Shown piece after piece: positions 1-43,299 of a stretch of DNA of 43,299 nt. Both the position numbers and the translations under genes were made by a program. Position 1 is the stretch's first letter, and the number at the start of each line of letters is the position of its first letter. The DNA lies in the NCBI GenBank assembly GCA_022763385.1, contig JALEGQ010000106.1, forward strand, positions 1 through 43,299. The letters run 5' to 3'. Source of the DNA: a bacterium (lineage in GTDB: Bacteria > Bdellovibrionota_C > UBA2361 > RFPC01). The notes under the pieces were generated by a model, which was not told the DNA's origin, made no database searches, and was given only the letters and a program-made list of their open reading frames with translations.

Positions 1-328
1 CGTGACGTAACAGTTGGTAATCTGAGATCAGTTCATTTAGCTTCCATCCCATGCTCCATCTCTGCTCCAGGTGTTGGAGAGAAAAAGAGGTTAACTCATC
101 AAACGATTTCTCGTTCCGAAGTATAGAAACTACCTCGGAAAGAAGATGGCTCAGATTATTTCGTAACTCGTCAGGAGAATACGACCGCGTCTCTGCTGGA
201 TGAAGGCCTTCTTGAGCCGCTTGTGTCCATTCATCGAGAAATTGGTCGATAGAAGCTTCAAGGAAGTCAGCGAGACTTTCCCCATGAGTATCGAGGAGCT
301 CTCTAGGGTGAGGGATTCGTTTCGTCAT
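1..328 (-). CDS. Signalling protein N-terminus, RsbRD-like, cut by window edge
   Basis: An open reading frame runs leftward from ATG (326-328) to the window edge, 109 codons with no stop. It begins MTKRIPHPRELLD and is an all-helical, acidic sequence. The segment near codons 93-109 (QRWSMGWKLNELISDYQLLR) has the pattern seen at the end of RsbRD/RsbR_N-type helical sensor domains, which often sit in front of histidine kinase or STAS modules. The family assignment is inferred from that pattern alone, and the output domain lies outside the window. An AAGG stands about 8 nt upstream of the start. The gene diverges from the J-domain gene and shares its AT-rich upstream region. Confidence 0.6.
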   Translation of the reverse strand, partial: MTKRIPHPRELLDTHGESLADFLEASIDQFLDEWTQAAQEGLHPAETRSYSPDELRNNLSHLLSEVVSILRNEKSFDELTSFSLQHLEQRWSMGWKLNELISDYQLLRH

Positions 329-387
329 TTCGAAAACCTTTTCGCAAAAATGCTATGCTGGCAAAAACAATCTTAGGATATTGAATT

Positions 388-416
388 TTGCGTATGAAAC
401 ATAGTGTAAGCATATT
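388..416 (+). promoter_or_regulatory. Candidate sigma-70 promoter for J-domain/selO genes
   Basis: In the AT-rich divergent gap, TTGCGT (388-393) lies 17 nt before CATATT (411-416). Both hexamers are imperfect and no start site is known. The rest of the gap (329-560) holds a second short ORF start at 476 (ATG, SD GGAG) that overlaps the J-domain gene in another frame; I do not call it a gene. Confidence 0.35.
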
Positions 417-560
417 GAAAACAAAAAGTATCGCTATGATTGGCGGGCGATGTACTATTGTTTCGTCGGAGCACTATGACGTCTGAGAAGCCGTGCCAGT
501 TGACTCCCGGGGATAGGGCCGTGAAGAATACTGGTGGTCGGAGGAGATCTGAAGAGCACT

Positions 561-1268
561 ATGCAACGTTGGGGGAAACATATGTATGGCACCAAAGATA
601 TTTCGAATGCTTTTCTCGATATTGACCGAGCTGAGAGTGTGTTTGAGCTCTTTTTTGTTTTTGTCCGGGATGAGGGAAGTGCCGTGCAGGATGAGCAGAC
701 CTTTGAATCTGCGATGAGGCATATTGTGGGAGGGGTTCATCTCCCTGAAGAGGCGCTTGAACGGGTGCGAGTCATTTATGATCGCACCACCCGAGCAGAA
801 CCTGAGCTGTTTGATTCCGCGGTGCAATTGCGGGAGAGCTTGTCTACTGAGCGACCTCTCTTGGTAGTGATCTTTTCGGTGCTTCTCCGTCTTGCAATGG
901 ACGAAGGCATGATGTGCCAGAGAGATCGAGAGCGTCTTACTGAGGTATTTCAGGTGTTCATGTTTACGCCAAAGGAGATGACGCTCTTTCCGGATGAGCT
1001 GATCAGCACCATTGAGTACTTTTTGTGTACAAATGATATACCAAGAGGTAGTCCGCGGAAGAGCGTACTTTCGGAGCATTTCGAGGTGCTGGAATGTACT
1101 CCAGAGTCATCTTCTGAGGAGGTTCGTTCTTCCTACCGACGACTCGTAAAGAGATATCATCCTGATCGGCACACCTCGAAAGAATCTGATGCCGCTCGTC
1201 ACCGAAAGCAGTTCGAGAAGGTGCAGAGAGCCTATGAGACCATTACTCAAGCGGCAAAGATCCAATAG
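561..1268 (+). CDS. TerB-like/J-domain co-chaperone (DjlA-like)
   Basis: A 235-residue protein. Its last ~60 residues form a complete J domain with the HPD tripeptide at about residue 200, preceded by a basic helix (YRRLVKRYHPD). That is the part that stimulates DnaK ATPase. Residues ~10-140 are helical and acidic and resemble the TerB/DjlA N-terminal module (two-domain DjlA layout), but no membrane anchor is visible. Start choice is open: GTG 534, ATG 561 (preceded by GAAGAG) and ATG 582 (preceded by GGGGG) are all in frame; 561 is used here. selO starts 12 nt downstream, so the two are probably cotranscribed. The client process is unknown. Confidence 0.75.
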   Translation: MQRWGKHMYGTKDISNAFLDIDRAESVFELFFVFVRDEGSAVQDEQTFESAMRHIVGGVHLPEEALERVRVIYDRTTRAEPELFDSAVQLRESLSTERPLLVVIFSVLLRLAMDEGMMCQRDRERLTEVFQVFMFTPKEMTLFPDELISTIEYFLCTNDIPRGSPRKSVLSEHFEVLECTPESSSEEVRSSYRRLVKRYHPDRHTSKESDAARHRKQFEKVQRAYETITQAAKIQ

Positions 1269-1280
1269 AGTATTAGCGGT

Positions 1281-2738
1281 ATGAACGCATGTGGATTCAA
1301 TTTTGATACGACTTATTTCACTCTGCCCGATCAGTTTTATACAAAGCTTCCTCCGGAACCGGTACGTTCTCCCCATCTTGTCATCCTCAATGAAGCTCTC
1401 GCCAATGTGATGGGACTAGATTTTTCTGAGCTTCGTACCGCAGAACAAGCTGCACTTTTTTCGGGGAACGAATTGGCCGAAGGGGCAACGCCGTTTTCTC
1501 AAGCCTACGCGGGGCATCAATTCGGGCATTTTACCATTCTGGGTGATGGTCGTGCCCATCTCTGGGGAGAACATGTTACTCCAGGGAGGGAGAGGTTTGA
1601 TATTCAGTTTAAGGGCTCCGGGAGGACGCCTTACTCCCGGAATGGGGATGGGAGGGCCGTACTTGGGCCGATGTTACGGGAGTACGTCATCTCTGAGGCG
1701 ATGCACGCTCTGGCGGTTCCAACAACACGGAGTCTTGCGGTGGTGAGCACGGGTGAGGAGGTTATGCGAGAGACCGTTCTCCCAGGAGCTATTTTGACCC
1801 GAGTAGCAAGTTCTCATCTCCGTGTCGGAACATTTGAGTTCGCTGCTCTTCAGGGTGGAGAAGACGCCGTATCAAGCCTCATGGATTACACCATTCACCG
1901 TCATTACCCTGAGTTGGCGGGGCGAGAAGAGAGGGCTGTCGCACTCATTCAAGCGGTGATGGAGAGGCAGGCGGAGCTGATCGTTCATTGGATGCGTGTT
2001 GGATTTATCCATGGAGTTATGAATACCGACAACATGACTCTCTCTGGAGAAACGATCGACTATGGCCCGTGTGCCTTTATGGATACGTATGATCCGAGCA
2101 CCGTCTTTAGCTCTATCGACCACGCCGGACGGTATGCCTATGGGAATCAGCCAAAGATCGCGCAGTGGAACCTCGCTCGGCTCGCGGAAGCGCTCCTGCC
2201 CTGTATAGATGACGATCAAGAGAGAGCTGTCAGTATCGCCCAGGAGGTCATCGATCAGTTCTCCGATATGTTTCAACAGAAATGGCGTGCGATGATGTGT
2301 TCAAAACTTGGGCTCTCTGAGACGGTGTCGGGTGATAAGCAGCTTATCGGTGACCTTCTGAGGTGGATGGAAACAAACCACGCCGACTATACAAATACGT
2401 TTCGTGATCTGAGCAAACAGGAGAAGCCAACCGAAAAGCTGTATTCGCAGAGCTCTTTTGAGGATTGGTATGCACGGTGGCAAAAACGGCGTGAGCAGAA
2501 TAGTGAACCAAGAAGTTCTTCAATCTTACGTATGAAGAAGGCAAATCCTGCTCTGATTCCACGCAATCATAAAGTTGAAGAGGCGCTTAATGCTGCTCAC
2601 AAGGGTAACCTGGCACCTTTTCAAGATCTGCTCGGAGCGCTCAAAGATCCGTATGAAGATCCAGCAGAGTTCCTCGAGGGGTATCAGATACCACCGAACC
2701 CCTCTGAGCGTGTGCAGCAAACGTTTTGTGGGACGTGA
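1281..2738 (+). CDS. selO: Protein adenylyltransferase SelO (YdiU)
   Basis: A 485-residue, full-length member of the SelO pseudokinase family, which transfers AMP from ATP to protein hydroxyls and is linked to oxidative stress. Visible signatures are FKGSGRTPYSRNGDGRA with the nucleotide-binding Lys near 111, the HGVMNTDNM loop (Asp near 250) and the metal-binding DYGPCAFMD motif (Asp near 260). The protein ends TFCGT: the Cys third from the end is the usual bacterial replacement for the selenocysteine of eukaryotic SelO. It follows the J-domain gene by 12 nt. No strong Shine-Dalgarno is visible before ATG 1281, so translation may depend on the upstream gene. The identification is secure; targets are unknown. 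Confidence 0.95.
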   Translation: MNACGFNFDTTYFTLPDQFYTKLPPEPVRSPHLVILNEALANVMGLDFSELRTAEQAALFSGNELAEGATPFSQAYAGHQFGHFTILGDGRAHLWGEHVTPGRERFDIQFKGSGRTPYSRNGDGRAVLGPMLREYVISEAMHALAVPTTRSLAVVSTGEEVMRETVLPGAILTRVASSHLRVGTFEFAALQGGEDAVSSLMDYTIHRHYPELAGREERAVALIQAVMERQAELIVHWMRVGFIHGVMNTDNMTLSGETIDYGPCAFMDTYDPSTVFSSIDHAGRYAYGNQPKIAQWNLARLAEALLPCIDDDQERAVSIAQEVIDQFSDMFQQKWRAMMCSKLGLSETVSGDKQLIGDLLRWMETNHADYTNTFRDLSKQEKPTEKLYSQSSFEDWYARWQKRREQNSEPRSSSILRMKKANPALIPRNHKVEEALNAAHKGNLAPFQDLLGALKDPYEDPAEFLEGYQIPPNPSERVQQTFCGT

Positions 2739-2805
2739 GTGAGATCTCCAGCCAGGAGATGATAAGGCAGGATCCCGCTCCCCCTCATTGTTCTCCGGTA
2801 ACTAT

Positions 2806-2895
2806 TTGATATTATGGATAGAAAAGATTTATATGCCATACAAAAACAGCAAGTAACCTGCGGCTATTGCAATTGCCTTTAATTTTATTGATTAT
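2806..2895 (+). promoter_or_regulatory. Candidate promoter(s) upstream of small membrane ORF
   Basis: The AT-rich gap after selO contains two possible sites: TTGATA (2806-2811) with a TATATG-like element 17-18 nt on, and TTGCAA (2867-2872), 17 nt before GATTAT (2890-2895). The second leaves a leader of about 27 nt to the ATG at 2929. Both are matches by eye only. Confidence 0.3.
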
Positions 2896-2928
2896 TATGC
2901 CAATGCAGAGTTGTCATTGGAGGAACTC

Positions 2929-3141
2929 ATGTTTTCGGGAAAAGGTCAGGAGCGAAATATCGGTCAGCGAGGGCACTTTGCTCTTCCGTTTGCGATTTTT
3001 ATCTTTGGTTTTTGCTTTATGAGCTACTTTTTCTTCCCACAGTTTGTCCAGGCGTATGCCCTCATTGTCGGAACGGAGAATCTTGAGGAGTTTGTGTGTA
3101 CGACTCCGACATACGAGGATTCTCGACATCGTCGGCGATAG
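2929..3141 (+). CDS. Small hypothetical membrane protein (70 aa)
   Basis: A 70-residue ORF with an excellent ribosome-binding site (TTGGAGGAACTC directly before ATG 2929). It has one strongly hydrophobic, Phe-rich segment at about residues 16-38 (ALPFAIFIFGFCFMSYFFF) followed by a short polar tail with one Cys and a basic end (SRHRRR). I do not recognise a family. Its TAG stop shares one base with the GTG of the next small ORF (TAGTG), which suggests translational coupling. The SD and TM segment support it as a gene; lack of a known family keeps confidence moderate. Confidence 0.5.
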   Translation: MFSGKGQERNIGQRGHFALPFAIFIFGFCFMSYFFFPQFVQAYALIVGTENLEEFVCTTPTYEDSRHRRR

Positions 3142-3347
3142 TGGTCAGGTTTTGGCTAACCTGTGCAGTGATCGGAAGGTGTTCCGCGAGCGAGAGCGTT
3201 TACCAAAGACAGTCGGGGCCTTCTTTCCCCGACATTTTTGATGTCCTTCAGGGGATCACACCTCCCCACCGCTTTGACTCACTTGATTACTGGTTCATCC
3301 AGAAAGTTTTTGCACTGTGGAAAGACTGCGGTATAACGAACCACTAG
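3141..3347 (+). CDS. Possible small exported protein (68 aa)
   Basis: This ORF opens at GTG 3141, overlapping the previous stop by one base. It starts MVRFWLTCAVIGRCSAS, which resembles a short Sec signal peptide, and continues as a polar, aromatic-rich 45-residue tail (FDSLDYWFIQKVFALWKD). No SD of its own is visible. The alternative is that it is the frameshifted 3' part of the 70-residue ORF, or noncoding. Comparison with relatives would separate these options. Confidence 0.33.
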   Translation: MVRFWLTCAVIGRCSASESVYQRQSGPSFPDIFDVLQGITPPHRFDSLDYWFIQKVFALWKDCGITNH

Positions 3348-3484
3348 CGTTGTTGTCCCTCTGGGAGCCTTAGCCCTGCACGGAGCGACGTGCTCCGTAG
3401 GTGAATAAACTTTTTGGATGGAGTGCTACCTACCATCTCGAGAGTGATGGTGAGCGGGAAAGGTTCCGATGGAGTTTCGATAAG

Positions 3485-4888
3485 ATGATGAAGATCCATG
3501 AAAGAGCAAGAACTGCAGCGACTTCTGAAGGGAGATTCTCCGGGATCGCCGCGGTGACGGTTCTTGCGTTGAGTCTACCTTCTGCTGCTGCCGGTGGAGA
3601 GGAATCGAAATTGGACGGACTCCGTTGCGGAAACAGCCTAGTACAGAGTCTGGATCGTGATTCACTCGAGGAGATCCGAAGGAGGGTACTCGCTCATCCC
3701 ACATTCTCCCGGTTTTATCGTGATCTCAATGGGGATTCGTCCCATCTTGCTCAACCTTTTTCGAAAGAGAGGTGCAATACGGTATTAAGAACCGGAAATC
3801 GTGATGATGCTCTCCGGTTTGAGAGGCTTCTTTACCTCGAAATGAAGGCACTTCTTACGAACTCTCCCGATGCCGTTATGGAGCAGTGGGACGAAGAACG
3901 ATGTGAAGAGGCTTTTCAGCTTAGGATTGACGCCCTAGGTCTCTTAGCGAGTCATATGAACGCACACTCATATGATCCGCGTGCAGCTCTCCACCTCGAA
4001 CTGTTAAGTGATGCTTTTGTGGATCTCTCCGCCATGGTTCAAGCTTTTGGGAGAGTCGCTCCATCATCTGATGATGATATTCTCGGAAGATCTCGAGGTG
4101 ATCGAGAGCGGGCACTCACTCGCGGACTGTCATATCTGCCCTTTGCTGGGGCTATTGAACGGTTACCGGAGGATCGTCGTGATGATGCGACTCGGATGCT
4201 GAGGAGCATGGTGCTGGATGCTGCGGTTCAATGTGAGGGGGTGGAAGACCGTGACCCGCTTTCCTCTGAAGCGGCTCAGGAGCTTGCAGCAGCGTTTCGT
4301 ATTATCTTACAAGGGCATGATCTCGCTGGTCGGGAAGAAATGCTAGTTTTATCGTGTGTTCCAGCAGCCGAAAAGATGGCTAGTCTTGTAGATGAAGAAC
4401 TTGCTCCCGAATTTATTCATTTTACCGGTCAGTCCTTTGAAACGCTCGTTGCTCTACAACATGCCTTGATGCAGCGGGAAGGGGGAGCAGCAGCTCCGAT
4501 CGCGGCGGAGATTCCAAACTTTTTGAGGCGTATACTTGAAGCGTCTGAATCCTCCGCACCAGTTTGCTCCGAGGCCCTTAGCGCGCTGGTAAAGATCGGT
4601 GGAGGAGATAGGAAGGTCCTTCAGCGTCAGATATATTCAATTTTCGAGCGGTTAGTGAGCGAAGAAATCCCTGGAAATGTACATCAGGTGATGAAGTTGG
4701 CAAGGGTGTGTATCAACTCGCTCTCACTCGAAGGGGTTGGTGAGCGCTCTCGTGAGTATTTAGAGAGTTCCCGACAGCGTCTCCTCGAGATTTTGGCTCG
4801 GGCGGAGGATTTCCCGTTAAAAGAACGCATTCAACAGCACATAGGGCGAAGATTTCCGCCGCTTTCGCAAGAGCGACGAAAAAGATAG
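3485..4888 (+). CDS. Hypothetical exported helical protein (467 aa)
   Basis: No recognised family. With ATG 3485 (MMKIHERARTAATSEG) the protein has a basic start, a hydrophobic stretch at about residues 20-33 and an AAA-type cleavage region near 34-37, so it looks Sec-exported. A longer GTG start at 3401 would bury this signal. The mature part is mostly alpha-helical and rich in Arg, Glu and Leu, with scattered Cys residues, and reads like a helical-repeat protein. The PLP decarboxylase begins 16 nt downstream on the same strand. The 5' region (3348-3484) contains a small 7-bp hairpin (ACGGAGC 3380-3386 with GCTCCGT 3392-3398). Function unknown. Confidence 0.6.
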   Translation: MMKIHERARTAATSEGRFSGIAAVTVLALSLPSAAAGGEESKLDGLRCGNSLVQSLDRDSLEEIRRRVLAHPTFSRFYRDLNGDSSHLAQPFSKERCNTVLRTGNRDDALRFERLLYLEMKALLTNSPDAVMEQWDEERCEEAFQLRIDALGLLASHMNAHSYDPRAALHLELLSDAFVDLSAMVQAFGRVAPSSDDDILGRSRGDRERALTRGLSYLPFAGAIERLPEDRRDDATRMLRSMVLDAAVQCEGVEDRDPLSSEAAQELAAAFRIILQGHDLAGREEMLVLSCVPAAEKMASLVDEELAPEFIHFTGQSFETLVALQHALMQREGGAAAPIAAEIPNFLRRILEASESSAPVCSEALSALVKIGGGDRKVLQRQIYSIFERLVSEEIPGNVHQVMKLARVCINSLSLEGVGERSREYLESSRQRLLEILARAEDFPLKERIQQHIGRRFPPLSQERRKR

Positions 4889-4904
4889 CGAGGAGTTATA
4901 CCTG

Positions 4905-6353
4905 ATGGATGACACGGAACTCCTCCAAAGCGTGATGAATCGCGTGGTTGAGTATCTCTCTTCTCGAAAAACTCGAGCTGTTCTCCCTTTTCAATCTCCG
5001 GCAGCGCTTCGGGAGCAGCTTTCTTTGGAGCTTCCTGAAGGGGCGGCTTCTCGTGAAGAGATTGCTACTTCGGTCGAAGCTATCCTCAGACACAGTGTTA
5101 ACACGGGGTCGCCGCGATTCTTGAATCTGCTCTATAGCGGGAATAGTACGCCTGCTGTTGCCGGTGCACTCCTCGCAAACAGTGTCAACGCCACGATGCA
5201 CACCTTTGAGTCGGCTCCTGTTGCCACCCTCATGGAAGAGGCTCTTCTGAAGCGTTTGTGTGCGCTGGTGGGGTTTTCTGAAGGAGAGGGGGTGATGACC
5301 TGTGGGGGGAGTTATGCAAATGCGTTGGGAATTCTTTGTGCTCGACACGAGGTGTTTCCTGAAGCAAAAGAGCAAGGAGTAGAAGGACTTCATCTGCAGG
5401 GATTTGTCTCTGATCAGGCTCATTATTCATATAAGAGAGCCTTCAATTTACTCGGCCTCGGAACGAAAAATCTGATAGCAATCCCAAGCGATTCGGAGGG
5501 ACGGATGATTCCGGATCAACTTCGCCATGCAGTTCAGGCCTCCCGTGCTGCTGGGAACATCCCGTTTTTCGTAGGTGCCACCGCTGGAACTACCGTAACG
5601 GGAGCGTTTGATCCGCTGCAGAGTCTTGCAGAGGTGTGCGAGCGGGAGAATCTCTGGCTTCATATCGATGGAGCGTGGGGAGCGCCAGTACTTTTCAGTG
5701 AGCACCACAGAGCTCTCCTTGATGGTTGTTCGAGAGCAGATTCATTTACCTGGGATGGTCACAAGGTCCTGGGAGTTCCCGTGTTATGCTCAGCGTTGTT
5801 GGTGAGACGTCGCGGCTACTTACGGACGCTCTGTGGAGATGGCGGTGATGACTATCTCTTTCACGATACTGATTCCCCGGAGTATGATCTCGGCGCTCGA
5901 ACTCTCCAGTGTGGTCGGGAAGCTCATATTTTCAAGATCTGGCTTGACTGGTTAGCAAAGGGGAGCGATGGCTATCGAGAGCGAATAGAAAGGCTCTTCT
6001 CGCTTGCTGAGTACGCCACTCATGCCCTTCAAGAACGAGAGTGTTTTGAGCTCCTCCACTCTCCTCAATTTCTCAATCTCTGTTTTCGCTATGTTCCAGC
6101 AGGGAGCACCGCTTCGCTGGAAGAGATAAATGACCTTCAGGTGAAGATTCGAAAGCAACTGCTTGCAGAAGGAGATTTTTGGGTGAACTACGCTGACCTT
6201 CGTGGGTGTACGGTCTTTCGACTGGTACTTCCCAATCCTGAAACCGAAGAAAGTGATCTTCAAGAGCTTTTTTCACGGATAGAGCGTTCAGCAAAAATAA
6301 TGACACGAAGTGCCGTTGTTTTAGAGGAGCGATATAGAAGAGATCGGCCGTGA
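4905..6353 (+). CDS. PLP-dependent group II amino acid decarboxylase
   Basis: A 482-residue fold-type I pyridoxal-phosphate enzyme of the glutamate/DOPA/diaminobutyrate decarboxylase family. Family marks: LYSGNSTPAVAGALL substrate loop, TCGGSYANALG phosphate-binding region, HIDGAWGAP with the cofactor-binding Asp near 255, and FTWDGHKVLG in which Lys ~287 forms the internal aldimine. Length is normal for the family. The start is well set by GAGGAG nine nt before ATG 4905. Substrate cannot be read from the sequence: aspartate, cysteine sulfinate, tyrosine and diaminobutyrate are all possible. It is probably cotranscribed with the exported protein before it. The 3' end meets the convergent methyltransferase gene after 22 nt. 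Confidence 0.85.
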   Translation: MDDTELLQSVMNRVVEYLSSRKTRAVLPFQSPAALREQLSLELPEGAASREEIATSVEAILRHSVNTGSPRFLNLLYSGNSTPAVAGALLANSVNATMHTFESAPVATLMEEALLKRLCALVGFSEGEGVMTCGGSYANALGILCARHEVFPEAKEQGVEGLHLQGFVSDQAHYSYKRAFNLLGLGTKNLIAIPSDSEGRMIPDQLRHAVQASRAAGNIPFFVGATAGTTVTGAFDPLQSLAEVCERENLWLHIDGAWGAPVLFSEHHRALLDGCSRADSFTWDGHKVLGVPVLCSALLVRRRGYLRTLCGDGGDDYLFHDTDSPEYDLGARTLQCGREAHIFKIWLDWLAKGSDGYRERIERLFSLAEYATHALQERECFELLHSPQFLNLCFRYVPAGSTASLEEINDLQVKIRKQLLAEGDFWVNYADLRGCTVFRLVLPNPETEESDLQELFSRIERSAKIMTRSAVVLEERYRRDRP

Positions 6354-6375
6354 GTGCTGGGGAGAGTAGTACTCT

Positions 6376-7914
6376 TTACTCCGTTCCCTTTCCATCGTAG
6401 AGGAGTCCGGCGTTGTGGAGGCGGGTTTGAAAATCAAGGAAGACGGAGTGGAAGGTATTCTGTTTGAGATCGCGAAAGTGTATCTCTTTTACTTCTTCAG
6501 AAGAGTTCCCATCTGAGAAGGTCACCTGCACCTGTTGTATCTGTTGAAAAAGCTCTTCTTCAGTATGTTCTCCGGAGAAGAGCGCAGTAAGCACTCTCTC
6601 AATGGCGTTCAGGGCGAGTTTTTCTCCTCGTGCTCCTGAGAGTAGATTTCCGAAAGCTGCCTCCTGTTTCGTTAGAGGTGATGTTCTCGGATATTCTACT
6701 GGGGCAGAGGCGCGGTGGGTGATCGAGCGGCTGTCAATGAAGAGCGCTCCCTGAAGGAAGAGTTCTAGAAGTTCTTGGGCGAGTGTTTCTTCTGGTTCAT
6801 CGTGAGGAAGTTCGGTGAAGGAGACGTTGTTCGGCCACTGGTTCCCGAGGTGTTCGATTATACGTGCGGTCGCTGTATTCTCTACGAGAACGCTTCCCCG
6901 TGTTCCCATGGTGAACTTTGTGGACCCATTTTCGATTCGCTCCTTCTGGAGTGGTGTCGAGAGAAAGCTCTCTGTCATACATTTGGCCGCTGACCTCTTT
7001 TGAAGCGCTCCTTTCTTCTTTACGAGAAGCGACCTTCTGAGCTGTCTTCCCGTATACAGGTCATATGCTTCTTCATACCTCTCTGTATATCGAAGGTTCT
7101 GGGTCAGAGAAGGGGAGTATCCTCTCTGTTCAAGAAAAAGATCGGAGGTCGTCGAGAGGTCTGCATCGGTGAGATAGTACAGTTCACTCTCGGAGACCTC
7201 TCTTAAGAAATCTGAAAAGTACTTGGGATCATTTGATTCGGAGAGATACTCATGATGAAGATACCAATCTGGAGCATCGTGAAGAGAGCAAAGAACGGCA
7301 CCGGTTTTTGGGTCAGATGATGCTTCCTGTTCGCGAGAAAAATCTTCAAAGCGCTGCAAGACTTCGCGAGCCTGGCGAATCTGAGCTCTTGGAGCAGCTT
7401 CTCGGTTGGTGGCATTGAGAAGAATTTTTCGGATTCGAAGTTTTTCATGCCAACCAGGAAAGGTGTTGTAGCTGATAAATCCGATTCCATTCTCGGTGAG
7501 ATGACTTTTTAAGAGAGCGAGAAGAGATTTTTGTGTTTTCTTTGGCAACCAGGAGTAGACTCCATGAGCGATAAGATAATCAAACTTCTCTTGTATCTGA
7601 TGACTTTCGTGAATATCAAGTTGACGAAACTCCACATTGGAAAGGCCAAACTGCTGTGCCCTCGCGTTTGCTTCCTGGATCGGTTTGTCTGCGATATCTA
7701 TTCCGAGAAAGCGTGCCTCCGGAAACTGTGATGCGAGTGGAATGAGGTTTCCCCCAGATGAACATCCGACCTCTAAAACTTTTGCTGTTTTTGGTGGAGA
7801 AGCAGCAATGCCGAAGATTCTTGCAATGCTGTAGAGTCGATCGGGATGGGCCTCTGGAATGGGGGCGCTTTCGTAGGGGATCTCATTGTAGGAGTCGATC
7901 GTATACTGTGTCAT
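6376..7914 (-). CDS. PKMT-like SAM methyltransferase with regulatory domain
   Basis: A 512-residue protein. Residues ~25-190 are a class I methyltransferase with the SAM-binding motif VLEVGCSSGGN (46-56) and acidic LGIDIADK. A MethyTransf_Reg-like middle region follows (~200-300), then a C-terminal part typical of the protein-lysine methyltransferases described in Rickettsia. In that group the substrates are outer membrane proteins; whether that holds here is inference. It starts 5 nt after the cinA stop and is the last gene of the operon MepM-like - cinA - methyltransferase. No signal peptide is visible, so it acts in the cytoplasm. Confidence 0.8.
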   Translation of the reverse strand: MTQYTIDSYNEIPYESAPIPEAHPDRLYSIARIFGIAASPPKTAKVLEVGCSSGGNLIPLASQFPEARFLGIDIADKPIQEANARAQQFGLSNVEFRQLDIHESHQIQEKFDYLIAHGVYSWLPKKTQKSLLALLKSHLTENGIGFISYNTFPGWHEKLRIRKILLNATNREAAPRAQIRQAREVLQRFEDFSREQEASSDPKTGAVLCSLHDAPDWYLHHEYLSESNDPKYFSDFLREVSESELYYLTDADLSTTSDLFLEQRGYSPSLTQNLRYTERYEEAYDLYTGRQLRRSLLVKKKGALQKRSAAKCMTESFLSTPLQKERIENGSTKFTMGTRGSVLVENTATARIIEHLGNQWPNNVSFTELPHDEPEETLAQELLELFLQGALFIDSRSITHRASAPVEYPRTSPLTKQEAAFGNLLSGARGEKLALNAIERVLTALFSGEHTEEELFQQIQQVQVTFSDGNSSEEVKEIHFRDLKQNTFHSVFLDFQTRLHNAGLLYDGKGTE

Positions 7915-7919
7915 AGATA

Positions 7920-9227
7920 TCAGAATGGGAGTTTTGGGCTCGCGGCTTTTCCGAGGTAGGGAAGTCCGAGGAGAAATCTCCTGACGGAATCGAGGGCGGC
8001 GTAAGCGGCATACCTCCTGATGTATTCTCGTGTGCTGGGGATAATAAACTTTAGGGTTGTCGTGTATCCTTCGGAGGCAAGCCCTACATAGAAGAGGCCT
8101 ACAGGTTTTTCCTCTGTCCCTCCGTCAGGACCTGCGATTCCAGTAATCGAGAGCGCGATGTCACACGAGATCTTGTTTCGGGCTCCAACGGCCATCTCCT
8201 GTGCGGTTTGTGGGCTTACCGCTCCGTATTGGGCGAGTGTCTCTTCGCGGACACCGAGCAGTGATCTTTTCAGGGCGTTGGTATAGGTCAGGAAGCCACC
8301 TTGAAAGTGTTTGCTGGAACCGGGTTCATTGGTCAGGAGTTTTCCGAGAAGTCCGCCGGTGCATGATTCTGCAACAGCGATCGTCTTTTCCTGATCAAGG
8401 AGGAGGTGGTGGACGACGAGAGGGATACTGCTCTCTCTGTTCTCACTGAAGATAAACTGTTGAAGCTGTGACCGGAGCTTTGTTCGGGCGTCGGGGAGGG
8501 GATCTGAGTCAATGCTTTCGGTTGTTTCCAGTCGAACCTCAAGTTCCGGAAAGTGAGGGCGATAGCCAACGGTGATCGTTTGTGGAAGTTCGAGGTGAGA
8601 GATCTTTTTCCCTGCCTCAGACTCTGGAATGCCGAAGAGATGAAAAACTTTACTTCGAGGAACGAGCAGTTGCCCAAGTGATTGGTGGAGGAGGTGGGGG
8701 AGCACGGTTGCGGTGGTCATCTCTCGGAGTTCTCGCGGGACGCCGGGAAGGGAGTAGAGCAGCGTACCATCCTTCAATTCTGTAATGAATCCAGGAGCAG
8801 TTCCTGAAGGGTTTGGGATTACCGTGGAGCCTTCTGGAAAGTGAACTTGGATGCTGTTGGCATGATCGAACTTGCGCCCCCGCTTTCGAAAGCGACTTTT
8901 CAGTCTGCCGAGTTCTTCTTCACTGAGGATGAGCTCTCTTCCGACGAAGGAGGCGATCGATTGTCGGGTAAGGTCATCTGTTGTGGGGCCGAGCCCGCCG
9001 CTGGTGATGATGAACGGGGCATGCTGACTGAGGAATGTAAGGGTGTCGAGAATTTCTTCCGGGATGTCTCGGCACGAGGTAATCAGCGATGGGAGAAAGC
9101 CGGCAGAGAGAAGTTGTTGAGCGAGCCAGGCGGCATTCGTATTCACGATTCTCCCATCGACTACCTCAGAACCGATAGAGAGAATCGCTACGGGAGGACG
9201 AAGAGGAGTATGGCTCTGTTCGGGCAT
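7920..9227 (-). CDS. cinA: CinA: MoaB-like domain plus NMN deamidase domain
   Basis: A 435-residue two-domain CinA. The N-terminal ~170 residues are the MoaB/MogA-like COG1058 domain (AILSIGSEVVDGRIVNTNAAWL, SGGLGPTTDDLTRQ), linked to ADP-ribose/NAD metabolite hydrolysis. The C-terminal ~160 residues are the nicotinamide-nucleotide amidase domain, with AESCTGG near residue 286 and SITGIAGPDGGTEEKPVG. Together they clean up and recycle pyridine nucleotide by-products. It starts 7 nt after the stop of the upstream peptidase gene and ends 5 nt before the methyltransferase. An NMN salvage role fits the presence of sthA elsewhere in the window, though they are not adjacent. Confidence 0.93.
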   Translation of the reverse strand: MPEQSHTPLRPPVAILSIGSEVVDGRIVNTNAAWLAQQLLSAGFLPSLITSCRDIPEEILDTLTFLSQHAPFIITSGGLGPTTDDLTRQSIASFVGRELILSEEELGRLKSRFRKRGRKFDHANSIQVHFPEGSTVIPNPSGTAPGFITELKDGTLLYSLPGVPRELREMTTATVLPHLLHQSLGQLLVPRSKVFHLFGIPESEAGKKISHLELPQTITVGYRPHFPELEVRLETTESIDSDPLPDARTKLRSQLQQFIFSENRESSIPLVVHHLLLDQEKTIAVAESCTGGLLGKLLTNEPGSSKHFQGGFLTYTNALKRSLLGVREETLAQYGAVSPQTAQEMAVGARNKISCDIALSITGIAGPDGGTEEKPVGLFYVGLASEGYTTTLKFIIPSTREYIRRYAAYAALDSVRRFLLGLPYLGKAASPKLPF

Positions 9228-9234
9228 GGATGCT

Positions 9235-10665
9235 CTAGGCGTTTTCGTGTTGGGACGCCATCTCTTTCTGTCGCGCCAGTTGAACCGTTTGGTGTTGTTT
9301 TTCCAGACGCTGGAGTGTTGCTTTCAGAAGCTTGGCGGGAATCGGTTCAAATTTGTTCGGGAGTCGTGGAAGTTTGATCTTCATCGGATCGACATACTTT
9401 CCGTTTACGTAAAAGGCGTAGTGCAGATGCGGCCCAGTTGCAAGACCGGTACTTCCGACGCCGCCAATGACCTGTCCACGAGAAACTCGAGCTCCTTGTC
9501 GCACTCCCTTGCTGATACGAGAGAGATGAACATAAGCGGATGCATATTTATCGCCGTGCTTAATCTTTACCATGTTCCCATTTCCGCCATAGTATCCAGA
9601 TTTTACAACGACCCCATCTGCTACGGAGCGCACCGGAGTACCTGTTGGAGCAGCAAAGTCGACGCCGTTATGAGGCCTCCACCTCTTTAGGACCGGATGA
9701 AAGCGTCCCTTGGTAAAGACCGAAGAGATCCGGGTAAACTTCACGGGATATCGGAGGAAATGGTTTCCGATCGGTTTTCCTTCCCGATCATAGTAGTGAA
9801 CTTCGCCGTTTTTTGCCGTGTGGCGGATAGCAACCATCATCTCACCACGGTTCATGAAGGATGCGGCATGAATATCCCCGGGAGAGAGCGCTCGACCATC
9901 GGCAGCGTTTCGCTCATCAAAGATCACGCTAAAGGAATCGCCGCGTTGGGTATCACGACTAAACTCTACTCGACCACTGAAGAGGTCAATAAACTCATCG
10001 ATCACTTCGTAGGGAACTCCTTGCTGTAAACTTGCTGCTGCGAGCGAATGATCAATTGTTCCAGAGACCTCTCGACGGGTGGTGATAATCTCGGGATCGA
10101 GAATCTCAGCATCATACCGTCCATCTTTCAGGTAGAGAGAAAGGACCCGGCCTTCCGGAAGGTCTTTCCTCACGAAGGCAATATTTCCGGTCTCGTTGAG
10201 CCGAAGAGTGATATCTTCCCCAGCACGGAGGCTAGCGAGTGAGAGGCCTTCTTCTCGAAAAGCCTGCGCCGCGAGGTGTGCATTTCTGACCTCTCCTCCC
10301 ATTTTCTCCCAGATCCGCGAGAGAGTATCGCCTCGTTTCACCCGGTAAATGACGTCATTCCCGAGTCGCTCCGCAGAAGATGAGGGGATAAGAGCGGGTG
10401 TGGTGGAATCTTCCGCTTCGAGATCGAGCTCTGATGAGAGAATCTCTGTGTCTTGATTGGCGAGGAGCGTATGCTCCGAAGCGGAGGATTCGGGAAGGGC
10501 CGCGGAGATGTAGGGCTTCGTCTCAGCCGAAGTCCTCGCAGGCTCTTCCCTTCCGGCGTCTGCTCTCTGCTGCTCTGACTGCGAGGAGAAATAGGTGCCT
10601 CCGATAAAGACGCACTGAATGACAAAGAGAAGGACGATAAACCCAGTAAGCTTTTTCTTAACCAC
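9235..10665 (-). CDS. mepM: M23 peptidoglycan DD-endopeptidase, MepM-like
   Basis: A 476-residue murein hydrolase. Residues 7-26 are an uncleaved signal anchor, followed by a Ser/Glu-rich linker. A LysM/OapA-like module (~105-165, YRVKRGDTLSRIWEKMG) and a Csd3-type spacer come next, then the M23 domain. Zinc ligands are intact: H332 and D336 in RPHNGVDF, and H413/H415 in GPHLHYAF. This matches E. coli MepM, which cuts cross-links to allow insertion of new glycan strands. The start is GTG 10665 with GAGGAG about 7 nt upstream. First gene of the operon with cinA. Because the MltG-family gene lies just across the divergent promoter, the region is a cell-wall neighbourhood. Confidence 0.88.
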   Translation of the reverse strand: MVKKKLTGFIVLLFVIQCVFIGGTYFSSQSEQQRADAGREEPARTSAETKPYISAALPESSASEHTLLANQDTEILSSELDLEAEDSTTPALIPSSSAERLGNDVIYRVKRGDTLSRIWEKMGGEVRNAHLAAQAFREEGLSLASLRAGEDITLRLNETGNIAFVRKDLPEGRVLSLYLKDGRYDAEILDPEIITTRREVSGTIDHSLAAASLQQGVPYEVIDEFIDLFSGRVEFSRDTQRGDSFSVIFDERNAADGRALSPGDIHAASFMNRGEMMVAIRHTAKNGEVHYYDREGKPIGNHFLRYPVKFTRISSVFTKGRFHPVLKRWRPHNGVDFAAPTGTPVRSVADGVVVKSGYYGGNGNMVKIKHGDKYASAYVHLSRISKGVRQGARVSRGQVIGGVGSTGLATGPHLHYAFYVNGKYVDPMKIKLPRLPNKFEPIPAKLLKATLQRLEKQHQTVQLARQKEMASQHENA

Positions 10666-10949
10666 GTCTTTCTCCTCGCTGAGGACGGCGAAACGGTGCT
10701 CGCCATTCGATTAAGGTGCTAATAATATTTAGCTTTTTATGATCCACGGCTCTCTGTTGGTATCGTGTTCTCCATCGATCTGTGGCATTTCTAGCCCCTT
10801 ATGCCTTCCGATAGAGAATCATGTTGTATATGGTCCTATTCTGACAATGCCCCAATTTCCGAGGAGCGGTGTCAGGTACGACGCAAAATTACCGAATATT
10901 TTCAAAGAGTACCTCTTTCCGGGGCTCTACTATAACATGGTTATGGAGT
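10666..10949. promoter_or_regulatory. Divergent promoter region, mepM-like / ruvX operon
   Basis: A 284-bp gap separates the divergent mepM-like and ruvX operons. On the plus strand TATAAC (10931-10936) lies only 13 nt before the chosen ruvX ATG, so a transcript from it would have almost no leader; no good -35 precedes it. The minus side is AT-rich near 10723-10740. CTGACA (10850-10855) and TGTCAG (about 10870-10875) form a 6-bp inverted repeat. I see no gene here. Confidence 0.35.
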
Positions 10950-11432
10950 ATGAGTCGGTTCTTGGCGCTTGATATCGGGTCTCAGCTCGTTGGATATGCG
11001 GTTTTTGAGGGTGATCCCGCCCGGTGTTCGCAAAAAGGGGCCTTTTCGCGTCCCCAGAACCGGGCCCAGCGGGAGATTCTTGAACTTCTCGAGGAGCAGG
11101 AGATTTCAACCCTTGTCATCGGAATTCCGCTCGGTTCAGATGGTGGATACTCCGCTCAGGCTGAGGATGCCGTACAATTTTGCCGAAGGCTTTCTCGGCG
11201 GTGTTCCGCAGAGCTGTATCTCGTTGATGAGTCGTTTAGTACTCAGGTGGTATCTGAGAGAGAAGAGCTCTCTTCGGCTTCGGAGCGGCAGAAGTGGAAG
11301 CGTTCTGGGGCGCTCGATGCGGAAGCCGCTGTTGTCATCGGTGAACGGTATCTGGCGTGGAAAGAGCGGCGAGATGAGAGCGATAAGCTGCTCTATCGAG
11401 TTATTCGGTTTTTGGAAGAGGAACCGTTGTAA
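10950..11432 (+). CDS. ruvX: RuvX/YqgF Holliday junction resolvase-like nuclease
   Basis: A 160-residue RNase H-fold protein of the YqgF family (Holliday junction resolution and/or 16S rRNA 5' maturation). The three acidic motifs are present: FLALDIGSQLVGYAV at the N-terminus, LVIGIPLGSDGG followed by a helix, LVDESFST, and the C-terminal ALDAEAAVVIGERYL with its Asp. Start ATG 10950 puts the first catalytic strand at the terminus, as in the family; an upstream in-frame start would add 27 unrelated residues. GGAG stands too close to this ATG to be a normal SD. mltG starts 9 nt downstream, a conserved neighbourhood in many bacteria. Confidence 0.85.
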   Translation: MSRFLALDIGSQLVGYAVFEGDPARCSQKGAFSRPQNRAQREILELLEEQEISTLVIGIPLGSDGGYSAQAEDAVQFCRRLSRRCSAELYLVDESFSTQVVSEREELSSASERQKWKRSGALDAEAAVVIGERYLAWKERRDESDKLLYRVIRFLEEEPL

Positions 11433-11441
11433 GGATCAGGT

Positions 11442-12440
11442 ATGTTTCGATTTTTTAAAGTTTTAGCCTATATCATCGTTCCGCTAGCGGTTGGCTTCGG
11501 TTCCTTTCAGTATCTGTACAATATCTTCTTTGTTCCCCTTGAGCCCGGGACGGCTCGTACTGAGGTCGTGCTCATTCGACCGAACATTCCGTTCTCGGAT
11601 GTCTGCGACCTCCTGGTGGAACGGGGAGTGACCCGAAAAACTCAGAGTCTGTGCCTCTATCGTCAACTTTCGGGAAGCACCGCTCCGGTTACCCCAGGAG
11701 AATATGAACTTTCTCCTGGGATGACTCCAAAGGAGATCCTTCAAAAGCTCCAGAGTGGAGAACGCTTTCTCCGGAAGGTCGTTCTTCCTGAAGGCTCAAC
11801 CATCGAGGAGCTCGATCTGATCTTCTCTGAGGCAGGGTTCTTTAAGCCGCGCGAGTTTGATGCGGCAGCTCGCGATCCACAGCTCCTCTCTCGCGCTGGA
11901 ATTGGAGCGGGAAGCTTTGAAGGGTATCTTGGCATGGGAGAGTATTCCTTTGCGGTTCCGGTAAAGCCGGTCGATGTGTTGTGGGAGCTGATCGAAAGTT
12001 CGGAGCAGCAGTGGGAGCCGCGGTTTACTCCGCAACTCGATGTGCTGCGCATCTCTCGGCACGAAATCCTGACCCTTGCCTCTATTATTCAGGAGACGAC
12101 AGGGGATCCAGAGAAACGCCGGATCGTTTCCTCCGTGCTGCACAACCGGCTTCAGAACGGAATGAGGCTAGAGTCTCCCGAGGCGCTCTCGTACGGTATC
12201 CGAGATTTTGATGGAACGATAGATGAGGAAGATAGGGCGAGCCCCTCTCCGTACAATACCTTTTTAAACTATGGACTTCCCCCGGGGCCGATTCTAAATC
12301 CCGGGAAGGATGCCATCGAAGCAGCGCTTTTTCCGGCAGAAACAGCGAATCTCTTTTATGGAAGAACTCCTTCCGGTGAGCTCGTGTTCTCTGAAACGGC
12401 AGAAGAGCACGAGCAGAAGATCTCACCAGAATCTGCATGA
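11442..12440 (+). CDS. mltG: MltG/YceG-family endolytic transglycosylase, divergent
   Basis: A 332-residue protein with an N-terminal TM segment (~5-26) and a YceG fold; family length is ~340. MltG cuts nascent glycan strands next to the inner membrane. The YceG core aligns without gaps (LTLASII...SSVLHNRLQNGMRLES...PYNTFLNYGLPPGPILNPG). The conserved E-K-E-T block that carries the catalytic Glu reads Q217-E218-T219-T220 here. The usual PDTY and TDPTV motifs are also changed (LGMGEYSF, ESPEALSYG). It may be inactive or use another acid. It sits between ruvX and the membrane gene, overlapping the latter by 4 bp (ATGA). Confidence 0.85.
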   Translation: MFRFFKVLAYIIVPLAVGFGSFQYLYNIFFVPLEPGTARTEVVLIRPNIPFSDVCDLLVERGVTRKTQSLCLYRQLSGSTAPVTPGEYELSPGMTPKEILQKLQSGERFLRKVVLPEGSTIEELDLIFSEAGFFKPREFDAAARDPQLLSRAGIGAGSFEGYLGMGEYSFAVPVKPVDVLWELIESSEQQWEPRFTPQLDVLRISRHEILTLASIIQETTGDPEKRRIVSSVLHNRLQNGMRLESPEALSYGIRDFDGTIDEEDRASPSPYNTFLNYGLPPGPILNPGKDAIEAALFPAETANLFYGRTPSGELVFSETAEEHEQKISPESA

Positions 12441-14185
12441 CGAGTGCTCAGAAGAAGAAAGAACACTCCGCCGGAGATCCGAGCCTGGATCTGTTGCGGA
12501 ATACCCTGAAGTCTCGTCAGTGGCGTGCTCGGCGAGAGCTTTTCCTCTTCTCTCTCGTGCTCCTTATCTTTGCCGTTGCGCTCAGTCTCTTGGCGCAGCT
12601 TTTCGGGTGGCTCTTTTTCTCCATCGTCCCTTTCCTCCTGACCCTTGGCATTGGCGGATCTGTTCTCTTTCGCTATTGGCGAAAAAGACGAGAGACGCTC
12701 TCTTCTGTTGCAGACGAGTGTGACCGATACTGGAATACGCAAAACGGTTACGCGGCCCTGCTTGAAGTGCTTCGGAGACAGCAGGAGGGAGAGCAAAGTG
12801 AAAAGTTTCTCTATATCTCTGCAGCATTACACCGCCTTCAAGAAGAGGGACTTGAGCCGCTTCCTCCTCAGCGGCTTTCTCGAGCAGCGAAGGTGCTCTT
12901 GAGTCTTATCTTTCTCTTTTCTTTGGTGGTTTTTCTCGCGTGGATCTTTTCTCCACCAGCGCCCCGTTCACTTCCATCGCTTCGGGAGAAGATGAAGGAA
13001 GAACTCCAAGAGCTCATGGAGGAAACGCCCGAACTTCCGAGTACCGTGCGTCAAGAGATCGCGGAGTTCTCAGAGATGCTCTCGGATGAAGATATCAGCC
13101 ACGAAGAGATCAGTGATGCCCTGGAGGGGCTTTCTCACCGGCTCGAAGAGACCGCAGAGCTTTTTGCCGCCCTCGCGGAAGAGAGTCCTTCACCCACACC
13201 AACTCCCGAAGCTTCTCCCGCTGAGCAGAAGGATGAAAAGAAGGAGGAGGAACAGAAAAAAGAGTCTGGGGAGAGCAAAGAAGAGCAGAAGCAGGAGCAG
13301 GAGAGCGCTGCTAAAAATGACTCGTCGGAAGGTCAAGAGCAGGGCACTCAGCCGCAGAACGGAGAAGATGCGAGTGAAGACGGAGGGGAGTCTTCTGGTG
13401 AAGGAGAGGGAAAAGAGGGAGAAGGAGAGCAGCCGGGAGACTCGGGTTCTTCTGGGAAGGGAACCGGAGAGGGCAGCTCTGATTCCTCATCTGACGAAGG
13501 AAAAGGGAATGAAGAAGGGGAAGGAGCTCCTGATGGTGCTGGAAAAGAGAGCGCCGGAGCAGATGGAGCGCCGGGTGAAGGTGAGTCGCCGACTTCGGGT
13601 TCGCTTGAGAAAGCCAGTGACCTCGTGAATGAACTTCGGAAAGAGTTTCAGCAGGCACAAGAGCAGCAGGAAGGAGGAGAGTCCGGAGAGCCAGGAGCTT
13701 CGGAGGGCGAAAACCCTGGAGGGGAGCAGGGGGGAGAAGATCCTTCCTCTGAGAAAAAAGATGGCGAAGACGAAGGAGCGGATCAGGGCCAAGAACAGGG
13801 CCAAAAGCCGGATGATACCTCAGACGGTCAGGAAAAGGGCGAGTCTGGAGGAGCGCAAGAGGCAGAAGAGTCTGCCCCGGATCAAAAAGAGAACAACCGA
13901 GCAACACAGAGCTCTTCGGGGGAGGGAGAGCGAACCCCACGAGAGGGGGGAGATGAAGGCGGATACAAAGAGGGAGGTTTTGGCTTTCAGGAGAAGCAGA
14001 TAGGATCCCCCGATGAGCAGATCGATGCGCGGTTTGCGGAAAAAACCGGCAAATTTGCTGAGAACACTGAGACGGTACGATCTCAGATGCAGGCGATCGA
14101 GGCAGAGCTCGCTCCCCCGAGTGAGTCGGACTCAGAGCAACGCCAGCGTATTCCGCTTGAGTATCAGAGAATGATGAATGAGTGA
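12437..14185 (+). CDS. Three-TM protein with long acidic low-complexity tail (DUF4175-like)
   Basis: A 582-residue protein. Two TM helices (~35-57 and ~60-80) form a hairpin, a cytoplasmic or periplasmic domain follows, and a third TM lies at ~148-170. After a Glu-rich coiled region (~185-245) comes about 270 residues of Glu/Gly/Ser/Gln/Lys low complexity (~250-520), then a conserved-looking end (GFGFQEKQIGS...IPLEYQRMM). The topology and the closing LEYQ-type motif resemble the DUF4175/low-complexity membrane proteins found next to MoxR and BatA genes; this is inference. Starts by ATGA overlap with mltG. The coding strand of the tail is almost pure purine. Function unknown, probably a scaffold for the MoxR/VWA system. 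Confidence 0.72.
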   Translation: MTSAQKKKEHSAGDPSLDLLRNTLKSRQWRARRELFLFSLVLLIFAVALSLLAQLFGWLFFSIVPFLLTLGIGGSVLFRYWRKRRETLSSVADECDRYWNTQNGYAALLEVLRRQQEGEQSEKFLYISAALHRLQEEGLEPLPPQRLSRAAKVLLSLIFLFSLVVFLAWIFSPPAPRSLPSLREKMKEELQELMEETPELPSTVRQEIAEFSEMLSDEDISHEEISDALEGLSHRLEETAELFAALAEESPSPTPTPEASPAEQKDEKKEEEQKKESGESKEEQKQEQESAAKNDSSEGQEQGTQPQNGEDASEDGGESSGEGEGKEGEGEQPGDSGSSGKGTGEGSSDSSSDEGKGNEEGEGAPDGAGKESAGADGAPGEGESPTSGSLEKASDLVNELRKEFQQAQEQQEGGESGEPGASEGENPGGEQGGEDPSSEKKDGEDEGADQGQEQGQKPDDTSDGQEKGESGGAQEAEESAPDQKENNRATQSSSGEGERTPREGGDEGGYKEGGFGFQEKQIGSPDEQIDARFAEKTGKFAENTETVRSQMQAIEAELAPPSESDSEQRQRIPLEYQRMMNE

Positions 14186-14230
14186 CGCGGAGAGGAGTCA
14201 CAGCGCGAGCTGACGGAGGAAGAACAAGTT

Positions 14231-15223
14231 ATGCAACACAGTACACCGCTCTCTGCGACGATAGAGGGATTTCAAGAGGTGCTCTCACAGATCGAGGGCG
14301 AGCTACACGAATCAATTGTTGGACTTGATGAAGTTATTGGTGGCGTACTCGCGGGACTCTTCTGTGGAGGACACGTTCTGCTGGAAGGGGTTCCTGGGAT
14401 CGGTAAGACCTTACTCATCAAGAGTGTGAGTACCGTACTCGGTATTCATTACAAGCGAATCCAATTTACTCCGGATCTCATGCCGAGTGATATCACCGGA
14501 ACTGAGGTGCTCTCAGAAGATGAGAGCGGAAGACGAGCCTTCCAGTTCACCCCCGGGCCGGTGTTCTCAAATGTCATTCTCGCCGACGAGATCAACCGAG
14601 CCACACCGAAGACCCAGGCAGCGCTCCTCGAAGCGATGGCCGAAGCACAGGTGACGGTGCTCAATAAAACATACCCCCTTCCGCAACCTTTCTTTGTGCT
14701 TGCAACCCAAAATCCGATTGAACTGGAGGGAACCTATCCCCTTCCAGAAGCGCAGCTCGATCGCTTTCTTCTAAAACTCTCTGTTCCAGCGCCCTCTCCC
14801 AAAGAGTTGAAAGAGGTGTTAGTTCGAACGACCGGAGATCAGAAAAAAGAGCTCCACTCTGTTTTTCAAGGAGATGCTGTCGCGGTGATCGGTTCGATGA
14901 GAGAGCTCGTTCGACAGGTCGTAGCTCCAGAACCTATCCTCGACATTCTCGTGCGGGTCATCTCTCTTCTCCAACCCACTTCGGCAGAGGCGACTGAGTT
15001 TACGAAAAAGTATGTTCGCTTCGGTCCCGGTCCGAGGGGGGCTCAGAGCGTTTTGCTCCTGGCGAAGTTCTTTGCTCTTCGTGATGGCCGTATTCATATC
15101 TCGGTAGATGACATGAAAAGAGCGTGCATTCCAGCGCTTCGCCACCGAATCGTTTTAAACTTCCAGGCGGATGCTGACGGAATAACAACAGAGAGTGTGA
15201 TCGCCGACAGCGTGAAGCGTTAA
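14231..15223 (+). CDS. MoxR-family AAA+ ATPase
   Basis: A 330-residue MoxR ATPase, full length. It shows Walker A GVPGIGKT (53-60), the MoxR block FTPDLMPSDITGTEV, Walker B VILADEINRA (~116-125), sensor 1 ATQNP and the arginine-bearing PLPEAQLDRFLLK segment. These ATPases work as chaperones on VWA-domain partners, and four VWA modules are encoded in the three genes directly downstream. The preceding gap of 45 nt is the longest in the operon. DUF58 follows after 10 nt. The gene symbol is left blank because MoxR subfamilies have different names. Confidence 0.93.
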   Translation: MQHSTPLSATIEGFQEVLSQIEGELHESIVGLDEVIGGVLAGLFCGGHVLLEGVPGIGKTLLIKSVSTVLGIHYKRIQFTPDLMPSDITGTEVLSEDESGRRAFQFTPGPVFSNVILADEINRATPKTQAALLEAMAEAQVTVLNKTYPLPQPFFVLATQNPIELEGTYPLPEAQLDRFLLKLSVPAPSPKELKEVLVRTTGDQKKELHSVFQGDAVAVIGSMRELVRQVVAPEPILDILVRVISLLQPTSAEATEFTKKYVRFGPGPRGAQSVLLLAKFFALRDGRIHISVDDMKRACIPALRHRIVLNFQADADGITTESVIADSVKR

Positions 15224-15233
15224 GAGGCCCTTC

Positions 15234-16115
15234 ATGTTTGAGATTCTTGAGCCTCACGCACTGCGACAACTTGAATCACTCCAGCTCCGTTCTCAGCGAA
15301 AGTTTCTCGGGTCTCGTCAGGGAGGAAACGTCTCTCTTCGAAGAGGGCACGGAATTGAATTTGCAGACTATCGGCGGTATGAGCTCGGAGATGATCCTCG
15401 CCACATCGATTGGGGAGTATACGGACGCACCGATCGACTCTACGTCAAGCAGTTCCAAGAAGAACAAGATATCACCGTCTACTGTCTGCTCGACGGGTCT
15501 GCCTCCATGCACCATCCCGCTGAAGATCGGAAATTTCAGAAAGCCGCGGAGCTCGCACTCGGAGTATTGTACATCGCCCTTGCTCACCACGATCAGGTAA
15601 GCCTCGTCATCCCAGGAGAAACTGTCTTTGGCCCCCGTGCAGGAGTCGCCCTCATCCATGAACTCGCAGAGCTCTGTGAAGGGGTAGGACCAATTGCTGC
15701 GGAGAAGTCCGAGGAGGGATTCTCTCACTTCCTTCATACCGTGCAGTATCCCGGAGTCTGTCTTTTTATCTCAGATTTTCTCTTTCCGCTCCCTCATGTG
15801 CAGCACACCTTTGAGTCGTTGTACTCAAACAACCTCGACGTCATCGCAATTCAGGTGGTTGGAGCTCACGATGAGAATCCTGGCCTGTCGAGAGAGGAAG
15901 CGATCTTTGTTGATAGTGAAACAGGCGCAGAGCTCCCGCTCCGATGGTCTCCGAGTGTTGCCGAAGAGTATCGCTACCGGTTTGAAGTTCATCAAGCAGC
16001 GGTACGAGAACTTGCGGCAAAGTACCAGATTCGTTTTTTTTCTTGTGGCAGTGCGCAGGGAGTTCTTCCGTTCTTTTCTGAGACACTAGCGGGTTCGGGA
16101 GTCCTTCGCACATGA
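15234..16115 (+). CDS. DUF58 protein with intact MIDAS (VWA-like)
   Basis: A 293-residue DUF58 protein. It has the family signature FADYRRYELGDDPRHIDWGVYGRTDRLYVKQF and a VWA-like half with an intact metal site DGSAS (Asp near 87). No TM segment is seen, so it is likely cytoplasmic. DUF58 and MoxR genes are almost always paired; the ATPase is thought to act on the DUF58/VWA partners. Translation is coupled to the next gene by a 4-bp overlap (ATGA at 16112). Confidence 0.9.
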   Translation: MFEILEPHALRQLESLQLRSQRKFLGSRQGGNVSLRRGHGIEFADYRRYELGDDPRHIDWGVYGRTDRLYVKQFQEEQDITVYCLLDGSASMHHPAEDRKFQKAAELALGVLYIALAHHDQVSLVIPGETVFGPRAGVALIHELAELCEGVGPIAAEKSEEGFSHFLHTVQYPGVCLFISDFLFPLPHVQHTFESLYSNNLDVIAIQVVGAHDENPGLSREEAIFVDSETGAELPLRWSPSVAEEYRYRFEVHQAAVRELAAKYQIRFFSCGSAQGVLPFFSETLAGSGVLRT

Positions 16116-17968
16116 TCTCCCTCCTGAATCCCTTCCTTCTCTTCCTCGCGCTGCCGATCACGGGTCTTCTCATCTGGGCCTATCGGAAGAAGGGAGATGG
16201 AAAACGTTTTCAGTTCGGTTCGCTCTTTCTGCTCCAGCAGATACAAGAGCGCTCTGTGATTCGGAGACGTTTTTCGCCCCCGCCTCGGTTCTTTGTCGAG
16301 CTGCTCTTTCTTCTTCTTACCGTAGCTGCGCTCAGTGGGGTGATGCTCCGGCAAGAAGAGTCAGTTATTGTACTCCTCTTTGACAATTCAGAGAGTATGG
16401 GAGTTCGCAGAACCTCAGGAGAGAGCCGGTTGGAAGAGGGCAGGGTGCTCCTCACAGAGTGGATCGCCGATCGTGAGCAACGAGGGGGGGCTCCGCGGTA
16501 CCGAGTCTTCTCCCTCGCGCCTCAACCTCGAGAACTCTCTGACCTTCCGCTCTCAGCATCAGCCGCACGGACCGTGCTCTCGAAACTTTCGCCTGTTGCC
16601 GCAGAGGAGCAGATTGAAGCCGGGCTCCAGATCGCGGCTCGAACTTTGGGAGGAGAAGAGGTCGTTCTGGTTTCTGATCGAGCAGCGGGAGAGGTGGTAT
16701 TCTCAGAAGGACGGAGGTTTCACCACCTGTATGTCGGGAGCGACACTAAGAGTGATTCTGCGCTTCCAAAAAATATTGCCCTTGCTGGGGCCGAGTACCT
16801 CTCCTCTTCCGAGGCGATCGAAGTTCGTCTCTACGTCTCAGAAACCACCACGCCGAAATTTTCAGAGCAAGAAGCGATCGTCACCCTCTCTGAGGTCTCC
16901 GAGAAAGATGGGTCGATCGTTCTGAAAGATTTTCGGAGAAATCGGTTTACTTTTGAGCAGAGCGGAGAACACCGCTTCCGTTTTAAAAACATCCGAGATG
17001 CTCAATCGCTCCATATTCGAGTGCAATACTCCCATGATCTGCTCGCCGCAGATAACGAGATGTGGCTCAGTATTCGCCCCCACCGCCAGAGGATCGTGCT
17101 CTCTGCGGAGAGTTCTGCAGAAGAGCTCGGATTACTGCTCGGAGGAGGAAAGGAGATTCGGAGGAGTCCCCTCGTATTGCCACTTCCACCTGGGGAAGAT
17201 GGGAGTGTGTATATCTCGGAACGAAGAGTGGTACCACTGGAGAGGGAAGAGATCCCTCCAGGAATACACGTTCTTCCGCTCCGAAAGGGAGATACCGTTG
17301 AAGAGATCCTTCCCGTTCAAGCAGCGGGAAAACTGGTGCGTGCGCAGAGAGGTCACCCCGTGCTCGACTATGTTGACCTCCAGGTAACCGATTTTGGCCA
17401 AGTCTCTCCCCTGATCGTTCCGGAGTGGGGAGAGCCACTTCTTGAAACTGAGGCCGGTGTTATCGCCTATATCGGAGTTCCGGCAGAAAAGCCGGTCGTG
17501 ATAACGGGCTTTCAACTCTTTCCGCTCCGTGGGGAGGCTACCCCCTTTTCGACGATCTTTTTTCTTAACGCCATGAAATGGATAACGACGTACCTTCCAG
17601 ATGAGAGAAAGGAGTGGCGACCTGGAGGACCCCTTCCGGAACGCTTCTCCGCTCGCCAAGCGCTCTCCTTTGCCACTTCGTCAGATCAAGCGCTCCAACA
17701 GGTAGGAGAACGACTTCCCTTGGAACGCTCCGTACTCGTTTCTCCCGCGCGGGATGATGTCGAAGGTGAAATTCACTTCTTCTCACCTCAGGAATCTTCT
17801 CTTTCTCCACCTCCGCTCGGAGGACAACGGTTTTCTGAAGGGAGTGCGGCTTCACCGGAGCAAGAGCGGCCCCTTCTGCCGTACCTGCTCCTCCTCATTC
17901 TCGTCCTCCTCGCTGGAGATCTCGTGGCATCATCTCTCTCGCTCCGATATCGAGGGGAGGCCGCATGA
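16112..17968 (+). CDS. BatA-type membrane protein with VWA domain
   Basis: A 618-residue protein. The N-terminal ~85 residues are a BatA domain (MISLLNPFLLFLALPITGLL, then FGSLFLLQQI, TM2 at ~58-77). A VWA module follows with an intact MIDAS, DNSES at ~91. A long beta-rich region without catalytic motifs runs to ~580, and a single TM lies near the C-terminus (LLPYLLLLILVLLAGDLVASS). The bulk is thus predicted to lie on one side of the inner membrane. Bat proteins were named for aerotolerance in Bacteroides; the role here is unknown. Overlaps both neighbours by 4 bp, so stoichiometric expression with DUF58 and the next VWA protein is likely. Confidence 0.85.
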   Translation: MISLLNPFLLFLALPITGLLIWAYRKKGDGKRFQFGSLFLLQQIQERSVIRRRFSPPPRFFVELLFLLLTVAALSGVMLRQEESVIVLLFDNSESMGVRRTSGESRLEEGRVLLTEWIADREQRGGAPRYRVFSLAPQPRELSDLPLSASAARTVLSKLSPVAAEEQIEAGLQIAARTLGGEEVVLVSDRAAGEVVFSEGRRFHHLYVGSDTKSDSALPKNIALAGAEYLSSSEAIEVRLYVSETTTPKFSEQEAIVTLSEVSEKDGSIVLKDFRRNRFTFEQSGEHRFRFKNIRDAQSLHIRVQYSHDLLAADNEMWLSIRPHRQRIVLSAESSAEELGLLLGGGKEIRRSPLVLPLPPGEDGSVYISERRVVPLEREEIPPGIHVLPLRKGDTVEEILPVQAAGKLVRAQRGHPVLDYVDLQVTDFGQVSPLIVPEWGEPLLETEAGVIAYIGVPAEKPVVITGFQLFPLRGEATPFSTIFFLNAMKWITTYLPDERKEWRPGGPLPERFSARQALSFATSSDQALQQVGERLPLERSVLVSPARDDVEGEIHFFSPQESSLSPPPLGGQRFSEGSAASPEQERPLLPYLLLLILVLLAGDLVASSLSLRYRGEAA

Positions 17969-20598
17969 AGATGGTAAGTGTGGAATCGTCCATTCCGCTC
18001 GTGATCGCCGGCGTGGTGATGCTCCTCTGGCTTATCGGTTTGCTCTCATCCCGATTTCTGCCGAAGACGGGCCGTGTGTACTCCTTTTCACGCCGTATCC
18101 CTCCTTTTCTGGTCGTCCTGTTCACCGTCTTTCTCCTCTTTGCCGGAGCCAGTCCCTACCGTGAGATCGTTATTGAGCGGGACGCTCTGCATATCCTCGT
18201 TGACCTCTCTGAGAGCATTGACCGCACCGTGGTTGCACGGGAAGTAGACCGACTCGAAGAGCAGTTGCACGGTGCTCAGTGGGAGTACGAGGTCACGCCA
18301 TTTGCTGGCGAGGTTGGAGTACCTGCTCCCTCTTTTTCTCGCATTTCTATGGGAGGAGGTCTCGAGCGCGAACGAACGAATATCAGTTCCGCTCTTCGTC
18401 GAATGGTAGCCGATCGGACAAGCACATCAGATATCATTCTCTATACCGATGGAGTTGAGACCGATGGAGATCTTCGTGAAGTTGTTGATGAGCTTGTACG
18501 CCGGGGAGTTACCGTCTATCCCCAGCTTCCGCCTGACATACGAAAGAAAGAGGAGCGTTTTTTCGTTCAAGATCTCACCCTTCCCCTGAAGCGGAGTGCT
18601 GGTGAAACGATACAAGGAAGCATCTCGTTTCTTTCGACGAAGAAGCGAGATCTTTCGGGAAAGCTCTTTCTCTTTCGGAATGGAGAGCTTCTCTCTGATG
18701 AGGAGCTTTTGCTCCCCGCAGGGAGCTCAATAACCCGAGCGCTGGAGATCTCACCGAGTAGCCTCGAACAAGAAGAGATTGAAATACGGTTCGTACCATC
18801 GGAAGGTGAGGCGATCTCCCGCACCTGGCACGTTCACGCCGATGAAGGAGAGCAGGTGCTCTTACTCGGAAGCTCATCTGGTGAAACCCGTTATCTTCGT
18901 CAATCTTTTGAAGACCTTGGGGTACAGGTCTCTGAAGAGCTCTCACCGGAGGCAGGGGAAGGAGCGCTTGGGAAGTATGAAGCGGTTATCATCCATAACC
19001 TCCCCGAGAGATCGCTTCCAGCGCTCCTTCGCCGAGAGATGCGGAGCTACGTGGAGGCAGGAGGGCGGTTTCTCCTCATTGGCGGTGATCAATCATACGG
19101 ACTTGGGGGATACACCGGAACCGCCATTGATCGGCTCCTTCCGCTTGCTTCGCTCACTCCGAGAAAGGAAAAGAAGCGGGTGAACGTAGCCGTCCAGTTA
19201 GTGCTCGATAAATCCGCGAGTATGCGGTACGGGCAGAAAATTGAGTATTCCAAGCAGGCAGCGAGAGAGGTCATTCGGAGTCTAAAAGATCCCGACTATT
19301 TCGGAGTGATCGGCTTTGACACGACCCCCTTTATCGCCTTTCCGATCCGGCGCCTCGCAGAGTACCGCTCAATGGCGATTCAACGGGTCGGTACCCTCTT
19401 TGCCGCGGGGAAGACGAACCTCTTTCCCGCGCTTGATGAAGCACGGAGGGGCCTCGTGAATACCCCTGCAGGAAGAAAGCACATCATCGTGATGACAGAT
19501 GGAAAGATCCCCGATGAAGGACCACACTACCTACAACTCGTGCAACAGATGCGAGTACGGGGAATTACCGTCTCAACGGTGATGATGGGAACGGAAGCTG
19601 ACACTGAGCTGCTCCGGAACATGGCGCAGTACGGAGGAGGGAGTTTTTATCGCACGAAAGATCCCCGTTCGCTCCCAAGGATCTTTCTCTCTGATATCGA
19701 GGTAAGTACGAAAGAAGAAACGATGAAGGAGCAGGGAGAGTATCCCGTGCGCCGAAGTCGCTCGGCCGCACGGTATTCAAGCGACCTCACCACCTTTCCT
19801 CCGGTAAGAGGATTTGTTGAAACAAAGGCGCGCAAGGATGGGTATGTAGAGCTCGTTGTGACGGCTGCCGGGAAGGCCATTCCGCTCTTTGCCTCACGCC
19901 AGGTAGGAAAAGGAGAGACCTTTTCACTCGCCACGGATGCCAGCGGCAGATGGTCTGCACCTTGGGTTCGGTGGGAGAAGTTCCGTCAGTTTTGGCAAGA
20001 AGTCGTCCTCTCCCGATCGCCGGAGAGCGACTTAGCACGAAAATCAGGGGATGAAGCCGGTAGTGGCACGCTTGATTTTGATCTCCGATGGTTTTATCAG
20101 GGCGGAAACCTTATTCTCGATCTGATCCTGTATGAACCTGCTATGGGAGAAGTCTCCCTCAACGTACACTCCTCTCAGAGCTCCGAACCGGAAGAGGGAA
20201 GAAAATTTCGACCTGAACTGATAGCCCCCGGCCGCTATCAGCTCCGACTCCCAGAACCGCCATTTGGGGATCTCACCGTATCTGGAAACGTCGGAGAGCG
20301 ATCCTTCGGACCACTGACACTCCATACCAGCGGCGACGAACTCGATGAGCTTCGCCCCGTGGGTATCCAAAGAGTCCTCCTCTCCCAGCTCGCCCATCAG
20401 ACCGGAGGAGCCGTAAATCAACTTCCTCCAGGACTCTCCTCCGATGAGGAGGAAAGCTCCGGCTCCCAAACCGTTCAGCAAGAAAGTCTCAGCTGGCTCT
20501 TTCTCCTCCTCGCTCTTTTGACCTACGCCCTCCACATCGCCCTCCGAATAATTCGTCCCCGGGATGACTTTTCCCTTTTTCCTTTCGAAGGCACGTGA
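17965..20598 (+). CDS. Giant membrane protein: VWA - GATase-like - VWA
   Basis: An 877-residue protein. TM1 (~10-28) and TM2 (~45-62) are followed by VWA1 (~73-192, MIDAS DLSES at 80), an Ig-like beta region, a class I glutamine amidotransferase-like domain (~295-400, GGRFLLIGGDQSYGLGGY), VWA2 (~405-590, MIDAS DKSAS at 415, GKTNLFPAL, VMTDGK), a beta-rich domain and a C-terminal TM (LSWLFLLLALLTYALHIALR). The amidotransferase-like domain has no nucleophilic Cys at its elbow, so it is probably structural. Both metal sites look intact. Starts by ATGA overlap with the BatA-type gene (ATG 17971 is an alternative). Last gene of the tightly packed operon. Confidence 0.85.
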   Translation: MKMVSVESSIPLVIAGVVMLLWLIGLLSSRFLPKTGRVYSFSRRIPPFLVVLFTVFLLFAGASPYREIVIERDALHILVDLSESIDRTVVAREVDRLEEQLHGAQWEYEVTPFAGEVGVPAPSFSRISMGGGLERERTNISSALRRMVADRTSTSDIILYTDGVETDGDLREVVDELVRRGVTVYPQLPPDIRKKEERFFVQDLTLPLKRSAGETIQGSISFLSTKKRDLSGKLFLFRNGELLSDEELLLPAGSSITRALEISPSSLEQEEIEIRFVPSEGEAISRTWHVHADEGEQVLLLGSSSGETRYLRQSFEDLGVQVSEELSPEAGEGALGKYEAVIIHNLPERSLPALLRREMRSYVEAGGRFLLIGGDQSYGLGGYTGTAIDRLLPLASLTPRKEKKRVNVAVQLVLDKSASMRYGQKIEYSKQAAREVIRSLKDPDYFGVIGFDTTPFIAFPIRRLAEYRSMAIQRVGTLFAAGKTNLFPALDEARRGLVNTPAGRKHIIVMTDGKIPDEGPHYLQLVQQMRVRGITVSTVMMGTEADTELLRNMAQYGGGSFYRTKDPRSLPRIFLSDIEVSTKEETMKEQGEYPVRRSRSAARYSSDLTTFPPVRGFVETKARKDGYVELVVTAAGKAIPLFASRQVGKGETFSLATDASGRWSAPWVRWEKFRQFWQEVVLSRSPESDLARKSGDEAGSGTLDFDLRWFYQGGNLILDLILYEPAMGEVSLNVHSSQSSEPEEGRKFRPELIAPGRYQLRLPEPPFGDLTVSGNVGERSFGPLTLHTSGDELDELRPVGIQRVLLSQLAHQTGGAVNQLPPGLSSDEEESSGSQTVQQESLSWLFLLLALLTYALHIALRIIRPRDDFSLFPFEGT

Positions 20599-20715
20599 AT
20601 GCTTACGAGATCTTGCAGAAAGTTAAGTTACGTATGCGAAGATATGACCTTATTTGCTTATTTTGGGAGTTTACTCCTCTTGAGTGGGAGGGGCTGAAAC
20701 GGATACCCTTTCGTC

Positions 20716-21789
20716 ATGCGAGCGCTCTGGTTTTCTCTTCCACTTCTTCTTTCCGTTTTTCTGCTGGTTCAGATCTACGATAGGTTGCCGGTGCCCCGTG
20801 GCGTTGCTCCGACGAAGACTCGTGATGTGTTCTTTATCTATACAGACGCCTCAACGCTTGCAGCGGGGAGGAATCCCTATCAGCGGATTGAGGGGAAGGG
20901 GTTGGAGAAGAATGAGAAGTATACCTTCTACCTTCCGGGCTTTCTCTGGCTCGCGGCGGGGAGTATTCGATATCTCGGATATACGAGTTACGAGGAGTGG
21001 ATGCGAGGGTGGATCGCGGTTTCGTTCTCCATTCACCTGCTTATCGGCCTCCTGCTCTATGTGTATGCTTGGAATCGGTGGGGGGCACTGTGTGGCATCC
21101 TTGCTGGATCGTTTTGGTGGTTCTCCCGGTGGCCGCTCGCACTGCTCCGGAGCGGGCAGATCGATAACATCGCGATACTCTTCTTTGTCCTCGCTCTTAT
21201 TCTCGTTGAGAGGCGTCGTCTCTTCTCGCTGTGTGCCCTGGGGGTTTCTCTCTCCATCAAGCAGATGGCTGCGTTTACCGTTCCGCTCTTTCTGATCTTT
21301 CCCTTTCTCGCTACTGAGGTGACCGGGAGGAAGCGTCTGCTCGGAGAGAAAGAGAAGAGAGCGCAGGTGAGCCCTCGGGCACGAGTGCTGCTCTTCTTCC
21401 GAGAGGTCGCTGCTCTTATCGCGGTTCCGCTTCTGGTTTCCCTTCCTTTTCTCTTTTGGGATGTGGAGAGTTTCTTTCAGATGCTCATCTTCCCCCTTAC
21501 CCGCGAGCCGTCTGGGCCGAGGAGTGTGGAGTACTTTCTGGGGGAGGTCTCTCTGATCGGAAAAATCCCTTTCTTTCTCCTGATCGGGTGTAGCTATCTC
21601 TATTTTATTGGTGAGCGGCGCTTCGCTGAGGATTTTCACTTCTCTGGAGTACTCTTTGTGCTCCTCCTCTTCCTCGGCTTTAACCCGGTTTTTTTCTCGC
21701 GCTACTTCTGTTGGGCGATCCCGGTTATCCCCCTTGCCGTCTTCGAGTGCATTGAGCAGGCAAAGGCGGCGAGAGACCGCCACCAGTAG
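20716..21789 (+). CDS. Integral-membrane glycosyltransferase, GT-C (GT87-like)
   Basis: A 357-residue protein with about eight to ten TM helices. After TM1 an acidic external loop contains DVFFIYTDASTLAAGRNPYQRI, a pattern of polyprenyl-phosphate-dependent GT-C enzymes where an acidic residue is catalytic. Further on, SLSIKQMAAFTVPLFL matches the conserved Lys-containing helix of GT87/PIG-M-like enzymes. Acceptor and donor are unknown. It follows the VWA operon after 117 nt; the gap contains a GGGAGTTTACTCC palindrome but no clear SD, so it may have its own promoter. Confidence 0.75.
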   Translation: MRALWFSLPLLLSVFLLVQIYDRLPVPRGVAPTKTRDVFFIYTDASTLAAGRNPYQRIEGKGLEKNEKYTFYLPGFLWLAAGSIRYLGYTSYEEWMRGWIAVSFSIHLLIGLLLYVYAWNRWGALCGILAGSFWWFSRWPLALLRSGQIDNIAILFFVLALILVERRRLFSLCALGVSLSIKQMAAFTVPLFLIFPFLATEVTGRKRLLGEKEKRAQVSPRARVLLFFREVAALIAVPLLVSLPFLFWDVESFFQMLIFPLTREPSGPRSVEYFLGEVSLIGKIPFFLLIGCSYLYFIGERRFAEDFHFSGVLFVLLLFLGFNPVFFSRYFCWAIPVIPLAVFECIEQAKAARDRHQ

Positions 21790-21810
21790 CGCGTTTGCCA
21801 GAAAGGGGAG

Positions 21811-21833
21811 CACGAAGTGAGCGTGGTTTTTTT
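21811..21833 (+). terminator. Weak rho-independent terminator candidate
   Basis: CACG (21811-21814) can pair with CGTG (21822-21825), followed after one G by seven T (21827-21833). The stem is only 4 bp, so strength is doubtful. It would end the glycosyltransferase transcript before the DUF4143 gene. Confidence 0.35.
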
Positions 21834-21890
21834 GAAATAACGAATAATATCATGCACTTACTCGGCCAGTCGCGTATTTAAAATTCAGAC

Positions 21891-21919
21891 TTGAAAATTT
21901 TAAGGCGCAACTTTAAAAT
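21891..21919 (+). promoter_or_regulatory. Well-formed sigma-70 promoter, apparently leaderless
   Basis: TTGAAA (21891-21896) and TAAAAT (21914-21919) are each 5/6 matches to consensus with an ideal 17-nt spacer. Only 7 nt separate the -10 from ATG 21927, so the transcript would start at or next to the A of the start codon. No SD can fit. Confidence 0.6.
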
Positions 21920-21926
21920 ACCCGAA

Positions 21927-23081
21927 ATGTGGATCAACCGCTCTTTATCACAGAAAATTACCAAACTCGTCGAGTCTTTTCCGGCAGTGGTGGTGACTGG
22001 TGCGAGGCAGGTGGGGAAGACCTCCCTCCTAAAGAAGCTCTTTCCACAAAATAATTTTGTGTCTCTTGACCTTCCAGCGAATGCGGAGATGGCTGAAACG
22101 GCACCGGAGGCGTTTCTGGATGCATATCCGCCCCCGGTAACTATTGATGAGGTCCAGTATGCACCAAAGCTCTTTCGTTACCTGAAGGTACGGATAGATC
22201 AAGATCGCCAGAGCTATGGGCAGTACGTATTAACGGGCTCCCAAAAATTCACCCTCATGAGTTCCATATCAGAAAGCCTTGCTGGCCGATGTGGAGTTTG
22301 CGAACTCGAAACTCTCTCTTTGCAAGAGTCTCTTTCCGGAGGAGAGATACCACTGAATGAACTTATCGTCCGAGGTGGTTTTCCAGAGCTGCAAGCGAGA
22401 AGAGAATTGGACCATCACGATTTCTATAGCGGATATGTGGCAACCTATATCGAGAGGGATGTTCGATCACTTCTCGGGGTGAAAAATCTTCGAGATTTTC
22501 AGCGCTTTATGAGGGCCTGTGCCATTCGCAGTGGTCAACTTCTGAACAAATCTGAGCTTGCTCGCGATGTTGGTATCCGATCTCCAACAGCGAACGAATG
22601 GCTTAATGTGCTTCACGCCTCGAATCAGGTGCTTTTGCTTGAGCCGTGGTTTTCAAATAAGACAAAATCGCTCGTTAAGTCTCCGAAGCTCTACCTCGCT
22701 GATACTGGGCTCCTGTGTTACTTGGCAAATATACGCACTTCATCTGAACTTCTCAAAAGTCCTATGCTTGGTGGAATTTGGGAAACGTTCGTGTATAGCG
22801 AATTGCGGAAAGAAAAGACCGAAAATAGTGAGTTTTGGTTTTGGCGAGATTCGCACGGTCTAGAGGTTGATTTCTTGGAGCACCATGGAGGGAAATTTCA
22901 TCTCTTAGAGTGTAAGTGGAGCGAGCATCCTGATAAGCATGATGGGCAAGCTCTTCTCAAGGTTGCTCAACAACTCGGAGTTGAGAATGTTGAAAAAGCA
23001 ACGATCGTCTCTCAAGCAAGAGCTCCTTATTATCTGGGTGATCAGAGTGATTTAAGAATTGAAGTTACTTCTCTGGTGTAG
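21927..23081 (+). CDS. DUF4143-family P-loop ATPase
   Basis: A 384-residue ATP-binding protein. Walker A (TGARQVGKTSLLKK, ~25-38), Walker B (VTIDEVQYAP) and sensor (VLTGSQKF) are all present, followed by the winged region (YIERDVRSLLGV) and a C-terminal DUF4143 domain. There D315 and E328-C-K330 (EVDFLE...LLECKWS) resemble a PD-(D/E)XK nuclease core. These proteins are common accessory genes of unknown role. ATG 21927 is chosen because the family starts about there and because a promoter ends 7 nt upstream; an in-frame upstream TTG at 21891 overlaps that promoter. Its 3' end overlaps the convergent DUF6502 gene by 17 bp. Confidence 0.88.
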   Translation: MWINRSLSQKITKLVESFPAVVVTGARQVGKTSLLKKLFPQNNFVSLDLPANAEMAETAPEAFLDAYPPPVTIDEVQYAPKLFRYLKVRIDQDRQSYGQYVLTGSQKFTLMSSISESLAGRCGVCELETLSLQESLSGGEIPLNELIVRGGFPELQARRELDHHDFYSGYVATYIERDVRSLLGVKNLRDFQRFMRACAIRSGQLLNKSELARDVGIRSPTANEWLNVLHASNQVLLLEPWFSNKTKSLVKSPKLYLADTGLLCYLANIRTSSELLKSPMLGGIWETFVYSELRKEKTENSEFWFWRDSHGLEVDFLEHHGGKFHLLECKWSEHPDKHDGQALLKVAQQLGVENVEKATIVSQARAPYYLGDQSDLRIEVTSLV

Positions 23082-23910
23082 GCGGCAAGCGTTTACCGGA
23101 AAGGCTTGAAAAGCTTACACTTCCTACGGAGACTCGTGCTCCTCCTTCTTCATGAAAGAGTTTCGGATTGAGGTCTTTATCGAACTGCGAAATATAGTTT
23201 CGCGCGGCTTCATGAAAGGCTGAGCCATTTTCGAGTATCCACAGACGTATTTTGGGGAGCGCAGAGACGCAGATGTTATCGTAGACGGTTCGTATGTGAA
23301 GATGTGGAACAGTGAGGTGTTGAAATAGGTTCTCTTCAACGCTGTGAAAGAGGTCCGATATGTCTTCGGTAAGAAATTCGAGTCCTCCCAATACATCGTC
23401 TGTAACCGAAAGTGCTCCATCGAGGAGTTTTATCCCCCTCTCACTCCGGTGAACTGCCTGTATCCGCTCGAGTTCAAAGAGTACGGTGTGTGGTTTGAGA
23501 TCTTTGCTAACGGCAGCCACGAGCTGAGAAAACTCGCTCTCGGCCCCTTCGATGCTGAGCACTCTCGGTTTTCCACGAGCGGTGCTAAATCGCCGATCTC
23601 CCTGCCACTGTCCAAGAATCTTTGCGAGGAGAGTTGCTTCTCCTTCTTCTGGTGGATTGCTCTGGAGTCGTTTGATGTCTTTTCTCTGAAGGCCGGTAAC
23701 GACGGATAGCCTGCTAATGTTTACCGATTCGTGTTCTCTCTGCAGAGCCTCCTCCGCCTCGCAGGTAAACGCGAGCTTGGCCGCTTCTTGAAAATCTTGG
23801 AACTTGATCCCTCGACCGATACAAAATCGAGCAATTGGCCGCAGGAGAGCGGGGAGGCGCCGATGAAGAGCAGGAAGGATCGGCCGAAGCGGGGAGGGTT
23901 TTTTATCCAT
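23065..23910 (-). CDS. DUF6502 family protein
   Basis: A 281-residue protein. The N-terminal ~120 residues carry the DUF6502 pattern: LLRPIARFCIGRGIKFQDFQEAAK, then SRLSVVTGLQRKDIKRL, then a Gln/Trp segment (KILGQWQGD). This looks like a two-helix-turn-helix-like DNA-binding region, which is inference. The rest is helical with no known motif. ATG 23910 is preferred over TTG 23928 because TATTAT ends only 6 nt before it, suggesting a leaderless or nearly leaderless transcript. Convergent overlap with the DUF4143 gene. Function unknown. Confidence 0.72.
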   Translation of the reverse strand: MDKKPSPLRPILPALHRRLPALLRPIARFCIGRGIKFQDFQEAAKLAFTCEAEEALQREHESVNISRLSVVTGLQRKDIKRLQSNPPEEGEATLLAKILGQWQGDRRFSTARGKPRVLSIEGAESEFSQLVAAVSKDLKPHTVLFELERIQAVHRSERGIKLLDGALSVTDDVLGGLEFLTEDISDLFHSVEENLFQHLTVPHLHIRTVYDNICVSALPKIRLWILENGSAFHEAARNYISQFDKDLNPKLFHEEGGARVSVGSVSFSSLSGKRLPPTPEK

Positions 23911-24008
23911 TTTGTAATAATAGACCAATCCTGTTTCTCAAAAAAGACCCACGCCTTGGTGTGCTAACTCGCGAATCTGATTAGCGAAAAGCGACATGGA
24001 TAAGCTTA

Positions 24009-24028
24009 TTTTGGAGAATTCTCGAAAA
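24009..24028. promoter_or_regulatory. 20-bp near-perfect palindrome, operator candidate
   Basis: TTTTGGAGAATTCTCGAAAA: nine of ten base pairs are symmetric (only 24013/24024 mismatch), centred at 24018/24019. It lies between the divergent DUF6502 gene and the Cys-rich exported protein gene. A second, weaker repeat (GCTAA 23963-23967 / TTAGC 23981-23985) lies nearby. A dimeric regulator site is a reasonable reading. Confidence 0.5.
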
Positions 24029-24050
24029 ATTGGCGCCGAAGGCTAGACAG

Positions 24051-24076
24051 ACCCACCTTGCTATGCAAGGGTGGGT
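24051..24076 (+). promoter_or_regulatory. Stable hairpin in 5' leader of exported protein gene
   Basis: ACCCACCTTGC (24051-24061) pairs with GCAAGGGTGGGT (24065-24076): 11 bp with one bulged G and a TAT loop. It ends 32 nt before ATG 24108 and is not followed by a T run, so it is more likely an mRNA leader structure than a terminator. I could not match it to a riboswitch class. Confidence 0.5.
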
Positions 24077-24107
24077 AAATAACCCGCTTAATGATAGGGA
24101 TGGAATT

Positions 24108-24704
24108 ATGAAATGGCAGGTGTCTTTTTTGGCTCTCTTTGTATTGGTGTTCACGGGTTCTCTAGCCTGGGCTGATCCTCTGGATCGCGGGATGAGGAAG
24201 GGGCATCGACCTCGGTATCGTGCTCGCATACAGGTGGTAGGGCGGTGTGATGCTGCGATTAACAATACGAACGTGATCCAGCAGGTTCAACCGATTGCCG
24301 ATGGGACGCCGTGTGTTGTTAAGGTGCGAGTGTTTGAGAGAGTCTCTCGTAAGAGAAGACCTCACAGAAAACGAAACTCCCCAATTCCCGGTGCCATGGT
24401 GACTCTCTCTCGAGAGGGGTATGAAAGCCGTTGTGCTGGTGATCTAGAGCCTGACCTTTCATCCGGAAGTACTTCGCTTCGGGGAGTGGTTCAGGTGCCG
24501 TTCTCATGGATGAACGGTGTCTGCGGATGGCATGTTCGAGTCACACATCCAACAGAGCCGGGGATCTTCTTCTACAGATCGCTTGTTACTGACAACTATG
24601 CCGGTCGTAGTCAGAGCTTTGTCGGAGCGAGCTGGAGAGAGAATGCATTTGGGTGCAAGGACGGAGCCTGTTGTTTTAATTTCTTTGGTGGCTCTTGTGT
24701 CTGA
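24108..24704 (+). CDS. Cys-rich secreted protein, unknown
   Basis: A 198-residue protein with a clear Sec signal peptide (MKWQVSFLALFVLVFTG...SLAWA, cleavage predicted after residue 22). The mature part is basic at first (RKGHRPRYRARIQ), has paired Cys residues, and contains a beta-rich region (IPGAMVTLSREGYESRC) that recalls carboxypeptidase-regulatory/Ig-like folds. It ends with a Cys cluster (CKDGACCFNFFGGSC). I do not recognise a family. Start ATG 24108 has a GGGATGG-type SD and makes the signal peptide terminal. It is followed by a second Cys-rich exported protein, with a structured gap between them. Confidence 0.68.
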   Translation: MKWQVSFLALFVLVFTGSLAWADPLDRGMRKGHRPRYRARIQVVGRCDAAINNTNVIQQVQPIADGTPCVVKVRVFERVSRKRRPHRKRNSPIPGAMVTLSREGYESRCAGDLEPDLSSGSTSLRGVVQVPFSWMNGVCGWHVRVTHPTEPGIFFYRSLVTDNYAGRSQSFVGASWRENAFGCKDGACCFNFFGGSCV

Positions 24705-24737
24705 GGTGAGTTTGCTTGGATCTGCACTTTGATTCAT

Positions 24738-24786
24738 GCCGATAAAGAGGTCATATCAGCCAATAAAAACGGAAACTTTGATCGGC
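24738..24786 (+). promoter_or_regulatory. Stem-loop leader of Cys-rich lipoprotein gene
   Basis: GCCGATAAAG (24738-24747) pairs with CTTTGATCGGC (24776-24786): 10 bp with one bulged G, enclosing a 28-nt AT-rich loop. The direct repeat ACTTTGAT occurs at 24726-24733 and 24775-24782. The lipoprotein ATG follows at 24810 after a strong SD. Confidence 0.4.
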
Positions 24787-24809
24787 TGGCAGTATAAAAA
24801 GGAGATGTA

Positions 24810-25478
24810 ATGAAAAAAGTTTTACCATGCCCAAGAAAAGTCTTGGTACTCATTTTGGTTTTTCTCAGTCTGGGAGCTTTTACCGGATGCGGTGGAGGAA
24901 GTGCCGGAACCGGTATATACAGTAGCGGCCTCGATACGGAGCGTCCTCTAAAGACTCTTACGGACGATGAGCATGTTAAGCTCTGTCGATCCATCGCAGA
25001 GCAAACCTTAAGAATCGTCCAAGAGGAGTCTTTCTGTACTTTCTTTGGAGTGATTTCCGAGACCGTTTTTTCGGGAGGCTTTCAATTTGGCGATGAAATG
25101 TCAGAGGAAACACCTCTGGAGAGTTCTGTAGAGGACGACTTTTCGTTGCTGTGTGAGGATGTCCAATCATCTTGTCAGGAGGGGTTTTCAGACTTAGTAA
25201 GTCAACAGAGCGACGAGGAGATTGTCATGTCGTGTACTGTTTCCCCGGTTCCTCAACTTGTTGGATGCGATGTGAGTATTGGTGAGTTGGAGAGGTGTAT
25301 CGATCAAGATATCAATCAGTTTCTTGCGATTTCCTCGACGTTTACCTGTGATGATGCTGGAGATCTTGACCGACTAGAGACAGCTCTCTCAGAGCTTCAG
25401 GGAGTGCCTCGATCTCCGGAGTGTTTGTCGATCGAACAGAAGTGTCCCGGAGTCTTTACCGAATCACTGGGGTTTTAA
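24810..25478 (+). CDS. Cys-rich lipoprotein, unknown
   Basis: A 222-residue protein with a lipoprotein signal: basic start, hydrophobic core (VLVLILVFLSLGAF) and TGC with Cys 27 as the likely lipidated residue, followed by GGGSAGTG, a flexible tether. The mature part is acidic, helical and carries about a dozen Cys residues in spaced pairs, suggesting disulfides in the periplasm or at the surface. An ideal AGGAG SD precedes ATG 24810. No family recognised. It shares the Cys-rich exported character of the upstream gene; both may belong to one extracellular function. A large hairpin lies just after the stop. Confidence 0.68.
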   Translation: MKKVLPCPRKVLVLILVFLSLGAFTGCGGGSAGTGIYSSGLDTERPLKTLTDDEHVKLCRSIAEQTLRIVQEESFCTFFGVISETVFSGGFQFGDEMSEETPLESSVEDDFSLLCEDVQSSCQEGFSDLVSQQSDEEIVMSCTVSPVPQLVGCDVSIGELERCIDQDINQFLAISSTFTCDDAGDLDRLETALSELQGVPRSPECLSIEQKCPGVFTESLGF

Positions 25479-25504
25479 TGGGGGAGAGACTTTCTCTACT
25501 GGGA

Positions 25505-25551
25505 ACTCTTTACCGGTTGAGCCGCAGAAAGCGGTTTCACCGGTAAAGAGT
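25505..25551. repeat. Long inverted repeat/hairpin after lipoprotein gene
   Basis: ACTCTTTACCGGT (25505-25517) and ACCGGTAAAGAGT (25539-25551) are perfect 13-bp complements. Between them CCGC/GCGG (25522-25525/25531-25534) and flanking wobble pairs extend the stem to nearly 20 bp with an AGAAA loop. No T run follows, so it is not a standard rho-independent terminator in either direction. A 3'-end stabiliser or protein-binding site is possible. Confidence 0.7.
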
Positions 25552-25625
25552 GCTCCATAGGGGGTGAGATTTGACAGGGTACCCGACTCACGTAAGATCA
25601 GGCGCGTTACGTGAGGGGGTGTCTC

Positions 25626-26891
25626 GTGAGACCGTTTGTTCCGCTGCTTCAAATTTTTGGCTTGCTCGGTGGTGCTTTCGCGCTTCTGCTCTTTGTTGAG
25701 GGAGGTGTGGGGGGCCCGAGAGACAGGACGAGCACGAGTCGCCCTCGCGACCGGTTTGAAGAAGATCTTCTTCGGAGGGCAAAGAAGCGGCCCTACCGAC
25801 CGTATCATCTCCTGACGGTATATAAGCCGGAGAAATCCTCTCCTGGTTTTACCCTCTTCGGAGTGAATGAGGCTGAAGAGGTGTTGTTGCTCGACCACAA
25901 GGGGGCTGTCCGCGCGAGCTGGCCGATTGATTCGGATCGAGCAGTGCTCCTGAAGGAGAGCTGTTCACTGCTCGCTACCCACGGAACGGTTGCCGGATCA
26001 AAGGTTGCTCCGTGGGACGAGCTTCGCTATTTCCTCCGCGAGTATGACCTCGGGGGAGATGCTCTCTGGGAATACCGTTCTGAAGATATCCTTCACCATG
26101 ATGTTCGGGCGCTCCATGATGCGGATACGTTTCTCTCTCTCCGCCGGCGTCTTGTGCCGTACCGAGGTGCGCTGAATTACAAAGAGAACTTTCAGGTGAA
26201 GGCAGATGGAATCGTGGTGGTAAACCGTTCTGGGGACGAAGTGTTTTCCTGGAATAGTGAGGAGCATCTTCCCCACGACTTCTGTGGGATTCGAGAGTGT
26301 CCGAGTGTGGAGGAGACCGAAGTTTCACGGGCGGAGTTAAAGCGACGGAAGGATTGGACACACGCAAATACCGTGAGTGAGATCCCCAAGAACCGGTGGT
26401 TTGATGCCGGAGACGAACGGTTTCGTCCTGGGAATTTTCTTCTTCATGTCAGAAATTTCTGGATGTCTTTTATTATTGAACGAGAATCCAAAGAGATCGT
26501 TTGGCAGTTTCCGAAGAAAGAGGAGTTTGAGAGCTCTCCCGAGCTCCGTATTCGGGGAGGGCACGAGTCTCACATGATTGCGCCAGGACTTCCCGGTGCA
26601 GGGAATATCCTGATCCTCGATAACGGCAATATTCAGATACGTCCCTATTCGCGGATCCTTGAGATCGATCCGGTGGCGCGGAAGATCGTATGGTCTTATG
26701 AGGATCGGGCTGGGTTCTTTACCCGAACCGCAGGCGCGACACAACGGCTTCCGAATGGGAATACCTTGATCTCTGAGGATCTCAGGGGAAGGGTGTTTGA
26801 AGTCACCCCTCAGGGCGAGGTCGTCTGGGAGGTTCGGACCCCCTTTCGTACCGCAAGGGCTCGCCGATATCCACTCGATTGGTGTGAGTAA
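25626..26891 (+). CDS. Arylsulfotransferase (ASST) family protein
   Basis: A 421-residue member of the PAPS-independent arylsulfotransferase family, which moves sulfate between phenolic esters in the periplasm. An N-terminal hydrophobic anchor (~3-26) is followed by a predicted beta-propeller. His-bearing blades typical of the family are visible: LHHDVRALH (~156), DWTHANTV (His ~246), GGHESHM (His ~313 and 316) and GATQRLPNGNTLISE. GTG 25626 has GAGGGGG upstream and is preferred over GTG 25611. Followed after 5 nt by a DUF374 acyltransferase. Enzyme activity is inferred; some relatives are structural. Confidence 0.82.
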   Translation: MRPFVPLLQIFGLLGGAFALLLFVEGGVGGPRDRTSTSRPRDRFEEDLLRRAKKRPYRPYHLLTVYKPEKSSPGFTLFGVNEAEEVLLLDHKGAVRASWPIDSDRAVLLKESCSLLATHGTVAGSKVAPWDELRYFLREYDLGGDALWEYRSEDILHHDVRALHDADTFLSLRRRLVPYRGALNYKENFQVKADGIVVVNRSGDEVFSWNSEEHLPHDFCGIRECPSVEETEVSRAELKRRKDWTHANTVSEIPKNRWFDAGDERFRPGNFLLHVRNFWMSFIIERESKEIVWQFPKKEEFESSPELRIRGGHESHMIAPGLPGAGNILILDNGNIQIRPYSRILEIDPVARKIVWSYEDRAGFFTRTAGATQRLPNGNTLISEDLRGRVFEVTPQGEVVWEVRTPFRTARARRYPLDWCE

Positions 26892-26896
26892 GGGGT

Positions 26897-27649
26897 GTGA
26901 GGTTGAAGACTACCGATCTTCGGGAAAAGGTTCTCGGATTTCTTGGGGCACAGCTGCTCCGATTGTTGAATGCCACCCTCTCTTGGGAGAAAGCCGGTTT
27001 AGATCCTCGTGGAGAGCATTGGAGTTACGGGGAGCCGATTATCCTCGCCTTTTGGCATAGTGATCAACTGATGGGGCCGTGGACCTATCTTGGCTTTTCT
27101 CCTCCAGAAAATGATCGAGGCCGAAAACGCCGAACGGTGAGTGCTCTGATCAGTCAGCATTCTGATGGAAGGCTGATCGCGTCCGCGATGAGCTTTCTCG
27201 GTATTGAGAACGTGGCGGGCTCTTCAACGCGGGGTGGTGCTCGTGCTTTTGTCCAGATGAAGCGGGCAATCGAGGATGAGGGGTCTCATATTACGATTAC
27301 CCCAGATGGTCCAAAGGGGCCTCCAAGAGAAGCAAAGGTCGGCGCAGTCTCTCTCAGCGCCCACACGGGAGCTCCAATACTCCCCGTAGGTATCGCGTTC
27401 GAGCGGTGTTGGCGGGCCCGGAGCTGGGATGAGATGTTGATTCCGAAGCCGTTCAGCCGAGCTCGAATGGTTGCGGGGCCGCTACTTCAGATTCCCAAAG
27501 GGGTTCAGGGAGAAGAGCTCGTCCATCATCAGGAGCAGCTTACCGCGGCCTTGAACGAAGCAAAGAGTCGGGCCGAGGAGCCATTTCGTACTGACGGTTC
27601 GGTGGGAAGGGGCGGCGAAAGGCCTCACTTTCGTCTGAAAGGGGAATAG
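26897..27649 (+). CDS. DUF374 lysophospholipid acyltransferase-like protein
   Basis: A 250-residue LPLAT-superfamily protein of the DUF374 type. Visible blocks are ILAFWHSDQL, ALISQHSDGRLIASAMSFLGI, GSSTRGGARAF and TPDGPKGPPREAKVGAVSLSAHTGAPILPVGI, in the family order. Members are membrane-associated acyltransferases of uncertain substrate, possibly in lipid A or glycolipid assembly. Start GTG 26897 (or TTG 26903) follows an AAGGGG. It lies 5 nt after the ASST gene, so the two are co-translated, and fabH follows after 115 nt. Confidence 0.85.
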   Translation: MRLKTTDLREKVLGFLGAQLLRLLNATLSWEKAGLDPRGEHWSYGEPIILAFWHSDQLMGPWTYLGFSPPENDRGRKRRTVSALISQHSDGRLIASAMSFLGIENVAGSSTRGGARAFVQMKRAIEDEGSHITITPDGPKGPPREAKVGAVSLSAHTGAPILPVGIAFERCWRARSWDEMLIPKPFSRARMVAGPLLQIPKGVQGEELVHHQEQLTAALNEAKSRAEEPFRTDGSVGRGGERPHFRLKGE

Positions 27650-27693
27650 GGCCTCCTGAGAGGAGAATAGGGGTCGGAGATTGTTCCACACGA

Positions 27694-27721
27694 CAACTGT
27701 GATACCCTATAACCTCAGTTG
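27694..27721 (+). promoter_or_regulatory. fabH -10 element inside an inverted repeat
   Basis: TATAAC (27708-27713) is a plausible -10 with a leader of about 45-50 nt to ATG 27765. It is enclosed by CAACTG (27694-27699) and CAGTTG (27716-27721). A regulator bound to the repeat would block the promoter. A short CTCCT/AGGAG hairpin (27653-27665) lies upstream, after the acyltransferase stop. The -35 is poor. Confidence 0.4.
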
Positions 27722-27764
27722 AGATAGCAATAAGGAATGTTTTCTCTCACGAGAGCAAGTATAT

Positions 27765-28823
27765 ATGTCCCATAAATGTAGTGATGCTTCTTCTGGATAC
27801 CAGGTGCTCACGGCGAGAAACCGGGTGATCGGAACGGGCTCGGCTCTCCCCTCCCGTCAGGTGACGAATCGTGAGCTCTCAACCTTCCTTGACACCGATG
27901 ATCAGTGGATTGAGGACCGAGTTGGCATCCGCTCTCGGTATGTCTGTGCTGAATCTGAAAGTACGGTATCTCTGGCGGTTGCGGCAGCTCAGCAAGCGCT
28001 CAACTCTGCAGGGATTGAGGCTGACGAAATTGAGTTGGTCGTTCTTGGCACCTTTACTCCGGAACGCTCGCTTCCCTCTGTCGCTGCGCTCGTTGCAGAA
28101 GCGCTCGATATTCAAGATGTGGCGGCCTTTGATATCCAGGCAGCGTGTTCGGGATTCCTCTTTAGTTTTGCAACGGCTGAGGCCTTGATGAGTTCGCTCG
28201 GAGTGAGGACGGCCCTCGTTATCGGAGCAGACACCCTTTCACGAGTCGTTGACTGGAGCGACCGAAATACGGCGGTGCTCTTTGGAGACGGTGCCGGTGC
28301 CTGTATTCTCCAACGTCCCGAGGGAGTTGCGGCCCATGAGGCAAAACCAGCGGTTCTTTCGAGCTATCTGAGAACGTTTGCCGAGGGAGCGGAGCTCATC
28401 ACGTGTGAAGAGATCGAGCGTAAGGGGGAGCAGAGAGTTTCTTCTCTGCTCGGCGAACGGGGGGAGAAGGGTCCGTTTCTTCAGATGAAGGGGCGCTCTG
28501 TCTTTAAGGCGGGGGTGCAGTTAATGACGGCTTCGATCTTTCAGGTTTTGAAGAGTGCCTCGCTCTCTATTGAAGAGGTCAGTCTTTTTATTCCTCACCA
28601 GTCAAATATTCGGATGATTGAGAGTGTGGCAGAAAATATTGATCTCAAAGATCAGACGAAGATCGCTACGACGATTGACGAGGTGGGCAATACCTCAGCC
28701 GCTTCTATCCCCATTACCCTTGACCGCTACGCAAGGGAGGGGAGAATTTCTCGAGGAGATATCCTCCTGCTGACCGCAGTCGGAAGTGGTATTTCGTACG
28801 GTTCCCTCCTTTTACGCTGGTAG
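27765..28823 (+). CDS. fabH: Beta-ketoacyl-ACP synthase III (FabH-type)
   Basis: A 352-residue condensing enzyme of the KAS III family, which starts fatty acid synthesis from acyl-CoA and malonyl-ACP. The Cys-His-Asn triad is present: C128 in QAACSGF, H278 in FIPHQSNIRM and N309 in VGNTSAAS. The protein is about 30 residues longer than usual, mainly an N-terminal extension before RNRVIGTGSALP and a middle insert. There is no fabD/fabG/acpP cluster, so a paralogue in a special lipid pathway is as likely as the housekeeping enzyme. The ASST and DUF374 genes upstream support lipid work. Confidence 0.88.
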   Translation: MSHKCSDASSGYQVLTARNRVIGTGSALPSRQVTNRELSTFLDTDDQWIEDRVGIRSRYVCAESESTVSLAVAAAQQALNSAGIEADEIELVVLGTFTPERSLPSVAALVAEALDIQDVAAFDIQAACSGFLFSFATAEALMSSLGVRTALVIGADTLSRVVDWSDRNTAVLFGDGAGACILQRPEGVAAHEAKPAVLSSYLRTFAEGAELITCEEIERKGEQRVSSLLGERGEKGPFLQMKGRSVFKAGVQLMTASIFQVLKSASLSIEEVSLFIPHQSNIRMIESVAENIDLKDQTKIATTIDEVGNTSAASIPITLDRYAREGRISRGDILLLTAVGSGISYGSLLLRW

Positions 28824-28996
28824 TATTTCTTATCTTCCAATATTTGAAGGTGAGAGTGAGAAGCACGAACGGTGTTTGTTCCGATTCGATGTTGCCTGCT
28901 GCGTTTAAGGATGACAGGTGGCCAGGCTTTTCTTTTTGCCCTGTTGATACGGATATCACTCATACCGCAGAATATCGAAAGGGGGATAGATACCGT

Positions 28997-29992
28997 ATGG
29001 CCACTTCTTTTGTTACTCACTCTGTGAGAGTTCTTTTCTTTCTCGTGCTTTGTGTGGCTCCAGCGGTGAGCTTTGCTGAAGAGCTTTTTGGTGTCACGAT
29101 TTCATTTGGTGCACGTTCTTATGGAACGGATCTCGTTTCCTTTGATGTGGATACCGGCCGGGCGTCGTTTGTTGCCGACCTTCGTCCGCACTGGATTGTT
29201 CATGAAAAGGCGATAACTCGAGTCGGTAATAACCGGGTAGCCCTACTGCTGAAGTCCTCTGACCCGAATGCGGATGATGTCCATCTTCGAATTATCAACA
29301 CCCGTACCGGATTAACGGAGGACCAGTTTCAATTCCCGGCCCCTCTTGCCCACCAGGCGAAAAATTCGGACGAATTCTACCTCGGATGGAATCGCATGGT
29401 TCCATCGGTGTATATGGCCTTTATCGATCAGGTAAATACCGATGCCCATATCCATCTTGCTGCTTACCATATGCCATCGAGTACCTTTTCTTACATTGAT
29501 ACCGTTGTTACTCCGAATGCTGGGTATCAGAGCCTGACCTTTGATAAGAGTCGACCAGGTTTTTACGTCGTGAGTCGAGATAGCGGGGGACAACTCGATA
29601 AGCAGATCTACTTTGATTTTGCGAGTAGAACGCTTCAACCCCATCTGATTACGCCAGTTCCAGCAACTGCTCGTCTGCTCGAACAGCAGGTTGATCCGAA
29701 TACCGGAACGTCTCTTCTCCTCTTCCAGGCAACGCAGAATCTCGTTGAAGGATTACAGTTCTTTGCTACTCATTGGTCCCCGCATACGGGAGGATTTATT
29801 CCAACTCTTCCCATGCCGAATGAGGGAGGGGTATTCCCTCGCCGTGGTGTCCTCCTGAGAAACTACGTGCACTATACCCAGTTTGTCGCTACGAGTGGTC
29901 ACGATATCCTTCTTAGGACCAACCTTCTGCGAGGCACCACAGACCACGTGCTGCTCAGTGGCGAGTATCTTGAGCTACTCGCTATTTTTTAG
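28997..29992 (+). CDS. Hypothetical exported protein (331 aa)
   Basis: With ATG 28997 the protein has a Sec signal peptide (VRVLFFLVLCVAPAVSFA, cleavage near residue 27) and a mature region made of short beta strands with many DxxTG-type turns (DVDTGRAS, INTRTGLT, DPNTGTS). The repeated strand-turn pattern is compatible with a beta-propeller. An upstream start at 28844 would bury the signal. GGGGG lies about 10 nt before the start. No family recognised, and no operon partner: the gaps on both sides exceed 100 nt. Periplasmic or secreted; function unknown. Confidence 0.65.
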   Translation: MATSFVTHSVRVLFFLVLCVAPAVSFAEELFGVTISFGARSYGTDLVSFDVDTGRASFVADLRPHWIVHEKAITRVGNNRVALLLKSSDPNADDVHLRIINTRTGLTEDQFQFPAPLAHQAKNSDEFYLGWNRMVPSVYMAFIDQVNTDAHIHLAAYHMPSSTFSYIDTVVTPNAGYQSLTFDKSRPGFYVVSRDSGGQLDKQIYFDFASRTLQPHLITPVPATARLLEQQVDPNTGTSLLLFQATQNLVEGLQFFATHWSPHTGGFIPTLPMPNEGGVFPRRGVLLRNYVHYTQFVATSGHDILLRTNLLRGTTDHVLLSGEYLELLAIF

Positions 29993-30110
29993 AGCGCTCA
30001 GCTTTTGGCAACCAAAGTCGGATATTTTCATCGGGGGCAGGTATAACACCTCGCCGTGGCATTCTCTTTGAGTACTGCTATAGTAGTGGCAGCGTTTCAG
30101 GGAGGGTGAT

Positions 30111-30668
30111 ATGCGATATTTGGTCTTTGTTCTTATTCTTATGATTGGGGTTCTTGGGGGGTGCCAAGAACAGGGAGACTCTCCTCACAAGAAAGCCGTT
30201 GAGAAGGCGTCGTCGGTTGAGAAGGGGACTCCTGTTGTTTCAGAGCGCTCTCAAGAGCAGGAGAAAGAAGAGACCCCCTTGACCAAGCAAACGAAGCATT
30301 CTCGAAAGAAAGGGAAAGAAAAGGGGTCCAAAAAGCTTACCGCGGAAGATGTAAAGAAAGAGACGATGGAGGCCGTTCGTACGGCAAAACGTTTTACGGA
30401 GCAGACGGAAGCAGAGTATCACGCCAAGCTTGATAAGAGATTTGCTCAGTTTGTTGAGAAGCTCGACGCGCTTCGGGCTTCAGCAGAGAAGCGCACGGAG
30501 GCCGCGAAGGCGAAGGTTTCGATGGAAGTCCGAGCAATCGAGAGCAAGATGGAGGTGACGGCTGAGCAGCTTGAGAAGTTTAACGACGGAAGCGGTGCTC
30601 AGTTGAAGAAGCTCGCGCAAGATTTCGAAGAGATGCTCAGTGATCTCGATGAAGTTCAGAAGCAGTAA
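30111..30668 (+). CDS. Coiled-coil lipoprotein, unknown
   Basis: A 185-residue protein with a good lipobox (VLGGC, Cys 18) after a hydrophobic core, so it is probably lipid-anchored. Residues ~20-75 are a charged low-complexity linker rich in Lys and Glu. Residues ~78-182 are continuous amphipathic helix of coiled-coil character (KRFTEQTEAEYHAKLDKRF...). The start has a strong AGGGAGGG SD, and the M48 protease gene starts 9 nt after the stop. A possible promoter (GTGGCA, then TATAGT about 17 nt on, near 30057-30085) precedes it. Such lipoproteins may act as adaptors or substrates of the neighbouring protease; inference only. Confidence 0.7.
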   Translation: MRYLVFVLILMIGVLGGCQEQGDSPHKKAVEKASSVEKGTPVVSERSQEQEKEETPLTKQTKHSRKKGKEKGSKKLTAEDVKKETMEAVRTAKRFTEQTEAEYHAKLDKRFAQFVEKLDALRASAEKRTEAAKAKVSMEVRAIESKMEVTAEQLEKFNDGSGAQLKKLAQDFEEMLSDLDEVQKQ

Positions 30669-30677
30669 AGACGCGAC

Positions 30678-31571
30678 GTGAGGTTTCGATTTCCCGGGAG
30701 TTTGCGAGGACGAGGAGCGCTGCGAGGACTCGGCACGAGTCGGGCGCTGAGGAGCCGTCGGAGTGGAAAGCTCCGCGTGTGGCCGCTGCTCGTCTTTGTG
30801 GCCTTTGTCGGTTTTTACTACGTTTCAAACCAGCAAGAAGTTCCCCTGACGGGGAGAACGCAGCTCGTTGATATGACGAGAGCGCAAGAGGTTGCGCTGG
30901 GAGTGCAGTCGTATCGAAAGATTCTTTCTGAGCTCGATGTCGTCTCGGTGGGCCCAGAGGTTGAGTTTGTTCAGGAGGTCGCAGAACTCCTCGTGCCGGT
31001 GGTAGAGGAGGCAGATTTTTCATGGGAATTCTCTGTTGCTCGCTCTCCGGAGGCGAACGCCTTTGCTCTTCCGGGTGGCAAGGTGGTCGTGTATACCGGA
31101 ATCCTTCCCATTGTCGGGAACAGAGACGGTCTTGCTACCGTCCTTGGGCATGAGATGGCCCACGCCGTGGCACGGCATGGAGCAGAGCGGATGGCGCAGC
31201 AGAAGCTTGCGCAGTGGGCGGGGATGGCAGTTTCTCTCTCTGTCGGAGAGATGGAGCCGGCGACACAGCGGATGGTGCTTGGAGCCTTCGGTGTCGGAAG
31301 TCGATTTGGGGTACTCCTGCCTTTTTCGAGGAAGCATGAATCTGAGGCTGATTATATGGGCCTGATCTATCTTGCCCGAGCCTGTTTTCATCCGAGTGAG
31401 GCGCCTGAGGTGTGGCGAAGAATGGGGCAGCACGCTGCACACCGTCAGTTGGAGATCCTTTCGACGCACCCGGCACCAGAGACTCGGGTGCAGCAATTTC
31501 AGCAGTGGATGCCAGAAGCGCTTGCCGTGCGAAGGGAGTACTGCTCCTCGCGCGCAGAGGGAGAGAGATGA
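30678..31571 (+). CDS. M48-family zinc metallopeptidase
   Basis: A 297-residue membrane-anchored M48 protease of the BepA/LoiP/YcaL type. A basic N-terminus leads to one TM segment (~34-50), then the catalytic domain with H158-E-M-A-H162 and the downstream glutamate motif ESEAD (~221). It starts at GTG 30678 and lies after the coiled-coil lipoprotein. Its stop overlaps the next ATG (ATGA), so translation is coupled. Members clear misfolded outer-membrane proteins or degrade membrane-damaged proteins; the specific role here is unknown. Confidence 0.87.
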   Translation: MRFRFPGSLRGRGALRGLGTSRALRSRRSGKLRVWPLLVFVAFVGFYYVSNQQEVPLTGRTQLVDMTRAQEVALGVQSYRKILSELDVVSVGPEVEFVQEVAELLVPVVEEADFSWEFSVARSPEANAFALPGGKVVVYTGILPIVGNRDGLATVLGHEMAHAVARHGAERMAQQKLAQWAGMAVSLSVGEMEPATQRMVLGAFGVGSRFGVLLPFSRKHESEADYMGLIYLARACFHPSEAPEVWRRMGQHAAHRQLEILSTHPAPETRVQQFQQWMPEALAVRREYCSSRAEGER

Positions 31572-32683
31572 GTACCACGCTTACCGTTTCAGAGGCGGTT
31601 CTCCGTTCGATCATTGCTGATTGCCTGAAAGACTTTGACCTCCCACTGGAAGAAGAACGGATACTTACTGACACCCTCCTCGATGCGAACCTGACGGGAT
31701 ACAACTCACACGGAGTGATCAGACTTCCCATGTTTCTCGAAGGGTTAAGAGCAGGAAAGTATCGTCCTGGTTCATCTCCAAAGATTCTCCAAGAGACACC
31801 CGTAGCCCTTCACATCGATGGATCGGGAGCGCTCGGTCCGGTAACGGCGACTTGGGCTGTTCAGCAGGCCACGAAGCGGGCAAAAGAGTACGGAATTGGC
31901 TGTGTGAGTTGTTGCAATACTCGGTATGTGGCTCGGCTTGGTGGATATCTCTCTCAGGCAGCCGATGATGGCTATGTCACGTTGCTCTTTGTTAACGACG
32001 CTGGAAGCGCCCCCTCGGTAGCCCCGTGGGGGGGAGTGACCCCTCTACTGAGCACTAACCCCATTGCAGCGGGAGTTCCGTATACGGGGCACGACCCGAT
32101 TCTGATCGATATTTCAAGTGCTCTCACCGCTCGAGGAAAACTTCTCGCTCTCCAAGATGCGGGAGAGCAGGCACCAGAAGGTTACCTCATTGATCAACAG
32201 CAGCAGAGCATTCGTGAGCCGGAGCGAGTTCTTGCTCGTGAGGATCCAGAGGGAAGTATCTTGCCGCTTGGGGGATTGCTTGCGGGTCATAAAGGATTTG
32301 CACTCGGGGTCCTCGTGGATGTCTTGGCGGGCGCGCTGACTGGAGCTGGGTGTAGCAGTGGGTCGTGGCAAGAGCACGATAACAGTGGGGTGTTTCTGAT
32401 CGCTCTCGCCCCTGAGTTCTTTTCGTCTCGTAAGACCTTTGATCAGGAGATCTCGAACTACGTCACAAATCTGAAGGGAGGAAAGAAAGCTCCTGGAGTA
32501 GAAGAGATCTTTTATCCCGGAGAGCGTGCTGCTCGAGAGCGTCGCCGAAGAGCCAAAGAAGGCATACCTCTTGAGCGAGGAACGTGGGAGAAGCTGCGTG
32601 ACATGCTCTCTCAATTCGGTCGAGAGGAGCGCTACTCCATTACCGTGGACTCACTTGGCGCTGAGCACGTTCAGCTTAGGTAA
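31568..32683 (+). CDS. Ldh_2-family malate/lactate-type dehydrogenase
   Basis: A 371-residue NAD(P)-dependent oxidoreductase of the malate/L-sulfolactate dehydrogenase family, unrelated to classical LDH. The catalytic His in NSHGVIRLP (H48), the GIGCVSCCNTRY region, STNPIAAGVP and GHKGFALG match the family. Substrate cannot be read: malate, lactate, ureidoglycolate and sulfolactate enzymes all share these. ATG 31568 overlaps the M48 stop by 4 bp; a longer in-frame ORF begins at 31412 but lies inside the protease. Convergent with acs; the 17-nt gap contains a perfect CCCAACGTTGGG palindrome (32687-32698). Confidence 0.87.
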   Translation: MSTTLTVSEAVLRSIIADCLKDFDLPLEEERILTDTLLDANLTGYNSHGVIRLPMFLEGLRAGKYRPGSSPKILQETPVALHIDGSGALGPVTATWAVQQATKRAKEYGIGCVSCCNTRYVARLGGYLSQAADDGYVTLLFVNDAGSAPSVAPWGGVTPLLSTNPIAAGVPYTGHDPILIDISSALTARGKLLALQDAGEQAPEGYLIDQQQQSIREPERVLAREDPEGSILPLGGLLAGHKGFALGVLVDVLAGALTGAGCSSGSWQEHDNSGVFLIALAPEFFSSRKTFDQEISNYVTNLKGGKKAPGVEEIFYPGERAARERRRRAKEGIPLERGTWEKLRDMLSQFGREERYSITVDSLGAEHVQLR

Positions 32684-32700
32684 GGTCCCAACGTTGGGGG

Positions 32701-34752
32701 TTATGAGGAGTCCTGTTCCTTGAGATCCGCGAGTACGGAGAAATCTTCCAGGGTTGAGGTGTCTTGGGCGATCTCTTCTTTGCCGCTGGCGATATCTCGG
32801 AGGAGCCGGCGCATGATTTTTCCACTTCGGGTCTTTGGAAGCGCGTCTGTAAACCGGATAGAGTCTGGTTTTGCGATACTGCCGATCTCTTTGGCAATAT
32901 GTTCGCGAATCTTGTCGCGGAGTGCTTCAAGGTTCCCCGTTCGTTCGGCTTCCTGAGGAGAAAGAGTGACAAAAGCAGTAATTCCAGTTCCCTTGACCTC
33001 GTGCGGCATTCCAACAACGGCAGCTTCTACGACCGCAGAGTGAGAGACGAGGGCAGATTCGATCTCCATGGTACCGAGTCGGTGGCCAGAAACGTTAATA
33101 ACGTCATCAATGCGGCCCATAATCCAGAAGTATCCGTCATCATCTTTTCGGGCACCGTCGCCGGCGGTATACACCGGTTCTCCGTCGATCGTTACGGTCG
33201 ACCAGTATGTTTCGAGAAATCGTTTTCGATCTCCGTATACTCCTCGGAGCATCCCGGGCCACGGTTTTCGGATAACGAGCAGACCCCCTTCATTCGGTGC
33301 TACCTCTCTTCCCGTGCGATCCACCACGGCGGCATCAATACCAAAGAACGGATGGGCGCACGAACCGGGTTTCGTCGGAGTCACACCGGGAAGTGGAGTA
33401 ATAACGTGTCCACCGGTCTCTGTCTGCCAGTAGGTATCAACGAGCGGACATTTTCCTGCCCCAATGGTTTCGTAGTACCAGATCCATGCCTCCGGATTAA
33501 TTGGTTCTCCAACGGATCCGATAACCTGAAGCGAGCTCAGATCTCGCCGCTTTGGAAATTCATCGCCCCACTTCATAAACGCTCGAATCGCGGTTGGAGC
33601 AGTGTAGAACTGTGTTACCTGATGTCGTTCAATAATATCCCAAAGGCGATCCTTCTCCGGAAAATCAGGTGCTCCTTCATAGAGAAGGGTGGGGACCCGA
33701 TTCGGAAGGATTCCGTAGAGGATATAGGTGTGGCCAGTAATCCAACCGATATCTGCGGTGCACCAGAAGGTCTGTCCGGAATCTGGAATAAGGTTAAAAA
33801 CGTATTTCGCGGTCAGATAGGCGTGGACGAGATACCCACCAACTGAGTGCTGAATTCCTTTCGGTTTTCCCGTTGAACCAGAGGTATAGAGCAGAAAGGA
33901 CATCTCTTCTGCTCCAAGTGGTTCACACGGACAGGGGGTATCTTGAAACCGCTCCAGGAGAGAGTGATAGTCGTGGTCTCGTTTCTGGTGCGCTGTCGCA
34001 TTCTTACACCGCGTGAGTGAGATGACGTGTTCTACAGAGGAAGCACCGAGAGTGTCGATTGCTTCGTCCACCTTCTCTTTGAGTGGGACTATTTTTCCCC
34101 TTCGGAAGAGCCCGTCCGCAGTAATCACCACTCGTGACTGAGCATCCTCGATGCGGTCTGCGATGGCCTGTGCGGAAAACCCACCGAAGATCACGGAGTG
34201 TGCGGCACCGATTCGAGCGCACGCCAGGAGGGAAATGGCAAGCTCAGGAACCATCCCCATATAGATGGTGACGATCTCTCCCTTTTGGACACCAAGGTCT
34301 TTCAGGGCAGCTCCGAGTCGAGCAGACTGTTCTTGAAGATCTCGATAGGTCAGCGTGCGGACCTCGGGAGACCCGTCCTCGTTGAGCGGCTCACTCTCCC
34401 AGACGAGCGCCGTATCGTCTCCAAACCCCGCTTCAACGTGTCGATCCGCACCGTTGTAACAGAGATTCAGCGTTCCTCCGACAAACCACTCTGTATCGAG
34501 AACACTCCCCGCGCTCTTCTGTTCGAGAACTGTCTTCCAAGGGGTAAACCACGAGAGCTCTGAAGCGATCCTCCCATAGAAGGTGGCGGGATCAGAGATA
34601 GATTCCTCATAGAGCCGCTCATACTCTTCTTTGGAGTTGATAAGCCATCGTGGTGATCTTGATGAGCTTTCTGGGGGAGGAGAAAACACTCTCTCTTCGT
34701 GAAGGACTGACTGAATACCTGACTCTTCCTTGGAACCGTTATTCTTATCCAT
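32701..34752 (-). CDS. acs: Acetyl-coenzyme A synthetase
   Basis: A 683-residue AMP-forming acetyl-CoA synthetase. Acyl-adenylate motif YTSGSTGKPKG, the FWCTADIGWITGHTY and DTYWQTETGGH blocks, and the C-terminal PKTRSGKIMRRLL with Lys ~645 (the residue acetylated in family members) are all present. Activates acetate to acetyl-CoA. Start ATG 34752 has the strongest SD in the window (GGAGGGAGGAGG, about 7 nt upstream); a GTG at 34791, adjoining the upstream stop, would add 13 residues with no SD. It follows the ppiD-like gene by 39 nt, an odd pairing. Confidence 0.95.
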   Translation of the reverse strand: MDKNNGSKEESGIQSVLHEERVFSPPPESSSRSPRWLINSKEEYERLYEESISDPATFYGRIASELSWFTPWKTVLEQKSAGSVLDTEWFVGGTLNLCYNGADRHVEAGFGDDTALVWESEPLNEDGSPEVRTLTYRDLQEQSARLGAALKDLGVQKGEIVTIYMGMVPELAISLLACARIGAAHSVIFGGFSAQAIADRIEDAQSRVVITADGLFRRGKIVPLKEKVDEAIDTLGASSVEHVISLTRCKNATAHQKRDHDYHSLLERFQDTPCPCEPLGAEEMSFLLYTSGSTGKPKGIQHSVGGYLVHAYLTAKYVFNLIPDSGQTFWCTADIGWITGHTYILYGILPNRVPTLLYEGAPDFPEKDRLWDIIERHQVTQFYTAPTAIRAFMKWGDEFPKRRDLSSLQVIGSVGEPINPEAWIWYYETIGAGKCPLVDTYWQTETGGHVITPLPGVTPTKPGSCAHPFFGIDAAVVDRTGREVAPNEGGLLVIRKPWPGMLRGVYGDRKRFLETYWSTVTIDGEPVYTAGDGARKDDDGYFWIMGRIDDVINVSGHRLGTMEIESALVSHSAVVEAAVVGMPHEVKGTGITAFVTLSPQEAERTGNLEALRDKIREHIAKEIGSIAKPDSIRFTDALPKTRSGKIMRRLLRDIASGKEEIAQDTSTLEDFSVLADLKEQDSS

Positions 34753-34791
34753 CGTAAGGCCTCCTCCCTCCCTTTCCGAAGTGGTGTTCAC

Positions 34792-36717
34792 CTACCGTTG
34801 AAATGCTGACGGATGAACATCAATTTCGTGCTTCGTCTTCAGGTGATTGAGCAGGCTCTCTTGGAGAAGAAGGGCGAGCCGCTCTGAGCTCTGCTCTTCA
34901 AGTCGCTCTGCCGCCTCTTGGAAGCCTTCCTCGGGAGCTTCTTTCAGAGCTGTAACTTCAAGGATGTACTGATTTCCGTTGACTTCAAACGGGGACTCTC
35001 GAACAACCCCGGGAGAGCTCGTTGCGAGCACTGCTCGTCGAACTTCAGCGCTGTTCAGCGGAATCTCCCGAAACTCATTGGGCTTCTTTTCCTCAATGGT
35101 CGTTACCTCTGCGCCGAGAGCTTTCAGCTCCTCAGTAAGTTCTTCTGAAGAACGCTCCGTGTCGCCTTCTTTTTCTTGAAGGAGGATGTTGGCCTCTTCG
35201 GCGAGGGTTCGTGCCAGTTGTTGAGACTCCTGTTTCTTAAAGTCTGTTGTCAGTTGGCTTCGAAGTTCTTCGAAGGCGGGGACTTCAGATTCTCGGTACT
35301 CCAGCACCTCGGCTAAAGCGAGGGTTCTTCCGATATCAACCAGTAGCTTTCGTTGCCCAGAGCTCTCGATCGCTTCTCGGATGATTGGTCGTTCGATCGG
35401 AGTGGCATCTGCAAGAGAGGTGAGCTTGTCTCCCTCAGTGAGCTGTAACTGCTCTTCTTCCGAGAGATTCGCAAGAGAGCGTGCTTCATCCCCTTCCTCC
35501 GGAAGCGCTGTCCATTGCTCGTACAGCTCTCGAGTTTTTTCTGCCGCGTAGATAGGGGCCTCTCTTTCCACGATCTTTGCCCGAATCTCTTCTCGAACGT
35601 CTTCAAGCGGCTTGAGCGCTTCGCTCTTCTGTTCGACGAGCTTGACGATGCGGACATTTGCCGGGGTTCGGACGAGGGCCACTTTGCCAACAGCGATCCC
35701 TTCGCCGAAAAACTCTTGGTCAAAAGAATTTCCCTGTGTCCCTCGCTCAATCCACTCAGAGGGAGTGCCCTTTCGAACATCATCAGAGTACTCTTTGGCA
35801 AGCTTCTCAATATCTTCTCCCTCTTTAGCTCGCTTGAGGATCTCTTCTGCGAGGCCATCTACTCCGATCTGTTCGCTGAGGTCGGCTGAGTTCTGTTTGA
35901 GCACGATCTCTTGCACCTTTACCTGAGCCGGAGTGCGAAACTCTCGGGGATTATCCACGTAATAGAGTTCGATATCTTCATCGAGCACCTCGACGAGCGC
36001 GCCATACTGCTCCTTCGGTACGGTGGCGTAGGAGATCTTCACCCGCGCAGGAAGCTCATACGAGAGCATGTTCTCTTCAAAAAACTCTCGGAGTGTCTCC
36101 TCTGTCGGTTCTTCAACCTGAGAGAGTGCTCTCTCTGGGGTAACGGTAGAGATTCGAAATGAGTAGCGCCGCTCCTCTTGCGCGTAGCGAGCACGAACCA
36201 AGAGATCCGGTGGTTGGAGTGCGCTTTGTTCGAGCAGTCCTCTGAGCTGCATCGCGAGGGTATCGTTTTGAAGGCTCTGTTCAAATGCCGGAGCCGAGTT
36301 TCCCGTCTGCCGAAGAAAGTTTCGATAGGCTTCGAGGGAAAATCCATTCGGGAAGTACTTCTGGACCAGCTTCTGAATAAAATCTTTGCCCGGAGCAAGA
36401 CCGAGTTCTCGAGCGCTCTCCTGAAGGAGGGTCTCATCGATGATCTCATCAATAATCCTCTGGTTCATTCCTTCGAGAAGTTGAGGGGCAAACTGTTGGT
36501 AGTTCTTTCCGAGCGCCTGGATAAGCTGTGCCGTGCGTTGCTCTTTTCGCTGCTCAAACTCCTGAAAGCCGACCTCGGTATCATCGATCTTCACGGCATA
36601 GACCTCCTGCGGTCCCCCTCCGAAATCCACTCCGAGGAAAAGCATCGAGATCCCGATGATCACGATGAGAACGGTACCGAGTACCGAGTTGTAGTACTTA
36701 TGGATGAGTTGCAGCAT
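34792..36717 (-). CDS. ppiD: PpiD/SurA-like membrane-anchored peptidyl-prolyl isomerase chaperone
   Basis: A 641-residue protein with the PpiD layout: a short cytoplasmic start, a TM anchor (~12-31, VLGTVLIVIIGISMLFLGVD), a SurA_N-like chaperone helix region (~40-230), and a parvulin-type domain (~259-365, FRTPAQVKVQEIV...). A long helical C-terminus follows with a possible second, degenerate parvulin repeat. It would sit in the inner membrane with its chaperone in the periplasm and help fold outer-membrane and secreted proteins. Acs follows downstream. An 83-nt gap with a GCCTGG/CCAGGC inverted repeat (36744-36769) separates it from the DUF4911 gene upstream. Confidence 0.83.
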   Translation of the reverse strand: MLQLIHKYYNSVLGTVLIVIIGISMLFLGVDFGGGPQEVYAVKIDDTEVGFQEFEQRKEQRTAQLIQALGKNYQQFAPQLLEGMNQRIIDEIIDETLLQESARELGLAPGKDFIQKLVQKYFPNGFSLEAYRNFLRQTGNSAPAFEQSLQNDTLAMQLRGLLEQSALQPPDLLVRARYAQEERRYSFRISTVTPERALSQVEEPTEETLREFFEENMLSYELPARVKISYATVPKEQYGALVEVLDEDIELYYVDNPREFRTPAQVKVQEIVLKQNSADLSEQIGVDGLAEEILKRAKEGEDIEKLAKEYSDDVRKGTPSEWIERGTQGNSFDQEFFGEGIAVGKVALVRTPANVRIVKLVEQKSEALKPLEDVREEIRAKIVEREAPIYAAEKTRELYEQWTALPEEGDEARSLANLSEEEQLQLTEGDKLTSLADATPIERPIIREAIESSGQRKLLVDIGRTLALAEVLEYRESEVPAFEELRSQLTTDFKKQESQQLARTLAEEANILLQEKEGDTERSSEELTEELKALGAEVTTIEEKKPNEFREIPLNSAEVRRAVLATSSPGVVRESPFEVNGNQYILEVTALKEAPEEGFQEAAERLEEQSSERLALLLQESLLNHLKTKHEIDVHPSAFQR

Positions 36718-36800
36718 GGAAAGAAACCTCTTCGAATGAATACGCCTGGATCACCGTGAATGGCCAGGCCGCGTTATTTTCCTGCTATTAGGGAAGAAAT

Positions 36801-37112
36801 TCAACCCTGAACCCCGTAGCGCCACGGGAGTTCTTCTCGCGAGTATTCGCGCGAGAGAGAGGAGAGCAGGTGTATCAGATCGCTCTTCTGAGAGGGGGTC
36901 GAGTGAATAGTGATAAGCCCTCTCGTTTTATCCTCTGTTCGTACGGTCCCCAGCCCCTCGTACGACTCAAAAAGTGCTTGAAAGAAGACGATGCTCGGTC
37001 GTGAGACCTCCCGAAAGATCGTGTGGGAGTCTTCACTCTCCGCAATCGCTTCGGCTGGTATCAGGTGCTCAGATTCGTCGAGGGGTGGGGGGGGCACTGT
37101 GGGTGGGGTCAC
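36801..37112 (-). CDS. DUF4911 domain protein
   Basis: A 103-residue protein matching DUF4911: IVFFQALFESYEGLGTVRTED...GLITIHSTPSQKSDLIHLLSSL. The N-terminal ~30 residues are Pro-rich and probably disordered. Start is GTG 37112, overlapping the gatB stop (GTGA), so it is translationally coupled to gatB. DUF4911 proteins occur mostly in deltaproteobacterial lineages; function unknown. The coupling suggests a link with the amidotransferase or tRNA supply, or only co-expression. Confidence 0.7.
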   Translation of the reverse strand: MTPPTVPPPPLDESEHLIPAEAIAESEDSHTIFREVSRPSIVFFQALFESYEGLGTVRTEDKTRGLITIHSTPSQKSDLIHLLSSLSREYSREELPWRYGVQG

Positions 37113-38560
37113 TGTGGGTCCCCTGACTTTCGTGTATTCAGCTCTCGATCGAGGAGTTCTGTTACCTTCTTCGGATTGGCACTTCCCTTTGTCGCTTTCA
37201 TGATCTGACCAACGAAAAATCCTTTGAGCTTCTCTTTGCCCCCAAGGTATTCGGCTAGCTGCCCAGGATTTGCCTCGAGCACCTCAGCAATAACAGCTTG
37301 AAGTTCTCCTTCATCAGAGATCTGTTGAAGCCCTCGCTCCTCCATGATCTCTTTCGGTGAGCGAGAGGTCGAAAACGCCTCTTCAAAGAGCTCCTTCGCC
37401 ATCTTCCCACTGATGGTTCCATCATCGATGAGCCGGATGAGTTCGCCGAGATCCGCAGCGGCGATCGGAGACTCAGTGATAGAGAGCCCCTCTTTTTTCA
37501 AGAGGCCGAAGAGCTCACTGGTCACCCAATTACTGGAGGCCTTCGCGTTTCGACAGACCTTGTAGCAGGCGAGAAAATACTCAACATCTTCCTTTTCACT
37601 GGTGAGGACCGCCGCGTCATACTCGCTGAGTCCGAGCTCTGAGTGAAGCTTCTCCATAAGCTGTTCGGGAAGCTGGGGCATTCCAGCGCGAACCTTTTCG
37701 ATCCAGCTCTCTTCCACGATAAGTGGGGGAAGGTCTGGATCAGGAAAGTATCGGTAGTCAGCGGACTCTTCCTTCGAGCGCATGGCGTGTGTTGAGCCAT
37801 TCGCACTATCAAAGAGTCGTGTCTCTTGGATGACCTGTCCCCCTCCCTTAAGAATAGAGAGTTGGCGAGCAATCTCGTAATTCAGTGCTCGCTCAACAAA
37901 TTTAAAAGAGTTTATGTTTTTTACCTCCGTTCGAGTCCCGAACTTCAACTGCCCCTTGGGGCGGAGCGAGATATTCGCATCGCATCGCAGGCTTCCCTCT
38001 TCCATATTTCCATCACTGATGCCGAGATAGCGTACGATCTGACGGAGGGTTTTCAGATAAGAACCTGCCTCAGCAGGCGAGCGGAGATCTGGCTCAGAAA
38101 CCACCTCTAAGAGGGGAACTCCTGCGCGGTTGAGGTCGATGAGTGACGACCTGGTCCGGGCATCGTGAATGTTTTTTCCGGCGTCTTCTTCCATATGGAT
38201 TCGGGTGACACCGATTACTCGCTCTACATTCTCAGTAGAGATCTTCAGTCTTCCGTGTTCGCAGATCGGTTCATCGTACTGAGAGATCTGATATCCCTTC
38301 GGGAGATCGGGGTAAAAGTAGTGCTTTCGTGCAAATCGATTAAACTTCCGAATCTCACAGTTGAGCGCCAATCCGAGGAGAATCGCACTCTCTGCAACCT
38401 TTCGATTGAGGACGGGAAGGCTTCCGGGAAGACCAAAGGTCAGCGGATCGATATGAGTATTGGGATCTCCCCCGAAGGCAGCGGAGGCACTCGAGAAGAT
38501 CTTTGATTCGGTTGAGAGTTGAACGTGAACTTCCAGTCCGATAACGGTTTCGTAGTCCAT
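37109..38560 (-). CDS. gatB: Asp-tRNA(Asn)/Glu-tRNA(Gln) amidotransferase subunit B
   Basis: A 483-residue GatB. The N-terminal kinase-like half shows YETVIGLEVHVQL, FFGLPGSLPVLN-type motifs and YFYPDLPKGYQISQYD, with the zinc-type and transamidase channel blocks HMEEDAGKNIHD and LIDLNRAGVPLLEVVSEPD. The C-terminal YqeY-like tail domain is present (~335-475). It phosphorylates the misacylated tRNA and passes ammonia from GatA. Start ATG 38560 has an AGGAG SD; the frame opens earlier but overlaps gatA. Gap to gatA is 16 nt. Confidence 0.96.
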   Translation of the reverse strand: MDYETVIGLEVHVQLSTESKIFSSASAAFGGDPNTHIDPLTFGLPGSLPVLNRKVAESAILLGLALNCEIRKFNRFARKHYFYPDLPKGYQISQYDEPICEHGRLKISTENVERVIGVTRIHMEEDAGKNIHDARTRSSLIDLNRAGVPLLEVVSEPDLRSPAEAGSYLKTLRQIVRYLGISDGNMEEGSLRCDANISLRPKGQLKFGTRTEVKNINSFKFVERALNYEIARQLSILKGGGQVIQETRLFDSANGSTHAMRSKEESADYRYFPDPDLPPLIVEESWIEKVRAGMPQLPEQLMEKLHSELGLSEYDAAVLTSEKEDVEYFLACYKVCRNAKASSNWVTSELFGLLKKEGLSITESPIAAADLGELIRLIDDGTISGKMAKELFEEAFSTSRSPKEIMEERGLQQISDEGELQAVIAEVLEANPGQLAEYLGGKEKLKGFFVGQIMKATKGSANPKKVTELLDRELNTRKSGDPQ

Positions 38561-38576
38561 GGGAAGTCTCTCCTTT

Positions 38577-40055
38577 CTACGCAGCTTTGCTTGGTGTATG
38601 GGGTGGTGCTTGAAGGTGCCAATCGGTCTCATCCTGAAAGGCTTGTGCAACGGAGAGGATCCGATGCTCTTCCCAGGCGGGGCCGATAAGTTGGAGTCCT
38701 ATCGGAAGGTGATTTTCATCAAAGCCGCACGGCAGGCTGATCGCCGGGACCCCCGCGAGACTCGCGGGAATAGTAAAGATATCTTCGAGGTACATCTGTA
38801 GGGGATCGTCGCTCTTTTCTCCGATCGGAAACGCTGTATGCGGAGTGGTAGGACAAGCGATGACATCGCATTTATCTGCAAAGGCCTTCTGAAAATCTTG
38901 TTGGATTAACGTCCGAACTTTCTGTGCTTTGAGGTAGTAGGCATCGTAGTACCCGGAAGAGAGAACATAGGTTCCCATCATGATCCTTCGCTTCACCTCT
39001 GGGCCGAAACCCTCTGAACGAGACTTCGTGTAGAGCTCCATCAACCCTTCGGTTTCTTGAGCCCGGGTTCCGTATCGAATTCCATCAAATCGAGCGAGGT
39101 TAGAAGATGCTTCTGCTGAGGCGACGACGTAGTACGTTGCTACCGCGTACTCGGTGTGCGGTAGCGAGATTTCGACTCGTTGAGCTCCGCGTTTCTCAAG
39201 TTCTTGAATTCCCGCCTCTACCCGTTCTCCAACGGCGCTACTAATTCCATCGATAAAGTACTCCTTGGGAACACCTATCCGGAGCCCTTCACAGATGTTT
39301 TCGAGGGGCTCTTCCCACCGAGAAACCGGTCGATCGACGGAGGTTGAGTCGTTCTCGTCTTTTCCTGCCATCAGTCGACCGATGAGAGCGCAATCCTTCG
39401 CACTTACCGCCATCGGCCCCGGTTGATCGAGCGAAGAGGCAAAGGCGATCAGGCCGTACCGACTTATCCTGCCGTAGGTAGGCTTTAGGCCGGTGATGCC
39501 ACAGAGTGATGCTGGCTGACGGATAGAGCCCCCGGTGTCGGTGCCGAGGGCAACGGGAGCAAGTCGGGCGGCAATCGCAGCCCCGGATCCTCCACTTGAG
39601 CCTCCCGGAACTCGTTTTTCATCCCACGGATTTCGAACGGGGAAGAAAGATGAATTCTCGTTCGAAGAACCCATCGCAAACTCATCGAGGTTTGTCTTTC
39701 CAAGAGAAAATGCTCCAGCATTGAGCAATCTCTGAACTGATGTCGCCGTAAAGGGAGAACGGTAATCTTTGAGGAACTGACTGGCGCAGCTCGTGACGCC
39801 GCTGGAGGTGGTAAAGATATCTTTGATCGCGAAAGGGATTCCCCTGAGCGGCATCTCTTCGGATGGCCCCCCGTCTTGGTCTGCCTGTCGTGCCGCTTTC
39901 AGTGCTTCCTCTTCGTTCAGGGAGAGAAATACCCCAAGTTCTGAACGGTTCTTCGCAGAACTCAGGTACTGTTCTGTCAACTCAACCGAAGAGATCTCTC
40001 TCTTGCCGAGCTGTTCGATAAGGGTGGTCAGTGGAAGGTGTCGGTCCATATTCAT
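38577..40055 (-). CDS. gatA: Asp-tRNA(Asn)/Glu-tRNA(Gln) amidotransferase subunit A
   Basis: A 492-residue amidase-signature protein that releases ammonia from glutamine. The Ser-cis-Ser-Lys triad is intact: K78 in GIPFAIKDIF, S153 in GGSSGGSG and S177 in GTDTGGSIRQPASLCG. Full length. Starts at ATG 40055 (ATG 40049 is an alternative), 39 nt after the gatC stop. Middle gene of gatCAB; needed for Gln-tRNA and/or Asn-tRNA synthesis. Confidence 0.96.
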   Translation of the reverse strand: MNMDRHLPLTTLIEQLGKREISSVELTEQYLSSAKNRSELGVFLSLNEEEALKAARQADQDGGPSEEMPLRGIPFAIKDIFTTSSGVTSCASQFLKDYRSPFTATSVQRLLNAGAFSLGKTNLDEFAMGSSNENSSFFPVRNPWDEKRVPGGSSGGSGAAIAARLAPVALGTDTGGSIRQPASLCGITGLKPTYGRISRYGLIAFASSLDQPGPMAVSAKDCALIGRLMAGKDENDSTSVDRPVSRWEEPLENICEGLRIGVPKEYFIDGISSAVGERVEAGIQELEKRGAQRVEISLPHTEYAVATYYVVASAEASSNLARFDGIRYGTRAQETEGLMELYTKSRSEGFGPEVKRRIMMGTYVLSSGYYDAYYLKAQKVRTLIQQDFQKAFADKCDVIACPTTPHTAFPIGEKSDDPLQMYLEDIFTIPASLAGVPAISLPCGFDENHLPIGLQLIGPAWEEHRILSVAQAFQDETDWHLQAPPHTPSKAA

Positions 40056-40094
40056 CTCTCGGGAGAATGCTCTGAAGGGGGAAGAGCTTTCCGG

Positions 40095-40421
40095 TTACTG
40101 GTCGATAACGAGTGGAACTTTGATAAAGTTGCCGGAACGGTCTGGAACACCTTGTCGGATCGCCTCTCCAAGCGCACCCGTTTCGCGACACGTATCAGCA
40201 CGGAAGGTGTTCTGTTGGCCATGCACATGGCTGAGGGGTTCTACCTCAGTGGTGTCGAGCTCTTCGAGCTTCTGGAAGTATTTGATTACACTATTAATTT
40301 TCGTACGCAGCTCCTTTCGTTCGTCTTGCTCGAGAGTAAGCCGAGAAAGGGTTGCGAGCTTCTCGATATCGGCATCCGAGAGAGATTTCCCTTTCTGCGC
40401 ATCGCTTTCGGTATCTGACAT
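40095..40421 (-). CDS. gatC: Asp-tRNA(Asn)/Glu-tRNA(Gln) amidotransferase subunit C
   Basis: A 108-residue GatC, the small scaffold wrapping GatA and GatB. Family motifs: DIEKLATLSRLTLEQDE, VIKYFQKLEELDTTEVEPLSHV and the terminal NFIKVPLVID. GGGGGC lies about 5 nt before ATG 40421. It begins the gatCAB-DUF4911 unit and is divergent from sthA. Confidence 0.93.
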   Translation of the reverse strand: MSDTESDAQKGKSLSDADIEKLATLSRLTLEQDERKELRTKINSVIKYFQKLEELDTTEVEPLSHVHGQQNTFRADTCRETGALGEAIRQGVPDRSGNFIKVPLVIDQ

Positions 40422-40451
40422 ATGCCCCCGTCGGTGTCTTCGGTCGAAATT

Positions 40452-40502
40452 TGGACTTTTCTGCGACCTCAGACGATAGTCCGTGAGGACCCAAAAAGTC
40501 CA
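40452..40502. promoter_or_regulatory. Three-tier nested palindrome between gatC and sthA
   Basis: TGGACTTTT (40452-40460) pairs with AAAAGTCCA (40494-40502). Inside it CCTCA (40467-40471) pairs with TGAGG (40484-40488), and inside that GAC (40472-40474) with GTC (40479-40481) around a GATA loop. All arms are perfect. It lies 31 bp before the gatC start on the minus strand, so it may be in that 5' leader. The rest of the gap (to 40685) holds no other ORF; TTTCAG-17-TATGGT just before sthA is a weak promoter guess. Confidence 0.55.
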
Positions 40503-40685
40503 GCTTTTCGCCCTCTGGCACGGAGAGGAGAGCTTCTCGGCCTCTTGAAGGCAGCGCAGTACAAAATGCTCTCACAGCACCTGATCGGGGGGATCGGACA
40601 TCTCACAGAGGGGAGTTTCAGAGGGATGGTTTTCCAGCTATGGTCGGAAGGTAGTTCCCTTCGGGAGCAGGAGATCTCAGGAGAA

Positions 40686-42113
40686 ATGTCAAAACAACGT
40701 TCTAGTGAAGCCTACGACTTTGATATGCTCATTATTGGGTGTGGGCCGGCTGGGCAGCGGGCAGCCGTCCAGGCGGCAAAGATTCGGAAGCGGGTTGGGG
40801 TTATCGACAAGCGTGAGGTCGTCGGAGGGGTCTGTGTTCACACCGGAACTATTCCGAGTAAGTCCTTTAAAGAGGCCGTGGTGTTCCTCTCTGGGTACCG
40901 GCAGCGGAGTGTCTATGGGGCGGGATACCGAGTAAAAAGTGATATCGAGATGTCCGACCTCACCTTTCGGTGTAACCGGATTATGCAGATTGAGATCGAT
41001 GTTATCCACCACCAACTCCAACGCAACGGCATTGAAGTTCTCCCGGGCCACGCTCGATTTATTGATGAGCACACCTTAGAGATCGCCTCATCTTCCGGCA
41101 CTATTCGTAAGACCGCCGAGAAGATCCTCGTTGCGGTCGGAGCAAAACCGAGACGGCTTCCAGAGATCCCGTTCGACGGAAAGACCGTTTTTGATAGTGA
41201 CGATATCCTTGAGATCGAAAAGATCCCTCGTGATCTCGTTGTTGTTGGGGGTGGGGTAATCGGAACGGAGTACGCCTCGATGTTTGCGGCGCTCGGGGTA
41301 AACGTTACGATCGTCGATGCACGGAAGCGACTCCTTGGATTTGTCGATGAGGAGATTATTGAGTGTTTACAGTACCAGCTTCGGGCACTCGGAGTGACTC
41401 TTCGTTTGGGAGAAGAGGTGCTCTCATGTGAACCCCGTCGGGAGAATAAACAGGTCATTACCCGGTTAAAGAGCGGAAAGGTGATCGTCTCCGATGCGGT
41501 CCTCTTCTCGGCAGGAAGGGTCAGCGCTACTGATGATCTCAGCCTCGAAAAGGTGAGTATCGTTCCAGATGAGCGGGGCAGAATCCAGGTAAACGAAAAC
41601 TACCAGACCTCCCAGTCTCATATCTATGCCGCGGGCGATGTGATCGGTTTCCCCGCTCTCGCTTCAACCTCTGGCGCTCAGGGAAGACTCGTTTCCTGTC
41701 ATGCCTTTGGCATAAGCGGAAATGAGTTTACCCAAGAGGGCCTCATCCCCTACGGCATCTACTCTATTCCAGAGATCTCCTACGTCGGAAAGAACGAGGA
41801 TGAACTCACCTCGGAGGGCGTTCCCTATGAAACCGGGGTAGCAAGATATCGAGAGATCGCCCGAGGTCATATCCTCGGAGATGAAAATGGGATGTTGAAG
41901 CTTATTATCCACCGAGAGACCGAAAAGATCTTGGGCGTCCACATCATCGGGGAGTATGCAACGGAGCTGATTCATATCGGCCAGGCCGTGATGGGATTGC
42001 ACGGAGATCTGAAATATCTCCGAGATACCGTCTTTAACTATCCAACTCTCGCCGAGTGTTACAAGGTCGCAGCATACGACGGCTACAATAAGATCCGGCT
42101 CAGTGCCGAATAG
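40686..42113 (+). CDS. sthA: Soluble pyridine nucleotide transhydrogenase
   Basis: A 475-residue FAD disulfide-reductase-family enzyme of the SthA type, which exchanges hydride between NADPH and NAD. It has the N-terminal FAD site (IIGCGPAGQRAA), the NAD(P) site (VVVGGGVIGTEYASMFAALG) and the FAD C-terminal motif (YAAGDVIG). The redox-disulfide motif is broken as in SthA: GVCVHTGTIPSK has one Cys (C50) and Thr 55 in place of the second. Start ATG 40686 has GGAG three nt upstream; the ORF is open much earlier but no family sequence lies there. Divergent from gatC, followed after 13 nt by a kinase-like gene. Confidence 0.9.
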   Translation: MSKQRSSEAYDFDMLIIGCGPAGQRAAVQAAKIRKRVGVIDKREVVGGVCVHTGTIPSKSFKEAVVFLSGYRQRSVYGAGYRVKSDIEMSDLTFRCNRIMQIEIDVIHHQLQRNGIEVLPGHARFIDEHTLEIASSSGTIRKTAEKILVAVGAKPRRLPEIPFDGKTVFDSDDILEIEKIPRDLVVVGGGVIGTEYASMFAALGVNVTIVDARKRLLGFVDEEIIECLQYQLRALGVTLRLGEEVLSCEPRRENKQVITRLKSGKVIVSDAVLFSAGRVSATDDLSLEKVSIVPDERGRIQVNENYQTSQSHIYAAGDVIGFPALASTSGAQGRLVSCHAFGISGNEFTQEGLIPYGIYSIPEISYVGKNEDELTSEGVPYETGVARYREIARGHILGDENGMLKLIIHRETEKILGVHIIGEYATELIHIGQAVMGLHGDLKYLRDTVFNYPTLAECYKVAAYDGYNKIRLSAE

Positions 42114-42126
42114 GGAGAGGAGGGTG

Positions 42127-42723
42127 ATGGAGAACGATCTACCACTCCAGCTTCTCTCAAGTTGTATTCGGAGTCTCGGTCACGAGATCAGAAACCCTCT
42201 CTCCGTCATCTCAAATGAACTCTTTGTGCTTCAGTCGAAAGGTGTTGACGTGGAGCTCTTAGCAGAAAAAGTTCGTATTATCGGAGAAACCTTCTCTACC
42301 TTACAATCTTTCTCAGAGAGTGAGTCTCAACGAGAACGTGTTCGACTCCGTGATTTTCTCGCTGCGCTGTTGACGGATATCTCAGTGAAAGGAGAAGGCG
42401 ATCCCTTCTGGTTGATGCGGAGGGAGCGGTGTGCTCGGGTTTTTAGCGCTCTTTTTGAGCTGCTCGTAGCCCACACGCCGCTCACCAAGGTGCAGATAGA
42501 GATGCTCCCAGGTGGTTTTCTCATTACCCTTCCTTCCCCCCCTCCTCAAGCTCATGAAGGGCGTTCTCTCGCACACCACCTTTTTGGTGCACAGCATGTT
42601 GATGACTCCCGACTTCCGCTCAGTGAGGCGGTGCTCTGTGCAGAGGAGATCTCGTTCCGCCTTTCTGGCCAGAGCTCGCCTCTCTTCCCTGGGATTATTT
42701 TTGAGCAGGGGGTAATATCATGA
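42127..42723 (+). CDS. Small histidine kinase-like protein, ATPase domain degenerate
   Basis: A 198-residue protein. The N-terminus has a clear dimerisation/phosphoacceptor helix: SLGHEIRNPLSVISNEL with His 19. The remaining ~130 residues occupy the place of the HATPase domain but show no N box (the position reads VFSALFELLVAH), no DxGxG and no G2 box; the end LFPGIIFEQG only echoes a fold. Kinase activity is therefore doubtful. Start ATG 42127 has GGAGGGTG directly upstream; GTG 42103 inside sthA is an alternative. The stop overlaps the following response regulator by 4 bp, so the two are a pair. Confidence 0.75.
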   Translation: MENDLPLQLLSSCIRSLGHEIRNPLSVISNELFVLQSKGVDVELLAEKVRIIGETFSTLQSFSESESQRERVRLRDFLAALLTDISVKGEGDPFWLMRRERCARVFSALFELLVAHTPLTKVQIEMLPGGFLITLPSPPPQAHEGRSLAHHLFGAQHVDDSRLPLSEAVLCAEEISFRLSGQSSPLFPGIIFEQGVIS

Positions 42724-43299
42724 GCTCTCTGCTCCTCATTGACGATGATCTCAGTGCGGTCGAGAGTCTCGCCCGAGCATTGAGTGCCGCACTCGAGGGA
42801 GTTTCGCTCTTTATTGCGACAGATCCAGAGAAAGCCCTGCAGATTGCGGTAAGAGAGCGGCCGGCAGTGGTGGTGCTTGATCTCTGTCTTGTTCCAGCTC
42901 AAGGAGTAGAGAGCGGTTTCTCTCTCCTCCAGAAACTCCTGTACGAAGATCCTCACCTTCGAATTATCGTCCTCACCGGCCACGGTGATACAGAATTTGG
43001 GGTACGCTCGATGAAGCTCGGAGCGTCGAACTTTCTCGTGAAGCCGGCGAGTATTCCGCACCTCTCCGCGCTTGTCGACGAAGCTCTGCGCCAGTCTGTA
43101 TTGCTGAAACAGCTTGAGTCCCACACCAAACGGGAGGAAGAGCGAAAGTTGCATGAGTTTCTCATCGGGGACTCTCGTCCGATGAAAGAGCTTCGAGAGC
43201 AGCTTCGATTTCTTGCTGGAACGGTACAGCCAGTTCTTATCGAGGGGGAAACCGGAGTAGGAAAGAGTCTCTGTGCCCGACTCCTTCACCAGCTCAGCA
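42720..43299 (+). CDS. NtrC-family response regulator, 5' part only
   Basis: 193 codons before the window end. A receiver domain shows the acidic pocket DDD (8-10), phosphoacceptor D54 in VVVLDLCL, T86 and K108 in FLVKPA. A linker is followed by the start of a sigma-54 interaction AAA+ domain: FLIGDSRPMKELREQL and Walker A GETGVGKS (176-183). The DNA-binding end is outside the window. ATG 42720 overlaps the upstream stop (ATGA). The regulator would act at sigma-54 promoters; its targets are unknown. Confidence 0.9.
   Translation, partial: MSSLLLIDDDLSAVESLARALSAALEGVSLFIATDPEKALQIAVRERPAVVVLDLCLVPAQGVESGFSLLQKLLYEDPHLRIIVLTGHGDTEFGVRSMKLGASNFLVKPASIPHLSALVDEALRQSVLLKQLESHTKREEERKLHEFLIGDSRPMKELREQLRFLAGTVQPVLIEGETGVGKSLCARLLHQLS

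Follow-up and report, generated by a model that had tools for sequence, protein, structure and literature searches.

MltG is a bacterial endolytic transglycosylase that normally trims newly made strands of the cell wall, and what it does apart from catalysis is a recent open question. In Escherichia coli, a mutant of residue E218 serves as the inactive control of MltG, and the dead E218Q protein still lowers transpeptidation (crosslinking) by PBP1A/PBP1B in vitro (PMC8135044). In Enterococcus faecalis, normal growth requires the protein and not its activity: a second report describes that the dead variant E342Q restores wild-type growth and that the protein depends critically on its LysM domain (PMC12288455). 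The same report states that catalytic activity does affect cephalosporin resistance (PMC12288455), so MltG activity is not wholly dispensable in this organism. Both examples concern mutants made in the laboratory. Within the open-licence literature, we found no report of a natural MltG without the catalytic Glu, and none of the open-licence papers that we found linked MltG with MoxR.

Here we describe an mltG-like gene from a draft genome of the phylum Bdellovibrionota_C (assembly GCA_022763385.1). The window, by which we mean the whole stretch of DNA that was analysed, comprises 43,299 nucleotides of contig JALEGQ010000106.1, and the MltG-like protein encoded in it is called the window protein. 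The MltG family itself is already known; new here is a naturally Glu-less group of MltG orthologues, to which the window protein belongs.

Results

The window gene and its assignment to MltG

The window protein matched the PF02618 profile with 205.4 bits against a curated cut-off of 32.4, covering profile positions 2-273 of 275, and it matched TIGR00247 (endolytic transglycosylase MltG) with 137 bits against a cut-off of 103.4. Its catalytic helix aligned without gaps to the MltG proteins of Listeria, Acinetobacter, and E. coli; a blastn comparison of the motif DNA with E. coli gave chance matches only. The AlphaFold2 model of the protein (pLDDT 96.3, pTM 0.88) contained a helix at residues 206-219. 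The alignment behind the model consisted of the window protein and 74 of the 80 Glu-bearing MltGs described below, so the model shows that the sequence fits the MltG fold and not that the protein is stable. When the model was compared with the PDB using Foldseek, all ten matches with E values up to 0.001 were MltG chains, among them 4iiw (7e-21), 2r1f (1e-15), and 8yoa (6e-15). Going by homology to MltG, the predicted N-terminal helix presumably has a membrane role. No separate LysM match was reported for the window protein in the Pfam profile search; the limits of the LysM-like region were set by us. The features of the locus are listed in Table 1.

Table 1 Features of the mltG-like gene and of its neighbours in the window.
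Feature	Position	Strand	Basis
RuvX (YqgF), upstream neighbour	10950..11432 (ORF 10869-11432, likely start 10950)	+	PF03652, 79.8 bits for 10947-11429
mltG-like CDS, 332 aa + stop	11442..12440	+	clade-A MltG at RuvX-MltG-MoxR-VWA locus; PF02618, TIGR00247, synteny, tree
Predicted N-terminal membrane helix, aa 2-30	11445..11531	+	helix in AlphaFold2 model
LysM-like region, aa 40-109	11559..11768	+	model secondary structure and MltG homology
P-[DE]-T-Y block, here M165-G166-E167-Y168	11934..11945	+	alignment to 80 MltGs
Catalytic-helix block ASII-QETT, aa 213-220	12078..12101	+	codon reading and alignment
D-P-T block, here P246-E247-A248	12177..12185	+	alignment to 80 MltGs
Y/F-F-V block, here F305-Y306-G307	12354..12362	+	alignment
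582-aa protein between MltG and MoxR, second half rich in Glu/Ser/Gln/Gly	12437..14185	+	no Pfam family in profile search
MoxR AAA ATPase	14231..15223	+	PF07726, 212 bits
DUF58 protein	15234..16115	+	PF01882, 95 bits
BatA-like protein with VWA	16112..17968	+	PF07584 and PF13519
Large VWA-domain protein	17965..20598	+	PF00092, 82 bits

Loss of the catalytic Glu

The codons of the catalytic-helix block were gcc (A213), tct (S214), att (I215), att (I216), cag (Q217), gag (E218), acg (T219), and aca (T220). The corresponding stretch of E. coli MltG (NP_415615.1) is A-S-I-I-E216-K217-E218-T219, and the alignment equates Q217 of the window protein with E216, E218 with K217, and T219 with the catalytic E218. 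The codon reading and the gapless E. coli alignment therefore bear out what an earlier note on this DNA had stated, namely that both Glu of the E-K-E-T block are replaced and that a Glu stands only at the former Lys position. The codon at 12090-12092 (Q217) substitutes for the first Glu, and the codon at 12096-12098 (T219) for the catalytic one.

For comparison, a set of 80 MltGs (L079-L158) was found via peptide patterns from GLPPGPI and SRHEILTLA in a named genome collection. These were the best 80 by similarity to the window's family among the matches listed, a non-random sample that, by the record titles, covers many phyla but leans towards relatives of that family. One of them, L079, comes from the MAG 'Deltaproteobacteria bacterium isolate HTM.30' and does not differ in the tree from L017, the copy of the order member G025, which links the window's order to that record. 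In these best 80 retrieved MltGs, the column of T219 held Glu in 80 of 80, and the column of Q217 held Glu in 73, Gln in 6, and Gly in 1. It is thus the change at the second Glu that matters, and Gln at the first position is tolerated in other MltGs. The first Glu of the block was considered as the catalytic residue and rejected, because E218 of E. coli is the second Glu and Gln occupies the first position in 6 of the 80. AgmT of Myxococcus xanthus agrees with this numbering, as its E223 has been equated with E. coli E218 (PMC11444678). With Thr219, the window protein lacks the equivalent of E. coli E218 by which an MltG enzyme is recognized. Neither a Q-E-T-T motif common among active MltGs nor a catalytic Glu conserved at another position was found in the 80-MltG alignment, two outcomes that the earlier note had named as speaking against its reading.

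The same column lacked Glu at the same locus in all five genomes examined of the window's uncultured family (T, T, T, A, and V), the motifs being Q-E-T-T in the window, Q-Q-T-T in G002, E-K-T-T in G003, E-K-A-T in G004, and Q-K-V-T in G001. A sequencing error in one genome was rejected on this ground, since the Glu is also lost at this column in the four other genomes. The family proteins come from four genera and share 45-51% identity with the window protein; in the tree, the five Glu-less copies formed one clade (support 100/99), which makes a single ancestral loss the simplest reading.

Other active-site blocks and conserved columns

Three further blocks, P-[DE]-T-Y, D-P-T, and Y/F-F-V, are not retained in the window protein, where they read MGEY, PEA, and FYG; alterations of the first two (as PDTY and TDPTV) had already been pointed out. 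These blocks were taken as the substrate site from their conservation and from a prediction in PMC11533991, and Glu-bearing clade-B copies (see below) vary at some of them too. For the residues equivalent to Y/F-F-V, the pocket role is likewise a prediction in that paper, mapped here by alignment (PMC11533991). Among the best 80 MltGs, the D-P-T columns held D in 75, P in 69, and T in 76, and the middle P was replaced by E in all five family members. The column of V307 was changed in five of five members, and those of T167 and F306 in four of five each, compared with none of 18 order relatives at any of the three. Position 166, where most other MltGs have an acid, is occupied by Gly in each of the five members (L004-L007 and the window protein). 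At position 167, which lies on a predicted strand, Thr was found in 80 of the best 80 MltGs and E, T, E, D, and D in the family, the Thr belonging to G002.

These observations bear on whether the acid has moved, so that E218, or a new acid at position 167, would catalyse in a rearranged site; the earlier note had considered a shift by one residue. The window protein does carry a Glu immediately N-terminal to the position of the loss, and position 167, next to the common Gly166, is acidic in four of the five members. However, Glu occurs in the E218 column of the window protein only, the other four members having Q, K, K, and K; G002 keeps Thr at 167; and the D-P-T and Y/F-F-V blocks are altered too. 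Neighbouring side chains on a helix point in directions about 100 degrees apart, which disfavours a one-residue shift, as residues 218 and 219 lie on the helix of residues 206-219 in the model. We regard a moved acid as very unlikely, and the one-residue shift found no support.

Of the 45 columns with 90% or more conservation among the 80 MltGs, 9 differed in the window protein, compared with 0 to 6 in the 80 MltGs themselves and 1 to 4 in the 18 order relatives. This count proves nothing by itself and does not tell dead copies from live ones: ten Glu-bearing clade-B copies differed at 4 to 8 columns, and eight class-level clade-A copies at 1 to 15. The family is marked by which columns have changed, the catalytic one first, and not by their number. 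The G001 copy evolves fast (terminal branch 1.08) and its profile match ends at 253 of 275, both of which would be typical of a gene that is being lost; 13 of the 45 columns are changed in it.

The protein might instead still be an active MltG, in a branch where the Glu is dispensable and cleavage is substrate-assisted or weak and residual. The window protein retains YNTF and GLPPGPI, and the curated model TIGR00247 would name it an endolytic transglycosylase MltG, a label that would be an annotation trap. Against continued activity, variants with Gln or Ala in place of the Glu are the inactive controls for MltG of E. coli, B. subtilis, and E. faecalis (PMC8135044, PMC12288455), the E. coli position being the one that was mapped onto the window protein. 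We consider continued activity very unlikely; judging from its sequence, the window protein would be unable to cleave glycan strands.

Locus and synteny

RuvX was adjacent to MltG in all 17 order genomes examined, which identifies the Glu-less copy as the ancestral orthologue at its old locus. The window locus also has a divergent M23 peptidase, with a further gene beyond it that we take to be CinA. Matches to the 582-aa protein, with 22-41% identity, occupied the same place in 12 of the 17 genomes. MoxR followed MltG in 13 of the 17 (four of the window's family and nine from elsewhere in the order). Of the other four genomes, G005, G008, and G013 have contigs that stop less than 2 kb past MltG, and a stretch of 5 kb was available in G010, where no MoxR turned up. 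Beside the MltG genes of L080, L083, and L102, named relatives from other groups, none of the locus neighbours was found, and the RuvX-MltG-MoxR-VWA linkage is therefore a trait of the window's lineage.

All nine genomes outside the family with MoxR after MltG keep the Glu. The link with MoxR-VWA is thus older than the loss of the Glu, and a loss driven by the operon, which was considered as an explanation, is unsupported. The earlier note had also proposed a scaffold inside a VWA operon. The positional part of this proposal stands, as the gene precedes the MoxR/DUF58/BatA/VWA cluster, but the same order occurs with a Glu-bearing MltG in those nine genomes, so the operon alone does not explain the dead site.

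A second MltG in the genome and in the phylum

The window genome, a 3.07-Mb draft that is 86.5% complete, contains the second, canonical mltG for which a search had been suggested: it lies at C146:5500-6441 (L001) and has an intact I-E-R-E-T motif. A survey of 45 genomes of the phylum gave a PF02618 match in 43, and by tree and motif these MltGs fell into two clades. Clade A, which includes the window gene, lies next to ruvX in those order genomes that were examined; clade B, which includes the second copy, is monophyletic (100/100) and patchy in distribution. In G000, G002, and G003, clade B was found between two neighbour genes, presumably a nucleotidyltransferase-like gene and a yaaA-like gene, and not beside ruvX. 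Among the 50 genomes behind 50 of the 80 reference loci, 48 gave a single match, one gave two, and one gave an additional fragment below the cut-off, so two copies are not usual in those genomes. SLT-domain matches were present in all five family genomes, five of them in the window genome.

The Glu was kept in all 13 full clade-B copies and in 32 of 39 readable clade-A copies of the phylum, the clade-A counts omitting E. coli, all 13 clade-B copies, and the fragments G015_L045, G015_L046, G016_L044, G020_L043, G034_L195, and G034_L196. The seven clade-A copies without it, five from the window's family and those of G033 (Q) and G034 (T), correspond to three changes on the tree. The two copies outside the family read E-K-Q-A (L026, G033) and E-K-T-G (L028, G034).

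Loss of the Glu from clade A was seen in 6 of 12 genomes with clade B (G034 being scored as having clade B from L195 and L196, both N-terminal pieces) compared with 1 of 27 without it (Fisher p = 0.0017, ignoring kinship). Over 43 of the 45 columns, with 116 and 217 left out, the median number of changed columns was 8 in clade-A copies beside clade B and 1 in those without it (Mann-Whitney p = 2.5e-5, ignoring kinship). A phylogeny-aware pair test of clade-B presence against clade-A loss yielded only 3 supported pairs, too few to decide.

Several single loci deserve mention. In family f17 (L030, L188, L192, and L194), whose genomes have clade B, the clade-A copies retain the Glu but their D-P-T block is altered, which looks like an earlier step of the same erosion. 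G015:C136 (L045, L198) carries a clade-A fragment in which several residues are inserted into the helix directly behind the catalytic Glu; an in-frame TAG appeared in one search and not in another, and L045 was left out of the counts as a 142-aa piece, although its Glu is present. On both G034:C21 and G034:C65 (L195, L196), the N-terminus of a clade-B-like MltG lies near the contig end, with identical coordinates on the two contigs, possibly a duplicated assembly end.

In G004, whose bin is 94% complete, neither the PF02618 profile nor a clade-B protein query found a clade-B copy; of the genes that flank clade B elsewhere, the yaaA-like gene was not found and the nucleotidyltransferase-like gene gave a weak match only. 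These results are compatible with a true loss as well as with a gap in the bin. With a Glu-less clade-A copy and no clade-B copy found, G004 misfits a simple division of labour between the clades, unless its clade-B copy lies in the unassembled part.

Constraint and regional conservation

All five family copies were full-length open frames of 323-349 aa with no internal stops. Divergence at codon positions 1, 2, and 3 was 0.37-0.52, 0.26-0.39, and 0.60-0.71 among the five family members and 0.36-0.45, 0.23-0.32, and 0.61-0.72 among six Glu-bearing relatives. The third position was in excess in all ten family pairs, and neither a broken frame nor the equal divergence of the three positions that marks a pseudogene was found. 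These codon comparisons show that the family copies have been under protein-level constraint, though a little weaker than that on the Glu-bearing copies, as positions 1 and 2 diverge somewhat more in the family; with synonymous sites near saturation, they speak of past constraint and not of its present strength.

Slow pseudogenisation, in which the ancestral copy has merely been decaying since a second MltG became available and has no function of its own, has to be weighed here. It would account for the many changed conserved columns, most numerous in G001, and for the higher counts in clade-A copies beside clade B. It would also fit the identity of 46% between the window MltG and its same-genus counterpart, compared with 59% for CinA, 60% for M23, 61% for DUF58, and 74% for MoxR; however, other neighbours are about as low or lower (RuvX 41%, VWA protein 48%, BatA-like protein 33%, 582-aa protein 28%). 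Decay is opposed by the five intact frames spread over four genera, by their third-position excess, and by the retention of W191, N235-R236, N272-T273, and GLPPxPI in all five. We judge it unlikely.

Conservation differed along the protein. In the LysM-like region, which is ordered in the model, mean pairwise identity was 0.42 in the family and 0.41 in seven other order members, whereas it was 0.46 compared with 0.60 at residues 158-205 and 0.36 compared with 0.64 at residues 301-327. These values are comparable because CinA shows the two sets to be similar in depth, with identities to the window of 45-47% (G002-G004) and 44-46% (G005-G007 and G011). It seems that the putative binding region has been spared and that some stretches of the catalytic domain have been relaxed.

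Discussion

All five family genomes lack the catalytic residue, there are changes at substrate-site columns, and the window genome encodes a further MltG that is intact, findings that support the suggestion of a non-catalytic enzyme. We think it probable that the window gene is an ancestral MltG orthologue that has turned into a pseudo-transglycosylase and is kept for the non-catalytic role of MltG. Such a role fits the retention of the predicted membrane helix, the putative LysM-like region, and the overall sequence together with the loss of the acid, as in the dead E. coli and E. faecalis mutants. By analogy with these mutants, MltG would be kept for a second job at the membrane, where it would bind nascent glycan strands, penicillin-binding proteins, or both, and would damp or guide transpeptidation. 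The clade-B copy and SLT-type enzymes would do the cutting.

More tentatively, this reading may be extended to the whole family, in which a dead MltG heading the MoxR-VWA cluster would be devoted to regulating PBPs or the release of glycan strands by non-catalytic means. The second MltG would then do the cutting, and the G004 genus might have no active MltG. We see this extension as possible and rather doubtful. If it were true, a regulator dead throughout a family would be a natural split of the structural job of MltG from its catalytic job. The Glu-less lineage offers a natural separation-of-function set, for which the Glu-bearing paralogue in the same genome can serve as the control.

In comparison with the known MltG/YceG proteins (PF02618, TIGR00247; MltG of E. 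coli and B. subtilis, with the structures of Lmo1499, 4iiw, and of the E. coli protein, 2r1f), the window protein is alike in whole-length homology and predicted fold, and it has a predicted membrane helix and a putative LysM-like region. It differs in that the residue equivalent to E. coli E218 is Thr, the first Glu is Gln, and three further blocks are changed. The clade-B MltG of the same genome belongs to the same family and differs by having kept E-x-E-T, along with the variants AIDASIIYGI and YNTR. AgmT of M. xanthus, described as an MltG-family protein recruited to gliding adhesion complexes, retains the active-site Glu (E223), unlike the window protein (PMC11444678). The dead laboratory mutants of E. 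coli (E218Q), B. subtilis (E242A), and E. faecalis (E342Q) have lost the catalytic acid, as has the window protein, and those of E. coli and E. faecalis keep measurable non-catalytic effects; in contrast to these mutants, the loss in the window's family is natural, common to all five genomes, and accompanied by changes in other active-site columns.
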